A DNA stretch of 64,000 bases from Gelidibacter salicanalis (GTDB taxonomy: Bacteria; Bacteroidota; Bacteroidia; Flavobacteriales; Flavobacteriaceae): contig NZ_JAEHJZ010000001.1 of the NCBI RefSeq assembly GCF_016469035.1, positions 37,417 to 101,416 on the forward strand, given 5' to 3'. Below, one piece after another: positions 1 to 64,000 of this stretch; the first letter of the stretch is position 1; the number at the start of each line of letters is the position of its first letter. Under the pieces are notes generated by a model, which was given only the letters and a program-made list of their open reading frames with translations, was not told the DNA's origin and did not search any database. The translations under genes and the position numbers were made by a program.

Positions 1-40
1 TTTATCGGACAATAATGATTACTAATAGATTAAGAGTAAT
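1..40. repeat. Dispersed repeat fragment downstream of valS
   Basis: The first 18 bases of the window (TTTATCGGACAATAATGA) recur identically at 27338-27355, ahead of the ACMS decarboxylase gene. Two identical intergenic 18-mers in one window suggest a dispersed repeat family. No coding sense is apparent, and the element may extend beyond the left edge. Confidence 0.5.
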
Positions 41-2671
41 TTATTTTAAACTCGCTAAACTCGAGTTTATAGTTTCAATTTTGGCCAAAGCATCTGCTTC
101 CTTATTACGTTCGTTTTGCAACACTTGCTCTGGTGCATTGTTTACAAATCGTTCATTTGATAATTTCTTTTGAACAGATTTTAAAAACCCTTCCGTATAA
201 CTTAACTCATCATTTAATTTCTTTATTTCTTCTTCTACGTTGATAGCTCCAGAAATTGGAATAAAATATTCGTTAGCGTGTACCCTGAAACTTAAGGCCC
301 CATCAACAGCATCTGTAACAGATTCCATTTTAGAAATGTTTCCCATTCTTTCAATGACAGAATTATAGCGTTCTGATAAATTCTCGTTATTGATAAACGA
401 CAATTCAATACGGTCCTTAAACGAAATGTTTTTATCTTTTCTGATGGTTCTAATTCCCGAAACCACTTCTTTAACAACTTCAAAGTCTGAGATTAAATGT
501 GCATCAAAAGCCTCAACTTTTGGATATTTAGCCACAATCAACGCCTCTTCAGGTGATCTATCGGCAATAAAATGCCAAATTTCTTCGGTTAAAAACGGCA
601 TAAATGGATGTAAGAGTTTTAAATTGGACTCAAAAATATCAATCACACTTTTAAATGTTTTTGAATCAATAGGCTGCTGGTATTCTGGTTTGATCATCTC
701 TAATAACCATGAACAGAAATCATCCCAAATTAACTTATAAATACCCATTAAGGCATCTGAAAGTCTGTATTTGCTATAATGATCTTCTATGTCGACCAAA
801 GCTTGTTGAAATCTTGACTCATACCATTCTACCGCAATTTTAGAAGCTTCAGGTTGTTGGATGTCTGCAACTTCCCACCCGGTAACCAATCTGAAGGCAT
901 TCCAAATCTTATTGGCAAAACCTTTTCCTTGGTTACATAAATCCTCATCAAACATTAAATCATTACCTGCAGCAGAACTCAACAATAAGCCTACACGCAC
1001 ACCGTCAGCGCCATAATCTTCAATAAGTTTTAGGGCATCAGGAGAATTCCCCAAAGACTTGCTCATTTTTCGGCGTTGCTTATCGCGCACCAATCCGGTT
1101 AAATACACATTTTCAAATGGTTTTTCATCACGGTATTCATAACCAGCAACAATCATTCGAGCCACCCAAAAGAACAAAATATCAGGTCCGGTCACCAAAT
1201 CATTGGTTGGGTAATAATACTCGATCTCGGGATTGTCAGGATTTCGTATGCCATCAAATACGCTAATTGGCCACAACCAAGACGAGAACCAAGTGTCTAG
1301 AGCATCTTTATCTTGAGTTAAATCATTCGCGGTTAGTTGGGTGTTTTTCGATTTTTCCTGTGCTAATTGTAAAGCGTCTTCTGCGCTTTCAGCTACTACA
1401 AAATCGTCCTTTCCATCACCATAGAAATAAGCTGGAATTTGTTGCCCCCATAGCAATTGGCGCGAAATGTTCCAATCCCGTATATTTTCCATCCAATGAC
1501 GGTAGGTATTATTGAAACGTTTTGGAAACAATTTCACATCTTCATCTTCCAAAACAGCCTTAATGGCAGGTTTTGCCAAATCTTGCATTTTTAAAAACCA
1601 CTGATCAGAAAGTCTAGGTTCAATTACGGCCTTTGTACGCTCACTGGTTCCTACTTTATGGGTAATGTCTTCAGTTTTTGAAAGAATGCCTAAATCTATT
1701 AATTCTTGGGTCACATGTTTACGTGCCTCCACCCTATCTTTCCCTTGGTGATGGAGACCAAAACTATTTAAAGTAGCGTCATCATTTAGAATATCAACCA
1801 CTTCCAATCCGTGTCTATCTCCAATCTCCTTATCGTTCACGTCATGGGCAGGGGTGATTTTTAAACAGCCCGTACCAAATTCCATATCCACATAATCATC
1901 CGCTATAATAGGCACGATTCTGTTACAGATAGGCACAATCACGTTTTTACCAATGAGATGTTGGAAACGCTCATCATTAGGATTGACACACACAGCAGTA
2001 TCTCCTAAAATGGTTTCTGGACGGGTGGTGGCAATGGTTATAAAATCGTCTTGATTTTCAATTTGATAATTGACATAGTATAATTTGTCAGTGCGCTCCA
2101 CATGAATCACTTCCTCATCTGACAAGGTCGTCTTAGCCTCAGGATCCCAATTGACCATGCGATAGCCCCGATAAATTAGCCCCTTGTTGTATAAATCGAC
2201 AAAAACCTTGATGACCGATTCACTCATGGCATCATCCATGGTGAATTTTGTGCGGTCCCAATCGCAAGAGCAACCCAATTTTTTTAATTGCTCAAGAATA
2301 ACCCCACCATACTCATGTGTCCAGTCCCACGCGTGACTCAAAAATTCTTCGCGAGATAGTTTATTTTTATCAATACCTTGCTCCTTTAACTTCGCCACCA
2401 CTTTAGCTTCGGTAGCTATAGAAGCGTGATCTGTACCAGGCACCCAACACGCATTTTTACCTCGCAAACGCGCTCTACGGATAAGAACATCCTGAATGGT
2501 ATTGTTCAACATATGCCCCATGTGCAAAACACCCGTCACATTCGGGGGTGGAATCACAATGGTATATGGCTCACGCTCATCTGGAACGGACTTAAAATAC
2601 TTGTGTTCCATCCAATAGGAATACCACTTATCTTCTACGCTAGAGGCGGAATATTTTGTTGGGATTGTCAT
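41..2671 (-). CDS. valS: Valyl-tRNA synthetase
   Basis: Class I aminoacyl-tRNA synthetase that charges tRNA-Val with valine in the cytoplasm. At 876 residues it has the usual full length. The HIGH signature appears as HMGH at residues 50-53 after the PPPNVTG stretch, and the KMSKS loop lies near residues 534-538. The editing (CP1) domain occupies roughly 190-340. The C-terminus (about 805-870) is a charged coiled-coil arm of the kind that contacts tRNA in ValRS. The ATG at 2671 is the natural start because the conserved N-terminal segment begins there. A promoter-like box lies about 40 bases upstream. It is divergent from the DUF1573 gene and appears monocistronic. Confidence 0.98.
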
Positions 2672-2709
2672 ACTTTGGTACTGTTTTTGTATAAGTCTAT
2701 AGTAACAGA

Positions 2710-2740
2710 CAAAGTTACTTATATTTCTGTTTTTGTGAAA
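2710..2740 (-). promoter_or_regulatory. Putative valS promoter
   Basis: Read on the minus strand, TAACTTTG (2717-2710) matches the Bacteroidetes -7 consensus TAnnTTTG. TTTC (2740-2737) stands in for the -33 TTTG with a 19-base spacer. The valS start is about 39 bases downstream. Confidence 0.5.
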
Positions 2741-2811
2741 TTATAAAAACATTTATTAACCCAAATTTAGACCGCGTTGTTCTACAGATATATGTCGTAC
2801 GTCTAATTTAT

Positions 2812-2842
2812 TTTGCAAAACGATTTAAAGTAAGTAATTTTG
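2812..2842 (+). promoter_or_regulatory. Bacteroidetes-type promoter of the DUF1573 gene
   Basis: TTTG at 2812-2815, a 19-base spacer and TAATTTTG at 2835-2842 match the -33/-7 consensus for the Bacteroidetes primary sigma factor. The start codon follows at 2865. This is the cleanest two-box promoter seen in the window. Confidence 0.65.
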
Positions 2843-2864
2843 TCGCTCTCAATTTAAATATAAA

Positions 2865-3254
2865 ATGATGAAAAATTTATTTGCAATTGTAGTTGTAGGA
2901 ATGCTAAGCATCTCTGCTTTTGCACAAGACAAAATAGCAAAAATCGAGTTCAAGACGGATGTAATTGATTATGGTACAATTGAAAAAGGTGCTGACGGCG
3001 TTCGTGTGTTTGAATTCACTAATACTGGAAATGCGCCATTAATAATTACTAAAGTATCTTCAACTTGCGGTTGCACCATTCCTAAAAAACCTGAAGCTCC
3101 AATCCTTCCTGGTAATACGGGCGAAATCGAAGTAAAATACAACACGCAACTTGTTAACCCCATAAGAAAAACCATTACGGTAATATCTAATGCTGAAACG
3201 CCAACAGTTGCCCTTAAAATTAAAGGTGAGGTTGTCGATCCTAAAAAAAACTAG
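2865..3254 (+). CDS. DUF1573 domain secreted protein
   Basis: A 129-residue exported protein with a signal peptide at about residues 1-20 (cleavage near AFA-QDK), followed by a single DUF1573 domain. This is an immunoglobulin-like (ASH/MSP-related) fold that is abundant in Bacteroidetes. The family hallmark segment, with two cysteines as CGC at residues 68-70 and the phrase FEFTNTGNAPL, is present. No enzymatic residues are expected, and the specific function is unknown; binding or structural roles in the periplasm are usual guesses. It has its own promoter and is followed by a hairpin terminator shared with the convergent protease gene. Confidence 0.85.
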   Translation: MMKNLFAIVVVGMLSISAFAQDKIAKIEFKTDVIDYGTIEKGADGVRVFEFTNTGNAPLIITKVSSTCGCTIPKKPEAPILPGNTGEIEVKYNTQLVNPIRKTITVISNAETPTVALKIKGEVVDPKKN

Positions 3255-3318
3255 CGTTATAGATAAAAAGAACAGAAGTGTGATGGAACAATTGAACTGT
3301 TCTAACAATATAGTATAA

Positions 3319-3348
3319 AAGCTCTCAATTTTGAGGGCTTTTTTTTAG
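3319..3348. terminator. Hairpin terminator between convergent genes
   Basis: AAGCTCTCAA pairs with TTGAGGGCTT (10 bp with one G-T pair) and is followed by a run of eight T. It ends the DUF1573 transcript, and the opposing protease gene stops within its T-run. Confidence 0.75.
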
Positions 3349-4661
3349 AGCAAACTCTTCAATTTAAAGCGAAAGGTCATGATGACTCCATTTCTGTCAA
3401 TGACCAGTTTAATTAATTTTCCTTCATCACCTCTAAAAAACGATATGACCTCCTGTAATTTCAAAGGGTGCGTTTGTCTGCCATTAACAGTAAGAATAAT
3501 ATCTCCCACCTTTAAACCTGCTGTCTCTGCTGGAGATTCAGGTCTCAATTCTACAATATTAAACGCTGGTTTAAGTTCGTACTTATAGGCCTCTATCACC
3601 ATAATTCCGCCTGAAGTCCGATCAGTTTTTAACGGAGTGTTATTCTTGCTTTCTTTTATGATTCTGCTACCGGACTGTTCTAGAATAATTCCGCTTTTGT
3701 CATAGGTAAAAGGCGTGTTGAAATACTTATTTTTCTTAAACGTAACCTGAGCGTTACCATAATCCATAATGATGTTGAACCGTTTTAACAATTCTCCAGC
3801 CATACTCCCACTGCGTTCTTTAAATTTTCTGGCAAAACTTACGGCAGCCGAATCAGGATAAGCGACATTCAAATTTTTAAAATGGAAATCATTAATAGAG
3901 AACTGATCTAATTTTGATCGTTTGCCATACACACTACCACTCAACCCCTTCCCTAAGAAATCTACAAAATACGCGTTGTTTTTAGGCACCAACCCCAAAG
4001 AATTATCTTCAAAAAGCCACAGCGCATCACTTCCTCCTGAGTCCATTAGTAATTTTACAGGAATCTTTTTGTCGTTCATGACCACATGGGCATCTATAAA
4101 TGGTTTGCTGTTAACCAAGGTGAGATCTAAAGTTTCACATTTTTTACACGGCTTGTACTGATAGGTTTCTGGAGTGTGCAATCTTAAAAATTTTGATCCG
4201 TAATTGATTTCAACAATAAAATCCCTAAAAATATCGTATCCAATAATCCCATGGACTTGAACCCCCAGTCTTGGGGTGAAATTAATGGACTCATCCGTGA
4301 TGATATACACATCTTGATTGATATTTAAAGCTTCTCCAATTCTAAATCTATTTTTCTCTGATTTTAACGCCACTACATAATCACCATCACCCAAGCCCCT
4401 CAAATATATACTTTCAAGGTTTTTTAGCTTTAAGGAGTCTACGGAATCTATAATATTGAATAAGATGGGTTTGCTGACACCAGAATCAAGTATAAAAGAT
4501 AGGGTTACGCCGTTAATCTCTACAGGCATGATAATGAGATTGTCAATCAACTGAAACTTGACCTTGGTCCGTTCTGATCTTGGCAAGGTAAAGCGACTCT
4601 GCGAAAAGGTTAATCCGCAAAACAAAATAAAAAGTACCGCTGTTAAGCATCTATTAAACAT
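3345..4661 (-). CDS. Retropepsin-like aspartyl protease with C-terminal PDZ domain
   Basis: Probable exported aspartyl protease. The chosen start (4661) gives a clean signal peptide ending near FSQ; an upstream ATG at 4685 would add eight residues. Numbered from the upstream start, two D-S-G catalytic-type motifs occur, at residues 67-69 (FILDSGVSKP) and 215-217 (LLMDSGGSD). The protein may therefore carry two retropepsin-like halves in one chain. A PDZ domain occupies about the last 80 residues (LRPESPAETAGLKVGDIIL). The family is common in Bacteroidetes but its substrates are unknown. It is convergent with the DUF1573 gene and divergent from the aminotransferase. Confidence 0.85.
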   Translation of the reverse strand: MFNRCLTAVLFILFCGLTFSQSRFTLPRSERTKVKFQLIDNLIIMPVEINGVTLSFILDSGVSKPILFNIIDSVDSLKLKNLESIYLRGLGDGDYVVALKSEKNRFRIGEALNINQDVYIITDESINFTPRLGVQVHGIIGYDIFRDFIVEINYGSKFLRLHTPETYQYKPCKKCETLDLTLVNSKPFIDAHVVMNDKKIPVKLLMDSGGSDALWLFEDNSLGLVPKNNAYFVDFLGKGLSGSVYGKRSKLDQFSINDFHFKNLNVAYPDSAAVSFARKFKERSGSMAGELLKRFNIIMDYGNAQVTFKKNKYFNTPFTYDKSGIILEQSGSRIIKESKNNTPLKTDRTSGGIMVIEAYKYELKPAFNIVELRPESPAETAGLKVGDIILTVNGRQTHPLKLQEVISFFRGDEGKLIKLVIDRNGVIMTFRFKLKSLL

Positions 4662-4781
4662 AAATAAAAGGTGGTGTATTACCAATTTACAACTCTTTCA
4701 TTGGACATTCGTTTTTTAGCTGATCATTTTCAGAAATCTTTGATATAATTTTCAGAACTTTACCCCTTAAATTTGAATCTT

Positions 4782-5975
4782 ATGCCAAAAATCTCACAAA
4801 AAGGGCAGTTGATGCCTTCATCCCCAATAAGGAAATTAGTACCCTATGCCGAACAAGCTTATAAAGATGGTAAAACCGTATACCATTTAAATATTGGACA
4901 GCCTGATATCAAAACTCCAGAAGTTGCTTTAGATGCTGTTAGAGTGCATTCCTTAGATATTTTGGCCTATACACGTTCTGAAGGTTCTGAAGAATACCGT
5001 AAAAAAATAGCCCAGTATTACGCTAAAAACAATATTAATGTAACCCACAATGATATTATTGTAACAACAGGTGGCAGTGAGGCTTTACTATTCGCTTTTG
5101 GTAGTGTGATGGACTCTGGTGATGAAGTCATCATTCCCGAACCATTTTATGCCAATTACAACGGATTTTCTATTGCGTCTGACATCACAGTAGTGCCAGT
5201 AATTTCTAAAATAGAAAACAATTTTGCGTTGCCTCCTATTGAAGAATTTGAAAAATTGATTACAAATAAGACCAAGGCTATATTAATTTGTAACCCAGGG
5301 AATCCGACAGGTTATCTTTATTCAAAGGAAGAAATTAAACAACTAGCTGACCTGGTAAAGAAACATGATCTCTTTTTGATTGCTGATGAAGTTTACAGAG
5401 AATTTGTGTACGATGGTAACGAATTTTACTCCATCATGCAGGAAGCAGGCATAGAAGACCATGCCATTATGATTGATTCTGTATCCAAACGCTACAGTAT
5501 GTGCGGTGCCAGAATTGGATATTTTGTGTCTCGTAATAAAGAAGTGATTCAGACCGTATTAAAATTTGCACAAGCCCGTTTAAGTCCCCCTACCCTAGCC
5601 CAAATTGCTAGTGAAGCAGCCTTAAGTACCCCTCAAAGTTATTTTGATGATGTTATTGTAGAGTATGTAAAACGACGAAACACATTGATCAGGGAATTGA
5701 AAAAAATTGATGGTCTCAAGGTTGCAGAACCAAAAGGTGCATTTTATTGTATTGTAGAATTGCCAATAAAAAATGCCGATCACTTTGCACAATGGTTGTT
5801 GGAAAGCTATGACTATGAGAAAGAAACTGTTATGGTGGCTCCAGCTGCTGGTTTTTACTCAACACCAAATGTTGGTCTAAACCAAATAAGAATTGCCTAT
5901 GTGCTTAATGAAGAAAGCCTTATTAGAGCCGTTTATATTTTAAAGGATGCCTTAAAAGTTTACCCTAATAGCTAG
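4782..5975 (+). CDS. PLP-dependent class I/II aminotransferase
   Basis: Fold-type I aminotransferase related to aspartate aminotransferase. The PLP-binding lysine lies in SVSKRYSMCGARIGY at about residue 236. The GNPTG motif (CNPGNPTGYLYS) and the Asp-Glu-Val-Tyr cofactor site are present. The ATG at 4782 is preferred over an in-frame TTG at 4773 because the TTG lies inside a TAAATTTG box. The gene overlaps murB by one base (stop TAG shares its G with the GTG start), so the two are translationally coupled. The exact amino-acid substrate cannot be read from sequence. A second, distinct aminotransferase is at 58.2 kb. Confidence 0.9.
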   Translation: MPKISQKGQLMPSSPIRKLVPYAEQAYKDGKTVYHLNIGQPDIKTPEVALDAVRVHSLDILAYTRSEGSEEYRKKIAQYYAKNNINVTHNDIIVTTGGSEALLFAFGSVMDSGDEVIIPEPFYANYNGFSIASDITVVPVISKIENNFALPPIEEFEKLITNKTKAILICNPGNPTGYLYSKEEIKQLADLVKKHDLFLIADEVYREFVYDGNEFYSIMQEAGIEDHAIMIDSVSKRYSMCGARIGYFVSRNKEVIQTVLKFAQARLSPPTLAQIASEAALSTPQSYFDDVIVEYVKRRNTLIRELKKIDGLKVAEPKGAFYCIVELPIKNADHFAQWLLESYDYEKETVMVAPAAGFYSTPNVGLNQIRIAYVLNEESLIRAVYILKDALKVYPNS

Positions 5976-6988
5976 TGCAAATTCAAGAAGACATATCATT
6001 AAAGCCCTATAATACGTTTGGGTTGAACGCTCGTGCAAAATATTTTTTAAAAGTTGAAACTGTTCAAGAGTTAAAAGACGCATTAAGTTTAACGGCGTAT
6101 CCAGATAAATTCATCCTTGGTGGCGGCAGCAATATGCTCCTCACCAAGGATTTGGATTGCTTGGTCATTCAGGTGGCCCTAAAAGGCATTGAAATTATTG
6201 AGCATCAAGAAGATGATGTGTTGATAAAAGCTAATGCTGGTGAAAATTGGCATGAGTTTGTCATGTGGTGCTTAAAACATGATTTTGGGGGCTTAGAAAA
6301 CCTTTCCCTAATTCCAGGCAATGTGGGCACAGCTCCCATCCAGAATATTGGTGCTTATGGCGTTGAAATAAAAGACACTCTAGAATCTTGCGAAGCCTTA
6401 AACATAGCTACAAAGACCATTGAAACATTCACAAACGATCAATGCCAATTCGACTACCGTGAATCGATCTTTAAACAAGATAAAAAGAATGCTTATGTAA
6501 TTTTGAGCGCCACGTTCAAATTGACTACAGGCAAACATCAATTGCATATGGACTATGGCGCCATCCGTACAGAACTGGAAGCGATGTCAATTGTAAAACC
6601 GACCATTCAGGATGTTTCAAAAGCTGTAATTGCCATTCGCGAGAGCAAACTACCAAATCCAAAAGACATAGGAAACAGCGGTAGTTTCTTCAAAAACCCC
6701 ATTATTTCTAAAACACATTTTGACAAACTTAAAAACAACTTTCCGGAGATACCAAGCTATCCTGTGTCTCCAACTGAAGTCAAAGTGCCAGCAGGCTGGT
6801 TGATTGAGAAATCGGGTTTTAAAGGCAAAACCTTTGATGAGTATGGTGTCCATAAAAAACAGGCTTTGGTTTTGGTCAATTATGGCAATGCAAAAGGCTC
6901 CGACATTTTTGACCTGGCAAAGCTCATTCAAAAAACAATACAGCATATTTTTGGAATTCGTATTGAAATGGAAGTCAATATTATATAA
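5975..6988 (+). CDS. murB: UDP-N-acetylenolpyruvoylglucosamine reductase
   Basis: FAD-dependent, NADPH-using cytoplasmic enzyme that makes UDP-N-acetylmuramate, the second committed step of peptidoglycan synthesis. The FAD-binding signature GGGSNML and the PGNVGTAPIQNIGAYG segment are present, as is the catalytic serine region GNSGSFFKNP. At 337 residues it is the normal length. It starts with GTG overlapping the upstream stop codon by one base, so expression is probably coupled to the aminotransferase. A strong hairpin follows the stop. Confidence 0.96.
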   Translation: MQIQEDISLKPYNTFGLNARAKYFLKVETVQELKDALSLTAYPDKFILGGGSNMLLTKDLDCLVIQVALKGIEIIEHQEDDVLIKANAGENWHEFVMWCLKHDFGGLENLSLIPGNVGTAPIQNIGAYGVEIKDTLESCEALNIATKTIETFTNDQCQFDYRESIFKQDKKNAYVILSATFKLTTGKHQLHMDYGAIRTELEAMSIVKPTIQDVSKAVIAIRESKLPNPKDIGNSGSFFKNPIISKTHFDKLKNNFPEIPSYPVSPTEVKVPAGWLIEKSGFKGKTFDEYGVHKKQALVLVNYGNAKGSDIFDLAKLIQKTIQHIFGIRIEMEVNII

Positions 6989-6989
6989 A

Positions 6990-7018
6990 AAGGCTTCAAC
7001 CTTTTGAGCTGAAGCCTT
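6990..7018 (+). terminator. Hairpin after murB
   Basis: AAGGCTTCA (6990-6998) and TGAAGCCTT (7010-7018) form a perfect 9-bp stem two bases after the murB stop. The 3' side is A/T-rich but lacks a clean T-run, so termination on the plus strand is probable rather than certain. Confidence 0.55.
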
Positions 7019-7216
7019 AATATAATCGCCATAATGTCAGATGAAAAAGCTATTAATCAAATTTCTTAAAACCAAGAAAACTCAACACCACAGATATTAA
7101 AACTATATTTAAATTATAAAGAAGTTTATTTTGTAATTTTACCATCTTATAGTTGATATACGCACAAAAACCGTATATGGACTTTTATCATCTACATTAA
7201 AATAAATTTTAACTTT

Positions 7217-7747
7217 TTGAGCTACTCATTAGAAGAACATATTGTCGAACTTCTTGAAAAAGGAGACAAAGCTGCGATTAATTTACTTTATGAAAATTAT
7301 TCTGACAGTCTTTATGGTGTTATATTAAAAATAACAAGCAATGAAGAACTCGCCCAAGACGCGCTACAGGAAAGTTTCGTGAAAATTTGGAAAAATTCAA
7401 AAAAGTACGATTCTAAAAAAGCCAGACTTTTTACTTGGCTTTATAGAATTGCGCGCAATACAGCCATTGATAAATTAAGAAGTTTCAATAATCGTTTCGA
7501 AAAAGAAGTCCAAATCGATAAATCTAACGTATATATTTTACCAACCGCAAGTTTAAATCAAGACGTCATAGATTTAAAGGATCACGTTACCAAATTGGAT
7601 GAAAAATACCAAATTGTTTTAAATGCTTTATTTTTTGAAGGCATGACACAACAAGAGGCTAGTGATGAGCTAGACATTCCTTTGGGCACAATAAAGTCGA
7701 GGTTGAAAATTGGTTTGAGAGATTTACGGAAGCTTTTTAACCATTAA
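7217..7747 (+). CDS. ECF RNA polymerase sigma factor
   Basis: A 176-residue extracytoplasmic-function sigma-70 factor. Region 2 spans about residues 20-95 (including the DALQESFVKIWKN and RLFTWLYRIARNTAID stretches). Region 4 spans about 115-172 (MTQQEASDELDIPLGTIKSRL, a helix-turn-helix). The start appears to be a TTG, since no ATG precedes the conserved N-terminus. A membrane anti-sigma gene follows after 12 bases, so activity is presumably controlled by sequestration at the membrane. The regulon is not deducible. Confidence 0.92.
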   Translation: MSYSLEEHIVELLEKGDKAAINLLYENYSDSLYGVILKITSNEELAQDALQESFVKIWKNSKKYDSKKARLFTWLYRIARNTAIDKLRSFNNRFEKEVQIDKSNVYILPTASLNQDVIDLKDHVTKLDEKYQIVLNALFFEGMTQQEASDELDIPLGTIKSRLKIGLRDLRKLFNH

Positions 7748-7759
7748 AGTTTAGAAATA

Positions 7760-8566
7760 ATGGAAAATAAATTACAATTTTTTATGGAATCGGGCCTTTT
7801 GGATAACTATATCTTAGGTACCACAACTTTTGATGAAAATTTAGAGGTTGAGAGCTATATTGCTGAATTTCCTGAGGTTGCCCAAGAATATGAGCGGCTC
7901 CAGGACAATCTAGAAATTTTAGCAAAGGCAAGCAGCGTGGAAGCTCCAAAATTTATTTTGGATGACGTTTTACAGGAAATTTCAGAAGCTACTCCAGTCG
8001 TTCAAATGACACCTAGAGTTCAGCGAAAACGCACCCCATGGTTTAGTATTGCGGCCAGTATTGCAGCGCTTATATTTGCGGGAACGGCGTTTCTGCTTTA
8101 TGAACAAAATATGACTTTAAACACTGAGAATCAAGTTGTAGTGGATGAAATTTTTGATCTTAGAAGTGATATTGAAGAAAACAATAATAAGTTAGAAAAT
8201 GTGATGCTTCAGTTTATGAAACTGAACAATCCTGAAACAGAGAAATATGTGTTACGAGGAAACGCTAGGGCCAAAAACCTTAAAACGGTGGCCTATATTA
8301 ACGCTGTTGACAAAACATCAATGATTGACGTAGTGTCCTTGCCAAAACTACCTGAGAACCAATCTTACCAAATTTGGGCAGAGCTCCAAGACAGGATGGT
8401 AAATCTTGGTATTTTGGATGAATCTGAGCGTAAATTAAAGACCATACCTTATATGGAAAATGCACTGGGCTTAAGCATTACTATAGAGCCTAAGTCAGGA
8501 TCTCAAATTAATGCAGCTCATGCTGAAAACTCAGTAGCAGAAATTATCTTAAAGAACAACAAATAG
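7760..8566 (+). CDS. RskA-like anti-sigma factor
   Basis: A 268-residue single-pass membrane protein. The cytoplasmic N-terminal part (about 1-90) should bind the sigma factor encoded just upstream. A transmembrane helix lies near residues 94-113, a short coiled coil follows at about 115-155, and the periplasmic part (about 165-265) matches anti-sigma-K factor (RskA) domains (LPENQSYQIWAEL, GLSITIEPKSGS). No CHCC zinc motif is visible. It forms a sigma/anti-sigma operon with a 12-base gap and ends at a strong terminator. Confidence 0.9.
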   Translation: MENKLQFFMESGLLDNYILGTTTFDENLEVESYIAEFPEVAQEYERLQDNLEILAKASSVEAPKFILDDVLQEISEATPVVQMTPRVQRKRTPWFSIAASIAALIFAGTAFLLYEQNMTLNTENQVVVDEIFDLRSDIEENNNKLENVMLQFMKLNNPETEKYVLRGNARAKNLKTVAYINAVDKTSMIDVVSLPKLPENQSYQIWAELQDRMVNLGILDESERKLKTIPYMENALGLSITIEPKSGSQINAAHAENSVAEIILKNNK

Positions 8567-8592
8567 AATTATTTAGTAGAATTCAATTCGTA

Positions 8593-8619
8593 AAACCACC
8601 TCCACAGGGTGGTTTTTTT
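8593..8619 (+). terminator. Terminator of the sigma/anti-sigma operon
   Basis: AACCACC and GGTGGTT form a stem with a short loop, followed by a run of seven T at about 8613-8619. This is a canonical intrinsic terminator 27 bases after the anti-sigma stop. Confidence 0.8.
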
Positions 8620-8676
8620 GTTTACAAATCCTGCTGAACTCTTGCGTTTAAAGTACTCCATATTGTTTAAAAACAT

Positions 8677-8684
8677 TATCTTTG
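8677..8684 (+). promoter_or_regulatory. -7 box (TATCTTTG) before the small membrane protein
   Basis: An exact TAnnTTTG match 16 bases before the start codon at 8701. No clear TTTG is found at -33. It is probably the promoter for the small protein, glycosyltransferase and second sigma gene. Confidence 0.45.
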
Positions 8685-8700
8685 TATAAATTTTAAACTC

Positions 8701-8904
8701 ATGAAACTTTTACTCATTACATTAATTCTATTAGGCCTGGGAGTGGCTGGTATTGCCATTAAAATTTGGGCAAAAAAGGGCGGAAAATTTGCAGGTACTT
8801 GTGCAAGCCAAAACCCGATGCTCAACAAAGATGGTGACGCGTGTGGATTCTGCGGAAAATCTCCTGATCAATTTGATGACTGTAGTGAACCTAAACATTC
8901 TTAA
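8701..8904 (+). CDS. Small cysteine-containing membrane protein
   Basis: A 67-residue protein with one N-terminal hydrophobic segment (about 1-23), either a membrane anchor or an uncleaved signal. A hydrophilic tail carries four cysteines (34, 48, 51, 61), two of them as a CGFCG pair. Such spacing could hold a metal or form disulfides, but no known motif is matched with certainty. Small proteins of this type recur in Flavobacteriaceae. It lies six bases upstream of the glycosyltransferase and is likely co-transcribed with it. Function unknown. Confidence 0.75.
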   Translation: MKLLLITLILLGLGVAGIAIKIWAKKGGKFAGTCASQNPMLNKDGDACGFCGKSPDQFDDCSEPKHS

Positions 8905-8910
8905 AGGTTA

Positions 8911-10023
8911 ATGATAATATTAAATGTAATTTTCTACATTTTTATTGTAGTTACCTTTGTGCAATTATTTTTTTACGGATATGTTTTTTCCAATGTAAAA
9001 CAGAAAAGACAAATTTCTGACTCCTCTTACAAGCCGCCAATATCTGTTATTGTTTGCGCAAAAAATGAGGCTAAAAACTTAAGCAACTTTTTACCTTTTA
9101 TATTAGATCAAGAGTATCCCAACTTTGAGCTCGTGTTAATTAACGATAGGTCCAATGACTCAACCTTAAGGGTCATGGAAGCGTTTAAGGCAAACCATAG
9201 CAATATTAAAATTGTAAACGTAAAAAACATAGAGGCCTTTTGGGGCAATAAAAAATATGCGCTTACATTAGGCATTAAGGCAGCAACCCATAACCATTTT
9301 TTATTTACGGACGCTGATTGTAAGCCTGTTTCCAAACAATGGATCAGCGAAATGAGCAGTCATTTTTCTAGAGAGCATCAACTTGTATTAGGATACGGGG
9401 CTTATACTAAAGTAAAAAAATCCATTTTAAATAAACTGATTCGGTTTGAAACGGTAATGACGGCTATTCAGTACTTCTCCTACTCAAAATTAGGAAATCC
9501 CTATATGGGCATTGGTAGAAATATGGCGTATACCAAAACGTTGTTTTTTGAAGCTAGAGGGTTTATGGATCACATGAACATCAAGTCTGGCGATGACGAC
9601 CTTTTTGTCAATCAAATTGGCGATGCAAGAAATACGACCATCTGTTTATCCAAAGACAGTTTTACAGAGTCTCTTGCCAAAGAAACCTATCGCGATTGGA
9701 TAATTCAAAAACGCAGGCACGTGTCTACTGCAACGCATTATAAAACAAAACACAAGGCAGCCTTATCGCTGTTTTTTACATCACAAGTCTTATTCTTTGT
9801 ATTAGGACTAGTCCTTATAAGCACATTATTTTACTGGCAAATTGTACTAGGGCTAATAGTAGCAAGATATTTAGCACTATTCATCAATGTAACGCGAGCT
9901 TCTAAAAAGCTGAATGAAAAAGACTTGATTCCTTATGTTCCACTTCTAGAAATATTTTTAATTGTGACCCAATTCTTTATCTTTATAAAAAATCTCATTT
10001 CAAAACCGAATCGTTGGAAATAA
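8911..10023 (+). CDS. Membrane glycosyltransferase, family 2
   Basis: A 370-residue GT2-type glycosyltransferase. It has an N-terminal transmembrane helix (about 1-22), then the catalytic domain opening with PPISVIVCAKNEAKNLSNF, a DAD metal/nucleotide-sugar site (FTDADCKP) and an acceptor region with GDDDLFVNQ. Two or three transmembrane helices lie in the last 100 residues. A QKRRHVST segment sits where the Q-x-x-R-W motif of processive enzymes is found, but it is altered. It probably transfers a sugar to a lipid or envelope polymer; the substrate is unknown. The end overlaps the next sigma gene by 10 bases. Confidence 0.88.
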   Translation: MIILNVIFYIFIVVTFVQLFFYGYVFSNVKQKRQISDSSYKPPISVIVCAKNEAKNLSNFLPFILDQEYPNFELVLINDRSNDSTLRVMEAFKANHSNIKIVNVKNIEAFWGNKKYALTLGIKAATHNHFLFTDADCKPVSKQWISEMSSHFSREHQLVLGYGAYTKVKKSILNKLIRFETVMTAIQYFSYSKLGNPYMGIGRNMAYTKTLFFEARGFMDHMNIKSGDDDLFVNQIGDARNTTICLSKDSFTESLAKETYRDWIIQKRRHVSTATHYKTKHKAALSLFFTSQVLFFVLGLVLISTLFYWQIVLGLIVARYLALFINVTRASKKLNEKDLIPYVPLLEIFLIVTQFFIFIKNLISKPNRWK

Positions 10024-10559
10024 AGCAAATCATTCAAAAAGCAAAAGGAAATGATCAGTCCGCATTTAAGGTGTTATTGGATTTTTTTTGGAATGATGTG
10101 TATGGCTTTCAATTAAAACGTACCGAAAATGAAAATGACGCAGAGGATATTACCATCCAAACCTTTTCAAAAGCCTTTGATAAAATTGATTCCTATAATG
10201 ATACCTTTGAGTTTAAAACATGGTTGATTACCATTTCTAAAAATATTCATATTGATCTTATAAGAAAACGAAAAACTTCCTTTCAAAATAGATCCCGTCA
10301 TACTAACTCAGATGATTTTAACGATATTATTGATGAATCGCCTTCACCTGAAGATAAGCTTATCACAGAGCAGAATTTAGCAAAATTACTGCGAGACATT
10401 AAAAAGCTAAAACCCCATTATCAAGAAGTCATCAATTTGAGATATTTTCAGGAATTGAGTTATAAGGAAATTTCTGAAGAACTTAATGAACCTATAAACA
10501 ATGTAAAGGTCAAGCTTTTAAGAGCAAAAAAGTTATTGGCAGAAGTCATTACCAAGTAA
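10014..10559 (+). CDS. ECF RNA polymerase sigma factor
   Basis: A 181-residue sigma-70 family factor. Region 2 (about residues 20-90, with DAEDITIQTFSKAFDKI and FKTWLITISKNIHIDLIRK) and region 4 (about 120-178, with YQEVINLRYFQELSYKEIS) are clear. Translation seems to begin at a TTG inside the glycosyltransferase gene, giving a 10-base overlap and probable coupling. Unlike the sigma factor at 7.2 kb, no anti-sigma gene follows, so its control is not evident. Pairing with a glycosyltransferase suggests, without proving, an envelope-related role. Confidence 0.9.
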   Translation: MEIKQIIQKAKGNDQSAFKVLLDFFWNDVYGFQLKRTENENDAEDITIQTFSKAFDKIDSYNDTFEFKTWLITISKNIHIDLIRKRKTSFQNRSRHTNSDDFNDIIDESPSPEDKLITEQNLAKLLRDIKKLKPHYQEVINLRYFQELSYKEISEELNEPINNVKVKLLRAKKLLAEVITK

Positions 10560-10728
10560 CACCTCTTTCCCGTAAAAATCAGGCCATTTTATTTGCTATA
10601 GCATCAGCGAAATAAACCGTTACCTCTCCTCCATTCCAAAATGTAGGTAGAGGGTGAGTTTAAATTATGCATCAGATGTAGCATTCGTATATGACCGTGC
10701 TATGATATAGTTTTACGATTATACTTTG

Positions 10729-10736
10729 TATATTTG
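10729..10736 (+). promoter_or_regulatory. -7 box (TATATTTG) of lipA
   Basis: An exact TAnnTTTG match that predicts a transcript start near 10743. This favours the lipA ATG at 10758 over the in-frame TTG at 10740. Confidence 0.45.
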
Positions 10737-10757
10737 TAATTGAAAACTTCCGAATCA

Positions 10758-11636
10758 ATGAGTACAGAAACAATTTCAAAAATAATTCCAGAACGACAAT
10801 CAAAACCAAAGTGGCTAAGAGTAAAATTACCCACTGGAAAAAAATATACAGAGCTTAGAACCCTGGTGGATAAATACAGTTTAAACACCATTTGCACCTC
10901 AGGAAGCTGTCCAAATATGGGCGAATGCTGGGGCGAAGGCACGGCGACGTTTATGATTTTAGGAAATATTTGTACGCGTTCTTGCGGTTTTTGCGGTGTA
11001 AAAACTGGGCGTCCTGAGGTTTTAGACTGGGATGAACCTGAAAAAGTGGCCCGCTCTATCAAGCTCATGGCGATAAAGCACGCCGTTTTAACGAGTGTTG
11101 ATCGCGACGACTTGAAAGACATGGGCAGCATCATGTGGGCAGAAACAATTAAGGCTGTGCGCCGCATGAATCCCGAAACAACCTTAGAAACGCTCATCCC
11201 AGATTTTCAAGGAATTGAACAACATATTGACCGTATTGTTGAGGTGGCTCCTGAAGTTGTGTCGCACAATATTGAAACCGTTAGACGGTTGACCAGAGAA
11301 GTCAGAATTCAGGCCAAATACGACAGGAGTTTAGGCGTCCTTAAATATTTAAAAGAGCAAGGTCAACGCCGCACAAAATCTGGCATCATGCTGGGTCTTG
11401 GAGAAACCCGCGAAGAGGTTATTGAAACACTTCACGATTTAAGAGCCAATGATGTAGACGTGGTGACTATTGGACAATACTTACAGCCTAGTAAAAAACA
11501 TTTACCGGTAAAACAGTTTATTCTTCCTGACCAGTTCAAAGAATATGAAACTATTGGGCTAGATCTTGGTTTTAGGCATGTAGAAAGTAGTGCCTTGGTA
11601 AGATCCTCTTACAAAGCCCAAAAACACATCAATTAA
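10758..11636 (+). CDS. lipA: Lipoyl synthase
   Basis: Radical-SAM enzyme that inserts two sulfurs into octanoyl groups on the lipoyl domains of 2-oxoacid dehydrogenases. Both iron-sulfur sites are visible: the auxiliary cluster cysteines in [13 protein letters not shown] and the radical-SAM C-x3-C-x2-C in [12 protein letters not shown]. The C-terminal [13 protein letters not shown] segment provides the usual serine ligand region. The ATG at 10758 is chosen, giving 292 residues. Its stop overlaps the gap start codon by one base, so the two are translationally coupled, tying lipoate supply to glycolytic flux. Confidence 0.97.
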
Positions 11637-12652
11637 TGATTAGGGTAGCCATTAATGGATTTGGCCGCATTGGCCGTCGTGTATTCAGACTTATTCAGGA
11701 GCGCGATGATATGCAAGTAGTTGCAATTAATGATTTGGCCGACACCAGAACGCTGAGTCATTTATTAAAATATGACAGCATCCATGGCGTCCTAAAAACA
11801 AAGCTCTCTCATGATGATGAGCATATTATTTTTGAAGACCAACATATTCGAGTACTGAATAGCACTAAAATCGAGGAGATTGACTGGACACCTTATAATG
11901 TTGATTTTGTCATTGAATCTACCGGAAAGTTTAAAACTACCGAAGCCTTAAAAAACCACATTCATAATGGCGCTAAAAAAGTCATTTTATCCGTCCCCCC
12001 TATTGATGATTCCATAAAAACAATTGTTTTAGGGGTCAATGATGACATCTTAACCGGAAATGAAACCATCATTTCAAACGCCTCTTGTACCACTAACAAT
12101 GCGGCGCCTATGATTGCGGTCATTGATGGGCTATGTGGCATTAAACAGGCTTACATTACCACCGTGCATTCTTATACTACAGATCAGAGTCTTCACGACC
12201 AACCTCATAAAGATTTAAGACGCGCCAGGGCAGCAGGCCAATCTATAGTACCCACTACTACTGGGGCAGCAAAAGCGTTGACCAAGATCTTTCCGAAACT
12301 GAACGATGTTATTGGTGGGTGCGGAATTAGAGTGCCCGTTCCTAACGGCTCTTTGACAGACATTACCCTTAACGTTGACAAAACGGTTTCTATTGAAGAA
12401 ATCAATCAGGCATTTAAAAACGCTTCAGAAACCCATTTAAAAGGCATTTTAGAATACACAGAAGATCCTATAGTCTCTATTGACATTGTTGGCAATCCGC
12501 ATTCCTGCATCTTCGATGCCCAGATGACTTCTGTGATTGGAAATATGATTAAAATTGTAGGTTGGTATGATAATGAAACAGGATATTCCAGTAGAATTCT
12601 CGACTTGATCAGCAATATAGCGATGAAACAAACACTTTTGTCGAATAAATAA
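11636..12652 (+). CDS. gap: Glyceraldehyde-3-phosphate dehydrogenase, type I
   Basis: NAD(P)-dependent enzyme of glycolysis/gluconeogenesis in the cytoplasm. The Rossmann motif INGFGRIGRRVFRL is at the N-terminus, and the catalytic cysteine lies in SNASCTTNNAAP. The YTTDQSLHDQPHKDLRRARA and PTTTGAAKA segments define the phosphate sites. At 338 residues it is normal length. It starts at an ATG that overlaps the lipA stop codon. Flavobacteria often carry more than one GAPDH; whether this is the catabolic or anabolic copy cannot be told from sequence alone. Confidence 0.96.
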   Translation: MIRVAINGFGRIGRRVFRLIQERDDMQVVAINDLADTRTLSHLLKYDSIHGVLKTKLSHDDEHIIFEDQHIRVLNSTKIEEIDWTPYNVDFVIESTGKFKTTEALKNHIHNGAKKVILSVPPIDDSIKTIVLGVNDDILTGNETIISNASCTTNNAAPMIAVIDGLCGIKQAYITTVHSYTTDQSLHDQPHKDLRRARAAGQSIVPTTTGAAKALTKIFPKLNDVIGGCGIRVPVPNGSLTDITLNVDKTVSIEEINQAFKNASETHLKGILEYTEDPIVSIDIVGNPHSCIFDAQMTSVIGNMIKIVGWYDNETGYSSRILDLISNIAMKQTLLSNK

Positions 12653-12653
12653 T

Positions 12654-12661
12654 TATATTTG
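12654..12661 (+). promoter_or_regulatory. -7 box (TATATTTG) of the hybrid kinase gene
   Basis: An exact TAnnTTTG match directly after the gap stop codon. Transcription would begin near 12668, which supports the ATG at 12683 as the kinase start rather than the TTG at 12659. Confidence 0.4.
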
Positions 12662-12682
12662 TTTATACAAAGTGACCTCAAA

Positions 12683-14914
12683 ATGTCCCAACGAACCTAT
12701 TATATAGTTGCTTTTTTTTTCCTAATAATCTCCACGCTATCTTCACAGAACGCCGCAGATGAGGATGTTGACATCCTAAAAATGCGCATTCAAAACTACG
12801 TTACGCAATCTGGCTTTGACACTGAACGTGGCGAATATTACAATGCCAAGGATAACCTTGAAAAAGCATTGGCCATTGCAGATAAAATTGGCGATAAGAA
12901 AAGCGAAGGGAGCATTCATACCAAAATTGCAAAAATCTTATTTATAATTGAAGAGCCAGAGAACGCTTTGGTGTCCTTAACCAAAGCTGCTGAACTACAA
13001 CGAGAAACCAATGATTATGCCAATTTAGCCATTACCTATAACGTTAAAGGCATTTTACACACCAGCAAAAAGGAGTATCAAACTGCACTAGATTATTTTA
13101 ACTCTGCCAAAACAAAATTTGAAGAAGAAGGTTTAGAACGTCTTATTACTGATGTCAATCTCAATGAAGCAAAGGTTTATATTCAAATGAAGGACTATAA
13201 AACCGCCAAGTCAAAGCTGGAAAAAACCATCATTTTAGCTAAAAAATATGATCAAAATGGCCTTCTGAGTAGTGCTTTCATCAACAGTGGCAAAGTATAT
13301 CAAAAACTAGGAAATCCAGAATTAGCACTTTCCATGGCCAAAGAAGGAATGGAATTGGCTGAGCGCAACCACATTCCGGAATACATCAATGATAGTTACT
13401 TAACCTTAAGCGAAATTTATGAAGAAAATGAGGATTATCAACTTTCCAATCAATTTTTGAGGAAACATATCCAACTTTCAGATTCTTTGTTAAATATAAA
13501 GCGTCAAAATTTGTCGCCAGAAAAAAAAGCACAGTTTATTACGGAGTCCAAGGATTCTGAGCGCAAACAAATGGAGATCAAGCTAGAAGAAGCCGATGCC
13601 TCCAATAATTTAACTCGGATTACTACAATCTTGAGTATTGCATTGATCACTATATTATCATTACTCACCTTATCACTATATAAAAACAACAATATCAGAC
13701 TGAAAACCAACAATATGCTTCACAAAAAAAATGATGAGCTTATTTTGGCTAAAGAAAAAGCAGAACTGGCTTCTAAGACAAAGGCGAACTTCCTATCAAC
13801 GGTAACCCATGAGCTTAGAACCCCCTTATATGCAGTTACAGGGTTAACAAACATGCTTTTGGACGAAGAACCAAAACCCGACCAAATTCCACATTTAAAA
13901 TCCCTGAAATTTTCTGGAGATTATTTACTCACCTTCATTAATGACATTCTCCAAATCAATAAAATTGAGGCCAATAAGGTTGAGTTGGATGCTGAAGTAT
14001 TCAATTTGAAAAAGAAAGTTGAAAATGTTATTTCTGCACTGAGCAATTCCGCATTGGATAATAATACCAAGTTGCACTATGAATACGACCAAGACTTACC
14101 ATCTACATTTACAGCAGACCAATTAAAGATCTCCCAAATTTTAATCAACCTTATAGGCAACGCCATTAAATTTACCAAGGATGGTGACATATGGGTAAAA
14201 TTAAAAAAGATCAACCAGGAAAATGACACATATACCGTCCGGTTTGAAATACAGGACAATGGGATTGGGGTCACTAAAGAAAAGCAAGAACACATGTTTG
14301 AAAGCTTTTCTCAAGGCTCCATTCAAATTAATAGAAAATACGGGGGAACCGGTTTAGGGCTTTCTATAGTAAAGGGGCTTATCGAAATTTTAAAAGGAAA
14401 AATTTATTTGAAAAGTGAACTTGGTAGGGGCTCAAGCTTCTTCTTTGAAATCCCCCTCACCTATTCACCAGAACCTATCCATACTAAAAAACAAAAAAAA
14501 CTTAGCGAAATTAACACTTTGGACTTGACAAATATTAAAATTTTGGTTGTTGAAGACAACAAGATCAATCAAATGATAACCCGTAAGATCCTAAACAAGA
14601 TGAATCTGTATTGTGATGTGGTTGAAAATGGCGAGGATGCGGTTGAACGTGTTAAAGAAGTACGGTATGACGTGGTCTTGATGGACATTCACATGCCCGG
14701 CATTAGCGGCCTGGAAGCGACAAAGATCATTAGAACCTTTGATAAGGAGCTCACTATCTTCGCATTGACCGCGGTGACAATAGAAGATAAAATGCACGAG
14801 TTTGACGAAGCAGGCTTTAATGATATCATCTCTAAACCATTCAAACAGGATGATTTTGAGAAGAAACTCTATAATGCTTTAAAAGTAAACCAAAACTCCA
14901 CAGCGTCTATTTAA
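12683..14914 (+). CDS. TPR-containing hybrid histidine kinase/response regulator
   Basis: A 743-residue hybrid two-component sensor. It has a signal peptide (first ~20 residues), a periplasmic array of tetratricopeptide repeats (about 40-270) and one transmembrane helix near 312-333. A dimerization/phosphoacceptor domain follows with histidine about 376 in VTHELRTPL, then an ATPase domain with N-box (INLIGNAIKF) and G-boxes (DNGIGV, GGTGLGLSI). The C-terminal receiver domain has its phosphoacceptor aspartate near 668 in LMDIHMPG. No DNA-binding domain is present, so output must pass to another protein or be via phosphorelay. The TPR sensor layout is typical of Bacteroidetes. It is convergent with lpxK, with tails overlapping by 8 bases. 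Confidence 0.94.
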   Translation: MSQRTYYIVAFFFLIISTLSSQNAADEDVDILKMRIQNYVTQSGFDTERGEYYNAKDNLEKALAIADKIGDKKSEGSIHTKIAKILFIIEEPENALVSLTKAAELQRETNDYANLAITYNVKGILHTSKKEYQTALDYFNSAKTKFEEEGLERLITDVNLNEAKVYIQMKDYKTAKSKLEKTIILAKKYDQNGLLSSAFINSGKVYQKLGNPELALSMAKEGMELAERNHIPEYINDSYLTLSEIYEENEDYQLSNQFLRKHIQLSDSLLNIKRQNLSPEKKAQFITESKDSERKQMEIKLEEADASNNLTRITTILSIALITILSLLTLSLYKNNNIRLKTNNMLHKKNDELILAKEKAELASKTKANFLSTVTHELRTPLYAVTGLTNMLLDEEPKPDQIPHLKSLKFSGDYLLTFINDILQINKIEANKVELDAEVFNLKKKVENVISALSNSALDNNTKLHYEYDQDLPSTFTADQLKISQILINLIGNAIKFTKDGDIWVKLKKINQENDTYTVRFEIQDNGIGVTKEKQEHMFESFSQGSIQINRKYGGTGLGLSIVKGLIEILKGKIYLKSELGRGSSFFFEIPLTYSPEPIHTKKQKKLSEINTLDLTNIKILVVEDNKINQMITRKILNKMNLYCDVVENGEDAVERVKEVRYDVVLMDIHMPGISGLEATKIIRTFDKELTIFALTAVTIEDKMHEFDEAGFNDIISKPFKQDDFEKKLYNALKVNQNSTASI

Positions 14915-15911
14915 CAAACTCGCGGATCAGTTGATCAAAGTGTTGGGCCCGATCTATTTTCATTTCAATGGGTAAATAATAAAGCGATTTACTTTCAGCA
15001 AACCGAGATTGCAAACGGACCATGTCTTTTTCGGTGGTTAGGATAATCCCTTTCGTTTTCAAATGGTCTATGTCTCTGTCACTAAAATCGTGATGATCCT
15101 TAAATTGAAGGTGCTCAAATTGCAGTCCCAGCGTTTCCAAATGGGCAACCAATGGTTTAGGATTGGCAATGCCCGTTACCAAGGTAAATGCTTTACTTTT
15201 TAGAGTTGATAAAGCCACTGAATCTTTCGAAGTTCGGATATCGTTAGAATAAGAAATACTTCCAAAAAAGACCTCTTGATGTGCTAAGGGCTTCATCTTA
15301 TTTACGAGGTCTTTTTTCTTTTGATCAGATAAATTTTCAGGACACTTCGTTACCACGATAATATCGGCACGTTTGGCACCTTGCCGTGGCTCTCTTAAAT
15401 TCCCCGTAGGCAATAAGATGTCTTCCGTATAAAGGTCGTCAAACGCGGTCAACATAATGTTAAGACCAGCACTGACCCTTCTGTGCTGGAACGCATCGTC
15501 CAATAAAATAATTTCAGGAGCATTCTGTAAAGCGGTTAGTTGAGAAATTCCGTGCACCCGATCAGCATCCACACTCACGATAATATCATCAAATTTTTGG
15601 TAAAACTGAAAAGGCTCATCACCAATACTCATAGGGGTAGCGGTTTGATCAGCAATTATAAACCCTTTAGTCTGTCTTTTATAGCCTCTACTAAGGGTTG
15701 CAACATGATGCTCTGCTTTTAGCAATCGAATTAAATATTCAATCATAGGCGTTTTACCCGTTCCACCAACACTCAAATTGCCAACACAAATAACCGGAAA
15801 ATTGTAAGCTGTTGATTTTTTTATACCAAGATCATACAATTTATTGCGCAACCAAGTGACCATATAATAAATGGGAACAACGGGAAAAAGGAGATACCTA
15901 ACTAATTTCAT
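14907..15911 (-). CDS. lpxK: Tetraacyldisaccharide 4'-kinase
   Basis: Inner-membrane kinase that phosphorylates the 4' position of the tetraacyldisaccharide lipid A precursor using ATP. An N-terminal hydrophobic segment (about 5-22) provides the membrane anchor, and the P-loop SVGGTGKTP is at about residues 48-56. The DDAFQHRR motif and the TTEKDMVRL stretch near the C-terminus are family-specific. The length of 334 residues is standard. It is divergent from the Nif3-like gene. Confidence 0.96.
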   Translation of the reverse strand: MKLVRYLLFPVVPIYYMVTWLRNKLYDLGIKKSTAYNFPVICVGNLSVGGTGKTPMIEYLIRLLKAEHHVATLSRGYKRQTKGFIIADQTATPMSIGDEPFQFYQKFDDIIVSVDADRVHGISQLTALQNAPEIILLDDAFQHRRVSAGLNIMLTAFDDLYTEDILLPTGNLREPRQGAKRADIIVVTKCPENLSDQKKKDLVNKMKPLAHQEVFFGSISYSNDIRTSKDSVALSTLKSKAFTLVTGIANPKPLVAHLETLGLQFEHLQFKDHHDFSDRDIDHLKTKGIILTTEKDMVRLQSRFAESKSLYYLPIEMKIDRAQHFDQLIREFVK

Positions 15912-15932
15912 CAGAACGAAAATATAATATTT

Positions 15933-15940
15933 TATCTTTG
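15933..15940 (+). promoter_or_regulatory. -7 box (TATCTTTG) of the Nif3-like operon
   Basis: An exact TAnnTTTG match 26 bases before the ATG at 15967, in the short divergent gap with lpxK. Confidence 0.45.
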
Positions 15941-15966
15941 CTTTGAACCTAAAAACGAAAAAACAT

Positions 15967-17061
15967 ATGATTATTCAAGATGTCATTAATCATCTCGAAA
16001 AGTTGGCGCCTTTAGCCTATGCTGAAGATTTTGATAATGTGGGGTTGTTGGTTGGAGACAAAAACAACAAGCTGAAAGGCGTTTTAGTCACGCTAGACAC
16101 CTTAGAGAGCATTGTAGATGAGGCAATTGAAAAAAAATGCAACTTAATTATCAGCTTTCACCCTATTATTTTTAAAGGTTTAAAAAAGATAGATGGAAGT
16201 ACGTATGTAGAGCGCGTGGTCCTTAAGGCCATCAAACATGACATCGCCATCTACGCCATTCATACGGCTTTAGACAACTCTTTACAAGGTGTCAATGATA
16301 TTATCTGTAACACCTTAGGCATCGAGAATAAAAAAATACTATTACCACAAAAAGGCACCATCAAGAAATTGACTACCTACGTCCCTCAAAAAGATGCTGA
16401 TGAGTTGCGTACCGCGCTGTTTAATTCTGGTGCTGGTCAAATAGGCAATTACGACGATTGCAGTTTTAATACCGAAGGGATAGGCACGTTTAGAGGCAAT
16501 GACGCCTCAGATCCTCAAGTGGGTGAACGCTTTGAATACCGTAAGGAGCAGGAAACACAAATTTCTGTAACCTTCCAAAAGCACTTAGAAAGCAGCATAC
16601 TTAAGGCGCTATTTGCACACCATCCTTATGAGGAAGTCGCTTTTGAGGTGACCACTTTAGATAATTACAACCAACATATTGGGATTGGAATGGTGGGTGA
16701 CCTGCCAAATGAAATGGCCACAGAAGATTTCCTACAGTTTGTGAAGCGTAAAATGAACGTGTCCAGTATAAAACATTCCAGCCTTATTAAAGATAAAGTA
16801 AAGCGGATTGCAGTACTTGGAGGTTCGGGTAGCTTTGCCATTAGTGCTGCCAAGTCTGCCCAAGCCGATGTTTTTATAACTGCAGATTTAAAATATCACG
16901 ATTTTTTTTCGGCAGAAAATCAAATAATTCTAGCAGACATTGGGCATTATGAAAGCGAACAGTTCACAAAAACCTTTTTAGCTAACTATCTATCAAAAAA
17001 AATTACTAATTTTGCAATCGTTTTATCGACGATAAACACCAATCCTGTAAAGTATTTATAA
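15967..17061 (+). CDS. Nif3-like dinuclear metal centre hexameric protein
   Basis: A NIF3/YbgI/YqfO family protein of 364 residues with the split layout seen in Gram-positives and Bacteroidetes. Two Nif3 halves (about 1-125 and 270-364) flank an inserted domain resembling a PII-like/CutA fold. Metal-binding histidines occur in SFHPIIFKG and AIHTALDN, and GHYESEQ near the C-terminus supplies further ligands. Biochemical function is not settled; a GTP cyclohydrolase I type 2 label exists for relatives but is not well supported. The ATG at 15967 is preferred over the upstream TTG at 15943. The coiled-coil gene follows after two bases. Confidence 0.9.
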   Translation: MIIQDVINHLEKLAPLAYAEDFDNVGLLVGDKNNKLKGVLVTLDTLESIVDEAIEKKCNLIISFHPIIFKGLKKIDGSTYVERVVLKAIKHDIAIYAIHTALDNSLQGVNDIICNTLGIENKKILLPQKGTIKKLTTYVPQKDADELRTALFNSGAGQIGNYDDCSFNTEGIGTFRGNDASDPQVGERFEYRKEQETQISVTFQKHLESSILKALFAHHPYEEVAFEVTTLDNYNQHIGIGMVGDLPNEMATEDFLQFVKRKMNVSSIKHSSLIKDKVKRIAVLGGSGSFAISAAKSAQADVFITADLKYHDFFSAENQIILADIGHYESEQFTKTFLANYLSKKITNFAIVLSTINTNPVKYL

Positions 17062-17063
17062 TT

Positions 17064-17846
17064 ATGGCAAAAAAAGCTGAACTTTCTGTTGAAGACCGAT
17101 TAAGAGCGTTGTATGATTTACAACTAATTGATTCAAGAGTTGACGAAATCAGAAATATTAGAGGGGAACTTCCTTTAGAAGTAAGAGATTTAGAAGATGA
17201 AGTTGAAGGACTTAATACTAGACTTGAAAAATTGAACGGTGGGTTAGCCATTGTTGATGACGAAATTAAATCAAAAAAGAATTTGATTGAGGAAGCTAAA
17301 TCGTTAATCAAAAAATATGCAGAACAGCAAAAAAATGTTAGAAATAACAGAGAGTTCAATTCCATTACAAAGGAAATAGAATTTCAGGAATTGGAAATTG
17401 AATTGGCTGATAAGCACATCAAAGAATTTAAAGTACAAATTGAGCAGAAAAAAGAAATTATTTCTGAGACTAAAGACCGGTTAAAAGACCGTCAAGCGCA
17501 TTTGAAACACAAAAAAAGTGAATTGAATGCAATTTTGGCTGAAACTGAAAAGGAAGAAACGGCTTTGATCAAAAAGTCTGAAGAATATCAAGCATCAATT
17601 GATGAGCGTTTAGTAAATGCTTACCACAGAATTAGAGCAAATGTTAAAAATGGTTTAGCTGTTGTTGCTATTGAAAGAGGTGCTTCCGGTGGTTCTTTCT
17701 TCACTATTCCACCACAGGTACAAGTAGAAATTGCTTCGCGTAAAAAAGTGATTACAGATGAGCACAGTGGTCGTATTTTGGTTGACGCCCAATTAGCCAT
17801 TGAACAAAAAGAGAAAATGGAAAAATTGTTTGCGAAATTAAGCTAA
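17064..17846 (+). CDS. CT398/YbgI-associated coiled-coil protein, zinc ribbon degenerate
   Basis: A 260-residue protein that is mostly long helical coiled coil (about 30-180, rich in E, K, L). A C-terminal segment of about 200-260 aligns by eye with the C4-type zinc ribbon of the family, but the four zinc cysteines are absent. Where relatives have C-G-G-C this protein has SGGS, and where they have C-x2-C-G-R it has DEHSGR. The rest of the ribbon (FFTIPPQVQVEIA...RILVD) is kept. Two bases separate it from the Nif3-like gene, an association conserved in many bacteria. Function unknown; RNA or secretion-chaperone roles have been proposed for relatives. Confidence 0.85.
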   Translation: MAKKAELSVEDRLRALYDLQLIDSRVDEIRNIRGELPLEVRDLEDEVEGLNTRLEKLNGGLAIVDDEIKSKKNLIEEAKSLIKKYAEQQKNVRNNREFNSITKEIEFQELEIELADKHIKEFKVQIEQKKEIISETKDRLKDRQAHLKHKKSELNAILAETEKEETALIKKSEEYQASIDERLVNAYHRIRANVKNGLAVVAIERGASGGSFFTIPPQVQVEIASRKKVITDEHSGRILVDAQLAIEQKEKMEKLFAKLS

Positions 17847-17865
17847 ACAGCACCATCATAATATC

Positions 17866-17899
17866 AAAAAGCCTTTACACCCAACTGTAAAGGCTTTTA
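17866..17899 (+). terminator. Terminator of the Nif3-like operon
   Basis: AAAAGCCTTTACA pairs with TGTAAAGGCTTTT (13 bp, six-base loop), with T-rich sequence after the stem. It lies about 20 bases after the coiled-coil gene stop. Confidence 0.85.
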
Positions 17900-17969
17900 T
17901 TTGGCATAACTTTCACATTGTACCACTAAGGTTTTAAATAACTTAGCGACTACTTATAAAATTAGCCTT

Positions 17970-18620
17970 ATGAAATCACTTGTTTTATCATTATCACTTA
18001 TCGTTTTATTTAGCTGTCAACATACGGCACAGAACAACCCCAAACAACAAGCAGTTAAAACCGCTGAGCCTATTGAAGTCCCAATGACTGATGGCAAAGC
18101 AAAAGCCTATTTTGCGAGTGGTTGTTTTTGGTGTGTTGAAAATATTTATGAGCACGTCAAAGGTGTTGAAGAAGTGATTAGCGGCTACGCAGGAGGTCAC
18201 ACCAACAATCCAACCTACGAATCAAGCAACACAGGACAAACAGGACACGCAGAAGCTGTAGAGGTCATCTATGATCCGAATGTTGTAAATTTTGCGACTT
18301 TAGTGGATGTGTATTTTGGCTCTCAAAATCCAACGCAAGTTAATGGCCAAGGTGGAGACCGAGGCTCACAGTACCGCTCTATTATTTTTTATCAGACTGA
18401 TGCGCAGAAAAAAATAATACAAGAAAAAAAAACGGCTTTGGCAACAAAACTGAATCAAACGGTTGCTGCTGAATTATATCCTTTTCAAAAATTTTGGATT
18501 GCAGAAGGCTATCATCAGGATTATGAGAAAAACAATCCTCAAAACCCATACATCCAAAATGTATCCATCCCAAGATACGAACGCTTTAAGGCAAAATTCC
18601 CAAAGTTGATTAAGGATTAA
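17970..18620 (+). CDS. msrA: Peptide methionine sulfoxide reductase A, lipoprotein form
   Basis: Reduces the S-epimer of methionine sulfoxide in proteins. The family motif is present as GCFWCVE, with catalytic cysteine 52 and a second cysteine at 55 in place of the more common glycine or alanine. The SGYAGG, GHAEAV and GDRGSQYRS segments are conserved. A type II signal peptide with a lipobox cysteine at about residue 16 (LFSC) indicates an envelope lipoprotein, so it likely repairs periplasmic or outer-membrane proteins. It is 216 residues including the leader. A perfect inverted repeat follows. Confidence 0.95.
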   Translation: MKSLVLSLSLIVLFSCQHTAQNNPKQQAVKTAEPIEVPMTDGKAKAYFASGCFWCVENIYEHVKGVEEVISGYAGGHTNNPTYESSNTGQTGHAEAVEVIYDPNVVNFATLVDVYFGSQNPTQVNGQGGDRGSQYRSIIFYQTDAQKKIIQEKKTALATKLNQTVAAELYPFQKFWIAEGYHQDYEKNNPQNPYIQNVSIPRYERFKAKFPKLIKD

Positions 18621-18643
18621 GATTGGATCAAATCGTTTATTTT

Positions 18644-18676
18644 AGACCTCACAGGTTTTAGAAACCTGTGAGGTCT
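18644..18676. terminator. Perfect 15-bp inverted repeat between convergent genes
   Basis: AGACCTCACAGGTTT and AAACCTGTGAGGTCT form a perfect 15-bp stem around a three-base TAG loop, 24 bases after msrA and six before the end of the opposing methyltransferase gene. It is well placed as a bidirectional terminator. I recall very similar hairpins recurring between genes across Bacteroidetes, so it is probably also a dispersed repeat. Confidence 0.75.
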
Positions 18677-18681
18677 CTTTA

Positions 18682-19482
18682 TTATGGCTTACTTGCTCTT
18701 AAAGTAAATATTAAGGGATAAAGTTTGTCCTTAGTAACAAACATTCCCGAATCCGTTTGTAGCAAATCAGGCAATATATTGTACGGACTTTCATCATGCT
18801 CTTTGAGATACTCAATATTCAATCCAGCTTCAGATAAAGCAGAAACAACTTCTCCCAATCCGTGATTCCAGCCATACTCTTTACTGATCATCTCTGATTT
18901 GGCATTTGCATAAGTACCTTTATACTCTTCGTAAATAACAGCATCCTGCATATACCCATATTTCAAAATAGGCTTCCCCTCTAAATAATCAAACATCCAA
19001 ACCATAGGATGAAATTCGGCCATAAAAAATGTTCCGCCTGGCTTCAAGCGCTCTGCAATCATCTGTGCCCACGGTTTTAAATCGGGCAACCAACCTATTA
19101 CGCCGTAACTTGTAAAGACAAGATCAAAGGTTTCTGAAATATGTTTAGACGTATCAAGCACATTGCAGCACACAAACTTAGCATCAAGTTTCAATTCTTC
19201 GTTTAATTGTTGGGCTAAAGCAATGCCTTTATCGCTCAGATCAACCCCTATACACTTTGCTCCCATCCTACTCCAACTTAATGTATCTTGACCAAAATGA
19301 CATTGCAAGTGCAGCAAGCGCTTTCCATCAACACTTCCTAGCGCCTCCAACTCATACCGCTTCAACGATGATTTGCCGTTTTTAAAAGCTTCCATGTCAT
19401 AAAAATCACTTTCTGCATGAACACTGACTTTGTTGTTCCAAGTGGCTTTATTGGTATTGAAATAATTAGCATGTGGATCCAT
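18682..19482 (-). CDS. Class I SAM-dependent methyltransferase
   Basis: A 266-residue soluble methyltransferase of the Methyltransf_11/25 type. Motif I is somewhat altered (LLHLQCHFGQDTLSW), the acidic motif II follows (KCIGVDLS), and motif III-like text is DLVFTSYGVIGWL. The segment LKPGGTFFMAEFHPMVWMF is typical of a bacterial subgroup of unknown substrate. The start at 19482 gives the conserved N-terminus. It faces msrA and is divergent from a lipoprotein gene; there is no operon partner to suggest a substrate. Confidence 0.85.
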   Translation of the reverse strand: MDPHANYFNTNKATWNNKVSVHAESDFYDMEAFKNGKSSLKRYELEALGSVDGKRLLHLQCHFGQDTLSWSRMGAKCIGVDLSDKGIALAQQLNEELKLDAKFVCCNVLDTSKHISETFDLVFTSYGVIGWLPDLKPWAQMIAERLKPGGTFFMAEFHPMVWMFDYLEGKPILKYGYMQDAVIYEEYKGTYANAKSEMISKEYGWNHGLGEVVSALSEAGLNIEYLKEHDESPYNILPDLLQTDSGMFVTKDKLYPLIFTLRASKP

Positions 19483-19552
19483 AAACTCTGTTTGATGTTT
19501 AAAATTAATACTTCTAGAACATTCTTCATTATCTTTATAAAAAAATTAAAAG

Positions 19553-20218
19553 ATGAAAAAATCACTGATTTTACTCCTATTCGTCGCTTTCTCCTTTTCC
19601 TGTAAACAAAAGGAGGACGCTAAAGTTATAGAAAAAGAATGGTCAACATCGGAAAAAATTGCCAACGCTCACGGTTTTCAAAATTGGAAGGATGTTACTG
19701 AAATCCATTTTACTTTTAACGTAGACAGAGACACCACCCATTTTGAGCGTTCATGGATTTGGAAACCTAAATCAGATGCTATTGTGATGATTTCAGGAAA
19801 AGATACCCTTGCCTACAATCGGAAAGCGATGGATAGTACGTCTATGAGTGCGGACAAGAACTTCATCAATGATAAATACTGGCTATTGGCGCCTTACCAA
19901 TTGGTTTGGGATACCTCAGCAACTATTTCTGACACTACTGTAACGGAAGCTCCAATTAGCAAAACTGAACTCAATCAAATAACGATTACCTATCCAAACG
20001 AAGGTGGCTACACTCCAGGAGACGCTTATGATTTATATTTTAGCGATGATTTTCTATTAAAAGAATGGGTGTATAGAAAAGGTAACTCTAAAGAGCCCTC
20101 AATGATGACCACTTGGGAAGATTACGAAGATTTTAATGGGATCAACATTAGCAAAACACATAAACGGCCTGACGCCAATTGGACACTCCATTTCACGAAT
20201 ATCAAGGTAATAAGATGA
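19553..20218 (+). CDS. Hypothetical lipoprotein
   Basis: A 221-residue protein with a type II signal peptide and lipobox cysteine at about residue 17 (FSFSC). The mature part is rich in Trp, Asp and Thr, with no enzymatic motif that I recognise. Phrases such as FNVDRDTTHFERSWIWKPK and YDLYFSDDFLLKEWVYRKG suggest a beta-rich fold that binds or measures something at the envelope, but this is a guess. A hairpin terminator lies about 110 bases downstream. Confidence 0.8.
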   Translation: MKKSLILLLFVAFSFSCKQKEDAKVIEKEWSTSEKIANAHGFQNWKDVTEIHFTFNVDRDTTHFERSWIWKPKSDAIVMISGKDTLAYNRKAMDSTSMSADKNFINDKYWLLAPYQLVWDTSATISDTTVTEAPISKTELNQITITYPNEGGYTPGDAYDLYFSDDFLLKEWVYRKGNSKEPSMMTTWEDYEDFNGINISKTHKRPDANWTLHFTNIKVIR

Positions 20219-20327
20219 GATTTGTAAACTATTATAAAACCACGCTGCTTAAAATCCAAAGTGTAGAGTCGCAACGTATATAAGGTATGTCAGATGAATA
20301 TTCCGCAGGATGCGTCTCTATATATTC

Positions 20328-20362
20328 AAAGAGCTTCCACTAACAAAGTTGAAGCTCTTTTT
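20328..20362 (+). terminator. Terminator of the lipoprotein gene
   Basis: AAAGAGCTTC pairs with GAAGCTCTTT (10 bp) and is followed by a T-run. The loop is 13 bases. It lies 110 bases after the lipoprotein stop. Confidence 0.7.
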
Positions 20363-20480
20363 CTGCGCTCAAATCAAAGCTTGGTTTCTCTTCTACGAAT
20401 TTCTTCAGAAGATTAACAGCAGCAGTATTTTCCAATAGAGACTTCTTAACTTCCAACAAACTCACTTTTCCGTCCTTCAT
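20340..20480 (-). CDS. Possible small protein, 46 residues
   Basis: An ATG-started minus-strand frame that translates to a charged, helix-prone peptide beginning MKDGKVSLLEVKKS and ending in EKELQLC. The amino-acid composition is protein-like, and the frame stays open upstream of the ATG into the kynU start region. Against it: the stop lies in the loop of the plus-strand terminator, no promoter or ribosome site is evident, and I recognise no family. It may be a short gene, a remnant or chance. Confidence 0.25.
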   Translation of the reverse strand: MKDGKVSLLEVKKSLLENTAAVNLLKKFVEEKPSFDLSAEKELQLC

Positions 20481-20502
20481 TCTAAGCTTATAATTCTTAT
20501 TT

Positions 20503-21798
20503 TTGTGTACAACCGAAAATCAAAACTCTGTGTCACATCACAAATTAGGCCTTGCATACGCACAACAAAAAGATCAAGCTGATACATTGGCGTCTTATAG
20601 AGATCGCTTCCATATCCCTAAACATAACGATGGAACCGATGTCATTTATATGACTGGGAATTCTCTCGGACTTCAACCAAAATCCACAAAAGAGTATATC
20701 CATCAAGAATTAGAAGATTGGGCAAGTTTAGGCGTTGAGGGCCATACCCAAGCAAAAAACCCCTGGTTACACTATCACGAGTTGCTAACGAATAGCATGG
20801 CAGAAGTAGTGGGTGCAAAACCTATTGAAGTGATTGTAATGAATACCTTAACCGTCAACTTACATTTGATGATGGTGTCTTTTTATAAACCGAGTCAAAA
20901 ACGTTTTAAGATACTCATTGAAGCCGATGCTTTTCCATCCGATAAATATGCCGTAGAATCCCAGTTGATACACCATGGTTTTGATCCTAAAGACGGAGTC
21001 CTGCTTTGGAAAGCTAGAGAAGGGGAAGAATTAGCAAATTATGAAGATTTAGAGGCTATCATGGAAAACCAAGGTGATGACATAGCTTTGATCATGATTG
21101 GTGGCGTTAACTATTATACCGGACAGTTTTTCGACTTTAAACGCATTACCCAATTGGGACACAAACACGGTTGTATGGTAGGCTTTGATTGTGCCCACGG
21201 TGCAGGAAACGTGGCATTGAACCTCCATGATTCAGGCGCGGATTTCGCAGTTTGGTGCACTTATAAATATTTAAATTCTGGACCCGGAAGCTTAGGTGGC
21301 GCCTTTGTGCATGAGCGTCATGCACATCATAAAGACCTCAACCGCTTTGCAGGTTGGTGGAGCCACAACAAAGCCACCCGTTTTAAAATGCGTGATGAAT
21401 TTGATCAACTTCCCGGCGCTGAAGGTTGGCAGTTAAGCAATCCCCCTATTTTATCAATGGCAGCTATTAGAGCCTCATTAGATATGTTTGCTGAGGTTGG
21501 CATGGAACAACTGATCGTAAAATCAAAAGAACTCACGGGGTATTTCGAGTTTTTGTTAAAACAACTAGGCTCAAACAGCATAAAAATTATCACCCCATCA
21601 AATCCCGATGAACGTGGATGCCAGCTCTCCATTCAGGTTAAAAATGCGGACAAGGCATTGCACAGCAAATTGACTGAAGCAGGCATCATTACTGACTGGC
21701 GCGAACCAGATGTGATCCGTTGTGCGCCTACACCATTATACAACTCGTTTCAGGATGTATATAATCTGGTAGAAAAATTAAAGCACATTTTAAATTAA
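20503..21798 (+). CDS. kynU: Kynureninase
   Basis: PLP enzyme that cleaves kynurenine or 3-hydroxykynurenine to anthranilate or 3-hydroxyanthranilate plus alanine. The cofactor lysine lies in CTYKYLNSGPGSLGGAF, and the GNSLGLQP and DCAHGAGN segments are conserved. It is about 431 residues. The start is uncertain: the TTG at 20503 overlaps a TATTTTTG box (20498-20505). If that box is a promoter, the GTG at 20530 (MSHHKLGLAYAQQ) would be the start. It opens the tryptophan/kynurenine degradation cluster. Confidence 0.95.
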   Translation: MCTTENQNSVSHHKLGLAYAQQKDQADTLASYRDRFHIPKHNDGTDVIYMTGNSLGLQPKSTKEYIHQELEDWASLGVEGHTQAKNPWLHYHELLTNSMAEVVGAKPIEVIVMNTLTVNLHLMMVSFYKPSQKRFKILIEADAFPSDKYAVESQLIHHGFDPKDGVLLWKAREGEELANYEDLEAIMENQGDDIALIMIGGVNYYTGQFFDFKRITQLGHKHGCMVGFDCAHGAGNVALNLHDSGADFAVWCTYKYLNSGPGSLGGAFVHERHAHHKDLNRFAGWWSHNKATRFKMRDEFDQLPGAEGWQLSNPPILSMAAIRASLDMFAEVGMEQLIVKSKELTGYFEFLLKQLGSNSIKIITPSNPDERGCQLSIQVKNADKALHSKLTEAGIITDWREPDVIRCAPTPLYNSFQDVYNLVEKLKHILN

Positions 21799-21811
21799 AA
21801 ATGCTCAAAAA

Positions 21812-21875
21812 TTCCTTCCCTTTTTTAAGGGAAGGTGGATTAAAGCTCCGGTTAGAGCTTTAAGACGGAAGGGTT
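21812..21875. repeat. Double-hairpin repeat between kynU and kmo
   Basis: Two perfect stems follow each other. CCTTCCCTT/AAGGGAAGG (21814-21835, loop TTTT) is followed by AAAGCTC/GAGCTTT (21842-21861, loop CGGTTA), and then GACGGAAGGG can pair back to the first arm. Similar hairpin pairs are dispersed in flavobacterial genomes. It could also attenuate read-through from kynU to kmo. Confidence 0.6.
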
Positions 21876-21904
21876 TTCAATCCTATATTGAAACTAAAAA
21901 CTAA

Positions 21905-21929
21905 AGTTCCTCCCTTCGCAGGAAATATT
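21905..21929 (+). promoter_or_regulatory. Palindrome-derived ribosome binding region of kmo
   Basis: TTCCTCCCTTCGCAGGAA (inverted ends TTCCT/AGGAA) lies so that its AGGAA is five bases before the kmo ATG. It resembles one unit of the palindromic repeat found downstream of apbE, here with the right arm serving as a purine-rich ribosome site. Confidence 0.5.
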
Positions 21930-23345
21930 ATGAAAAAACAACAAAACATACTCATCATCGGTGCTGGCCTTTGCGGAAGCTTACTTGCCTTACGATTAGG
22001 ACAACGTGGTTTTAATGTCAATCTTTATGAAATGCGGCCTGACTTAAGAAAGGTAAATATCAGTGCAGGACGGTCCATTAACCTAGCGCTTTCTGATAGA
22101 GGTTTAAAAGCAATGCGACTTGCGGGCGTGGAAGATCAGGTTAAAAAGCTTTGTATTCCTATGAACGGTCGACTCTTGCACGATAGTGATGGAAACACTG
22201 TTTTAGCGCCCTATAGTGGCCGTGAACATGAATTTATTAACTCTATTTCTCGTGGCGACTTGAATGCGCTCTTATTAAATGAAGCCGAAACACATCAAAA
22301 TGTCAGCATTCACTTTAATAAAAAATGTAAATCAGTCGATTTTGAAAACACCACAGCCTTTTTTGAGGATTATAAAACGAAAGAAACCTTTGTAGAAGAT
22401 GCTGATATTATTATTGCTACAGATGGCGCTGGATCGGCCTTGAGGAAAAGCTACTTTTTAGGAAAGAAATTTTTGTTTAGTTTTTCGCAAGATTGGTTAA
22501 CCCATGGCTACAAAGAATTAAGCATACTTCCTGCAGCAAATGGCGGGTACCAAACTTATAAAAACGCACTCCATATTTGGGGACGCGATAGTTTTATGCT
22601 GATTGCATTGCCCAATTTGGATGGCAGTTTTACCGTCACCTTATTTTTAAGTTTTGATGAAGGCGACTACAATTTTGGAAATTTGACGACACCGGAAAAG
22701 GTGCTCGAATTTTTTGAAATATATTTCAAGGATGCCTTGGCATTGATGCCAAACCTGATCGACGAATTTTTTACCAATCCAACAGCACCTTTAGGCACCG
22801 TAAAGTGTTCGCCATGGTCTTATAAAGGCAACACCTTGTTGATGGGCGATGCCGCCCATGCCATTGTTCCTTTTTACGGACAAGGGATGAATGCTTCATT
22901 TGAGGACGTCGTAGAGTTTGACAAGGCATTGGATGAAGGCCAACCGAACAGCGAAGAAGGATGGGAAGCTATTTTTAAAGCCTACCAAACCAACCGAAAA
23001 AAAGATACTGACGCCATTGCTGATTTGGCCATTGACAATTTTCATGAAATGAAAGGCCACGTCAACAATGCGATATTTAGGGAAAAACGCAATTTAGAGA
23101 TGACTTTGGAGAAAAATTTCCCAAATGCGTATTCCTCCAAATATTCATTGGTTACCTTTAATGAAGAGATTGGGTATCGGGAAGCCATGTTAAGAGGTCG
23201 AGCACAAGATAAAGCCATCTTAAATATGCTTACAGACAAAGAACTTGATATCAGTGATGATTTAGAAACTAATTTAAAAAAAGTTAATCGTGCTACGGAA
23301 GAGATTTTGGAAAATGATCGGGTAGCGAAAAATTTTAAACATTAA
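21930..23345 (+). CDS. kmo: Kynurenine 3-monooxygenase
   Basis: FAD-dependent, NADPH-using aromatic hydroxylase that converts L-kynurenine to 3-hydroxykynurenine. The dinucleotide motif GAGLCGS is at residues 11-17, and GRSINLALSDRG and the second FAD motif GDAAHAIVPFYGQGMNASFEDV are present. The ATG at 21930 (471 residues) is chosen over an in-frame start at 21888, because the longer version would run through a repeat. The C-terminal part is moderately hydrophobic, as in bacterial KMOs. It lies between kynU and the deaminase in the cluster. Confidence 0.95.
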   Translation: MKKQQNILIIGAGLCGSLLALRLGQRGFNVNLYEMRPDLRKVNISAGRSINLALSDRGLKAMRLAGVEDQVKKLCIPMNGRLLHDSDGNTVLAPYSGREHEFINSISRGDLNALLLNEAETHQNVSIHFNKKCKSVDFENTTAFFEDYKTKETFVEDADIIIATDGAGSALRKSYFLGKKFLFSFSQDWLTHGYKELSILPAANGGYQTYKNALHIWGRDSFMLIALPNLDGSFTVTLFLSFDEGDYNFGNLTTPEKVLEFFEIYFKDALALMPNLIDEFFTNPTAPLGTVKCSPWSYKGNTLLMGDAAHAIVPFYGQGMNASFEDVVEFDKALDEGQPNSEEGWEAIFKAYQTNRKKDTDAIADLAIDNFHEMKGHVNNAIFREKRNLEMTLEKNFPNAYSSKYSLVTFNEEIGYREAMLRGRAQDKAILNMLTDKELDISDDLETNLKKVNRATEEILENDRVAKNFKH

Positions 23346-23400
23346 GAATAGTAAAAGTTAATTTAAACATCGATAAGACTTAAATTACAAAAAACAAGTT

Positions 23401-23841
23401 ATGGCCAAAAAAATAAATGAGATTCCTGCCGCCGCAGGAACTAATGTCACACCAAGAGGTGCCTATCCGCACACAAAACGCGTAGGCGATTTTATATTTG
23501 TGTCTGGCACAAGTTCGCGCCGTGCAGATAATAGCATTGCAGGCGTTGATATTATTGACCCCATGGGTACCAAATATTTAAATGCAGAAGTGCAAACTCG
23601 TGAAGTGATCAAGAACATCGAAAAAAATCTGGATAAAGAAGGTGCGACTTTAAAAGATGTGGTAGATGTTACCTCTTTTTTAGTTAACATGAATGATTTT
23701 GCAGGCTACAATAAAGCCTATGCCGAGTTTTTTGATAAAGAAACCGGACCTACCAGAACTACTGTAGCGGTACATCAGTTGCCACACCCTGATTTGGTGG
23801 TGGAGATTAAGGTGATGGCTTATATCAAGAATAGAGAGTAG
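23401..23841 (+). CDS. RidA-family 2-aminomuconate deaminase
   Basis: A 146-residue RidA/YjgF-fold protein. The segments [20 protein letters not shown] and DNSIAGVD resemble the aminomuconate deaminases of nitrobenzene, 2-aminophenol and kynurenine pathways more than the ordinary 2-iminopropanoate deaminase. The conserved arginine lies in [13 protein letters not shown]. Its place between kmo and the semialdehyde dehydrogenase supports hydrolysis of 2-aminomuconate with release of ammonia. The last residues (N-R-E) and the stop codon are encoded by a 7-bp tandem repeat array, so the natural C-terminus may have been rewritten by the repeat. Confidence 0.88.
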
Positions 23842-23880
23842 AGAGTAGAGAGTAGAGAGAAGAGAAAAGAGAAAAGAGAT
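23832..23880. repeat. Tandem heptamer array, about 7 units
   Basis: Four copies of TAGAGAG (23832-23859) are followed by AAGAGAA, AAGAGAA and AAGAGAT: 49 bases with exact 7-bp period. The array overlaps the last ten bases of the deaminase gene. A related array in the opposite orientation lies after the next gene. Confidence 0.85.
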
Positions 23881-23921
23881 TTAAAATCGAGGCTCTATTT
23901 AAATCAATTGAATTAGGCATT

Positions 23922-25361
23922 ATGAACATACAGAACTACATCAACGGTCAATTTTTGCCTCCAGTCGCTGACGAGTGGATAGATAATTATTGCCCTGCGA
24001 ATGGCGAAATTTACGGTCAAATCCCTAACTCCTCAAAAGAAGATGTAGATAATGCCTATATCGCCGCTGAATCAGCATTTCCTAGTTGGTCACAATCTAC
24101 TTTCGAGGAACGCAGCAGAATTCTTATCAAAATTTCCGAACTCTTGGAAGCGAACCTCCAACGGTTTGCAGAAGCTGAAAGTAAGGACAACGGGAAACCT
24201 ATTTCATTAGCAAAAGACGTTGATATTCCACGGGCTGCTAGTAATTTTCGGTTTTTTGGGAATGCCATTACACAGTTTGGCAGTGAGAGTCACGAGAGTG
24301 TGGGTCAGGACGCCATTAATTACACTTTACGCCAACCCATTGGTGTGGTTGGGTGTATTTCGCCTTGGAACCTTCCACTCTACCTGTTTACTTGGAAAAT
24401 TGCTCCTGCCCTAGCTGCAGGAAATTGTGTGGTTGCCAAACCAAGTGAAGTCACCCCAATGACCGCCTATTTATTGGGAGAAATTTGTACTGAAGCAGGC
24501 TTGCCAAAAGGTGTATTGAACATCGTACACGGGTTAGGAACAACCGCAGGACAAGCCATCATTGAACATCCAGATATTAAGGCGATCAGTTTTACAGGTG
24601 GCACCACAACCGGTGCCCATATTGCAAAAGTAGCGGCACCAATGTTTAAGAAATTGTCTTTAGAATTGGGTGGGAAAAATCCGAATATCATTTTTGCAGA
24701 TTGTGATTATAAGGACATGCTAGAGACTACAGTACGTTCTTCATTTGCCAACCAAGGACAGATTTGCTTGTGCGGCAGTCGCATTTTTGTGGAAGCATCT
24801 ATTTATGAAACATTCAAAAATGATTTTGTGGCGAAGGTTAAAGCTCTTAAAGTTGGCCATCCTTCAGAAGAAAAGACGACTATAGGCGCCTTGGTATCCA
24901 AAGCACATCTTGAAAAAGTCCTGAATTATATTGAAATCGCTAAATCAGAGAAGGGCAATGTCCTTTGTGGCGGGAATAGGGTAATAGTGAAAGGTTATGA
25001 AAATGGTTATTATTTAGAACCCACAGTTATTGAAGTTGCCTCGAATGATTGTCGCCTTAACCAGGAAGAAATATTCGGACCTGTAGTGACCATTATGCCT
25101 TTTGAAACTGAAGACGACGTATTGACCATGGCCAATGATGTTAAATACGGCCTATCTGCAACACTGTGGACCAATGACTTAAAACGCACCATGCGCATGA
25201 GCAGCCAATTGCAAGCGGGAATCATTTGGGTCAACACCTGGATGATGCGCGATTTGCGTACACCTTTTGGAGGTATAAAAGCATCAGGAGTTGGCAGGGA
25301 AGGCGGATTTGAAGCCTTGCGCTTTTTTACGGAAGCTAAGAATGTTTGTATAAAATACTGA
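23922..25361 (+). CDS. 2-Aminomuconate 6-semialdehyde dehydrogenase
   Basis: NAD-dependent aldehyde dehydrogenase of 479 residues. The catalytic cysteine is 282 in NQGQICLCGSR (a second cysteine is at 284), and the general-base glutamate lies in LELGGKNP near residue 248. The SPWNLPL and SFTGGT motifs of the NAD site are present. Position in the kynurenine cluster, between the deaminase and the ACMS enzymes, indicates oxidation of 2-aminomuconate semialdehyde to 2-aminomuconate. The closely related 2-hydroxymuconate semialdehyde dehydrogenase role cannot be excluded. Heptamer arrays bracket it on both sides. Confidence 0.92.
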   Translation: MNIQNYINGQFLPPVADEWIDNYCPANGEIYGQIPNSSKEDVDNAYIAAESAFPSWSQSTFEERSRILIKISELLEANLQRFAEAESKDNGKPISLAKDVDIPRAASNFRFFGNAITQFGSESHESVGQDAINYTLRQPIGVVGCISPWNLPLYLFTWKIAPALAAGNCVVAKPSEVTPMTAYLLGEICTEAGLPKGVLNIVHGLGTTAGQAIIEHPDIKAISFTGGTTTGAHIAKVAAPMFKKLSLELGGKNPNIIFADCDYKDMLETTVRSSFANQGQICLCGSRIFVEASIYETFKNDFVAKVKALKVGHPSEEKTTIGALVSKAHLEKVLNYIEIAKSEKGNVLCGGNRVIVKGYENGYYLEPTVIEVASNDCRLNQEEIFGPVVTIMPFETEDDVLTMANDVKYGLSATLWTNDLKRTMRMSSQLQAGIIWVNTWMMRDLRTPFGGIKASGVGREGGFEALRFFTEAKNVCIKY

Positions 25362-25404
25362 AAAGAATATAGAAAAGAGAACAGAGAACAATGACATTTA
25401 TAGG

Positions 25405-25453
25405 TCTCTTCTCTCTTCTCTCTTCTCTCTTCTCTATATTCTATATTCTTATT
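25405..25453. repeat. Tandem heptamer array, reverse orientation, about 7 units
   Basis: Four copies of TCTCTTC (25405-25432) are followed by TCTATAT, TCTATAT and TCTTATT, again at exact 7-bp period. On the minus strand it reads GAAGAGA, so it is an inverted relative of the array at 23832. The upstream AGAAAAGAGAACAGAGAA (about 25371-25388) could pair with it as a loose hairpin. Confidence 0.8.
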
Positions 25454-25489
25454 TCTCTTATCAAATAAAAAAAATTAACCTTAAAAAAG

Positions 25490-25513
25490 ATCACTGCCTT
25501 CGCAGGGAATACT
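25490..25513 (+). promoter_or_regulatory. Palindrome-derived ribosome binding region of the SDR gene
   Basis: CTGCCTTCGCAGGGAA directly precedes the gene: CTGC/GCAG forms a short stem, and GGGAA lies five bases before the ATG at 25514. It has the same arrangement as before kmo and the ACMS decarboxylase gene. Confidence 0.5.
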
Positions 25514-26296
25514 ATGGATTTACAACTAAACAATAAAAATGCATTAGTTTGCGGGAGTACCGCAGGTATCGGAAAAGCGACAGCTATCTCATTAGCTGCT
25601 GAAGGTGCAAAGGTCACTTTGGTGGCACGAAATGAAGCTAAATTGAAGCAGACTATTTCAGAGCTTCCCAATCCGGAGAAACACAGTTATATTGTTGCCG
25701 ATTTTTCAAACCCTGAGGAACTGCAACGCAAAGTTTCTGAATTCATTTCTAAAAATCACGGATTCCACATCTTGTTAAACAACACTGGTGGACCGGCCGG
25801 GGGGCCAATTTTTTCGGCAAAATTGGAAGAATTTGGAACTGCGTTTACGCAACATTTAAAATGCAACCATGTGTTGGTGCAAGTGGTGGTACCTTTTATG
25901 AAAGAACAGAATTTTGGACGGATCATCAATATTATTTCCACTTCGGTCAAGCAACCTTTAGATGGCCTTGGGGTCAGCAACACCATTCGTGGTGCAGTTG
26001 CCAATTGGAGCAAAACCTTAGCCAATGAACTTGGACAATTTGGTATTACCGTCAACAACGTGCTGCCTGGCGCCACTGAAACAGAACGGTTAACGGGTAT
26101 TATCAGAAACAAAGCCAATAAATCAGGGCATACTGAAGAAGAAGCTGCCAATGCAATGAAGAGCGCAGTACCTGCAAGACGCTTTGCAAAACCAGAAGAG
26201 CTGGCCTATGCGGTGACGTTTTTAGCAAGTGAGCGTGCTAGTTACATCAATGGCGTCAATCTTCCTGTTGATGGTGGACGTACAAAATCATTATAG
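25514..26296 (+). CDS. Short-chain dehydrogenase/reductase with altered active site
   Basis: A 260-residue SDR-fold protein. The cofactor motif is CGSTAGIG (residues 13-20) and the N-N-x-G motif is NNTG (89-92). The serine is kept in ISTS (about 142-144), but the expected Tyr-x3-Lys pair is replaced by Ser155-x3-Arg159 (SNTIRGAV). The C-terminal PVDGGRTKSL is ordinary. Without Tyr and Lys, classical oxidoreductase chemistry is doubtful, so it may bind ligand only or use a different mechanism. Its place in the kynurenine cluster suggests it acts on a pathway intermediate, but no step is obviously missing an enzyme. Confidence 0.88.
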   Translation: MDLQLNNKNALVCGSTAGIGKATAISLAAEGAKVTLVARNEAKLKQTISELPNPEKHSYIVADFSNPEELQRKVSEFISKNHGFHILLNNTGGPAGGPIFSAKLEEFGTAFTQHLKCNHVLVQVVVPFMKEQNFGRIINIISTSVKQPLDGLGVSNTIRGAVANWSKTLANELGQFGITVNNVLPGATETERLTGIIRNKANKSGHTEEEAANAMKSAVPARRFAKPEELAYAVTFLASERASYINGVNLPVDGGRTKSL

Positions 26297-26370
26297 AATC
26301 ATACAAAAATAACCACGAGCAAAATCTTTTTGTTCTGCTGTTTTATACTTAATTTTAAGAACGAAAACTT

Positions 26371-26492
26371 GCGTTACGGATAGAGGTCCCGATAGCTATC
26401 GGGATTGGAGCTCCTCTCCCGATTGCTATCGGGAGAGAGCGACTGCCGAGAGCCTGCCTGCCGACAGGTAGGCCTGACCTGTTCCTTAACGC
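26371..26492. ncRNA. Closed multi-hairpin element in the leader of the dioxygenase gene
   Basis: A 122-base unit closed by GCGTTA (26371-26376) pairing with TAACGC (26487-26492). Inside are three further stems: the palindrome TCCCGATAGCTATCGGGA (26387-26404), CTCTCCCGAT/ATCGGGAGAG (26414-26437) and GCCTGCCTG/CAGGTAGGC (26452-26473). It ends 16 bases before the start codon of the dioxygenase gene. It may be a dispersed flavobacterial repeat, a structured RNA (the Flavo-1 motif is a candidate I cannot verify) or a cis-acting leader. The type is tentative. Confidence 0.45.
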
Positions 26493-26508
26493 CCAAATAA
26501 TTGTTACC

Positions 26509-27042
26509 ATGAGCAAATTAGTTTCTCCTATAAATTTTAAGGAATGGATTGAAGAAAACAGACATCTTCTTAAACCTCCCGTAGGCAATAAAGTTGTCTG
26601 GAAGGATGGCGACTTCATTGTGATGGTTGTTGGCGGTCCGAACAATCGAAAAGATTACCATTATAATGAAACACCTGAGTTTTTCCATCAAATTGAAGGT
26701 GACATGGTGTTAAAAATCATTGATAATGGCACCCCAAAAGACGTCCATATTAGAGAGGGTGAAATTTATTTGTTGCCTCCTAAAGTACCTCATTCTCCGC
26801 AACGTGGACCAAATACCGTTGGGTTGGTTATTGAATACAAACGACCTGAAGGCATGCGTGATGCCTTGCTTTGGTTTTGCGAAAATTGCACCACCAAACT
26901 TTATGAAGAGGACTTTACGGTAGAAAATATTGAAACCGATATGCCTAAAATATTCGATAAATATTATAATGACAAGGACAAACGAAAATGTCCTAATTGT
27001 GGGGAATTGATGGAACCGCCAACTAAAGTTAAGATTGAATAA
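26509..27042 (+). CDS. 3-Hydroxyanthranilate 3,4-dioxygenase
   Basis: Cupin-fold, non-haem Fe(II) extradiol dioxygenase that opens 3-hydroxyanthranilate to 2-amino-3-carboxymuconate semialdehyde (ACMS). The iron ligands are seen as His51, Glu57 and His95, with arginines 47 and 99 in the substrate pocket. The C-terminal rubredoxin-like site of bacterial enzymes is complete (Cys124, Cys127, Cys161, Cys164). At 177 residues it is the normal length. The structured element just upstream may affect its translation. It corresponds to nbaC/haao. Confidence 0.96.
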   Translation: MSKLVSPINFKEWIEENRHLLKPPVGNKVVWKDGDFIVMVVGGPNNRKDYHYNETPEFFHQIEGDMVLKIIDNGTPKDVHIREGEIYLLPPKVPHSPQRGPNTVGLVIEYKRPEGMRDALLWFCENCTTKLYEEDFTVENIETDMPKIFDKYYNDKDKRKCPNCGELMEPPTKVKIE

Positions 27043-27337
27043 TGGCATCATTTTCACGGTATGGAAGATCAAATTACAATGGTAGGATCTCATCACAACG
27101 TCCTTTTAATAATTGAAAACATCAGTGTCCGGTAAAACAAGTAAAAAGTTTGCACCCCCCTTAAAGCATGATCTGGTTCGAGAACTTAAAAATGACACCT
27201 TGTTTTTGAAACTAATTTCACTTAGAGTGATTGGGCAAATTTAATTTAGAATAACGACTGTTTATCAGTCAGTTAAAATCAAGTCTTTGTTCTTTTCCCG
27301 ATAGTTATCGGGACTATAAGCGCAGCGATCTTAATTC

Positions 27338-27355
27338 TTTATCGGACAATAATGA
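27338..27355. repeat. Second copy of the 18-mer at the window start
   Basis: TTTATCGGACAATAATGA is identical to bases 1-18. It follows a CCCGATAGTTATCGGG palindrome and AAGCGCAGCGATC, which together may form one dispersed element of about 60 bases. Confidence 0.55.
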
Positions 27356-27374
27356 ATTGCAAACAATAAATAAG

Positions 27375-27392
27375 ATTCCCACTTTCGTGGGA
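27375..27392 (+). promoter_or_regulatory. Palindrome-derived ribosome binding region of the ACMSD gene
   Basis: TTCCCACTTTCGTGGGAA is a perfect 7-bp inverted repeat around TTTC. Its right arm GGGAA lies six bases before the ATG at 27400 and is the only purine-rich ribosome site available. If folded, the hairpin would bury that site. Confidence 0.55.
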
Positions 27393-27399
27393 AATAAGT

Positions 27400-28488
27400 A
27401 TGGAAAAACGCAAATTACGTATTAACGGACACTCACATTTATTACCTTATCCAGAGGAGATTCCTCAATTTATGAAGGATAAAGGCATCTTTTGGGTAGA
27501 TAAGGACCGGAAATTCATGCTTCAAAAAGATTGGAGTCGTCCAGTAACACATTCAAGTTTCTTTTTAGACGAAAAATTGGCTTGGATGGACCGTTTTAAA
27601 ATTGACCATGCCGTGGTTTTGAATTTGTCTCAGTTATATGGTAATGGTTTGCGTGTTGAAGAAATGAAGCAGGCCTTACGGTTTCAAAATGATTTTAATG
27701 CGAAAATCCAACGAGAAAACCCGAGTAAATTTACCTGTGGGTTTGTAGTGCATCCAGGTTTTGTGCGCGGCGCAATGTGGGAAATGGAACGATGCGTAGA
27801 AGAATTGGGCATGCAGCTGCTGTGTTTGCCAACCCACTATATGGATACGATCGGCACTTGGCGTTGTATTTTTGATGAAGAAAATGAGCCGCTATTCGAG
27901 TTGGCCAGTAAATATAATTTAGCGGTAGAAATCCATCCGTATGATGGAGAAAAATTCATCAAATTGGAAAACACCTCTTGGCGCTTCCATTTAATTTGGA
28001 TGCTCGCGCAATGTGCGGATGCTTATCACTTTTTAACTTTAAATGGCTATCAAGATAAATTCCCAAACATGCGTACTTGTTTTGCACATGGCGGACAATT
28101 GGCACAAATTAACTTGGGGCGTCGCATACAAGGTTTTGATGGGAGACCTGATTTATTTGAAGGCAAGAGTCACCCGAGAAAAGCGGTGGGTCATAAAAAT
28201 ATATTCTTTGATACCTTGGTACACGATACCGGCGGTTTACAACTGCTGATTAAAAACCAAGGCTCCAAACAAGTGCTGATGGGATTGGACGACCCGTATC
28301 CGCTTGGCGAAATGGAAAGCGCACAACAATCTTCCTACCCCGGGAAAATCTTAGATTTGGCGATGGATAGAAAAATTATTACCGCTGATGAACACGATGC
28401 TATTTGGGAAGATAACGTGATTAGATGGTTGTGTGGTGATGACGAAGCTGCTAAAGAAAAGTTGGTGAATCGAATTTTAGGCAATTAG
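27400..28488 (+). CDS. 2-Amino-3-carboxymuconate-6-semialdehyde decarboxylase (ACMSD-type amidohydrolase)
   Basis: Zinc-dependent amidohydrolase-superfamily decarboxylase of 362 residues. The metal site is visible as His11-x-His13 (NGHSHLLP), a histidine near 178 (VEIHPYDG), a histidine near 230 (CFAHGGQ) and an aspartate near 297 (MGLDDPYPLG). It removes the carboxyl group from ACMS, keeping it from cyclising spontaneously to quinolinate and directing carbon to 2-aminomuconate semialdehyde. It is the last clear pathway gene of the cluster. A palindrome overlaps its ribosome site. Confidence 0.94.
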   Translation: MEKRKLRINGHSHLLPYPEEIPQFMKDKGIFWVDKDRKFMLQKDWSRPVTHSSFFLDEKLAWMDRFKIDHAVVLNLSQLYGNGLRVEEMKQALRFQNDFNAKIQRENPSKFTCGFVVHPGFVRGAMWEMERCVEELGMQLLCLPTHYMDTIGTWRCIFDEENEPLFELASKYNLAVEIHPYDGEKFIKLENTSWRFHLIWMLAQCADAYHFLTLNGYQDKFPNMRTCFAHGGQLAQINLGRRIQGFDGRPDLFEGKSHPRKAVGHKNIFFDTLVHDTGGLQLLIKNQGSKQVLMGLDDPYPLGEMESAQQSSYPGKILDLAMDRKIITADEHDAIWEDNVIRWLCGDDEAAKEKLVNRILGN

Positions 28489-28578
28489 TCAGAAGCGTTT
28501 TGTGAACAATGTCAATTCAATTATTAAGAACTTATTCGTAAACTTCACCCAAGTTTTAGATTATTTAAACTGAACATC

Positions 28579-29220
28579 ATGAATTTTATATCGGAGATCT
28601 TAGATAGGTACATTACCGAGCATTCTGAAGACGAACCAGAATTATTGCAACAACTGTCTCGCGAAACATTTCAAAAAATCCTTCAACCGCGGATGCTTAG
28701 TGGGCATTATCAAGGTCGTGTATTGAGTATGATTTCAAAATTGGTGAACCCTGAGGCTATTTTAGAAATTGGAACCTATACCGGCTATTCGGCCTTATGT
28801 TTAGCTGAAGGCCTTCAAAAAGATGGTATTTTACATACAATTGACCTCAACGAAGAACTTGTGGATTTTCAACGCAAGTATTTTGACAAGTCTGATTATG
28901 GCACTCAAATCCATCAACATTTGGGAGATGCCTTAGATATCATTCCGAAGTTAGATTGGACCTTTGATTTGGTATTTATAGATGCCGATAAGGAAAATTA
29001 TACCAACTACTTTCATTTAGTGGTTGATAAATTGAAACCTGGCGGCATTATATTATCCGATAACGTACTTTGGAGCGGAAAGGTACTAGAACCTTTAGAG
29101 AAGGATGATGTGTCCACAGCAGCTTTAATTACCTATAACACACTTCTAAAAAATGATCAGCGGGTTGAAACCATAGTATTGCCCATTCGTGATGGGTTGA
29201 CGGTTTGTAGGAAGAAATAA
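28579..29220 (+). CDS. Class I O-methyltransferase (COMT-like)
   Basis: A 213-residue SAM-dependent methyltransferase of the Methyltransf_3 (caffeoyl-CoA/catechol O-methyltransferase) family. Motif I is EIGTYTGYSALCLAEGL, the metal/substrate segment is FIDADKENY, and SDNVLWSGKV is conserved. These enzymes methylate hydroxyls of catechol-like substrates with a divalent metal. It lies 90 bases downstream of the kynurenine cluster on the same strand; methylation of a hydroxylated kynurenine intermediate is possible but unsupported. Confidence 0.9.
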   Translation: MNFISEILDRYITEHSEDEPELLQQLSRETFQKILQPRMLSGHYQGRVLSMISKLVNPEAILEIGTYTGYSALCLAEGLQKDGILHTIDLNEELVDFQRKYFDKSDYGTQIHQHLGDALDIIPKLDWTFDLVFIDADKENYTNYFHLVVDKLKPGGIILSDNVLWSGKVLEPLEKDDVSTAALITYNTLLKNDQRVETIVLPIRDGLTVCRKK

Positions 29221-29490
29221 GGGATTAGGAGAATTAAGCGATACTGAATATAAAGGTGCAGACCATTTTTGAATGCCTTTGAACGCCATCTGAAGTCGAA
29301 TGAAATTAAATTCAATTTACAAACCTAATGAGGTAAGACTAATAAAATAAAGCGCAGCATGAAGGTAATAGACACTATATATTGCGTCAAAAGGGCTTAA
29401 ACAGAGTCCACAATTTATCTAATAATGCGTTGTTTAAATTCAGATTTTAGAAAAAATCAGAGAATAAATGGAAATCCAGGCACAGTTGGG

Positions 29491-29781
29491 TTACATCTTG
29501 CGTTTAACAGAACCTACAGCATCCTCCACCTCATCCTTTACTTTCTGGATTTCTTCAGTGACGGATTTGGTATATTCTGAGGTATTAATACCGTGTTTTT
29601 CTGAGCTTTTAGTAATCTCCGATTTAAGATCATTGGTAGCATCTCTGAGTGTACGCATGCCTTTACCCATCCCTTTCGCAATGTCTGGCACTTTATCTGC
29701 ACCAAAAACCATCACCACTATAAATAGGATGAACATGATCTCAGTGGTCCCGATAAATAAAAATGTAGGTTGTAGTATCAC
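29491..29781 (-). CDS. tatA: Twin-arginine translocase subunit TatA/TatE
   Basis: A 96-residue protein with a short N-terminal transmembrane helix (about residues 10-27), the hinge (FGADKVPDIAKGMGKGMR) and an amphipathic helix, followed by a charged tail. This is the pore-forming component of the Tat pathway for folded proteins. The TatA FG hinge is present as V-F-G. tatC is not in the window. The preceding 270-base gap (29221-29490) shows nothing that I could identify. Confidence 0.92.
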   Translation of the reverse strand: MILQPTFLFIGTTEIMFILFIVVMVFGADKVPDIAKGMGKGMRTLRDATNDLKSEITKSSEKHGINTSEYTKSVTEEIQKVKDEVEDAVGSVKRKM

Positions 29782-29814
29782 AATGCAAATATAGTGAGTT
29801 GTTTTGAATACTAT

Positions 29815-29848
29815 AAAAAAGCCGACTGTTAAATTAGTCGGCTTTTTT
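29815..29848. terminator. Terminator between M1 peptidase gene and tatA
   Basis: GCCGACT (29821-29827) and AGTCGGC (29836-29842) form a 7-bp stem flanked by A6 and T6, extending the pairing to 13 bp. It ends the minus-strand peptidase transcript. Confidence 0.85.
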
Positions 29849-29865
29849 AGTTAAAGTTTTAAATG

Positions 29866-32172
29866 TTAGTCCTGAGCTTTGTTTTTAAAGCTATCAAACT
29901 GACTTATTTCTTCTTTTTTAGGCCAAGAATTATTAGACGTATCAATATCTGCAGTCTCGGCATTTGGATCTACCACAATGGATGAGATCTCTTTTTGAGA
30001 TGCAATGGCCTTGCTGACTTGCCTGTCATTCAATCTCCAGATTTCTGCCGGATAAGTTTCTGTTTTAGAAGTGCCATCTTCATAATTATACTGCACGATG
30101 ATAGGCATCACTAATCCTCCCGGTTTTTCAAAAGTTACGTTATAAAAATACTTTGGTGTTTCAATACTTTTACGCTCCTCTTCGGTAAAATTATCCATCA
30201 TATATTCCTTTAGGGAAGGGATATCGTCCGCTTGAATACCATTTTTCATGGCTTCTGTGAGCTCTTCGCTTCCATCTTCTACCATATACACCATTGGCTC
30301 TAGAGTATTCATGTCCAATCCTCTTCTGGCTGCAACATCTTTAATGTATTGGTTTGGTTCTGAAGACACATAAAATTTGGTCACTTCCTTTATACCAATA
30401 TCTACCCAATCCGTTGTATAAAACCAACCTCTCCAATACCAATCTAAGTCAAATGCTGAGGCATCTTCCATAGTTCTGAAAAAATCCTCTGGTGTTGGGT
30501 GTTTAAACATCCAGCGACGAGAATATTCTTTAAAGGCATAATCAAACAATTCACGTCCCATGACGGTTTCTCTTAAAATATTGAGTGCCGTTGCCGGTTT
30601 CCCGTAGGCATTATTTCCAAATTGATAGGTATTTAAACCTTTGCTCATAATGGGTGCAATATAATCTTGATTGCCCTCCATGTAAGGAACAATGTTTGCT
30701 GCAGGTCCTCTACGTGATGGAAACGTTTTATCGTTTGCCGACAGTGCATCAGGGTACCACTCACCAAAATCCTGTTCGGCAACATATTGCAAGAAGGTAT
30801 TTAAACCTTCATCCATCCAAGTCCATTGGCGTTCATCGCTATTTACGATCATCGGGAAAAAGTTATGTCCTACTTCGTGAATGATAACACCCATCATCCC
30901 GTACTTTACACGATCACTATAGGTTCCATCTTTTTCAGGACGGCCGTAATTCCAGCAAATCATTGGGTATTCCATACCTTGTCTTTGTGCGTGCACAGAA
31001 ATCGCTTTATGGTAAGGGTAATCAAAAGTCATTCTTGAATAGGATTTTAAAGTACTGGCCACGGCTTTGGTAGACCACTCTTCCCATAACGGATTGCCCT
31101 CTTTTGCGTATAATGAAACGGCCATCACATCTTTATCGCCCACTTTAACCGCCATCATATCCCAAATATATTTTCGCGACGTGGCGAAACCAAAATCACG
31201 TACATTTTCAGCATATAGCTTCCAAGTTTTTTTAGCCTTGGAACGGCCTTTTTCTGCTTTTTCCGCTTCAGCCTGCGTAACGATCATAACAGGTTCATCA
31301 TAGGATTTTTTAGCCGTTTCATAACGATCCATCATCGTTTTGGAAAACATCTCCTTTCTATTCACCAGCTTACCTGTCGCATCTAAAATATGATCCGCGG
31401 GCACCGTAATATTCACTTCAAAATTTCCAAAAGGCAAGGCAAATTCATCACGTCCCCAAAACTGCGAATTTTGCCAACCTTCCACATCATTATACACAGC
31501 CATACGCGGGTAGAACTGCGCTATAACATAGGCTCTATTTCCATCTTCCGGAAAATATTCGTAGCCAGAGCGCCCGCCATCTTTAACGTGGTCATTAATA
31601 TTATACCACCACTTAACTGCAAAAGAGAATTTTTCTCCAGATTTTAAAGCCTGTGGCAATTCTACACGCATCATGGTTTGATTGATGGTATGTTGCAAGG
31701 GTTTGCCGTCGGTATCTGTAACTTCCATAATATTAAATCCGCCGTCAAATGAATCCTGCAGATAAGCGGATGCAAATTGCGAAGTCGTCGCCGCTTTTGC
31801 CACGCCACTACTCTCAATTAATGGCGATTTGGAATCTTTGGCACGTTGGTTTTGATCTAATTGAACCCATAAATAGGTCAATACATCTGGAGAGTTATTG
31901 GTGTAAGTAATGACCTCATCACCATGAATTTTTGCGGTCTCGTCATCCAATTCAATATTCATTTTATAATCTGCTTGTTGCTGATAATAGGCATGTCCAG
32001 GCGCTCCAGAAGCCGCTCTATACATGTTAGGGGTAGAAAATTCAGTATATAATTGTCTGAATTTATTGGTATTCACATGACCAGGTTTTCGATCTTGTTT
32101 GGTGTCTGTTTGCGCAAAAGTGCTCACTGAGATAGAGAGGAGTAAGAGACACAATAGGTTAAATGGTTTCAT
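29866..32172 (-). CDS. M1-family zinc metallopeptidase
   Basis: A 768-residue exported aminopeptidase-like enzyme. The signal peptide covers about 1-20 (STFAQ). The zinc motif HEVGHNFFP lies near residue 431, with the third ligand glutamate about 18 residues on in WMDEGLNTFLQ. The exopeptidase motif GxMEN of classical M1 enzymes is replaced by QGMEYPMICW, as in the Bacteroidetes branch. The last 100 residues form a beta-sandwich region; no type IX sorting domain is recognisable. It is co-oriented with the DUF6702 and carboxypeptidase-regulatory genes, a neighbourhood I have seen in other flavobacteria. Confidence 0.92.
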   Translation of the reverse strand: MKPFNLLCLLLLSISVSTFAQTDTKQDRKPGHVNTNKFRQLYTEFSTPNMYRAASGAPGHAYYQQQADYKMNIELDDETAKIHGDEVITYTNNSPDVLTYLWVQLDQNQRAKDSKSPLIESSGVAKAATTSQFASAYLQDSFDGGFNIMEVTDTDGKPLQHTINQTMMRVELPQALKSGEKFSFAVKWWYNINDHVKDGGRSGYEYFPEDGNRAYVIAQFYPRMAVYNDVEGWQNSQFWGRDEFALPFGNFEVNITVPADHILDATGKLVNRKEMFSKTMMDRYETAKKSYDEPVMIVTQAEAEKAEKGRSKAKKTWKLYAENVRDFGFATSRKYIWDMMAVKVGDKDVMAVSLYAKEGNPLWEEWSTKAVASTLKSYSRMTFDYPYHKAISVHAQRQGMEYPMICWNYGRPEKDGTYSDRVKYGMMGVIIHEVGHNFFPMIVNSDERQWTWMDEGLNTFLQYVAEQDFGEWYPDALSANDKTFPSRRGPAANIVPYMEGNQDYIAPIMSKGLNTYQFGNNAYGKPATALNILRETVMGRELFDYAFKEYSRRWMFKHPTPEDFFRTMEDASAFDLDWYWRGWFYTTDWVDIGIKEVTKFYVSSEPNQYIKDVAARRGLDMNTLEPMVYMVEDGSEELTEAMKNGIQADDIPSLKEYMMDNFTEEERKSIETPKYFYNVTFEKPGGLVMPIIVQYNYEDGTSKTETYPAEIWRLNDRQVSKAIASQKEISSIVVDPNAETADIDTSNNSWPKKEEISQFDSFKNKAQD

Positions 32173-32241
32173 CTGTAAGTGTTAGGTGTGTTATAATGAG
32201 TTTTGAAATGTAATTAATTTGAGTCAATACTAAAGAAGTTG

Positions 32242-32742
32242 TTAAAATTTTAACATAGCTTTATCACTCTGTGGCATAAGAACAAAACTCTTTTTCTTAT
32301 TGTTCATGTTGAGCTTTACAATATTCTGTTGATCGTCAAAATTATCAAAGAGTGCGGTATTTGAAATTTCAAACGTTTCAATTTCTTCAACATTGGCAAC
32401 CTCCAAATAGCAAAAAAGAATATCATTGTCATATTCCTTTCCTATAAATTTAAAGTCGACAGGTGTCCCATTTATTTTTATGGTTATCTTATCCTTCAGG
32501 TAGCGCTTTAAGTAGATTCCTACTTCTTCCGCTTCATTTTTGGGAGAAAATATCAAACGTTTTTCATAACGTTCACGAAGTGTATTTTCCAAATCGTCTA
32601 TAAAGATTCTAGAGATAATTTGCACTGACTTTTTATCTCGTACATATTCCACTTCAGTGACACTTACATAAAATTTATGGGCACTCACTGAAAGAAGTAA
32701 TGGTAAGAGAATTGCTAAAACAAGAATTTTAATGGCTTTCAT
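32242..32742 (-). CDS. DUF6702 family exported protein
   Basis: A 166-residue protein with a signal peptide (about 1-20, ending near SAHKFYVS). The conserved HKFYVSVTEVEY start of the mature domain and the FIDDLENTLRERY stretch fit DUF6702. An ATG at 32754 would add four residues. The start used here leaves room for a TATTTTTG box at 32766-32759 on the same strand. Function unknown. It sits between the M1 peptidase and three carboxypeptidase-regulatory proteins, suggesting an envelope-peptide task. Confidence 0.82.
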   Translation of the reverse strand: MKAIKILVLAILLPLLLSVSAHKFYVSVTEVEYVRDKKSVQIISRIFIDDLENTLRERYEKRLIFSPKNEAEEVGIYLKRYLKDKITIKINGTPVDFKFIGKEYDNDILFCYLEVANVEEIETFEISNTALFDNFDDQQNIVKLNMNNKKKSFVLMPQSDKAMLKF

Positions 32743-32800
32743 ATAGGGTTTCAATTTTCAAAAATACAGTTTTAGTTTGCAAAAAGCAGTCCAAAAGAAA

Positions 32801-33577
32801 TTAGTTCTCTTCTTTTTGGGTTTGCAATAGGGCTTGAAAGGCTTTTAATTTAGCTTCTAAAAACATAAGCGTTTTCATGCTGCTTTTTAATTTACAGAGG
32901 TTCTCAAACTCTGGATCATCTTGGCAATAGTAGAAAAATTGTGCTTTTATATCGGGTTCCAAACCATCTGTACGGAACAAATCCGCTGAGAATTCAGCTA
33001 TTATTTTATCGAGACAAGTGTCCTTCTTTTCCAATTTCACATAGTGCTTTAAACGTTTGGTGCGGCCTGAAATGGCATTTATAATAAGTCCAACAGGAAT
33101 TAAACCGCCACCCGAAGTAGCTTCATACAAGCGCCTTTCTGTTTGAGTCTTCAGTTTTCCAGTATATCCCGGGATGCCCAAATTATAAAAATTCAGATCG
33201 GGCTTAAGTTCTGCATTATGAATATCGAACATTAGATTTCCTGTAAGCACTTTACCAACTACGACTTCATCTAAAATATTGACTGCTTCTTCCAAATACA
33301 CAGTGAGTTGTTGCGATGCCAAAATAACTTTGGTCACCACAATTTCTTTGGGTTGATAGGAAATACCAGAAAAGAGAATGGTATCATTCAATTTGGCAGG
33401 GATTGTAAAGTCGCCATTACTACTTGAAATCGTGAATCTACTTGCAGTCTTATTGATAATATGAATGCCTTCGACTTCATTTGACGCAATGATCTTCCCA
33501 CTGACTTCAACAGACTGTGCATTGGTGTGTAGTGCACAAGCCAATAGCATTATGCTAAATAATAGACTATTTCTCAC
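32801..33577 (-). CDS. Carboxypeptidase-regulatory-like domain protein, copy 1 of 3
   Basis: A 258-residue exported protein with a signal peptide (about 1-20) and a CarboxypepD_reg-like beta domain (about 22-110, with SGKIIASNEVEGIHIIN and LNDTILFSGISYQPKE). A C-terminal part with several cysteines is shared with the neighbour (LNFYNLGIPGYTGKLKTQ, ISGRTKRLK). It resembles the extension domains seen on TonB receptors but has no barrel. It overlaps the upstream paralogue by four bases. Its role is unknown; stalk or adaptor functions at the outer membrane are plausible. Confidence 0.82.
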   Translation of the reverse strand: MRNSLLFSIMLLACALHTNAQSVEVSGKIIASNEVEGIHIINKTASRFTISSSNGDFTIPAKLNDTILFSGISYQPKEIVVTKVILASQQLTVYLEEAVNILDEVVVGKVLTGNLMFDIHNAELKPDLNFYNLGIPGYTGKLKTQTERRLYEATSGGGLIPVGLIINAISGRTKRLKHYVKLEKKDTCLDKIIAEFSADLFRTDGLEPDIKAQFFYYCQDDPEFENLCKLKSSMKTLMFLEAKLKAFQALLQTQKEEN

Positions 33578-34377
33578 TCTTGAATTTCAGTTTGGAGATC
33601 CGATTTGAAACTGACCAGTTTTCCTTTCAGAAACTCAAGCATTTTAAAATCGTCATTGGTTATACATAGGGTGTCAAATTGCGCATCATCTGCACAGAAA
33701 TAAAAAAATTCATTTCTATACTGTTCTTCAAGAGGATGGGCGCTGAATAACATTACGGCAAGGTTGGATTTGACTTTAGCCATGCAATCATCTTGATTTT
33801 CAAGATGGACTCTATTTTTTAATTCTTTGGTCCTTCCAGAGATGGCGTTAAAAATTGGGTCTAATGGAAGTGATCCGCCCAATAATGCCAACAAATGGAT
33901 AGGCTTAAAATCTCCTGCTGTATACAACTGTCGTTCACTTTGAGTTTTTGGCTTTCCGGTATATCCGGGGATGCCCAAATCGAAAAAATTAATGTTGCGT
34001 TCAATTCCTGAATTGGCCAAGTCTGCGCTTAAATCGCCCGTCAATATTTTACCTACCACCACTTCATCAAGAATAGTTATACTTTCGGAGAGATAGATAG
34101 TCAGCGATTTTGAATTTATGATCTCCTGATCTACCACCACTTTTTTTAATTCATAAGAAACACTTGAAAACGTCAAGGTATCATTCAACTTAACGGGTAT
34201 TACAAATATTCCTTGACTGTTGGATATGGTAAATGTATTGGACCCGTTGTTGAGAATATGGATACCTTCTACATCATGACTTGCACGGATCTGTCCTTTA
34301 ACGGTAACAGTTTGCCCGATCGTAAGATGCATTCCGCAAAGAAAAAAAAGAAAACAGGCGTACTGATTTTTATCCAC
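33574..34377 (-). CDS. Carboxypeptidase-regulatory-like domain protein, copy 2 of 3
   Basis: A 267-residue paralogue of the downstream gene, sharing the signal peptide, the regulatory domain (VKGQIRASHDVEGIHILN, LNDTLTFSSVSYELKK), the DEVVVGKILTGDL linker and the FFDLGIPGYTGKPKTQ block. Similarity of the two is high enough to indicate tandem duplication. The stop and start of the pair overlap (ATGA), so they are translationally coupled. The gap to copy 3 is a single base. Confidence 0.82.
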   Translation of the reverse strand: MDKNQYACFLFFLCGMHLTIGQTVTVKGQIRASHDVEGIHILNNGSNTFTISNSQGIFVIPVKLNDTLTFSSVSYELKKVVVDQEIINSKSLTIYLSESITILDEVVVGKILTGDLSADLANSGIERNINFFDLGIPGYTGKPKTQSERQLYTAGDFKPIHLLALLGGSLPLDPIFNAISGRTKELKNRVHLENQDDCMAKVKSNLAVMLFSAHPLEEQYRNEFFYFCADDAQFDTLCITNDDFKMLEFLKGKLVSFKSDLQTEIQE

Positions 34378-34378
34378 C

Positions 34379-35176
34379 TTATTTTGCTAAAAATTCTTTA
34401 CTTTTTTGGCTGATAAATTCTAGAAATTGAAATTCTTTTCCTGAATTTAAGAGCGAATAATCAACACCTTCATCTTCTACATATTTTATAAACTCCTCCA
34501 CCTTCTCCTCTGGAATATTGAAGTTTTCCACCAGAAACTTTGTACTGTAGTGGTCTGTAAAATCAGTATAGATGCCTGCATCCATACCTTCTTTTCTATT
34601 GATATTCTCTTTCGATTTAAAAATAGGTCTTAAAAATAAATCCACAATCCCGATGACATCAAATCCGTACTGGATATTATTACCAGTTCCAGGCATCGCA
34701 AGGTTGACTACTTTCGATTTATAATCATCAGGAAACTCATACTCATTCATATTTGCCAGACCGAAATAAATGGCATCCAAATCAGGATTAAAAGTTCTGA
34801 CACTTTCTATATCCACGAGCAAATTCCCCGTAAGATCATAAGGTAAAATAATAACTTCATCCAGTTTATTGACTTTCTCCACCAAAAAGACCGTCATGCT
34901 TCTCGTCTTTATGATGTTTGCATCAATAGTGACCGTAAAATCCTGAAACTGCAAAGCTCTAAACTCAATAACGTCGTTTAGGGCTACACTGAGATTAAAC
35001 ACCCCATTTTCATCTGTAAGCGTGCCTTTTTTAGCCGATGAATTGTATACCGTAATACTTTCCAGCTCGTTGTTATCCACAACAATTTTTCCTGAAATTT
35101 CCACGCGTTTGATATTTTGCGAGGTCACGACGTATAAAGGAGCCAAAAGAAAGATATAGAGTAAAGCTGTTTTCAT
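34379..35176 (-). CDS. Carboxypeptidase-regulatory-like domain protein, copy 3 of 3
   Basis: A 265-residue member, more diverged from the other two. It has a signal peptide (MKTALLYIFLLAPLYVVTSQ), a regulatory-like domain (VEISGKIVVDNNELESITVYN, LNDVIEFRALQFQDF) and the linker LDEVIILPYDLTGNLL. The GIPGYTGK block is replaced by VVNLAMPGTGNN. It is the first gene of the run of three, so a promoter probably lies between 35177 and 35378. An ATG nine bases further upstream is also possible. Confidence 0.8.
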   Translation of the reverse strand: MKTALLYIFLLAPLYVVTSQNIKRVEISGKIVVDNNELESITVYNSSAKKGTLTDENGVFNLSVALNDVIEFRALQFQDFTVTIDANIIKTRSMTVFLVEKVNKLDEVIILPYDLTGNLLVDIESVRTFNPDLDAIYFGLANMNEYEFPDDYKSKVVNLAMPGTGNNIQYGFDVIGIVDLFLRPIFKSKENINRKEGMDAGIYTDFTDHYSTKFLVENFNIPEEKVEEFIKYVEDEGVDYSLLNSGKEFQFLEFISQKSKEFLAK

Positions 35177-35378
35177 AGGAATCATTTAGTTAGGATTATA
35201 AAGAAAGGTCGAACTCTCTTAATTAAAATCTAAAGCCTGTTTAAACTTTTGTTAAAGTGGCAGATTACTTAAATTTACAACAAAATAAGTTAGATTATAG
35301 ACCTTAATGCATTTGATTATTAACTTCAATAATCGCAATGATAGTGCATAAGCATTATATCTAGAAAAGAATAAAATT

Positions 35379-36086
35379 ATGAAACAGATGATGATTGCCA
35401 GTACATCCACAGTTCATGGCAGTGGCTATTTAAGTTACCTATTAGAAAACCTATCTTCTTTCTTTAAGGATACAGATACCATTCTGTTTATACCTTACGC
35501 AAGACCAGGCGGAATTAGTCATGACGACTATACAGAGAAAGCCAAAGAAGCCTTTTCTCAAATAGGTAAACAGGTAAACGGTATTCATGAATTTGAAAAT
35601 CCCAAAGAAGCCTTACAACAAGCCACAGGAATTTTTGTTGGTGGTGGCAATACCTTTGTCCTGGTCAACCAGCTTTACAAAAATAATTTGATCAGTACGT
35701 TGCAAGATGTGATTCAAAATGGGACGCCTTATTTGGGAACCAGTGCGGGAAGTAATATATGTGGACTCACCATCAACAACACCAATGACATGCCCATTGT
35801 GTACCCCCCTAGTTTCAAGGTTTTGGCAATGGTGCCCTTTAATATCAATCCGCATTATTTAGATCCAGACCCTAATAGCAAACATATGGGAGAAACAAGA
35901 GAAACGAGGATCCAGGAATTTCATGCATTTAATTCTCCGCCCGTGTTAGGACTACGTGAAGGTAGTTGGCTTGAAGTAAATGGGGATAGCATTATTTTGA
36001 GAGGCGAATTGGACGCACGCATTTTCGAATATAACAAAACACCATATGAAATAGAAACAGGAACGGATTTGAGTGGGTTGAAGTGA
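35379..36086 (+). CDS. pepE: Dipeptidase E
   Basis: Cytoplasmic serine peptidase of family S51 that cleaves Asp-X dipeptides. The nucleophile elbow GTSAGSNI and the GGGNTFVLVNQL segment are conserved, and NPHYLDPDPNSKHMGETR carries the histidine of the catalytic triad. At 235 residues it matches the family. It stands alone on its strand and is followed by a tandem heptamer array. Confidence 0.94.
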   Translation: MKQMMIASTSTVHGSGYLSYLLENLSSFFKDTDTILFIPYARPGGISHDDYTEKAKEAFSQIGKQVNGIHEFENPKEALQQATGIFVGGGNTFVLVNQLYKNNLISTLQDVIQNGTPYLGTSAGSNICGLTINNTNDMPIVYPPSFKVLAMVPFNINPHYLDPDPNSKHMGETRETRIQEFHAFNSPPVLGLREGSWLEVNGDSIILRGELDARIFEYNKTPYEIETGTDLSGLK

Positions 36087-36114
36087 GATGTGAGAAATGA
36101 GTAGTAAGTATTAA

Positions 36115-36177
36115 GACGGGTGACGGGTGACGGGTGACTGATGACGGGTGACGGATGACGGATGACGGATGACGGAT
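36115..36177. repeat. Tandem heptamer array, 9 units
   Basis: Nine units of 7 bases without interruption: three GACGGGT, one GACTGAT, one GACGGGT and four GACGGAT, ending at TAA. It lies 28 bases after pepE. The sequence differs from the AGAGAAG-type arrays at 23.8 and 25.4 kb, but the period is the same. Confidence 0.9.
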
Positions 36178-36335
36178 TAAAATAGAATTTACACCTTATT
36201 TATAATAGAATTTTTATCAAGACAGGGAAATTAGGAGTATCAAAAGGGGATTATTTTAATTGGTGAAATTTTTATACACATACAGTCTGTGCCAATAAGT
36301 GAAATTCGTGTCAAAAGACTTAAAGTTGCTACTAC

Positions 36336-36761
36336 CTAAAGCTTCTTCAAAAAATGATAGCCCAAAATCTCAAAGCCTTCATTATAGTAAAACTTGTGCG
36401 AAGGATAATTCTGCACATAAGTATTTAGTTCTACAGATTGGCAGCCTTTTTGAGCCACATAATCATAAATACATTTTAAGAACTGCTTGCCAAGCCCTTT
36501 TTTTCTATAGCCGTCATCTATAAAAACATGGTCAAGCTCTACACTTCTTCCGGAATAATGGCGTGTACAAAACCACATGCCTGCAATTCCGATAAGCTTA
36601 TCACGATCATAAATTGCTGCACACTCATAGTTTTGGGTAACCATTTCAGCAAAGCGTTGTTTTAAAACGGCTTCAGAAATCTTGTGTTCCGTTAGTTTTA
36701 GCATTAACGGAATAATGGTATTGATGTTGGTAGGTTCAATAATTTTAAAGGAAATGGGCAT
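36336..36761 (-). CDS. GNAT-family N-acetyltransferase
   Basis: A 141-residue acetyl-CoA-dependent acyltransferase. The acetyl-CoA binding motif is GYRKKGLGKQFLKCIYDYV, preceded by the beta-strand VELDHVFIDD, and FYYNEGFEILGYHFLK closes the fold. The substrate cannot be inferred. It is a single gene between a repeat-bearing gap and an ankyrin gene. Confidence 0.9.
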   Translation of the reverse strand: MPISFKIIEPTNINTIIPLMLKLTEHKISEAVLKQRFAEMVTQNYECAAIYDRDKLIGIAGMWFCTRHYSGRSVELDHVFIDDGYRKKGLGKQFLKCIYDYVAQKGCQSVELNTYVQNYPSHKFYYNEGFEILGYHFLKKL

Positions 36762-36966
36762 ACTCTAAATTTTGAGTAAAATTAAATAAATTACTTCAAC
36801 AATAAACATTGCTATTGATAGATTTGTTCCTCGTGTAAGAATCGGATTATTTTGAGATTAAATCATTAAAAAAGAATGCTAAAACTTGATGGTGATTGCG
36901 ATAAGACATAAAAAAAAAGCCTCTTAAAAACAAGAAACTTTCTTTACACTAACTCAACTTCAATTT

Positions 36967-37353
36967 TTAAGACAGCGTGTCCAAATATGCCATAGCATCA
37001 ATCGCTTTAGATTGTTTGGCATAATCCATAGCAGTTAATCCTTTCTGAGATTTTTTCTTAAGGTCTGCCCCCTCTTTTACCAGTACTTCCAGGATTTCGG
37101 TCTTGTTATACTTAGCGGCGTACATTGCCGGCGTCATGCCATTCGATTTAGCATTGACATCAGCTCCTAATTGAATCAGCTTTTTTACGGTCTCGATATC
37201 TCCTTTTACAATAGCCATGCAAAACGGACTAACCTCAACTTTACTTTTTTTGACTACGGTTGAAAATGGAACATCTTCAATGAATGTGGCGGCATTTGAG
37301 GTGTTGAAAGCAAACCCTAATGCAATTGCGGAAATAATGATTGTTTTTTTCAT
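36967..37353 (-). CDS. Exported ankyrin-repeat protein
   Basis: A 128-residue protein with a signal peptide (about 1-21, ending SNAA). It has two to three ankyrin repeats (about 45-125), clearly seen as VKKLIQLGADVNAKSNGMTPAMYAAKYN and LVKEGADLKKKSQKGLTAMDYAKQ. Such small ankyrin proteins are protein-binding modules; the partner is unknown. The 250-base gap to gpmI holds two TAnnTTTG boxes. Confidence 0.88.
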   Translation of the reverse strand: MKKTIIISAIALGFAFNTSNAATFIEDVPFSTVVKKSKVEVSPFCMAIVKGDIETVKKLIQLGADVNAKSNGMTPAMYAAKYNKTEILEVLVKEGADLKKKSQKGLTAMDYAKQSKAIDAMAYLDTLS

Positions 37354-37576
37354 GATGAATAATATTTGATTTAGATTATATAAAAAAGACGACTCGGAAC
37401 TAAAACTGTTACAGTATTTTTATTAAAATAAGATTAATTTAACTTTTTAAGAACCAAATACACGTTCTGTTAGGAATATTACAAACCCGCTACCATATGA
37501 GATAAAACAAGCTGTTTTACGTTTTTTAATTTTGTGAATTTCATTGTGATATACTCCCAATTAGTTTTTAAACTTT

Positions 37577-37584
37577 TATCTTTG
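37577..37584 (+). promoter_or_regulatory. -7 box (TATCTTTG) of gpmI
   Basis: An exact TAnnTTTG match 19 bases before the gpmI ATG. A second match, TAATTTTG, occurs at 37527-37534. Confidence 0.45.
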
Positions 37585-37603
37585 AAACTCAAAACAGATC
37601 ACC

Positions 37604-39121
37604 ATGAACAAAAAAGTCATCCTAATGATCCTTGACGGTTGGGGAAAATCTCCAGACCCAAAAGTATCAGCCATAGACAACGCCCACACTCCATTTATTG
37701 ATTCTCTCTATACCAAATATCCTAATGCTTCTTTGAGAACTGACGGGCTCCACGTTGGACTTCCCGAAGGGCAAATGGGCAATAGTGAAGTGGGACATAT
37801 GAATTTAGGTGCCGGAAGAATTGTATATCAAGATTTGGTAAAAATAAATTTGGCTGTTGAAAATCACACCCTCGCTCAAGAGAAGACGTTGGTAGATGCC
37901 TTTACTTATGCAAAAGAACACAAAAAGCCAGTTCACTTTTTAGGCTTGTTGAGTGATGGTGGTGTGCACTCGCACATCAGCCATTTGTTTGGACTGCTTG
38001 ATGCTGCAAAACAGTATGATCTTGACAATGTTTTTGTGCATGCATTTACAGACGGCCGTGACGTAGACCCCAAATCGGGCCGCGGATTTGTAGCCCAACT
38101 CCAAAACCATCTCATGGATTCTTCTGCAGAATTGGCCACTGTAACGGGTCGTTACTATGCCATGGATCGCGATAAACGATGGGAACGTATTAAGCTCGCT
38201 TATGATGCATTGGTGAACGGAATTGGCGAACCTTCTACAGATGTCCTTCAGACACTACAAAAAAGTTATGACAACGATGTCACAGATGAATTCATCCAAC
38301 CCATCATCATGACCGACCATTTTGGCAATCCTAAAACAACTATCAAAGATGGTGATGTGGTTATATTCTTCAACTTTAGAACCGATAGAGGACGCCAATT
38401 GACTGAAGCCCTTTCACAATTCGATTTTCATGAGCAAAACATGCACAAACTGGATTTGTATTATGTGACCATGACTAATTATGATGAAGTTTTTACAGGC
38501 ATTAACGTCGTATTTGAAAAAGATAATCTTACCGAAACTTTAGGCGAAGTTTTGGAGAAATACCATAAAAAGCAAATCCGAATTGCGGAGACAGAAAAAT
38601 ATCCACATGTGACCTTTTTCTTTTCTGGCGGACGGGAAATTCCGTTTGATGGCGAGAAACGAATTTTACGTAATTCACCAAAAGTTGCAACCTATGATCT
38701 AAAGCCAGAAATGAGCGCTTTTCAACTTCGCGATGCCTTACTTCCAGAATTGGAACGTGAAGAGGTCGATTTTGTATGCCTCAACTTTGCCAATGGCGAT
38801 ATGGTTGGGCACACAGGTGTTATGGAAGCGGCTATTAAAGCTTGTGAAGCCGTTGACGTTGTGGTAAAAGATGTGGTGAATGCCGCATTGACGCACAATT
38901 ACACCACCTTATTGATTGCAGATCATGGCAACTGTGAAACCATGATCAATCCTGATGGTTCTCCCAACACTGCGCACACTACCAATCCCGTCCCGATCAT
39001 TTTAATTGATAAGGAGTTGAAACATATTAATGATGGTGTTTTAGGTGATTTAGCACCTACGATTTTAAAACTAATGGGGGTTCCACAACCAGAAATTATG
39101 ACGCAACATCCGTTGCTTTAA
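37604..39121 (+). CDS. gpmI: 2,3-Bisphosphoglycerate-independent phosphoglycerate mutase
   Basis: Manganese-dependent glycolytic enzyme interconverting 3- and 2-phosphoglycerate through a phosphoserine intermediate. The catalytic serine is Ser61 in MGNSEVGHMNLGAG. The N-terminal metal motif LDGWG (Asp11) and the C-terminal IADHGNCE and GDMVGHTGVMEA metal sites are present. At 505 residues it is full length. It probably shares a transcript with the HAD gene 54 bases downstream. Confidence 0.97.
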   Translation: MNKKVILMILDGWGKSPDPKVSAIDNAHTPFIDSLYTKYPNASLRTDGLHVGLPEGQMGNSEVGHMNLGAGRIVYQDLVKINLAVENHTLAQEKTLVDAFTYAKEHKKPVHFLGLLSDGGVHSHISHLFGLLDAAKQYDLDNVFVHAFTDGRDVDPKSGRGFVAQLQNHLMDSSAELATVTGRYYAMDRDKRWERIKLAYDALVNGIGEPSTDVLQTLQKSYDNDVTDEFIQPIIMTDHFGNPKTTIKDGDVVIFFNFRTDRGRQLTEALSQFDFHEQNMHKLDLYYVTMTNYDEVFTGINVVFEKDNLTETLGEVLEKYHKKQIRIAETEKYPHVTFFFSGGREIPFDGEKRILRNSPKVATYDLKPEMSAFQLRDALLPELEREEVDFVCLNFANGDMVGHTGVMEAAIKACEAVDVVVKDVVNAALTHNYTTLLIADHGNCETMINPDGSPNTAHTTNPVPIILIDKELKHINDGVLGDLAPTILKLMGVPQPEIMTQHPLL

Positions 39122-39175
39122 AGTTTTTAGGCTAGCAAATTATTTATTGTATTTTTAACCCCAAAGCATGGACTC

Positions 39176-39583
39176 ATGAATTTTCAGAACAGACTTATCA
39201 TTGCTGTAGATTTTGACGGCACCATTGTGGAAGATCGCTATCCAGGAATTGGAAAACCGCGTATTTTCGCTTTTGAAACGCTAAAACGGCTTCAGGAAGA
39301 TGGGCATCGTTTGATTTTATGGACTTACAGGTCTGGAAAAAGTCTTGACGAAGCAGTAGCGTTTTGCAAGGATAATGGCATCACTTTTTATGCCGTCAAT
39401 AGCAGTTTTCCTGAAGAGCAATTTGACACTTCCAAAAGCCGTAAGATAAACGCCGATCTTTTTATTGACGACCGTAATATTGGAGGTGCACTGGGTTGGG
39501 GTGAAATCTATCAAATGATTACTGATGAAGAACCGGCTATTCCTATCCCACGAAAAAAGGGATTATTCGCTTTTTTCAGATAA
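39176..39583 (+). CDS. HAD-superfamily phosphatase-like protein (BT0820 type)
   Basis: A 135-residue compact HAD-fold protein. The nucleophile motif is VDFDGTIVED, motif II is LILWTYRSG, and the C-terminal acidic motif is FIDDRNIGG. It lacks a cap domain. It resembles BT0820 of Bacteroides; the substrate is unknown. It follows gpmI on the same strand, and its tail is convergent with the CoA-transferase gene with three bases between stops. Confidence 0.85.
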   Translation: MNFQNRLIIAVDFDGTIVEDRYPGIGKPRIFAFETLKRLQEDGHRLILWTYRSGKSLDEAVAFCKDNGITFYAVNSSFPEEQFDTSKSRKINADLFIDDRNIGGALGWGEIYQMITDEEPAIPIPRKKGLFAFFR

Positions 39584-39586
39584 GCA

Positions 39587-40858
39587 TTAATTTCTCAGTA
39601 AATCGAAATATTGACGGTCAATGGTTTCTTGATGATTTGGATGTGAAATGCGGACCAAAGCCTTTACCCGATTTTTAATTGTTTTGCCGTAAAGTTCAGC
39701 AATACCGTATTCGGTTACTACATAATGGACATGAGCTCTTGTAGTCACTACGCCAGCACCAGGTTTTAAACTGGGCACTATACGGCTAATTCCTGATGTG
39801 GTTTGTGATGGCAAGGCAATGATCGCTTTTCCACCGTCACTTAACGAAGCCCCTCTGATAAAATCCATTTGACCACCCACCCCCGAGTACATTTTAGATC
39901 CTATGGAATCTGCACACACTTGTCCCGTTACATCTACTTCAATCGCAGAATTAATAGCCACCATCTTTGGATTTTGTTTGATAATAGACACATCATTTGT
40001 ATAATTTGAGGCACGCATTTCAATAAACGGATTGTCATCAACATAATCATACAAACGTTTGGAACCCATTAAAAATGTTGCCAACGCTCGCCCTCTATTG
40101 ATATTTTTATAATTGCCATTGATCACATTTTTTAATATCAAATCAATAACACCATCACTAAACATTTCAGTGTGCAAACCTAAATCTTTATGGTTTGTCA
40201 ATCTGGTCAATACGGCATTTGGAATACTGCCAATTCCCATTTGCAGCGTGCTCCTATCTTCAATCAATCCTGCCACAAAATCGCCTATCTGTCCTTCTGT
40301 TGCAGTAGGCTCTGCCATTTCATGAATGGGTAATGCTTCGTCACAATCTACAAACGCGTCAATTTCTGATATATGAATTATGCCGGCACCATGCGTTCTC
40401 GGCATTTGTTTATTGACCTGTGCAATGACATATTTGGCATTGTCAATAGCCGACAGAGTAGCTTCTACAGAAACACCCAAAGAACAATACCCATGCCTAT
40501 CTGGTACAGAAACATGAATCAAAACAACGTCCAATTCTAAGATGCGGCGCTTAAACAGCAACGGCAATTCACTTAAAAATACGGGGGTATAGGAACCGTT
40601 CCCAGCCTTGATGGTATGTCTGACGTTTTTACCGATAAAGAAACAATTGACATGAAAACTGTCTCTCAACTCCGGATTGGCATAAGGCGCCTCCCCTTCA
40701 GTATGCAGTTGGCAAATTTCCACATTTCTAAGTTCTTCATGTCTGTTGGCCAAAGCATTAACTAACAATTGCGGGGCAGCTGCTGCTGCTTGTATATAAA
40801 CACGATCATTGGATTTGACTGCCTTTAAGGCTTCTTCTGCAGCAACTGATTTGTACAT
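39587..40858 (-). CDS. Acetyl-CoA hydrolase/CoA-transferase family protein
   Basis: A 423-residue enzyme of the acetyl-CoA hydrolase/4-hydroxybutyrate CoA-transferase family. The likely catalytic glutamate lies in LGLHTEMFSDGVIDL, and the CoA-binding glycine motif is YSGVGGQMDFIRGA. It moves CoA between short acids or hydrolyses acetyl-CoA; the sequence alone does not decide. The ATG at 40858 is used because a TAATTTTG box lies at 40883-40876, making the longer frame to 40891 unlikely. Confidence 0.9.
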   Translation of the reverse strand: MYKSVAAEEALKAVKSNDRVYIQAAAAAPQLLVNALANRHEELRNVEICQLHTEGEAPYANPELRDSFHVNCFFIGKNVRHTIKAGNGSYTPVFLSELPLLFKRRILELDVVLIHVSVPDRHGYCSLGVSVEATLSAIDNAKYVIAQVNKQMPRTHGAGIIHISEIDAFVDCDEALPIHEMAEPTATEGQIGDFVAGLIEDRSTLQMGIGSIPNAVLTRLTNHKDLGLHTEMFSDGVIDLILKNVINGNYKNINRGRALATFLMGSKRLYDYVDDNPFIEMRASNYTNDVSIIKQNPKMVAINSAIEVDVTGQVCADSIGSKMYSGVGGQMDFIRGASLSDGGKAIIALPSQTTSGISRIVPSLKPGAGVVTTRAHVHYVVTEYGIAELYGKTIKNRVKALVRISHPNHQETIDRQYFDLLRN

Positions 40859-40875
40859 GATTTTCAATTTAATGA

Positions 40876-40883
40876 CAAAATTA
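40876..40883 (-). promoter_or_regulatory. -7 box (TAATTTTG) of the CoA-transferase gene
   Basis: An exact TAnnTTTG match on the minus strand, 17 bases before the ATG at 40858. Confidence 0.45.
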
Positions 40884-40954
40884 TCTAACAAAATCCAGTA
40901 AAAAACTGTCGAAAGTCATGTTTTCAAAAAAATGTCCACCCCATTTATTTTAAG

Positions 40955-40962
40955 TATCTTTG
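40955..40962 (+). promoter_or_regulatory. -7 box (TATCTTTG) of map
   Basis: An exact TAnnTTTG match 17 bases before the ATG at 40980. It rules against the longer in-frame start at 40932. Confidence 0.45.
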
Positions 40963-40979
40963 CCAATATTTTTTTTACA

Positions 40980-41798
40980 ATGATTATACAAAAAACACGA
41001 GAAGAAATAGAGTTGATGCGCGAAAGCGCACTCATTGTTTCCAAAACTTTAGGCATGTTGGCCAAGGAAGTAAAACCAGGTGTTACGACCATGCAATTGG
41101 ACAAGATGGCTGAAGAATTTATTCGAGAACAGGGTGCCATTCCTGGATTTTTAGGTCTTTATGATTGTCCGTCTACTTTACTTTGTAGTACCAATGAAGC
41201 CGTAGTTCATGGATTACCTACCAATGTACCTTTAAAAGAAGGGGATGTGGTAGCCATTGACTGTGGGGCCATAAAGAATGAATTTTACGGAGACCATGCC
41301 TATACCTTTGAAATTGGCGAAGTGACTCCTGAAAATAAAAAACTCCTTCAAATTACCAAAGAATCTTTATATGTTGGTATTAGAGAGCTGAGGGTAGGCA
41401 ATCGTGTGGGTGATGTTGGCTATGCCATTCAACAGTATTGTGAAGCTGAAGGTTACGGTGTGGTCCGTGAATTGGTAGGACACGGTTTGGGTAAAAAAAT
41501 GCACGAAGACCCTGAAATGCCAAATTATGGCAAACGCGGACGTGGAAAGAAATTTATTGAAGGGATGGTTGTGGCCATTGAGCCTATGATCAATTTAGGG
41601 ACGCATCGTATCAAACAATTGGATGATGGTTGGACAATTGTCACTTTAGACGGCAAACCAAGTGCACATTTTGAACATGATGTTGCCATTATTGATGGGA
41701 AACCAGAAATCTTGTCAACTTTTGGGTATGTTTATGAAGCCTTGGGGATTGTATCTGATGAGGAGGAGGAGTTTAGGCGGGAGGCATTGGTTCTTTAG
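40980..41798 (+). CDS. map: Methionine aminopeptidase, type I
   Basis: Dimetal enzyme that removes the initiator methionine from nascent proteins. The substrate histidine is in VVHGLPTN. The metal ligands are seen in VVAIDCGAIKNEFYGDHAYTF (two aspartates), GHGLGKKMHEDP (histidine), AIEPMI (glutamate) and HFEHDVAI (glutamate). It is 272 residues from the chosen ATG. A repeat-flanked GxxExxY gene lies directly downstream. Confidence 0.96.
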   Translation: MIIQKTREEIELMRESALIVSKTLGMLAKEVKPGVTTMQLDKMAEEFIREQGAIPGFLGLYDCPSTLLCSTNEAVVHGLPTNVPLKEGDVVAIDCGAIKNEFYGDHAYTFEIGEVTPENKKLLQITKESLYVGIRELRVGNRVGDVGYAIQQYCEAEGYGVVRELVGHGLGKKMHEDPEMPNYGKRGRGKKFIEGMVVAIEPMINLGTHRIKQLDDGWTIVTLDGKPSAHFEHDVAIIDGKPEILSTFGYVYEALGIVSDEEEEFRREALVL

Positions 41799-41802
41799 CT
41801 CT

Positions 41803-41844
41803 TTCACGGAGATGCGCGGAGGATTCACTGAGATACACTGAGAG
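41803..41844. repeat. Left array of four phased heptamers flanking the GxxExxY gene
   Basis: CACGGAG (41805), CGCGGAG (41815), CACTGAG (41826) and CACTGAG (41836) start at intervals of 10, 11 and 10 bases. The array ends two bases before the GxxExxY start codon, so it also occupies the ribosome-binding region. Confidence 0.8.
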
Positions 41845-41846
41845 TT

Positions 41847-42224
41847 ATGAACGATAAATTGACGGAACGCATTATTGGAGCAGCCATAGAAGTTCATAGA
41901 ACTTTAGGTCCTGGATTGTTGGAGTCAGCATATCAAAAGTGTTTATATTTTGAACTTAAATCTCAAGGTTTTGATGTGCAACAAGAAATTCCGCTACCCA
42001 TTATTTACAAAGACATTAAGCTTGATCATGGCTATCGAATTGATTTATTGGTCGAGAATGAGGTTGTTATAGAAATAAAAACTGTCGATAAGTTCACTGA
42101 TGTCCATTACGCGCAAATATTAACCTATTTAAAATTGGGGCATTTCCCTAAAGGATTGCTCATTAACTTTCATACTAAACTTTTAACTACAGGTATCAAA
42201 CGTTTCATTAATTCACCTCTGTGA
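41847..42224 (+). CDS. GxxExxY protein, PD-(D/E)XK nuclease-like
   Basis: A 125-residue protein with the family's defining motif GLLESAY. A nuclease-like core follows: aspartate in YRIDLLVENE and the E-x-K pair in VVIEIKTVD, as in the PD-(D/E)XK superfamily. The family is widespread and patchy among bacteria, and its biochemical role is not established. The gene is bracketed by two inverted heptamer arrays, and its last codons (S-P-L-stop) lie inside the right array. This compact arrangement suggests a mobile unit rather than a host gene. Confidence 0.88.
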   Translation: MNDKLTERIIGAAIEVHRTLGPGLLESAYQKCLYFELKSQGFDVQQEIPLPIIYKDIKLDHGYRIDLLVENEVVIEIKTVDKFTDVHYAQILTYLKLGHFPKGLLINFHTKLLTTGIKRFINSPL

Positions 42225-42259
42225 ATCTCTGCGTTTTCTCTGTGAACCTCTGTGTAACT
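42213..42259. repeat. Right array of four phased heptamers, inverted
   Basis: CTCTGTG (42217), CTCTGCG (42227), CTCTGTG (42238) and CTCTGTG (42248) are again spaced 10, 11 and 10 bases. On the minus strand they read CACAGAG, CACAGAG, CGCAGAG and CACAGAG, i.e. the same family as the left array in opposite orientation. The array overlaps the end of the GxxExxY gene and stops two bases before the next gene. Confidence 0.8.
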
Positions 42260-42261
42260 AC

Positions 42262-43026
42262 TTGAAAAAACTCTTTAAAATAATCCTCAACACCATCCCA
42301 AGGCCCATTTTGATCCGGTTGAGCTATGTGGCACGCCCTGTTTTAGCTTTCTTTTTAAAGGGTGACCGATTTACGGATCCTATAGATGGAAAGAGTTTTA
42401 AAACCTTTTTGCCTTATGGCTATGGTACCCAGCGCAACAATGTACTATCGCCCTCTACATTGAGTTTGGAACGCCACCGCTTATTGTGGTTGTATCTCAA
42501 CAGTGAAACGGATTTTTTTACTGTACCAAAAAAAGTTTTGCATTTTGCACCGGAACAGGCATTTTACAAACGTTTTAGAGCAATGAAGCATTTGGATTAT
42601 GTGACAACCGATTTGAATTCGCCATTGGCAGATGTGAAAGCGGATATTTGCAGTCTTCCGTTTAGAAACGATGAATTTGATATCATTTTATGTAATCATG
42701 TATTGGAACATATTCCGGACGATACTAAAGCAATGCAAGAATTATATCGCGTTATGAAACCTGGAGGGTATGGTATTTTTCAGATTCCGCAGGATTTGAA
42801 TAGAGCAGAGACTTTTGAAGACGATAGTATTACGGATCAGAAGGAACGCGCGGCTATTTTTGGACAATATGATCATGTTAGGATTTACGGTAGGGATTAT
42901 TTTGACAAGCTTCGCTCTATTGGTTTCGAGGTTGAGGAAGTTGATTTTACGGCGACGCTTTCTGATTCTGAAGTGACGCAGTATTGTTTGGCGAAAGGGG
43001 AGATTATTCCGGTGGTGCGGAAGTAG
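42262..43026 (+). CDS. Class I SAM-dependent methyltransferase
   Basis: A 254-residue methyltransferase of the Methyltransf_11 type. The region KVLHFAPEQAFYKRFRAM replaces a standard motif I, and motif IV/V text is FDIILCNHVLEHIPDD, then VMKPGGYGIFQIPQ. The first 40 residues are basic and hydrophobic (KKLFKIILNTIPRPILIRL), suggesting membrane association. The start is a TTG directly after the repeat array, so the normal upstream region appears to have been displaced or replaced by it. Substrate unknown. Confidence 0.87.
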   Translation: MKKLFKIILNTIPRPILIRLSYVARPVLAFFLKGDRFTDPIDGKSFKTFLPYGYGTQRNNVLSPSTLSLERHRLLWLYLNSETDFFTVPKKVLHFAPEQAFYKRFRAMKHLDYVTTDLNSPLADVKADICSLPFRNDEFDIILCNHVLEHIPDDTKAMQELYRVMKPGGYGIFQIPQDLNRAETFEDDSITDQKERAAIFGQYDHVRIYGRDYFDKLRSIGFEVEEVDFTATLSDSEVTQYCLAKGEIIPVVRK

Positions 43027-43724
43027 AATTTATTTAAGGTGTTATTCTCGGGCAATTTATTATTCTTGTTCTTTATGGGATTCCTCCTTTCGTCGGAATG
43101 ACAAAGAAGTGTGTTAATCTTCAGGAAAGTTGTTTAAGAATGAGGTTTCCAATTCTTGTTGATCATTTCAAAAATCAAGAAGAATTTTAGTTACTGATGG
43201 ATTGCACAGAGATACACGGTGTATTGCCTAGTATCGTTTGAACATAGAGGTTTAGAGTTTTTGAAATTTTGAAACAATTGTATAACGGTACACGGATTTC
43301 TGGATTTTCACCTTCCTTATGGGATTCCTCCTTCGTCGGAATGACAAAGTAGGGTGTTGATCTTCAGTAAAGTTGTTTAAGGATGAGGTTTTTAATTCTG
43401 TTGCATGGTTTTAAAACAAAAGCATAATGTTTATCGGATTTCGGAACAGTTATCTAATCCATTCATAGGCTCTTGTCTGTTACCCTTTCTTATGGGATTC
43501 CTCCTTCGTCGGAATGACAAAACAATTCCATTGTTGGAATGACAAAATAGGTCCTTCGTGGGAATTATAATATCTTTAATTTTTAGGGAAGATGTTTAAG
43601 GTTTTATTTGTGCATTCTTAATAATCGCGAAGGAGCCTGAGTATGGGATTCCTCCTTCGTCGGAATGACAAAACAGTTATTTTTTTTTTTGGGGATTCCT
43701 CCTTTGTCGGAATGACAAAGATTG
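43027..43724. repeat. Palindrome and gene-tail ladder downstream of apbE
   Basis: A 698-base non-coding region. Five copies of a roughly 30-base palindrome-bearing unit (GATTCCTCCTTCGTCGGAAT core, then GACAAA) begin near 43075, 43319, 43492, 43643 and 43691. Between them lie copies of the 3' end of apbE: 43114-43188 (about five differences in 76 bases), 43357-43410 (more decayed) and possibly 43574-43617. Two weaker palindromes follow the third unit. A two-unit CACAGAG-type fragment is at 43205-43221. No gene is supported. Confidence 0.75.
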
Positions 43725-44717
43725 TTAATCTTCAGGAAAGTTGTTTAAGGATAAGGTTTCCAATTCTTTTTGATCATTTTCAAAAATCAAGAAGACTTTT
43801 AATTCTGGATGAATTGCTGTAAAGGCCTTTACTTTCTCAATTCCCATTGCTTTAAACGCGGTGGCGTAAGCATCTGCCGTCATACAATCCTTAGAAATCA
43901 CTGAAATACTCAATAAATTCGTTTTACTGGGATATCCTGTTTTGGTATCGATAATATGAGAATAGCGATTGCCTAAGCTATCGGTTTTAAATTTACGATA
44001 GGTTCCCGATGTTGCCATGGCTTCATCATATAATGTAATGGCTTTTAAGATGGACTGCTCGGCATCAAAATGAGGCAGTTCTACACCTACTCGCCACGGT
44101 TTCTGATTTTCAAAGTTCTGACCTTTACATCTGATTTCACCTCCTATTTCAACAAGATAGTTCATGATATTCTGGCGTTCTAAAAAATTGGCAATCACAT
44201 CTACACCATACCCCTTGGCTATGGCATTAAAATCAATAAAGGTGTTCGGGTTTTCTTTAAATACGCTGTTCTTCTTTAAGCTTACCTTATCCAACCCTAC
44301 GGTCAACATTAAACTATCAATTTTTAGACTGTCCAGCGCGACAATGGTACCTTCGGGTCCAAAGTCCCACGCATTGACCAAAACGCCTATTGTCGGATCG
44401 AAAACACCTTCTGTTGCTTCATAAATTCGCTTAGAGGCATTAAATACGGTTTGAAAATGTGAATCAACAGTAACTGCTTCGTTATGGTTAATTTTTGAAA
44501 TATCTGAGTCCGCCTGATACGTAGACATAGAGGCATTGATGACTTGGAATAAACTATCAAATTCCCTTTGAAAGTTGACCCTATCTTCTGAATAATATTG
44601 GACCCCATAGGTGGTTCCAAAAACTTCGCCAGACATCACGGTATTTCTTCGCTCTTCTTTGCAAGAAATAATAGTTAATAGGAAAAGAACACCTAAAAGG
44701 TATCGACGCTGTTGCAT
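43725..44717 (-). CDS. apbE: FAD:protein FMN transferase, lipoprotein
   Basis: Periplasmic flavin transferase that attaches FMN covalently to threonines of flavoproteins, including NqrB and NqrC. The start at 44717 gives a lipoprotein signal (LLFLLTIISC, lipobox cysteine); TTG 44756 or ATG 44750 are alternatives. Conserved stretches include MSTYQADSDISKIN, DPTIGVLVNAWDFGP, DFNAIAKGYGVDV, VEIGGEIRCKG and the C-terminal metal region SKDCMTADAYATAF. The nqr operon lies just upstream on the same strand, with one convergent gene between. The stop lies five bases from a palindromic repeat, and the 3' end is duplicated downstream. Confidence 0.95.
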   Translation of the reverse strand: MQQRRYLLGVLFLLTIISCKEERRNTVMSGEVFGTTYGVQYYSEDRVNFQREFDSLFQVINASMSTYQADSDISKINHNEAVTVDSHFQTVFNASKRIYEATEGVFDPTIGVLVNAWDFGPEGTIVALDSLKIDSLMLTVGLDKVSLKKNSVFKENPNTFIDFNAIAKGYGVDVIANFLERQNIMNYLVEIGGEIRCKGQNFENQKPWRVGVELPHFDAEQSILKAITLYDEAMATSGTYRKFKTDSLGNRYSHIIDTKTGYPSKTNLLSISVISKDCMTADAYATAFKAMGIEKVKAFTAIHPELKVFLIFENDQKELETLSLNNFPED

Positions 44718-44759
44718 CAGAATTTTCAATATGTAGACTGGTTTTTGCATCGTCAACTC

Positions 44760-45137
44760 TTAATTCAAATTGGTTTCGACCACTTGTATGCCATTGTATT
44801 CAATCAAGTACTCTTCATTCAAATACACTGGTAATTCTTCGCCGTTTGGATTGCCAAGGCCAACGCCGGCATATAACACTTTCGCATCATTTTCCCGTGC
44901 ATGCTTCTTAAATGTTTCCATCCAGATCATATCGTAGTTATTCGGATTTTCAGGAAGCATCACCGCCTTAACGATGACAAAAAAATACTGCTTGGTCTTA
45001 TCCATACAGACAAACTGCGGATGTTTTTTAAGTTTGCTATTAATGGCTATAAATTCAAAGCCTCGTTGTTCCAGTTCCTTTCCAACATGGTTCATGGCGA
45101 GGTTATGTAATTCCTGTGGTGTAAGTGCTTTGCTCAT
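44760..45137 (-). CDS. Conserved Nqr-neighbourhood protein of unknown function
   Basis: A soluble protein of 125 residues starting MSKALTPQELHNLAMNH. It has no signal or membrane segment. The middle (HPQFVCMDKTKQYFFVIVKAVMLPEN) and the motif LYAGVGLGNPNGEELP are distinctive. Relatives have, I believe, been loosely labelled as Nqr subunit F in some flavobacterial annotations, but nothing here resembles NqrF. It precedes apbE by about 40 bases and is probably in the same transcript. A TATTTTTG box (45149-45142) almost touches the start codon, implying a leaderless or very short-leader mRNA. Confidence 0.75.
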   Translation of the reverse strand: MSKALTPQELHNLAMNHVGKELEQRGFEFIAINSKLKKHPQFVCMDKTKQYFFVIVKAVMLPENPNNYDMIWMETFKKHARENDAKVLYAGVGLGNPNGEELPVYLNEEYLIEYNGIQVVETNLN

Positions 45138-45319
45138 ACTACAAAAATACAATAATGCCAACAATTAGGGTCTTTAGTAAAATAGAAATTAATGGTGCCA
45201 TACACGAATATCAGCAAATGTTCGTTGAGAGAATGATTCAGTTGAATTCTGTTAAATCCATTTAAATTCTTCATCTAATTTGTTATTTTCTGTATCTTAA
45301 TAGTCATAAACACCTTGCT

Positions 45320-45781
45320 ATGAAGACTTCACACCGATTGGACCTGGCCATACAGAAATTGTACACTGCATTTCACTCCAATGCACTCCATCCCGAATGC
45401 TGTAAGCAATGTGCCGTCGGAAACATTTTAGACAACACTGATGCTTGGAAACATTTATCAGATAATCATGGCTCCTTACAATTAAATTATGTGGGCTTAG
45501 TGCATCAAAATTTTGGAAGAACATTCAACGGCTATTCCCCTTCTGAGTTGTTACAAATAGAAGCCACGTTTCTCAGAGGTTGTGGGTATTCCTTACCATT
45601 GGGACATAACGGAACGAAACCAAAAAACCCGAGGAGCAAAGTGGTTTTTTTTGAAGGTTTGAGTGCCACGGTAGCCTTGTTATGTGCATTAGATGGTATT
45701 GACAATATTATGGACTATTCGAACCTATTTGAATCTATAAATGACCAGCCACGTAACCAATTGGATGACGTCCGATCATAA
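45320..45781 (+). CDS. Cysteine-bearing protein between nqr and apbE
   Basis: A 153-residue soluble protein of a family I cannot name. A cysteine cluster near the N-terminus (HPECCKQCAVGNI) and a further cysteine in LRGCGYSLPLG could bind a metal or iron-sulfur centre. The segment ATVALLCALDGIDNIMDY closes the fold. It is on the opposite strand from its nqr and apbE neighbours, and its tail is convergent with nqrF at a shared terminator. Its place suggests a link to the Nqr complex or its maturation, but that is inference. Confidence 0.75.
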   Translation: MKTSHRLDLAIQKLYTAFHSNALHPECCKQCAVGNILDNTDAWKHLSDNHGSLQLNYVGLVHQNFGRTFNGYSPSELLQIEATFLRGCGYSLPLGHNGTKPKNPRSKVVFFEGLSATVALLCALDGIDNIMDYSNLFESINDQPRNQLDDVRS

Positions 45782-45783
45782 AA

Positions 45784-45809
45784 AAACCCAACACTTTCGT
45801 ATTGGGTTT
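45784..45809. terminator. Terminator between convergent genes near nqrF
   Basis: AAACCCAA and TTGGGTTT form an 8-bp stem around a ten-base loop, four bases after the 45.3-kb gene and about 100 before the end of nqrF. Confidence 0.65.
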
Positions 45810-45908
45810 AAGTTGTCTACAAAAGTAGGTGTATATTATAACTAAGGTTCATTGATAAAATCACTATGCTATATCGCCATGACGCTTTAATGAAATGGCC
45901 ATTATCGC

Positions 45909-47219
45909 CTAGCCTCCAAAGTCATCAAATCTGATGTTCTCATCAGGGATTCCGAAGTCTTCACCCATTTTTTGAACGGCTTGGTTCATCAACGGTGGAC
46001 CGCAGAAATACAATTCGATATCTTCTGGTGATTCATGGTGATTGAGGTAGTTATCAATCACACAATTGTGAATAAACCCAACGAAACCATCTCCTGGAGC
46101 ATCAATATTTTCTTTGACTTTCCAATTGTCTTCTTCCATAGGTTCAGACAAGGCTAAGTAAAATTTAAAGTTAGGGAATTCTCTTTCTAACTCACGGAAA
46201 TGCTCTAGGTAGAACAACTCACGTTTAGATCGACCACCATACCAATACGTTACTTTACGACCAGTTTTTAAGGTTTTAAATAAGTGGTATAAGTGAGAAC
46301 GCATTGGTGCCATACCAGCACCTCCACCTACGTACAACATTTCTGAATCGGACTCATTGATGAAGAATTCACCATAAGGACCTGAAATAGTCACTTTATC
46401 ACCTTTTTTCTGATTAAAGATATAAGAGGATGCAATACCAGGATTGACATCCATCCAACCGTTTTTAGCACGATCAAAAGGTGGTGTTGCAATACGCACA
46501 TTTAACATGACCTCACGTCCTTCTGCTGGATAAGAAGCCATAGAATAGGCACGCTCAACAGTCTCATCATTTTTCATTACTAATGGCCACAACTTAAACT
46601 TATCCCATTCTGCTTGAAATTTATCTGGTGTTTCGTGTTCTTCAGGATGCGCTGTAATGTCCATATCTTCAAACTTTACAGTACACGGTGGAATTTCAAT
46701 TTGGATATACCCACCAGCTTTATAGCCCATGTCTTCCGGAATCTCAACCACAAATTCCTTAATAAAAGAGGCGACGTTATAATTTCTAACAACGGTTGCT
46801 TCCCATTTCTTAATCCCAAAAACTTCCTCAGGAATGGTGATTTCCATATCCTGTTTTACTTTAACCTGACAAGATAAACGAATGCCATGTTGTAATTCTT
46901 TTCTTGTAAAATGTGGTGTTTCTGTTGGAAGCGCTTCACCTCCTCCAGATAATACATGACATTCACATTGAATACATGTACCACCCCCACCACAGGCTGA
47001 TGGCAAGAATATTTTTTCTGCACTAAGCGTTTGTAGTAAACTATTTCCAGAAGATACTTCAATCTCACGCTCACCATTAATCATGATCTTTACTGGACCT
47101 GATGGTGATAACTTCTGTTTTACAAAGAGCAATAATGTTACCAATAACAGCGTAATTACTAAAAAGGCTGCTACTGTTGCTATAATGGTACCTAAGGTTC
47201 CTGCTGCTAATAAAATCAT
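45909..47219 (-). CDS. nqrF: Na+-translocating NADH:quinone reductase subunit F
   Basis: The NADH-oxidising input subunit of the Na+-pumping Nqr complex. It has an N-terminal membrane helix (about 5-30) and a [2Fe-2S] ferredoxin domain with cysteines in LPSACGGGGTCIQCEC and SCQVKV. An FAD domain (RAYSMASYP) and an NAD domain (VGGGAGMAPMRSHLYHL) follow. At 436 residues it is slightly longer than the usual 408. It is the last gene of nqrABCDEF, one base after nqrE. Confidence 0.97.
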   Translation of the reverse strand: MILLAAGTLGTIIATVAAFLVITLLLVTLLLFVKQKLSPSGPVKIMINGEREIEVSSGNSLLQTLSAEKIFLPSACGGGGTCIQCECHVLSGGGEALPTETPHFTRKELQHGIRLSCQVKVKQDMEITIPEEVFGIKKWEATVVRNYNVASFIKEFVVEIPEDMGYKAGGYIQIEIPPCTVKFEDMDITAHPEEHETPDKFQAEWDKFKLWPLVMKNDETVERAYSMASYPAEGREVMLNVRIATPPFDRAKNGWMDVNPGIASSYIFNQKKGDKVTISGPYGEFFINESDSEMLYVGGGAGMAPMRSHLYHLFKTLKTGRKVTYWYGGRSKRELFYLEHFRELEREFPNFKFYLALSEPMEEDNWKVKENIDAPGDGFVGFIHNCVIDNYLNHHESPEDIELYFCGPPLMNQAVQKMGEDFGIPDENIRFDDFGG

Positions 47220-47220
47220 C

Positions 47221-47955
47221 TTATTCGTTAACTTTAGTAATGTTCAACGTTTGTTTATCTTCTGCTGTTTTCTCAACTTGAGAAAGTTCTTTATCCCCTT
47301 CTTGTACGACAGTTCCTTTAGCTACTTCTGGCTCATCTCCACCAGTTAACATACCTCCAAAACTCATAAACCCAATCGCCATTAATCCGGTAATGATAAA
47401 CGTAATTCCTAAACCTCTTAAGGCCGGAGGAACGTTTGAATATCTTATTTTCTCACGGATGGCAGCAATGGTAAGAATTGCCAAAAACCAACCAATCCCG
47501 GACGACACACCATAATTAAATGCCAATCCTAAAGTTTGGATATCTCTAGATTGCATAAATAATGACCCTCCTAAAATGGCGCAGTTAACAGCAATTAATG
47601 GTAAGAAAATACCTAGTGAATTATATAAAGACGGTGAAAATTTCTCAACCACAATTTCTACCAATTGTACCATGGTCGCAATGGTGGCGATAAACATGAT
47701 AAAAGAAAGGAAACTCAAGTCGTAGCTTGCGTATTCTTCACCTAACCAAACTAGCGCACCTTCTTTTAATATGTACTGATCCAACAACCAGTTTAAAGGC
47801 ACCGTAATGGCCAAAACAAAGATGACCGCAGCACCAAGACCAACTGCTGTAGCTACTTTTTTAGATACGGCAAGGTAAGAACACATCCCAAGGAAGGTTG
47901 CAAATACCATATTATCTATAAAGATCGATTTAAAAAATAATTCTATGTGTTCCAT
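47221..47955 (-). CDS. nqrE: Na+-translocating NADH:quinone reductase subunit E
   Basis: A six-helix membrane subunit with a membrane-embedded cysteine pair region ([21 protein letters not shown] and [15 protein letters not shown]) that holds the [2Fe-2S] centre shared with NqrD. At 244 residues it is longer than the typical 200. The extra is a charged hydrophilic C-terminal tail of about 40 residues after the last helix. A 93-base gap separates it from nqrD, wider than elsewhere in the operon. Confidence 0.96.
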
Positions 47956-48048
47956 TTTTTAAGTTATAAGTTTTAGTACTTAAAGTACCTCAAGTTTTAT
48001 TATTCCAGTCGCATTTAACTGCTCACTGATACCTGGAGACTTCTAATG

Positions 48049-48699
48049 TTAGTCTTCTATTAAATCTTTGTTTCTACTACGTTGGATCCAGATGATGATA
48101 CCAATAACGATCAATGCCATTGGCGATAATAACATAAATCCGTTATTCTCATATCCAAATGCGTATAGCCCTGTTTGTTCTCCTGGAATTGGATTGCCCA
48201 ATACAGGAAAACCCAATAAAGTTCCTGAGCCTAGCAACTCTCTGAAAAAGCCAACTATAACCAATATTACCCCATAACCCGCAGCGTTACCAATCCCGTC
48301 CAAAAATGAACGCCAAGGTCCATTTCCTAATGCAAATGCTTCAAAACGCCCCATGATAATACAGTTGGTAATGATCAGTCCAACAAACACTGAAAGTGTT
48401 TTACTTAATTCATAAGCAAATGCTTTCAATACCTGATCCACAATAATTACTAAAGCAGCAACGACTACAAGTTGTACAATAATTCTAATTTTAGATGGAA
48501 TGATATTTCTTAGTAAGGATATGACCACGTTTCCGATGCCCAATACAAACAATACTGAAATAGCCATAACTATGGAAGCTTTCAACTCTGCAGTAATAGC
48601 CAAAGCAGAACAGATTCCAAGAACCTGAATGGTGATAGGGTTGTTGTCAGCTAATGGATCAGTAATTAATTTTGTATCTTTTTTAGATAAAAGTCCCAT
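48049..48699 (-). CDS. nqrD: Na+-translocating NADH:quinone reductase subunit D
   Basis: A 216-residue polytopic membrane subunit. The conserved cysteine regions QVLGICSALAITAELKAS and IITNCIIMGRFEAFALGN pair with those of NqrE to bind the shared iron-sulfur centre. It is three bases downstream of nqrC in the same transcript. Confidence 0.96.
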   Translation of the reverse strand: MGLLSKKDTKLITDPLADNNPITIQVLGICSALAITAELKASIVMAISVLFVLGIGNVVISLLRNIIPSKIRIIVQLVVVAALVIIVDQVLKAFAYELSKTLSVFVGLIITNCIIMGRFEAFALGNGPWRSFLDGIGNAAGYGVILVIVGFFRELLGSGTLLGFPVLGNPIPGEQTGLYAFGYENNGFMLLSPMALIVIGIIIWIQRSRNKDLIED

Positions 48700-48702
48700 A
48701 GA

Positions 48703-49494
48703 TTAATTGTTTTTTAAAGTGTCAAAATAAGGTTTGTAAAGCTTTAGATCGCTTTTGATCATCGCTGTTACACCGTCTCCAGTAATGGTTGCGCCCGCAA
48801 TAGCATCTACAGCATTATCAGTTTTATCATTATTTTTAGGATCAGCATTTCCTTTAGCAACTGTAATTCCTTTAAAAACACCCGCCTCAGATAATAAATG
48901 CTCACCATAAAAGTCATCCATAAAAAAACGTTGCTTAATGTTTGCCCCTAATCCAGGTGTTTCGCCTAGATGATCAAAGTAAGCGCCTTGCACCACCATA
49001 TCCTTATCTACTGCAACATAACCCCATATAGAATTCCAAAGTCCTTTTCCATAAATAGGAGCCACATATAGCGTTTTACCATCTTTCTGACCCACAAACA
49101 AAGGTAATTTTCTAGGCTCTCCTTGTTTAGCGTTTGTCTGTTGTTTTTTTACATCAATCAGGTAAGGTTCCTGCTTAGTTTCTGCAAAGTATTCGTCTCG
49201 GGTTTGCGTCTTAATAATTTTCCCATTGGTGTCAATCGTAATCACCAACTGGTCTGTAATATTATTTTTGAATGCCTCAGGAGCTTTTTTGGTAGATATA
49301 AATATGGCACTGGATTCATCATTATCATTGATGCCCATGGCGTAAAGTATATTCTGTTGTTTTTCTACACGCTGATTTTCAGTAATAGTTGGCTTTAATG
49401 ATGACGCTGTAAAGGCCAACAATGCACCAACTACTACCACCATAACTACGGCAAATAGTATGGTATATGAATTTTTATCTGTTCTCTTTTCCAT
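48703..49494 (-). CDS. nqrC: Na+-translocating NADH:quinone reductase subunit C
   Basis: A 263-residue subunit with one N-terminal membrane helix (about 10-30) and a periplasmic FMN-binding domain. The flavinylation motif is DAIAGATITGDGV, with FMN attached to a threonine by ApbE, encoded nearby. The gene is two bases from nqrB. Confidence 0.96.
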   Translation of the reverse strand: MEKRTDKNSYTILFAVVMVVVVGALLAFTASSLKPTITENQRVEKQQNILYAMGINDNDESSAIFISTKKAPEAFKNNITDQLVITIDTNGKIIKTQTRDEYFAETKQEPYLIDVKKQQTNAKQGEPRKLPLFVGQKDGKTLYVAPIYGKGLWNSIWGYVAVDKDMVVQGAYFDHLGETPGLGANIKQRFFMDDFYGEHLLSEAGVFKGITVAKGNADPKNNDKTDNAVDAIAGATITGDGVTAMIKSDLKLYKPYFDTLKNN

Positions 49495-49496
49495 TC

Positions 49497-50720
49497 TTAA
49501 GCCGTTTTAACTTTTAAACGTTTCATTCTTTTCTTCACATTACCTTGCACTACATAATGATCAATGGTAGGTGCAAACACATTCATTAATAATATTGCCA
49601 GCATGACACCTTCTGGGTATGCAGGGTTAAACACACGGATTAAGATGGAAATAAATCCTATAAAAAATCCGTAATACCATTTTCCTATATTGGTCTGAGA
49701 GCCTGTTACAGGATCAGTAGCCATATATACAGCTCCAAAAGCAAAACCACCAATCAGTAAATGGTGCCACCATGTGGTGCTCATCAACCCGAAGAATTTA
49801 CTGCTTTCAGTGATCCAACCTTGAGATACTACAAAGTTAAATATTAAGCCCATCGTAAGCGCTCCTAATACTGTAGAGACGATGATTCTCCAACTTCCAA
49901 TTTTTGTAAAGATTAAGAATAAGGCTCCCAATAAGATTAACATTGTAGAAGTTTCACCCACTGAGCCTGGAATCATTCCGAAGAACATATCCGCTACTGA
50001 ATACGCTGGTTCATGATTTTGGGCCAAACTACCTAAAACTGTTTCACCAGAAATAGCGTCTATATTTTGTCCGGCTGCAATGGCTTTATCTCTGGCAACT
50101 GCACCATGTACCCAAACCTTATCTCCAGACATCCATGTAGGATAAGCAAAGAATAAAAAGGCACGGATGGTTAAGGCTGGATTTAGGATATTCATTCCCG
50201 TACCACCAAAAACTTCTTTCCCAATGACAACTCCAAACGTTACTGCTACGGCAAGCATCCAAAGTGGTGTATCTATAGGTACAATTAACGGTACTAACAT
50301 TCCGGTTACCAAATACCCTTCTTCAACTTCATGACCTTTGATTACTGCAAAGAGAAATTCAATTGCCAATCCTACACCGTAAGAAACGATAACTAATGGC
50401 AACACCTTCCAAAGACCGATAACCAAGTTGTCCCAAGACCAAAAAATAGCACTGAAAAATCCGTCAGCACGACCAATATCTCCTAATGCCAAATGGTGTT
50501 GGTAACCTGCATTGAACATTCCAAAAATCAAGCAAGGAACTAAAGCCAAAATGACCGTGTTCATGGTTCGTTTCAGATCGTCCACAACTCTAATATGAGA
50601 ACCACTATGCGTCGTTTCATTTGGCGCATACAAAAAGGTATGCAACGCATTGAACGCCGGCGCCATTTTGGTGCCTCTATATTTTTCTTTTAAACTATGT
50701 AAATTACTTTTCAAGCCCAT
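49497..50720 (-). CDS. nqrB: Na+-translocating NADH:quinone reductase subunit B
   Basis: A 407-residue membrane subunit with about ten helices, carrying covalent FMN and riboflavin and taking part in quinone binding and Na+ transport. The covalent FMN site is seen as AISGETVLGSLAQ. The usual motif reads S-G-A-T; here glutamate replaces alanine before the modified threonine. It lies two bases after nqrA. Confidence 0.96.
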   Translation of the reverse strand: MGLKSNLHSLKEKYRGTKMAPAFNALHTFLYAPNETTHSGSHIRVVDDLKRTMNTVILALVPCLIFGMFNAGYQHHLALGDIGRADGFFSAIFWSWDNLVIGLWKVLPLVIVSYGVGLAIEFLFAVIKGHEVEEGYLVTGMLVPLIVPIDTPLWMLAVAVTFGVVIGKEVFGGTGMNILNPALTIRAFLFFAYPTWMSGDKVWVHGAVARDKAIAAGQNIDAISGETVLGSLAQNHEPAYSVADMFFGMIPGSVGETSTMLILLGALFLIFTKIGSWRIIVSTVLGALTMGLIFNFVVSQGWITESSKFFGLMSTTWWHHLLIGGFAFGAVYMATDPVTGSQTNIGKWYYGFFIGFISILIRVFNPAYPEGVMLAILLMNVFAPTIDHYVVQGNVKKRMKRLKVKTA

Positions 50721-50722
50721 GT

Positions 50723-52078
50723 TTAACCAATTTCTTTAATCATTACGTCCAAACCTTTTCTGATAATTTGTTGGTGCGGTTGTTTAGAAACACACACAAA
50801 TTCAGTCAATGCAAAATCTTCAGGGGCAACTTCGTACATCCCTAAAGCTTCCATTTCATCCAAATCTTCATACAGACAAGATTTTAAAATTTGCATTGGG
50901 TAAATATCCAACGGAAACACTTCCTCATAATTCCCTGTCAACACAAAATTACGATGTTCTCCATTGGTATTTGTATCCAAATCATATTTCTTATTTGGAG
51001 TCAGCCAAGAGAACGTCAACGCTCTTGTACTGGAAATTTTATCAAAAACCGGCTTATTCCATCCGAAGAATTCATAATCATCTCCTTCAGGAATTATAGT
51101 AATTATGTTACTGTAATAATCTAAATAACCATCAGGCTTAACATGTTTGCCCGTCAATACGTTCCCAGAGATGATACGATCATTACCGTTTTGCTCTACT
51201 CCATTGTCATAGACCATTGTAGACACTTCACTCGCTATTTTGGTTACAAAGTAACGTGGCTTTTTAACTGAAGATCCAACAAGCGCTACAATACGTTCAG
51301 CATTGAACTTACCTGTTAATAACAACTCTCCAATAATCACCAAGTCTTGAGCTGCAAGAGTCCAAACGACTTCGCCTTTATTAACGGGGTCAATTTTATT
51401 GATTTGTGTACCCACATTCCCAGAGGGGTGTGGACCTGATACTTTATGCAGTGTGATGCCTGAAAGACCAGATAACGGTGAGTTTGATTTACTACCAACG
51501 CTTACATGAACCTTTCCTTCCGTCAATTTGCCCAAAGCTGTAATCGCAGCTTGCAATTCAGCTTCTTTACCTAGAAGCACATAATCAAGGTCAGCGGCTA
51601 AAGGAGCACTTGCATATGCCGATATGAAAATTGCCTTTGGAGCATTTTCTGGCTTCGCAATAATATCATAAGGACGTTGCTTGATAAACGGCCAACATCC
51701 GGTGGCCAATAAATGCGCCTTTACGGTTTCAGCATCTACAGCATCTACATTAAACTTTCCGTTATCCTGATACGATTGCTCTTTATCGGCTTGGATTTTA
51801 ATGCCCACGATACGTCTTTTTTCAGCACGCTCTATTTCAATAATTTCTCCAGATACGGGCGAAACAAATTTCACTGCCGAATTGGATTTATCATAAAAGA
51901 TAGGTTCTCCTGCTTGTACTCTCGCACCTTCTTTTAAAATTAATTTTGGAATAACACCGTGGAAGTCTTCAGGTCTTAGAGTGTAAAAGTTGCTCAAAAC
52001 GGCCTTTTCAGTGGTTTTTTCAGCTTCACCCTTAAGTTTGATATCGAGACCTTTTTTAATAGTAATGTCGTTTGACAT
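50723..52078 (-). CDS. nqrA: Na+-translocating NADH:quinone reductase subunit A
   Basis: The soluble/peripheral 451-residue subunit of Nqr, first gene of the operon. It has an N-terminal barrel-sandwich domain (FHGVIPKLILKEGARVQAGEPIF) and the family's SGPHPSGNVGTQI and RIISGNVLTG segments. It contributes to ubiquinone/menaquinone interaction. A TAAATTTG box lies 62 bases upstream of its start. Confidence 0.97.
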   Translation of the reverse strand: MSNDITIKKGLDIKLKGEAEKTTEKAVLSNFYTLRPEDFHGVIPKLILKEGARVQAGEPIFYDKSNSAVKFVSPVSGEIIEIERAEKRRIVGIKIQADKEQSYQDNGKFNVDAVDAETVKAHLLATGCWPFIKQRPYDIIAKPENAPKAIFISAYASAPLAADLDYVLLGKEAELQAAITALGKLTEGKVHVSVGSKSNSPLSGLSGITLHKVSGPHPSGNVGTQINKIDPVNKGEVVWTLAAQDLVIIGELLLTGKFNAERIVALVGSSVKKPRYFVTKIASEVSTMVYDNGVEQNGNDRIISGNVLTGKHVKPDGYLDYYSNIITIIPEGDDYEFFGWNKPVFDKISSTRALTFSWLTPNKKYDLDTNTNGEHRNFVLTGNYEEVFPLDIYPMQILKSCLYEDLDEMEALGMYEVAPEDFALTEFVCVSKQPHQQIIRKGLDVMIKEIG

Positions 52079-52139
52079 GTTATAAGTCTATTTGTTAATA
52101 GTTATAGTAAATGTGATTTTATAACACTAAAAATCGGTG

Positions 52140-52147
52140 CAAATTTA
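52140..52147 (-). promoter_or_regulatory. -7 box (TAAATTTG) of the nqr operon
   Basis: An exact TAnnTTTG match on the minus strand in the divergent gap before nqrA. No clear -33 TTTG was found. Confidence 0.35.
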
Positions 52148-52257
52148 CAAATTTTTAATGCAGATTTCATAATTAATGTCATAAAATTTATACGGTATCG
52201 ATTGCGTAAACTTTACGGCGTAATTTTTGTTTATCTTTACTTTCAAATTGCATCTTG

Positions 52258-53508
52258 ATGTCCTTACAGTTTAAGCATTTTATAGTACTATTATTCTTTA
52301 CAGGTTTTGCCTTCTCACAGGTTGAAGAAGTCCATCCGCCCAAGGATATAAAAACGATAGCCTTTAGAGGCAGTACCAATGAAAGTCAATTACCTATTTT
52401 AAAATTGGGAGAACCGCTCGTGCTGGAATTTGATGCGCTTAATGGTAATGAACCCGATTTTTATTATGTCATTGAGCATTATAATTACGATTGGACGCCT
52501 TCTAATTTGGTTAAATCCGAATACTTAACTGGGTTTGATAATCAGCGCATACAGGATTACAAAAATTCATTCAACACTTATCAAATCTATTCGCATTATA
52601 GGCTCCAAATTCCCAACCAACAAACTCGGGGATTATTGGTAACGGGCAATTACCTCATCAGTATTTTTAATGACGACGATGAATTGGTGTTTTCAAGAAA
52701 ATTCATGATTTATGAAGACTTAGTGAATGTGGGCGTTTCAGTTAAGCGATCGCGGGATGTAAAATTTATTGACAAAAAACAATCGGTTGATATTGTGATT
52801 AACAATTCTAATTTCAACTTTAACAATCCTCTAGAAAATGTGAAGAGCTTGATCATTCAGAACAACAATCTCAATACCGCAATTTCTAATGTAAAACCGC
52901 AATATACCTTAGGCAATCAACTGATCTACAAATATACTTCAGAAACCAGTTTTTGGGGTGGTAATGAATATCTTTACTTTGAAAACAAGGATGTCAGAGC
53001 CGCAAATGTGGGCGTTCAGTTTATCGATTTAAAAGATATTTATCATAATTATCTATTTATAAATACTTCAAGGGCCAACCAGATTTACACTTATAATCCA
53101 GACATCAACGGGAATTTTCTGATTACTGCTGTAGACACTGAAGACGTTTCTATTGAAGCTGATTATACCATGATGCACTTTGGCTTGCAGTATCCTGAGC
53201 TGACTAATGGCGAATCCATATACGTCTACGGGAATTTTAATAATTATGCCTTAGAACCTGACAATCAACTTCTATTTAATCAGGAGAGTGGACTGTATGA
53301 ATGTGCGTTCCGATTAAAACAAGGCTTTTATAATTATAAATATGTTGTGACCGATGCAGATGGAATTTTGCATGAAGGCGCCATTAGTGGCGACTATTAC
53401 CAAACCGAAAATAATTACAAGGTATTGGTGTATTACAGAGATTTGGGCGCACGTTATGACCGCTTAATTGGGATGGGAGAAGCATCTTCCGTAAACATCT
53501 CAAATTAG
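52258..53508 (+). CDS. Type IX secretion plug protein (DUF5103)
   Basis: A 416-residue exported protein with a signal peptide (MSLQFKHFIVLLFFTGFAFSQ). DUF5103 is the family of the T9SS plug protein, which seals the SprA translocon on the periplasmic side. The phrases IEHYNYDWTPSNLVKSEYLTGFDNQRIQDY and WGGNEYLYFENKDVRAANV are typical. A C-terminal segment (SIYVYGNFNNYALEPDNQL) resembles a carbohydrate-binding or immunoglobulin-like fold. It is divergent from nqrA and shows no linkage to other T9SS genes except porT at the window end. Confidence 0.88.
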   Translation: MSLQFKHFIVLLFFTGFAFSQVEEVHPPKDIKTIAFRGSTNESQLPILKLGEPLVLEFDALNGNEPDFYYVIEHYNYDWTPSNLVKSEYLTGFDNQRIQDYKNSFNTYQIYSHYRLQIPNQQTRGLLVTGNYLISIFNDDDELVFSRKFMIYEDLVNVGVSVKRSRDVKFIDKKQSVDIVINNSNFNFNNPLENVKSLIIQNNNLNTAISNVKPQYTLGNQLIYKYTSETSFWGGNEYLYFENKDVRAANVGVQFIDLKDIYHNYLFINTSRANQIYTYNPDINGNFLITAVDTEDVSIEADYTMMHFGLQYPELTNGESIYVYGNFNNYALEPDNQLLFNQESGLYECAFRLKQGFYNYKYVVTDADGILHEGAISGDYYQTENNYKVLVYYRDLGARYDRLIGMGEASSVNISN

Positions 53509-53684
53509 ATGTATTTAGAGTTGGTGGTCTCTAAAATGAGGAAGCGTCTACAGTATAGAACAGTACGACCCGTTTTTAGTTAAATAAATGCCAAATTCTC
53601 GATTGCGTTACATCTTACATAAAATAAATTATTGAAATCTTTTAAATTATACTATTTTAGCATATACCAAAACAATATTCAATT

Positions 53685-54071
53685 ATGGTACAGCAAGTTA
53701 CAAGTGGCATTAAGATCAGTGTAGAAACGGTTTTTGAAGGTACTTTCTATAAAAATTATAAAGTACATTATGCTTTTGGGTATAAAGTAACTATTGAAAA
53801 TCAGAGTAAAAACGCTGTGCAGTTAACGTCTCGCCATTGGCGGATATTGGACGCCCTAAACAATAATGAGATTGTTGAAGGCGAAGGTGTTATTGGAAAA
53901 AAACCAGTTTTAAAACCTGGAGAGCTTCATACCTACAGATCAGGATGTCTATTAGCATCACCTTTTGGGGCAATGCAGGGACATTATAATATGGTCAATT
54001 TTACCACTACCAATAAATTTAAGGTGTATATTCCAACGTTTAAATTGAGCGCGCCATTCGCCTTAAATTAA
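53685..54071 (+). CDS. apaG: ApaG domain protein
   Basis: A 128-residue cytoplasmic protein of the ApaG/DUF525 fold (fibronectin-like beta sandwich). Conserved GEGVIGKKPVLKPGELHTYRSG and GAMQGHYNMV are present. It has been linked to Co2+/Mg2+ tolerance in enterics; the biochemical role is not firmly known. It is followed by a 518-base gap full of hairpins and then pruA. Confidence 0.92.
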   Translation: MVQQVTSGIKISVETVFEGTFYKNYKVHYAFGYKVTIENQSKNAVQLTSRHWRILDALNNNEIVEGEGVIGKKPVLKPGELHTYRSGCLLASPFGAMQGHYNMVNFTTTNKFKVYIPTFKLSAPFALN

Positions 54072-54589
54072 ATTTGATTTATTTTAAGACAGAGCACAAC
54101 TCATTTCACTTATAGTTTAGTTGTTTAGAAATGCTTTACTCTCAAAATCTTGTTGGTTTTGACCTCTGCTTGCAAATGAACAACCTCGACCCAAGGGTAC
54201 GAGGTATCAAGTAGAGGTTCCTTTTTTATTTCGACGCAGAGCGTCGGGGAATAAAACCCAAGGATCCCGCTAAAAAGCGGGATTAGTTCAACTAACAATT
54301 TTTAATTCATTGCTTCGCAACTTTTAAAAATTGAGTTTCACTAATTAAACGCTCATTGGAATGAGCGTCGTCTGATTTTTCATGCAACGCATCTTAAAAA
54401 ACTTCCAAGTATTCTTAAAACCTTTTCCCCTATTTCAAACAACAACTTATACGCCAATGTCTGCACTTACAAGACCCGTATAGAGAACCGCCACTTTTAA
54501 CGTCCTTTTAGCAGCTGAACGGCTTACTAAACATTCAATTTTTTGTACCTTTGAGACTTAAATTTTTAAACTTTCAAACTAAAATACTC
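54072..54589. other. 518-bp gap with five successive stem-loops
   Basis: Five stem-loops occur in 208 bases. (1) A nested hairpin has outer stem ACCTCTGCTTG (54162) with CAAGTAGAGGT and inner CCTCG/CGAGG, followed by T6. (2) CGACGC/GCGTCG is at 54232-54246. (3) ATCCCGCT/AGCGGGAT is at 54264-54283. (4) CAATTTTTAA/TTAAAAATTG is at 54296-54333. (5) ACGCTCATT/AATGAGCGT is at 54349-54368. The rest is plain apart from a TACCTTTG box at 54546. The first hairpin may terminate apaG; the whole could be a mosaic of repeats or a structured RNA. Confidence 0.55.
54546..54553 (+). promoter_or_regulatory. -7 box (TACCTTTG) of pruA
   Basis: An exact TAnnTTTG match 36 bases before the ATG at 54590. It overlaps the in-frame start at 54551, which is therefore unlikely to be used. 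Confidence 0.45.
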
Positions 54590-56215
54590 ATGGGAAAAGG
54601 ATTTTTCAAGGTACCAGTAGCGGTAAATGAACCTGTAAAGACATATGCTCCGGGATCGCCAGAACGTGAAGCTGTTCTAGCAGAATATGCAAAGATGTAC
54701 AAGAGCACTGTTGATGTACCATTATACATCAATGGCAAACATATTAAAACAAACAACACAAGAACGATGTCTCCACCACATGATCATCAGCATGTAGTTG
54801 GAACCTACCATTTGGCTGAGAAGAAACATGTTGAAGAGGCTATTGCAACGGCATTAGCGGCACGACAGGCGTGGGCAGATTTACCATGGGAGCACCGTGC
54901 AGGTATTTTCCTTAAAGCTGCAGAATTGATTGCTGGTCCTTACCGTGCAAAAATCAATGCAGCAACCATGATTGCACAATCTAAAACAATCCATCAAGCT
55001 GAAATTGATTCTGCCTGTGAGTTGATTGACTTCTTAAGGTTCAATGTGCAGTTTATGACGGAGATCTTCAATGATCAACCAGCAAGTACAAGTGATGCCT
55101 GGAACCGAATTGAGTACAGGCCTTTAGAAGGGTTTACCTATGCTGTTACGCCTTTTAACTTTACGGCTATTGCAGGCAACTTGCCATCATGTATGGCCTT
55201 AATGGGGAATGTTGTTATTTGGAAACCAAGTAACCATCAAATCTATTCTGCAAAAGTGATTATGGACGTTTTTGAAGAAGCAGGCGTTCCTGCGGGAGTT
55301 ATCAATGTTGTGTTTGGCGACCCTGCAATGATTACGGAAAGCGTTATGGCAAGTCCGGATTTTTCAGGATTACACTATACAGGATCAACAAATGTGTTTC
55401 AGAACCTTTGGACAAAAATCGGAAATAACATTAAAAATTATAAAACCTATCCAAGAATTGTTGGAGAAACCGGAGGAAAAGATTTTATTGTAGCTCACAA
55501 AACAGCAGATGCCAAACAAGTAGCTACCGCAATTGTAAGAGGTGCTTTTGAATTTCAGGGTCAAAAATGTAGTGCTGCGTCCAGAGCGTATATTTCAAAA
55601 AGCATCTGGAATGATGTTAAGAAGTATGTTATTGAGGACCTGAAAACCTTTAAAATGGGATCTCCTGAAGACATGAGCAATTTCATGACCGCTGTAATCC
55701 ACGAAGATTCGTTTGATAAATTAGCAAGTTATATTGATCAAGCTAAAAAAGATAAAAACGCTACCATTATTTCAGGTGGAAACTATGATAAGAGTAAAGG
55801 TTACTTTATAGAGCCAACAGTTATAGAAACTACAGATCCAAAATACAGCACGATGTGTACAGAACTTTTTGGCCCTGTAATGACAGTGTATGTGTATGAA
55901 GATAAAGATTTCAGTAAGACCCTTCAATTGGTGGATGGTACTAGCGAATATGCGTTAACAGGCGCTATCCTTGCAAAGGATCGTTATGCTATTGACGAGG
56001 CTACTAAAGTACTTCAAAATGCCGCTGGAAACTTCTACATCAATGACAAACCAACAGGTGCTGTGGTTGGACAACAACCATTTGGTGGTGCAAGAGCATC
56101 AGGAACCAATGACAAAGCAGGAAGCGCGCAAAACCTATTGCGCTGGATTTCTCCACGAATGATTAAAGAAACGTTTGTAACACCAACAGATTACCGTTAT
56201 CCATTTTTAGGATAA
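54590..56215 (+). CDS. pruA: L-glutamate gamma-semialdehyde (P5C) dehydrogenase
   Basis: NAD-dependent oxidation of glutamate semialdehyde to glutamate, the second step of proline catabolism. The catalytic cysteine is in GQKCSAASRAY, and the glutamate is in VGETGGKDF. Conserved HYTGSTNVFQ and PFGGARASGTNDKAG are present. It is a monofunctional enzyme of 541 residues without the proline dehydrogenase domain; the ATG at 54590 is chosen. Confidence 0.96.
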   Translation: MGKGFFKVPVAVNEPVKTYAPGSPEREAVLAEYAKMYKSTVDVPLYINGKHIKTNNTRTMSPPHDHQHVVGTYHLAEKKHVEEAIATALAARQAWADLPWEHRAGIFLKAAELIAGPYRAKINAATMIAQSKTIHQAEIDSACELIDFLRFNVQFMTEIFNDQPASTSDAWNRIEYRPLEGFTYAVTPFNFTAIAGNLPSCMALMGNVVIWKPSNHQIYSAKVIMDVFEEAGVPAGVINVVFGDPAMITESVMASPDFSGLHYTGSTNVFQNLWTKIGNNIKNYKTYPRIVGETGGKDFIVAHKTADAKQVATAIVRGAFEFQGQKCSAASRAYISKSIWNDVKKYVIEDLKTFKMGSPEDMSNFMTAVIHEDSFDKLASYIDQAKKDKNATIISGGNYDKSKGYFIEPTVIETTDPKYSTMCTELFGPVMTVYVYEDKDFSKTLQLVDGTSEYALTGAILAKDRYAIDEATKVLQNAAGNFYINDKPTGAVVGQQPFGGARASGTNDKAGSAQNLLRWISPRMIKETFVTPTDYRYPFLG

Positions 56216-56234
56216 TCTGAATTTTTAATTGATA

Positions 56235-56269
56235 AAAAAAATCCTCAAACTCGCGTTTGGGGATTTTTT
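56235..56269 (+). terminator. Terminator of pruA
   Basis: AAAATCCTCAAAC and GTTTGGGGATTTT form a 13-bp stem (one G-T pair) around TCGC, followed by T-rich sequence. Confidence 0.8.
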
Positions 56270-56314
56270 GTTTTTAAAGCCTTTAGAAAGACCTATGAAA
56301 GGCTTCTTGGAAAT

Positions 56315-56944
56315 TTAGCCTTTATATTTTAAAGGCAAATGAACGAGCTTTTTAGTTTCAAAGAACTCTTCCTTATAGTAATCGGAAAGATCATATACGG
56401 TAGCTTTTGGAAAGTCAACCAACTCTTCAGCCAAATCGCCCCCCTTTAAATAGATAATACCATTTTTGAGTTCGTGTTTTTGTTTTTTAGCAACTCTGTC
56501 TTTTACCCAATGCACAAAGGTGGGCATTGCTGCTACAGCCCTACTCACCACAAAATCATAAGTATCCTTAACCTCTTCCACACGACAGTGTGATGTTTTA
56601 ACATTGGTCAATCTTAGTCCTTCAACCACCTCATCCACAACTTTCACTTTTTTGGCAATACTGTCCACCAAGTGAAAATCAGTTTCCGGAAACATGATGG
56701 CCAGAGGAATTCCAGGAAAACCACCGCCTGTGCCCACGTCTATTATTTTAGTTCCCGGTTTAAAGGCAATAAATTTCGCAATAGCCAAAGAATGGAGCAC
56801 ATGCCTTAAATACAGCTCATCAATATCTTTACGGGAAACCACGTTAATTTTAAGGTTCCAATCTTTATAAAGCGCTTCTAACTGTTCAAATTGCTTTAAT
56901 TGTAGTTCAGATAAATCTGGAAAATAATGTTGAATAAGTTGCAT
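56315..56944 (-). CDS. rsmG: 16S rRNA (guanine527-N7)-methyltransferase
   Basis: A 209-residue SAM-dependent rRNA methyltransferase. Motif I reads DVGTGGGFPGIPLAI, and the N-terminal NVVSRKD and C-terminal region VSRAVAAMPTFVHW are family-typical. The start at 56944 is preferred over 56974 because a TATTTTTG box lies at 56969-56962. Confidence 0.96.
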   Translation of the reverse strand: MQLIQHYFPDLSELQLKQFEQLEALYKDWNLKINVVSRKDIDELYLRHVLHSLAIAKFIAFKPGTKIIDVGTGGGFPGIPLAIMFPETDFHLVDSIAKKVKVVDEVVEGLRLTNVKTSHCRVEEVKDTYDFVVSRAVAAMPTFVHWVKDRVAKKQKHELKNGIIYLKGGDLAEELVDFPKATVYDLSDYYKEEFFETKKLVHLPLKYKG

Positions 56945-56961
56945 TCTGCTTAAATTTTCAG

Positions 56962-56969
56962 CAAAAATA
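56962..56969 (-). promoter_or_regulatory. -7 box (TATTTTTG) of rsmG
   Basis: An exact TAnnTTTG match on the minus strand, 17 bases before the chosen rsmG start. Confidence 0.45.
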
Positions 56970-57027
56970 AGCAATTTAATATGGATATTTTTAGCATATT
57001 CTTATCACAACCGCCACAATAAATGAT

Positions 57028-57035
57028 TATCTTTG
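57028..57035 (+). promoter_or_regulatory. -7 box (TATCTTTG) of the desaturase gene
   Basis: An exact TAnnTTTG match giving a leader of about 50 bases before the ATG at 57091. Confidence 0.4.
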
Positions 57036-57090
57036 CGCTTTCTCTATATGATGGCTTGATTTTTGAAGTTATCCTAGTAAACATAATACA

Positions 57091-58191
57091 ATGACACAAC
57101 AGGCGCTCTCCTTCTCCAGAAACGATTCTGCGAAATTTTTCAGAACATTAAATAAACGCGTTAACGATTATTTTAAAGATAACAATATTAAACGCACAGG
57201 AAACTGGCAGTTATGGATAAAAACCGTTGTGATGTTTTCGTTGTTCTTAACACCTTATTTTTTAATTCTTACGCTTGATTTACCCGCTTGGGCAATGTTG
57301 CTATTAACCATAGTTATGGGTATAGGCATGGCTGGCGTAGGAATGAATGTGATGCACGACGGTAATCATGGTGCGTTTTCGAATAAAGAATGGGTGAATC
57401 GGTTAATGGGAAGCAGTATCTATATTTTGGCTGGAAACGTTTACAATTGGAAAGTACAACACAATGTGCTCCACCATACTTACACTAACATTCATGGACA
57501 TGATGAAGATTTAGAAGCGGGTAGAATCTTACGTTTTTCTAAACATGCAGAGTGGCACAAACATCATAAATTTCAACATTATTATTCGGTTTTACTTTAT
57601 GGCCTGTTGACGATCAACTGGGCTATTACTACCGATTATCTTCAAATGAAACGCTATTTGAAGCGCAAATTATCTTACGGAAAATTCCCTAATCCTAGAA
57701 CGGAATGGAGCAAACTTGTCATTTCAAAAATAATTTATGTATCCATCTGGATTGTACTACCGTTGGTTATAACTAACATTCCTTGGTGGCAAGTGTTGAT
57801 TGGATTCTTTATTATGCATTATGTTGCGGGTCTTATTTTAAGTGTTGTTTTTCAGTTGGCACATGTTATGGAGGATGCTGAAATGCCATTACCTGAAGAA
57901 AACGGTACCATGAAAAACACTTGGGCCATTCACCAATTGGAAAACACAATTAATTTTGGAACCAAGAGCAAAATTGTCAATTGGTTTACTGGCGGATTGA
58001 ATCATCAAGTGGAACATCATATTTTCCCACAAATTAGTCACGTACATTATACTAAAATTTCAAAAATAGTTAAAGAGACTGCTTTGGAATTTAATCTTCC
58101 ATACAAAGAATACAAAACCACTCGTAAAGCAATTGTCGCACATTTCAGATATTTAAAAGAAATGGGACTAAACCCTGCATTACAAGCTTAA
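57091..58191 (+). CDS. Membrane fatty acid desaturase
   Basis: A 366-residue di-iron acyl desaturase with four or so membrane helices. All three histidine boxes are present: HDGNHG, HNVLHH and HQVEHH. The last has Q as its first spacer after His, as in front-end and linoleoyl-CoA-type desaturases, but no cytochrome b5 domain is fused. It likely introduces a double bond into membrane acyl chains, adjusting fluidity at low temperature. An aminotransferase gene follows after 13 bases. Confidence 0.92.
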   Translation: MTQQALSFSRNDSAKFFRTLNKRVNDYFKDNNIKRTGNWQLWIKTVVMFSLFLTPYFLILTLDLPAWAMLLLTIVMGIGMAGVGMNVMHDGNHGAFSNKEWVNRLMGSSIYILAGNVYNWKVQHNVLHHTYTNIHGHDEDLEAGRILRFSKHAEWHKHHKFQHYYSVLLYGLLTINWAITTDYLQMKRYLKRKLSYGKFPNPRTEWSKLVISKIIYVSIWIVLPLVITNIPWWQVLIGFFIMHYVAGLILSVVFQLAHVMEDAEMPLPEENGTMKNTWAIHQLENTINFGTKSKIVNWFTGGLNHQVEHHIFPQISHVHYTKISKIVKETALEFNLPYKEYKTTRKAIVAHFRYLKEMGLNPALQA

Positions 58192-58204
58192 TCCTTACTT
58201 GCAA

Positions 58205-59389
58205 ATGAATTTACTTTCAGATAGAATTTTAAACATGTCTACATCTGCCACTTTAGCAATGGCCGCTAAAGCCAGGGAATTAAAGGTAGAAGGAAAAGAT
58301 ATCATCGGTCTAAGTCTTGGCGAACCAGATTTCAACACTCCAGATTATATCAAAGAGGCTGCTATACAAGCCATTAATGACAACTATAGTGCTTACACCC
58401 CGGTTGACGGTTACGTAGAACTTAAAGATGCCATTATCAAAAAATTCAAACGCGATAATGGGCTCTCCTATAATTACAGTCAAATTGTAGTATCCACAGG
58501 CGCCAAACAATCACTCGCCAATCTTGCAGCGGTGTTGTTAAATGATGGCGACGAGGTTATATTACCATGCCCTTATTGGGTAAGCTACGCAGATTTGGTA
58601 AAATTAAATGATGGTATTCCTGTAGAAGTACCAACTACTATTGCAACTGATTTTAAGATGACACCAGCGCAATTGGAAGCTGCTATTACGCCCAAAACCA
58701 AAATGCTCTGGTACAGTTCTCCTTGCAACCCAAGTGGGTCTGTTTATAGCAAAGAAGAGTTGCGTGCCTTGGCTGATGTGTTAGTTAAACACCCTAACAT
58801 TATTGTGGTTTCTGATGAGATTTACGAGCATATCAATTTTTCGAGTGAACATGCAAGCATGGCACAATTTGAAGATATGTATGACCGAACGGTTACGGTA
58901 AATGGGGTTTCAAAAGCCTTTGCAATGACCGGCTGGCGTATTGGATATATTGGAGGCCCTGAAAAAATTGCACGCGCCTGCAACAAAATGCAAGGACAAA
59001 TTACCAGTGGCGCCAATTGTATAGCACAACGTGCCGTAATTACTGCTTTAAATGAATCGCCTACTAGAGTGCAGTTTATGATTGACGAATTTAAAATCCG
59101 TCGTGATTTGGTGCTTGATTTACTTCAAGATATTGAAGGCTTTAAAACAAATATCCCGGAAGGCGCATTTTATGTATTCCCTAATATATCTTATTATTTT
59201 GGGAAGACTTTGAGAGGAAAAACAATACAGAATGCTTCAGACTTCTCTTTATATTTATTGGAAGAAGCTTTAGTGGCTACGGTAGATGGTGGTGCTTTTG
59301 GAAATCCAGATTGTATTAGAATTTCTTATGCAGCATCTCAAAAACAAATTATTGAAGCTATAAAACGTATTAAAGCGGCAGTTAGTTAA
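58205..59389 (+). CDS. aspC: Aspartate aminotransferase family protein
   Basis: A 394-residue class I aminotransferase of the Igamma type. The PLP lysine lies in VNGVSKAFAMTGWRIGY, and SSPCNPSGSVYSKEEL and the C-terminal arginine in CIRISYAAS are conserved. The last provides the alpha-carboxylate contact, and the sequence is close to bacterial aspartate/prephenate aminotransferases. The ATG at 58205 is used instead of the TTG at 58199. It is followed by a strong terminator. Confidence 0.93.
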   Translation: MNLLSDRILNMSTSATLAMAAKARELKVEGKDIIGLSLGEPDFNTPDYIKEAAIQAINDNYSAYTPVDGYVELKDAIIKKFKRDNGLSYNYSQIVVSTGAKQSLANLAAVLLNDGDEVILPCPYWVSYADLVKLNDGIPVEVPTTIATDFKMTPAQLEAAITPKTKMLWYSSPCNPSGSVYSKEELRALADVLVKHPNIIVVSDEIYEHINFSSEHASMAQFEDMYDRTVTVNGVSKAFAMTGWRIGYIGGPEKIARACNKMQGQITSGANCIAQRAVITALNESPTRVQFMIDEFKIRRDLVLDLLQDIEGFKTNIPEGAFYVFPNISYYFGKTLRGKTIQNASDFSLYLLEEALVATVDGGAFGNPDCIRISYAASQKQIIEAIKRIKAAVS

Positions 59390-59394
59390 AATTT

Positions 59395-59436
59395 AAAAAC
59401 AATCGTCTAAAAAGAAAATTTTAGACGATTGTTTTT
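59395..59436. terminator. Strong terminator after aspC
   Basis: AAAAACAATCGTCTAAAA and TTTTAGACGATTGTTTTT form an 18-bp perfect stem with a six-base loop, six bases after the aspC stop. It probably works in both directions, as trkH converges from the right. Confidence 0.9.
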
Positions 59437-59567
59437 ATCCGGTCATTAGCAAAGACATCATCTTTTAGTCTCAGAAAAATCACATCCTCAACTTCCACTT
59501 AGAGAATTGACAGAGACAGGAACCAATAAGATTATCATAACTCACACTTTAAAGACCCCTCTTACAA

Positions 59568-61061
59568 CTATCTATTCCTCCAGAAAAACGGGGTCATTAA
59601 TATCAGCACGGTAAACAACTCCAAACGCCCAAGCAGCATTAAGAAAGAAGCCCACCACTGCGCCAAAGGCGGCAAGGCGGCGTAATTATTCACCGGACCA
59701 AAAGCTCCCAAGGCTGGACCAATATTTCCTAAACTAGACGCCGCCAAACCTACAGAAGACTTGAAATCGATATCAAAAAAAGAGAATCCGATAGCACCCA
59801 CGATGAAAGAGAGCATGTATAAAATAAAAAAGCCCAGAATATTATACACCACAACTCCCGGTATGGCTTTCGTATTATAACGCACGGGCAATACTGCATT
59901 AGGATGCAGAGCACGTTTAAATTCTAGAAATCCATTTTTTATCAAGATCAAATGGCGCACCACCTTAACACCCCCTGAGGTACTTCCGGCAGAACCGCCC
60001 AAAAACATCATTCCGAAGAAAAACACGATCAACAAAGGGGTCCATAAGGTATAATCGGCGGTAATAAATCCAGTAGTGGTAATGACGGATACGACTTGAA
60101 ACAAGGCATGACGGGTGGCACTCTCAGCCCTTCCCCAAACCATCGGATGATCAATGGAAGAGAGTGACAAATCTGCTTTGAAATAAATAGTCAAGGCAGC
60201 AATAATGGTGAAAGACACTATAAATTTAAAGTACCAACGCAATTCTTCATCATTCAAAGCTTTTTGAACCCTCCCTTTAAAGGCATAATAGCTCAAGACA
60301 AAATTAGTACCGGCCAAAAACATAAACGTGATAACGATATACTGAATCAGCGGCTTGTCATTCCAATGCGCCAAACTGGCGTTTTTTGTTGAAAAACCAC
60401 CGGTAGAGATGGTACTCATTGCATGGTTGATTGCATCAAAAAATGACATTCCCGCTACGTTTAACAAAATAGTTTCTGCTGCGGTGTATCCAAAATATAT
60501 GAGCCATAAACGCTTTGCTGTATCGGTAATGCGCGGATGCAACTTGTCTGCGCTTGGCCCAGGAGCTTCTGCGGCAAATAACTGCATCCCGCCAATGCCC
60601 AATAAAGGCAAAATGGCAATGGCCAACACAATAATTCCCATTCCACCAATCCAATGGGTGGTACTGCGCCAAAACAACACTCCTTTTGGCACCACTTCAA
60701 TGTCGTTTAATATGGTAGCGCCGGTTGTTGTATAACCAGACATGGTTTCAAAAAATGCACTGGTAAAACTCGGAATCACCTCAGTGGCCATATAGGGCAA
60801 TGCGCCAGAAATGGTCATGACAATCCAACCGAGGGTGACCACCATATAGCCTTCCCGCTTGTTCATGTCTTTACTATGATCTTTGGTAACGAGCATTAAA
60901 AAACCGCCAATCAGTAATATAGCCAGCCCAGAGAGAAAGAGCTTTAGGGTAACACCGTCATCATAAATCAGACTGATCAATGTGGCCAATAGCATAAAGC
61001 CGCCGTTGAATAGCAATAACAGCCCGAAAAAATTGAAGATGATTTTGTAATTGATTTTCAT
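59568..61061 (-). CDS. trkH: Potassium uptake membrane subunit TrkH
   Basis: The K+-translocating membrane subunit of the Trk system, 497 residues with four M1-P-M2-like repeats. The selectivity-filter glycines appear in SGYTTTGATILND, STISTGGFSTKN, SVITTTGFITADY and AASSLGNIGPALG. The start at 61061 is preferred over 61094. It is downstream of trkA on the same strand with an 86-base gap, forming a transport operon. Confidence 0.95.
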   Translation of the reverse strand: MKINYKIIFNFFGLLLLFNGGFMLLATLISLIYDDGVTLKLFLSGLAILLIGGFLMLVTKDHSKDMNKREGYMVVTLGWIVMTISGALPYMATEVIPSFTSAFFETMSGYTTTGATILNDIEVVPKGVLFWRSTTHWIGGMGIIVLAIAILPLLGIGGMQLFAAEAPGPSADKLHPRITDTAKRLWLIYFGYTAAETILLNVAGMSFFDAINHAMSTISTGGFSTKNASLAHWNDKPLIQYIVITFMFLAGTNFVLSYYAFKGRVQKALNDEELRWYFKFIVSFTIIAALTIYFKADLSLSSIDHPMVWGRAESATRHALFQVVSVITTTGFITADYTLWTPLLIVFFFGMMFLGGSAGSTSGGVKVVRHLILIKNGFLEFKRALHPNAVLPVRYNTKAIPGVVVYNILGFFILYMLSFIVGAIGFSFFDIDFKSSVGLAASSLGNIGPALGAFGPVNNYAALPPLAQWWASFLMLLGRLELFTVLILMTPFFWRNR

Positions 61062-61147
61062 AGGGTTTCTTTCAAAACTAAGAGAACGCCGCATATATTC
61101 TTGCGAACGCTCGAATATCTCATATTTTTAAGTGACAATAAGCTTTA

Positions 61148-62497
61148 TTAAAAGAAGAATTTTTCTACTTGGGTAATAGATTTTGGTAAACAGCAAACTA
61201 CTATGCGATCTCCTGCAAGCACCTTAAAATCGCCTAACGGAATTATTCCTGTTCCATTTCTTATCACCCCTCCAATAATGGCCGACCGCGGAAAATCTAA
61301 ATCCTTTATGACTTTATCGGTAATTTTAGAACGCTTTTTTACCACGAATTCCAATAATTCGGCGTTCATATTATTAAGCTTGGTCATTGCTACTACCTCA
61401 CCTTTACGGATGTATCTAAAAATATTATTGGCCGCTAACAGTTTTTTATTGATCAACGTGTCAATCCCAATAGATTCAGAGATCTGATAATAATCCATAT
61501 TTTCAACTAAGGCAATGGTTTTCTTAACCCCTTTAGATTTGGCCACAAGACACGACATGATATTGGTTTCTGAATTTCCTGTAACCGCGATAAAGGCGTC
61601 CATTTTACTGATATTCTCCTCTTCCAGCAACTCAACATCCCGCCCGTCGCCATGAATAACCAATGCATTTGGCAAATCGTCCGCCATTTCAAAAGCAACA
61701 TCTTTATTGCTTTCAATCAATTTAATTCTGAAGTTGGCAGCACATAAATCTTTGGCCGTTTTATGACCAATCTTACTACCCCCAAGAATCATAACGTTCT
61801 TGACATCCAGCCTCATTTTGCCCGAAAGCTTGAATAAATCCTCACTCCCACCTTTTGAGGTGACAAAAATAACTTTATCACCTTCCTTAAACTCCGTGTC
61901 GCCACGAGGTATAATGGTATATTGAGTTCCGAAGCGTTGAATAGCGATCGGCACAAAATGAAGTTGTGGAAACACCTCTGCCGCTTCCTGAACCGTTTTA
62001 TTCACAAAACTGGCACTTTCTGAAAGCCTTAAACTCAACATGGTTAAGGCGCCATCCTCAAATTCATATCCGTCATCAAAACCATATTGGTTTAAGAGCA
62101 GTTCTATCTCGCCTGCAGCTAAAGATTCTGGCGAAATCAACTCATCAATTCCAAATTTAGAAAAACCAACCTCATCTTTCTGGTCAATAAATTCGACGTT
62201 AGAAATTCTTGCAATAGTTCTTTTAGCGCCAAGTTGTTTGGCCAAAACACAGGCGGTAATATTTGTAGTTTCTGATGAGGTTACGGCAATAAATAGGTCG
62301 GAATTTGCAATTCTGGCATCCTTTAAAACCGCAATAGAAGTCGCGTCACCTTTAATGACTCTAATGTCCAGATGGTCAATAGCGTACACTAAATTCTCCT
62401 TTTTTGTATCTAATAGGGTGATTTCTTGCGATTCGTAAGATAATAATTTTGCCAAATGAAATCCAACTTCACCAGCACCTGCAATAATTATTTTCAT
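61148..62497 (-). CDS. trkA: Trk potassium system regulatory subunit TrkA
   Basis: A 449-residue cytoplasmic gating protein with two RCK units. Each has a Rossmann NAD-binding half (GAGEVG at 6-11, and GGSKIG near 236) and a TrkA-C ligand-binding half. It controls TrkH in response to nucleotides. A TATATTTG box on the minus strand (62530-62523) probably drives the trkA-trkH operon. Confidence 0.95.
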   Translation of the reverse strand: MKIIIAGAGEVGFHLAKLLSYESQEITLLDTKKENLVYAIDHLDIRVIKGDATSIAVLKDARIANSDLFIAVTSSETTNITACVLAKQLGAKRTIARISNVEFIDQKDEVGFSKFGIDELISPESLAAGEIELLLNQYGFDDGYEFEDGALTMLSLRLSESASFVNKTVQEAAEVFPQLHFVPIAIQRFGTQYTIIPRGDTEFKEGDKVIFVTSKGGSEDLFKLSGKMRLDVKNVMILGGSKIGHKTAKDLCAANFRIKLIESNKDVAFEMADDLPNALVIHGDGRDVELLEEENISKMDAFIAVTGNSETNIMSCLVAKSKGVKKTIALVENMDYYQISESIGIDTLINKKLLAANNIFRYIRKGEVVAMTKLNNMNAELLEFVVKKRSKITDKVIKDLDFPRSAIIGGVIRNGTGIIPLGDFKVLAGDRIVVCCLPKSITQVEKFFF

Positions 62498-62522
62498 TAG
62501 TAGATGTATTCAAAAAAACGTA

Positions 62523-62530
62523 CAAATATA
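62523..62530 (-). promoter_or_regulatory. -7 box (TATATTTG) of trkA-trkH
   Basis: An exact TAnnTTTG match on the minus strand, 25 bases before the trkA start. Confidence 0.45.
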
Positions 62531-62681
62531 AGCTATTAAAATGTGTCCCATTGAATTTGGATGGGATATAATAGAATTGTAACAATTGACAATACCCGTT
62601 TAGCTGATCCGATGAGGTTATAAATACGATATTAGCCCGACTTTTCATAAGACGATGACAGCTTAGCAATGAAAAAATATG

Positions 62682-62689
62682 TAATTTTG
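62682..62689 (+). promoter_or_regulatory. -7 box (TAATTTTG) of menG
   Basis: An exact TAnnTTTG match 14 bases before the ATG at 62704, implying a very short leader. Confidence 0.45.
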
Positions 62690-62703
62690 CCAAAAATAGT
62701 GTA

Positions 62704-63435
62704 ATGTCAGAAAAAGTAAAGCCGTACAAGGACAGTCAGTTAAACAAAAAGCAACAAGTGGCGCAAATGTTTGACAATATTTCTAAAGAATACGATGGGT
62801 TAAACCGGGTTATTTCTTTTGGAATCGATGTAAAATGGCGAAAAAAAGTGGTGGACATTGTTGCTAAATCAAACGCCAAGCGCATCTTAGACATTGCAAC
62901 TGGCACTGGCGATTTGGCAATAAATTTAGCCCAGACAAATGCTCAAGAGATAATTGGTTTAGATATAAGTGAAGGCATGCTTGAGGTAGGACGTAAAAAA
63001 ATTGCCGAACGTAAATTGAGCGACAAAATTAAAATGATACTGGGAGATTCTGAAAACATTCCTTTTGAAGACAACAGTTTTGATGCCATTACTGTAGCTT
63101 TTGGGGTTAGGAATTTTGAAAATTTAGAAAAAGGACTTTCTGAAATTTTACGTGTTTTGAAACCAGAAGGTACATTTGTGATTTTAGAAACTTCTGTCCC
63201 AGTAAAAACGCCCTTCAAACAAGGGTACAAAATCTACTCAAAATACATTTTACCTACCATAGGAAAAGTCTTCTCAAAAGACCGTGTGGCATATTCCTAT
63301 CTCAGTGAATCCGCTTCGGTTTTTCCTTATGGTGAAGCTCTAAACAATATTTTAAGACAAATTGGGTTTAGTAATGTTAAAGATTTACCTCAAACCATGG
63401 GCGTCGCAACAATTTACACGGCCACAAAGTCTTAA
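62704..63435 (+). CDS. menG: Demethylmenaquinone methyltransferase
   Basis: SAM-dependent C-methyltransferase (UbiE/MenG family, 243 residues) that makes the last step of menaquinone synthesis. Motif I reads [12 protein letters not shown], and the family signature [15 protein letters not shown] and the [16 protein letters not shown] segment are present. Flavobacteria use menaquinone, so menG is preferred over ubiE. Its product is the electron acceptor for Nqr encoded in this window. porT follows after 34 bases, an arrangement I recall as common in this family. Confidence 0.96.
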
Positions 63436-63469
63436 ATCTGATTAATTGATCCCGAATCTCAATACAATA

Positions 63470-64000
63470 ATGAAAAGAACAGTCCTTAGTATAGTGCTAT
63501 TGTTGATGTACACCGCTGCATCCGCACAATTATTTTCGAAAGAAAAAATCACAAATCAAGAAAATTTTGACAAGGATTTCCTGACTTGGGGTTATTTTTT
63601 AGGGTTTAACAGTTATGATTTTAAATTTAAATATGATGCTGATCAGGCCATACGTCCAGATATTCTTGTAGAAACCACCGTGGGATTTAACGTAGGTCTT
63701 GTAGGCGATATGCGCATCAATGAATATTTAAATCTTCGTTTTGAACCGGGCTTATACATTACGCGTAGAAATCTGGAATACAGTAACAAAAACAACATAT
63801 TTACACAACACCCCTATTTTATTAGTAATGAATTCAGGCCAGGAGATCTATTCCGTGAAGTGAAATCCACCTATCTCCATTTTCCTTTATTATTAAAGGT
63901 GTCCACCAAACGGATCAATAATTTTAAACCGTTTCTTGTGGGAGGCTTTTCTACCGCTTTAAATTTGTCGAGCAACGAAGACAATCCAGAGGACAACCGT
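63470..64000 (+). CDS. porT: Type IX secretion protein PorT (partial, cut by window end)
   Basis: The first 177 codons of an outer-membrane beta-barrel protein, open to the last base of the window. The signal peptide is at about 1-20 (MYTAASAQ), followed by alternating hydrophobic strands (TWGYFLGFNSYDFKFKY, LRFEPGLYITRRNLEY, LHFPLLLKVSTKR, KPFLVGGFST). PorT/SprT is required for type IX secretion and gliding. Identification rests on the barrel pattern, this N-terminal region and the menG neighbour. Confidence 0.85.
   Translation, partial: MKRTVLSIVLLLMYTAASAQLFSKEKITNQENFDKDFLTWGYFLGFNSYDFKFKYDADQAIRPDILVETTVGFNVGLVGDMRINEYLNLRFEPGLYITRRNLEYSNKNNIFTQHPYFISNEFRPGDLFREVKSTYLHFPLLLKVSTKRINNFKPFLVGGFSTALNLSSNEDNPEDNR

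Follow-up and report, generated by a model that had tools for sequence, protein, structure and literature searches.

A RAYT gene is itself flanked by the repeats of its REPIN/RAYT system. REPINs are repeat doublets arranged as inverted repeats, which are dispersed over extragenic positions, are predicted to form hairpins and belong to repeat groups related to a specific enzyme (PMC3116915). BrickBuilt, a MITE of Porphyromonas gingivalis, is built from IS5-type tips and 23-nt inner repeats and is accompanied by a 4-base target duplication (PMC4596501). The 23S rRNA intervening sequence is described as a selfish element 428 nt long that carries a single small ORF (PMC4990558), and the Geobacter 'multicopy nucleotide sequences' (PMC2996986, PMC3543383) may overlap with the arrays described below.

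The locus compared here with these systems is located in the window, which denotes the whole stretch of 64,000 nucleotides that was analysed, and it consists of an array-gene-array block of 450 bp (41805-42254). The left array (41805..41842, plus strand) reads CACGGAG-atg-CGCGGAG-gatt-CACTGAG-ata-CACTGAG with words 10-11-10 bp apart, and is followed by the gene of a 125-aa GxxExxY protein (41847..42224, plus strand; TIGR04256 / PF13366 PDDEXK_3) bearing G21, G23, E26, Y29, D66, E76-x-K78 and Q90xxxY94. The right array (42217..42254, minus strand) is inverted, reads CACAGAG-gtt-CACAGAG-aaaa-CGCAGAG-att-CACAGAG on the minus strand and overlaps the stop codon. The insertion site is bordered on the left by a putative methionine aminopeptidase (map) gene (40977..41798, plus strand), whose start codon was chosen by the analyst, and on the right by a methyltransferase-like gene with a TTG start (42262..43026, plus strand), both named as in the earlier note. 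A palindrome-like dispersed repeat around GGATTCCTCC..CGTCGGAATGAC is situated just 3' of the methyltransferase gene (about 43075-43105 of the window) and recurs in the same genome (L006, about 1750-1780).

When the sequence was re-read, the four heptamers per side named in the original prediction were found at 41805, 41815, 41826 and 41836 on the plus strand and at 42217, 42227, 42238 and 42248 on the minus strand, together with the 10-11-10 spacing of both arrays, their opposite orientation with inward-pointing words and the single CGC-type unit in each. Two distances had to be revised, since the left array ends at 41842, four bases and not two before the ATG at 41847, and the right array ends at 42254, seven bases and not two before the TTG at 42262, where the next gene probably starts. 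The right array had also been said to include the last codons and stop of the gene; the overlap holds, with the stop TGA (42222-42224) beginning within the first word of the array. The 38-base pattern CRCNGAG-3-CRCNGAG-4-CRCNGAG-3-CRCNGAG, searched with one mismatch allowed, gave two matches in the window, one per side and both mismatch-free, and 0 matches in 100 dinucleotide shuffles of the window. In silico, the two arms form a strong duplex (-37.5 vs -18.1 +/- 3.6 kcal/mol for 200 base shuffles). The genome of the window (5.16 Mb in 682 contigs) contains 8 GxxExxY-family profile matches, of which five are almost full-length.

Among known systems, REPIN/RAYT comes closest in anatomy and is likewise characterised by inverted doublets, dispersal, predicted hairpins and a relation between repeat group and enzyme. 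However, RAYT is a tyrosine transposase working with REP palindromes, whereas a PD-(D/E)XK protein is combined here with helically phased word arrays; a RAYT transposase gene is absent from the unit, whose sole gene is of PF13366. The unit is not a REPIN/RAYT member, because its enzyme belongs to an unrelated family and its ends have another construction. With insertion sequences and MITEs it shares terminal inverted repeats, which are present here, as well as gene-less derivatives and intergenic sites, but it lies outside the insertion-sequence definition, as it encodes no known transposase and a target duplication was not recognisable. The 23S rRNA intervening sequence with its S23/four-helix-bundle ORF is comparable as a tiny selfish element with a single small ORF, but the protein is unrelated and the arrays of the free-standing four-helix-bundle genes examined here have a period of 7-8 bp instead of 10-11 bp.

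The window protein is assigned to TIGR04256 with 152.7 bits (curated cut-off 35, E 4.8e-45) and to PF13366 PDDEXK_3 with 146.7 bits (curated cut-off 22, E 4.6e-43). The GxxExxY motif and the Asp...Glu-x-Lys core that had been read from the translation are present, the latter as D66 and E76-x-K78, and Q90xxxY94, a RecB/Cas4-type QxxxY motif, is additional. Across 27 sequences, D66 is invariant, E76 and K78 are conserved in at least 90%, the order corresponds to the PD-(D/E)XK core, and the Q90xxxY94 and GxxExxY residues are also invariant or nearly so. The gene is intact in 7/10 genomes of the window's genus, where the seven intact orthologues give a dN/dS of 0.035 (median dS 1.42), the neighbouring methyltransferase giving 0.046 in the same genus comparison; judged by its sequence, it is in this genus a working gene under strong purifying selection and no relic. 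From the conserved D66, E76-x-K78, Q90xxxY94 and GxxExxY residues and the low dN/dS, the protein is taken as a selected and probably active nuclease.

No DDE, serine or tyrosine transposase family was recovered when the window protein was scanned against Pfam along with 26 relatives, and a PDB sequence search returned no relative, its single match (E 0.84) being read as chance. Cas4 is known for the conserved cysteines of its iron-sulphur cluster. The D-E-x-K-QxxxY region of the GxxExxY proteins matches Cas4/RecB-type nucleases weakly (PADLOC Cas4b at E 1.8e-4; weak Pfam Cas_Cas4 matches in 15/27 family members at E<=0.1), whereas the invariant or nearly invariant columns of the 27-sequence alignment include no cysteine. 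A published annotation comparison mentions a gene given as cas4 by one tool and as GxxExxY by a second (PMC8934634). GxxExxY proteins occur in 194/392 genomes sampled from the window's phylum, about half, and the domain was also observed within 883-aa open frames, a possible fusion, in G084:C9, G096:C22 and G112:C1.

The array pattern is genuine and, within the loci sampled, general. Upstream flanks of 160 bp were locally aligned with the reverse complement of the downstream 160 bp, a score of at least 16 being counted, and distal control pairs were taken 600-800 bp away at the same loci. The expectation that GxxExxY loci of many genomes would carry flanking arrays was borne out at 166/244 distinct loci of all samples, after removal of 14 repeated proteins (176/258 before removal, four samples pooled), with a period of 10/21/31 bp; inverted flanks were undetected at 78/244 (about 32%) and were found in only 23/443 adjoining ORFs of at least 100 aa at the same loci. 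Sample 1 comprised 121 loci from the own genome, relatives and a phylum search, which were part of the places listed, and 85/120 loci with full flanks reached the score, compared with 0/118 distal pairs and, among 1200 mismatched pairs, 11.9%; as mostly best-scoring places were taken, this sample holds an excess of the GLLE subfamily. Sample 2, the best 80 of 574 relatives with titles mostly from Bacteroidota, gave 52/76 loci with full flanks (control 2/68), and sample 3, 40 loci found using proteins of two other subfamilies, gave 23/40 (control 0/37). Sample 4 was drawn from eight genomes whose titles place them outside Bacteroidota (reached through loci titled Opitutaceae, Opitutae, Spartobacteria, Anaerolineae, Anaerolineales, Acidobacteria, Planctomycetota and Treponema) and gave 16/26 positive loci (control 1/23), 8 of these 26 being places already in sample 2; 30 of 31 matches were used, L366 being without a usable frame, and three loci had short flanks. 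Eight plasmid records matched, 3/7 of those examined showing a flank inverted repeat of at least 16 (L287, L288 and L289, with guessed gene borders in the unannotated record of L288; H5 left out), and phage genomes yielded no GxxExxY match. On a Sphingomonas parapaucimobilis plasmid (L290), the GxxExxY gene lies between fabD and fabG, with a CGCGAAG-type array seen by eye upstream only.

In the sample 1 flanks, the self-match excess over the distal control peaks at lags 10, 21 and 31. CRCNRA[G/T] words number 2.74 and 2.73 per flank in the inward orientation, 0.73 and 0.75 in the outward one and 0.39 in the distal control. GPGLLES-type proteins are accompanied mostly by CRCNRAG words, the outermost of which is often preceded by TTAAC; G(F/H)(S/N)E-type proteins by CACGAATtt-CACGAAT words, often with GA or AA just outside; and GFQEVIY-type proteins often by TGTCTGAA followed by phased NNGATT words. 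Labelling by simple word counts assigned 151/245 loci, and the thresholds left 94 unlabelled. Among labelled loci, GLLE goes with CRCNRAG in 117/122 (remainder 3 CRC..ATT and 2 NGATT, the GLLE locus L115 probably being mislabelled by the thresholds), G(F/H)(S/N)E with CRC..ATT in 9/9 and GF(Q/P)E with NGATT in 16/16; GFLE loci comprise two CRC..ATT and one NGATT, and one CRCNRAG locus has no readable motif. On the protein tree, the labels require 6 changes versus a shuffled mean of 31.6 and minimum of 28 (200 shuffles), a contrast that shared ancestry inflates. Paralogues with different words are found within one genome in 6/22 genomes (G000, G037, G042, G089, G112 and G157), many others holding unlabelled loci. 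Array word and tip go with the protein clade.

Within the words, C3 and A6 are invariant in four sets of orthologous arrays and C1 in three, the finder being biased towards the reported word, and positions 2 and 4 are as variable as the spacers. The arms of one element resemble each other more than other arms of their class (mean rank 0.884, n=117). For left arms at the map site, the match to their own right arm barely exceeds that to the right arm of a foreign species (rank 0.587, n=27), and many arms keep the words without keeping pairing spacers. Arm-to-arm pairing as a selected trait was rejected, because own pairs barely beat foreign ones at the map site.

Genes of the four-helix-bundle family (TIGR02436) showed inverted word arrays at 19/30 best-scoring loci (L382-L411; control 1/30), with a period of 7-8 bp and few CRCNRAK words (0.18 per flank); one such locus is in the window's own genome (L003, G000:C13:20907-21227). 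Since these genes have inverted arrays of their own, such arrays are not unique to the GxxExxY nuclease: in this comparison, arrays of 10-11 bp set the GxxExxY family apart, while inverted word arrays in general extend beyond it.

The map/methyltransferase junction was located in relatives by means of the downstream methyltransferase and was read in 30 loci of the family (from 114 matching genomes), in 30 of 60 of a second genus and in 10 genomes of the window's genus. The second genus is probably Flavobacterium, the protein of L123, which is from that group, being the same as that of L194, titled Flavobacterium frigidimaris. Seven junctions of the family set are empty within about 10 bp, two hold about 19-30 bp, seven are filled as array-gene-array (two of them from the window's genus), two contain a broken gene with relic arrays and 12 have other contents. 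In the second genus, five are empty, three hold 25-29 bp, nine are filled with the CRCNRAG class and six with the CACGAAT class, five are otherwise occupied, and two are deletion derivatives, L281 with arrays only and L286 with a truncated gene between array relics. The window's genus presents seven intact copies, one broken copy of the same class and two junctions with CACGAAT-type arrays (L250, L256). The empty junctions of 0-10 bp carry no array. Given empty, filled and two-class junctions, the array-gene-array block is counted as present or absent as a whole, and at one junction two subfamilies occur, each with a different word. Empty sites, an exact one of which had been sought in the original prediction, were seen; they are from other species and do not fix the exact tips. 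The closest filled and empty pairs are only 85-92% alike around the insertion site, and no convincing target duplication was found outside the arrays at 15 loci of two word classes. Compared with L284, L263 and L274 have a junction of 28-29 bp, which could be either a scar left by excision or a spacer of unrelated origin. In L145 and L168, the final GTG of the right array is apparently the start codon of the downstream gene.

Arrays are also encountered without the gene. CRCARAGNNNCRCARAG was counted in 392 genomes of the phylum, matches beside genes included, and at least three matches were present in 74/194 gene carriers versus 4/198 non-carriers, with means of 5.3 and 0.44, in statistics that ignore phylogeny; the copy numbers among carriers are related with a Spearman coefficient of 0.41, and 120/194 carriers have fewer than three matches of this one word pattern. 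One genome (G411) has 16 array matches, the gene being undetected. Among the matches listed, our own count of opposite-strand neighbours within 150 bp gave 18 inward and 1 outward, and all 18 gene-less places read, 16 of which were chosen for such a pair, split into inward arrays with 9-94 bp between them. Gene-less heptamers, whose occurrence at random places and unphased was to refute the unit of the original prediction, do exist elsewhere, yet they are phased. By eye, several gene-less pairs (L343, L348, L349) fill the space between what are likely a stop and a start codon. Spacers agree between the arms of one copy in G411 and G348 and not in G246 or the second genus, own arms match no better than foreign ones in two of four gene-less sets, and the three gene-less copies that were folded form long hairpins in silico. 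Dispersed inverted doublets related to the gene-side repeats, as in REPIN/RAYT, are found in these other genomes; in the window's own genome, gene-less arrays are mostly single and one-armed and not inverted pairs.

Two further arrangements were observed in the own genome. At L136 (G000:C220:113840-114729), the 3' half of a full-length GxxExxY gene recurs behind that gene, together with the right half-array, in three tandem copies of about 180 bp, each of which stops where the array stops. At L134 (G000:C401:88186-88625), tandem units of about 140 bp consist of a CACNGAG array followed by inverted ATTCGTG-type words, so that two classes are combined.

The array-gene-array block behaves as a unit, as shown by sites that lack it, by insertions belonging to different subfamilies, by its decay products and by array pairs dispersed without the gene. 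The explanation which we regard as somewhat more probable than otherwise is that the block is a minimal insertion element, the phased arrays serving as its ends and being recognised by its own PD-(D/E)XK protein, with binding, cutting and transposition as predicted activities. In the original prediction, the protein was proposed to recognise the phased sites and the block to move as a unit; the second half is well sustained by the 166/244 flanks, the empty and filled junctions and the gene-less derivatives, and the first half is suggested by the clade-specific words and partly constrained positions. Binding of the arrays by the protein would agree with the match of clade and word, the one-turn spacing and the constant word positions, and the insertion pattern points to the protein as the putative mover of the unit. 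Cooperative binding of several protein copies to the words, all on one helical face, could join the two arrays or hold a hairpin into which they fold. The protein might then cut near the outer array tips, and host repair would copy or move the unit, often into short junctions between stop and start codons, with array pairs lacking the gene being served in trans.

An unlikely alternative is that the arrays are dispersed repeats and that the gene spreads only through cuts which its nuclease makes in gene-less arrays, being copied in by host recombination between arrays, in the manner of homing endonuclease genes. I-Ssp6803I is a homing endonuclease of the PD-(D/E)XK fold, and such genes are similar as small nuclease genes forming possibly selfish units, but here the gene lies between genes and not in an intron, and arrays travel with it. 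The commonness of gene-less arrays in many carrier genomes, the own-genome tandem 3'-half copies that each end at the array end, and different subfamilies at one junction, which could be replacements, are all compatible with this course. However, a split direct-repeat array would leave halves of the same orientation, whereas the observed halves are inverted; moreover, the empty junctions of 0-10 bp lack any array, and the words follow the protein clade, so that arrays seem to arrive with the gene.

We hold it to be distinctly less probable still that the arrays are operators of the protein, for autoregulation or silencing, in a cassette spread by ordinary horizontal transfer which the protein does not mobilise. 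Arrays that end four bases short of the start codon on one side and cover the stop codon on the other, a strongly conserved gene and clade-specific words, which suit any DNA-binding role, would be consistent with such operators, but gene-less inverted pairs and the array-only remnant L281 are unexpected for private operators, and the catalytic residues are conserved. Pairing of the inverted arrays in the transcript as a processed or protective stem, like that of 23S rRNA intervening sequences, is quite improbable: it would accord with the strong in-silico duplex of the window arms, the long hairpins of three gene-less copies and the spacers often common to both arms of one element, yet the helical 10-11 bp period and the invariant C3 and A6 (found with a finder biased to the word) suit double-stranded DNA sites, and many arms retain the words but not pairing spacers. 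That the arrays are host repeats and the gene merely tends to sit in repeat-rich junctions, as dispersed arrays without the gene might suggest, is largely refuted and extremely improbable in view of the controls (distal pairs 0/118, neighbour ORFs 23/443) and of a word class that depends on protein clade even within one genome.

Returning to the minimal insertion element, a wider proposal, to which we give slightly less than even credence, is that GxxExxY units constitute a new class of minimal mobile elements in several phyla, in which a PD-(D/E)XK protein of ~120 residues would read helically phased arrays with the word and tip of its own clade and move its own gene and gene-less pairs, the four-helix-bundle family representing a second class in parallel, whose period is 7-8 bp. 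The open-access literature searched yielded neither a description of such arrays nor a role for GxxExxY proteins. The anatomy resembles that of REPIN/RAYT with unrelated parts, and the block looks like an undescribed minimal mobile element present in several phyla. The clade-specific arrays offer a concrete candidate DNA partner for each GxxExxY subfamily. If the proposal is true, the arrays would account for a set of dispersed intergenic repeats, and PD-(D/E)XK would join the enzyme superfamilies that spread genes without a classical transposase.
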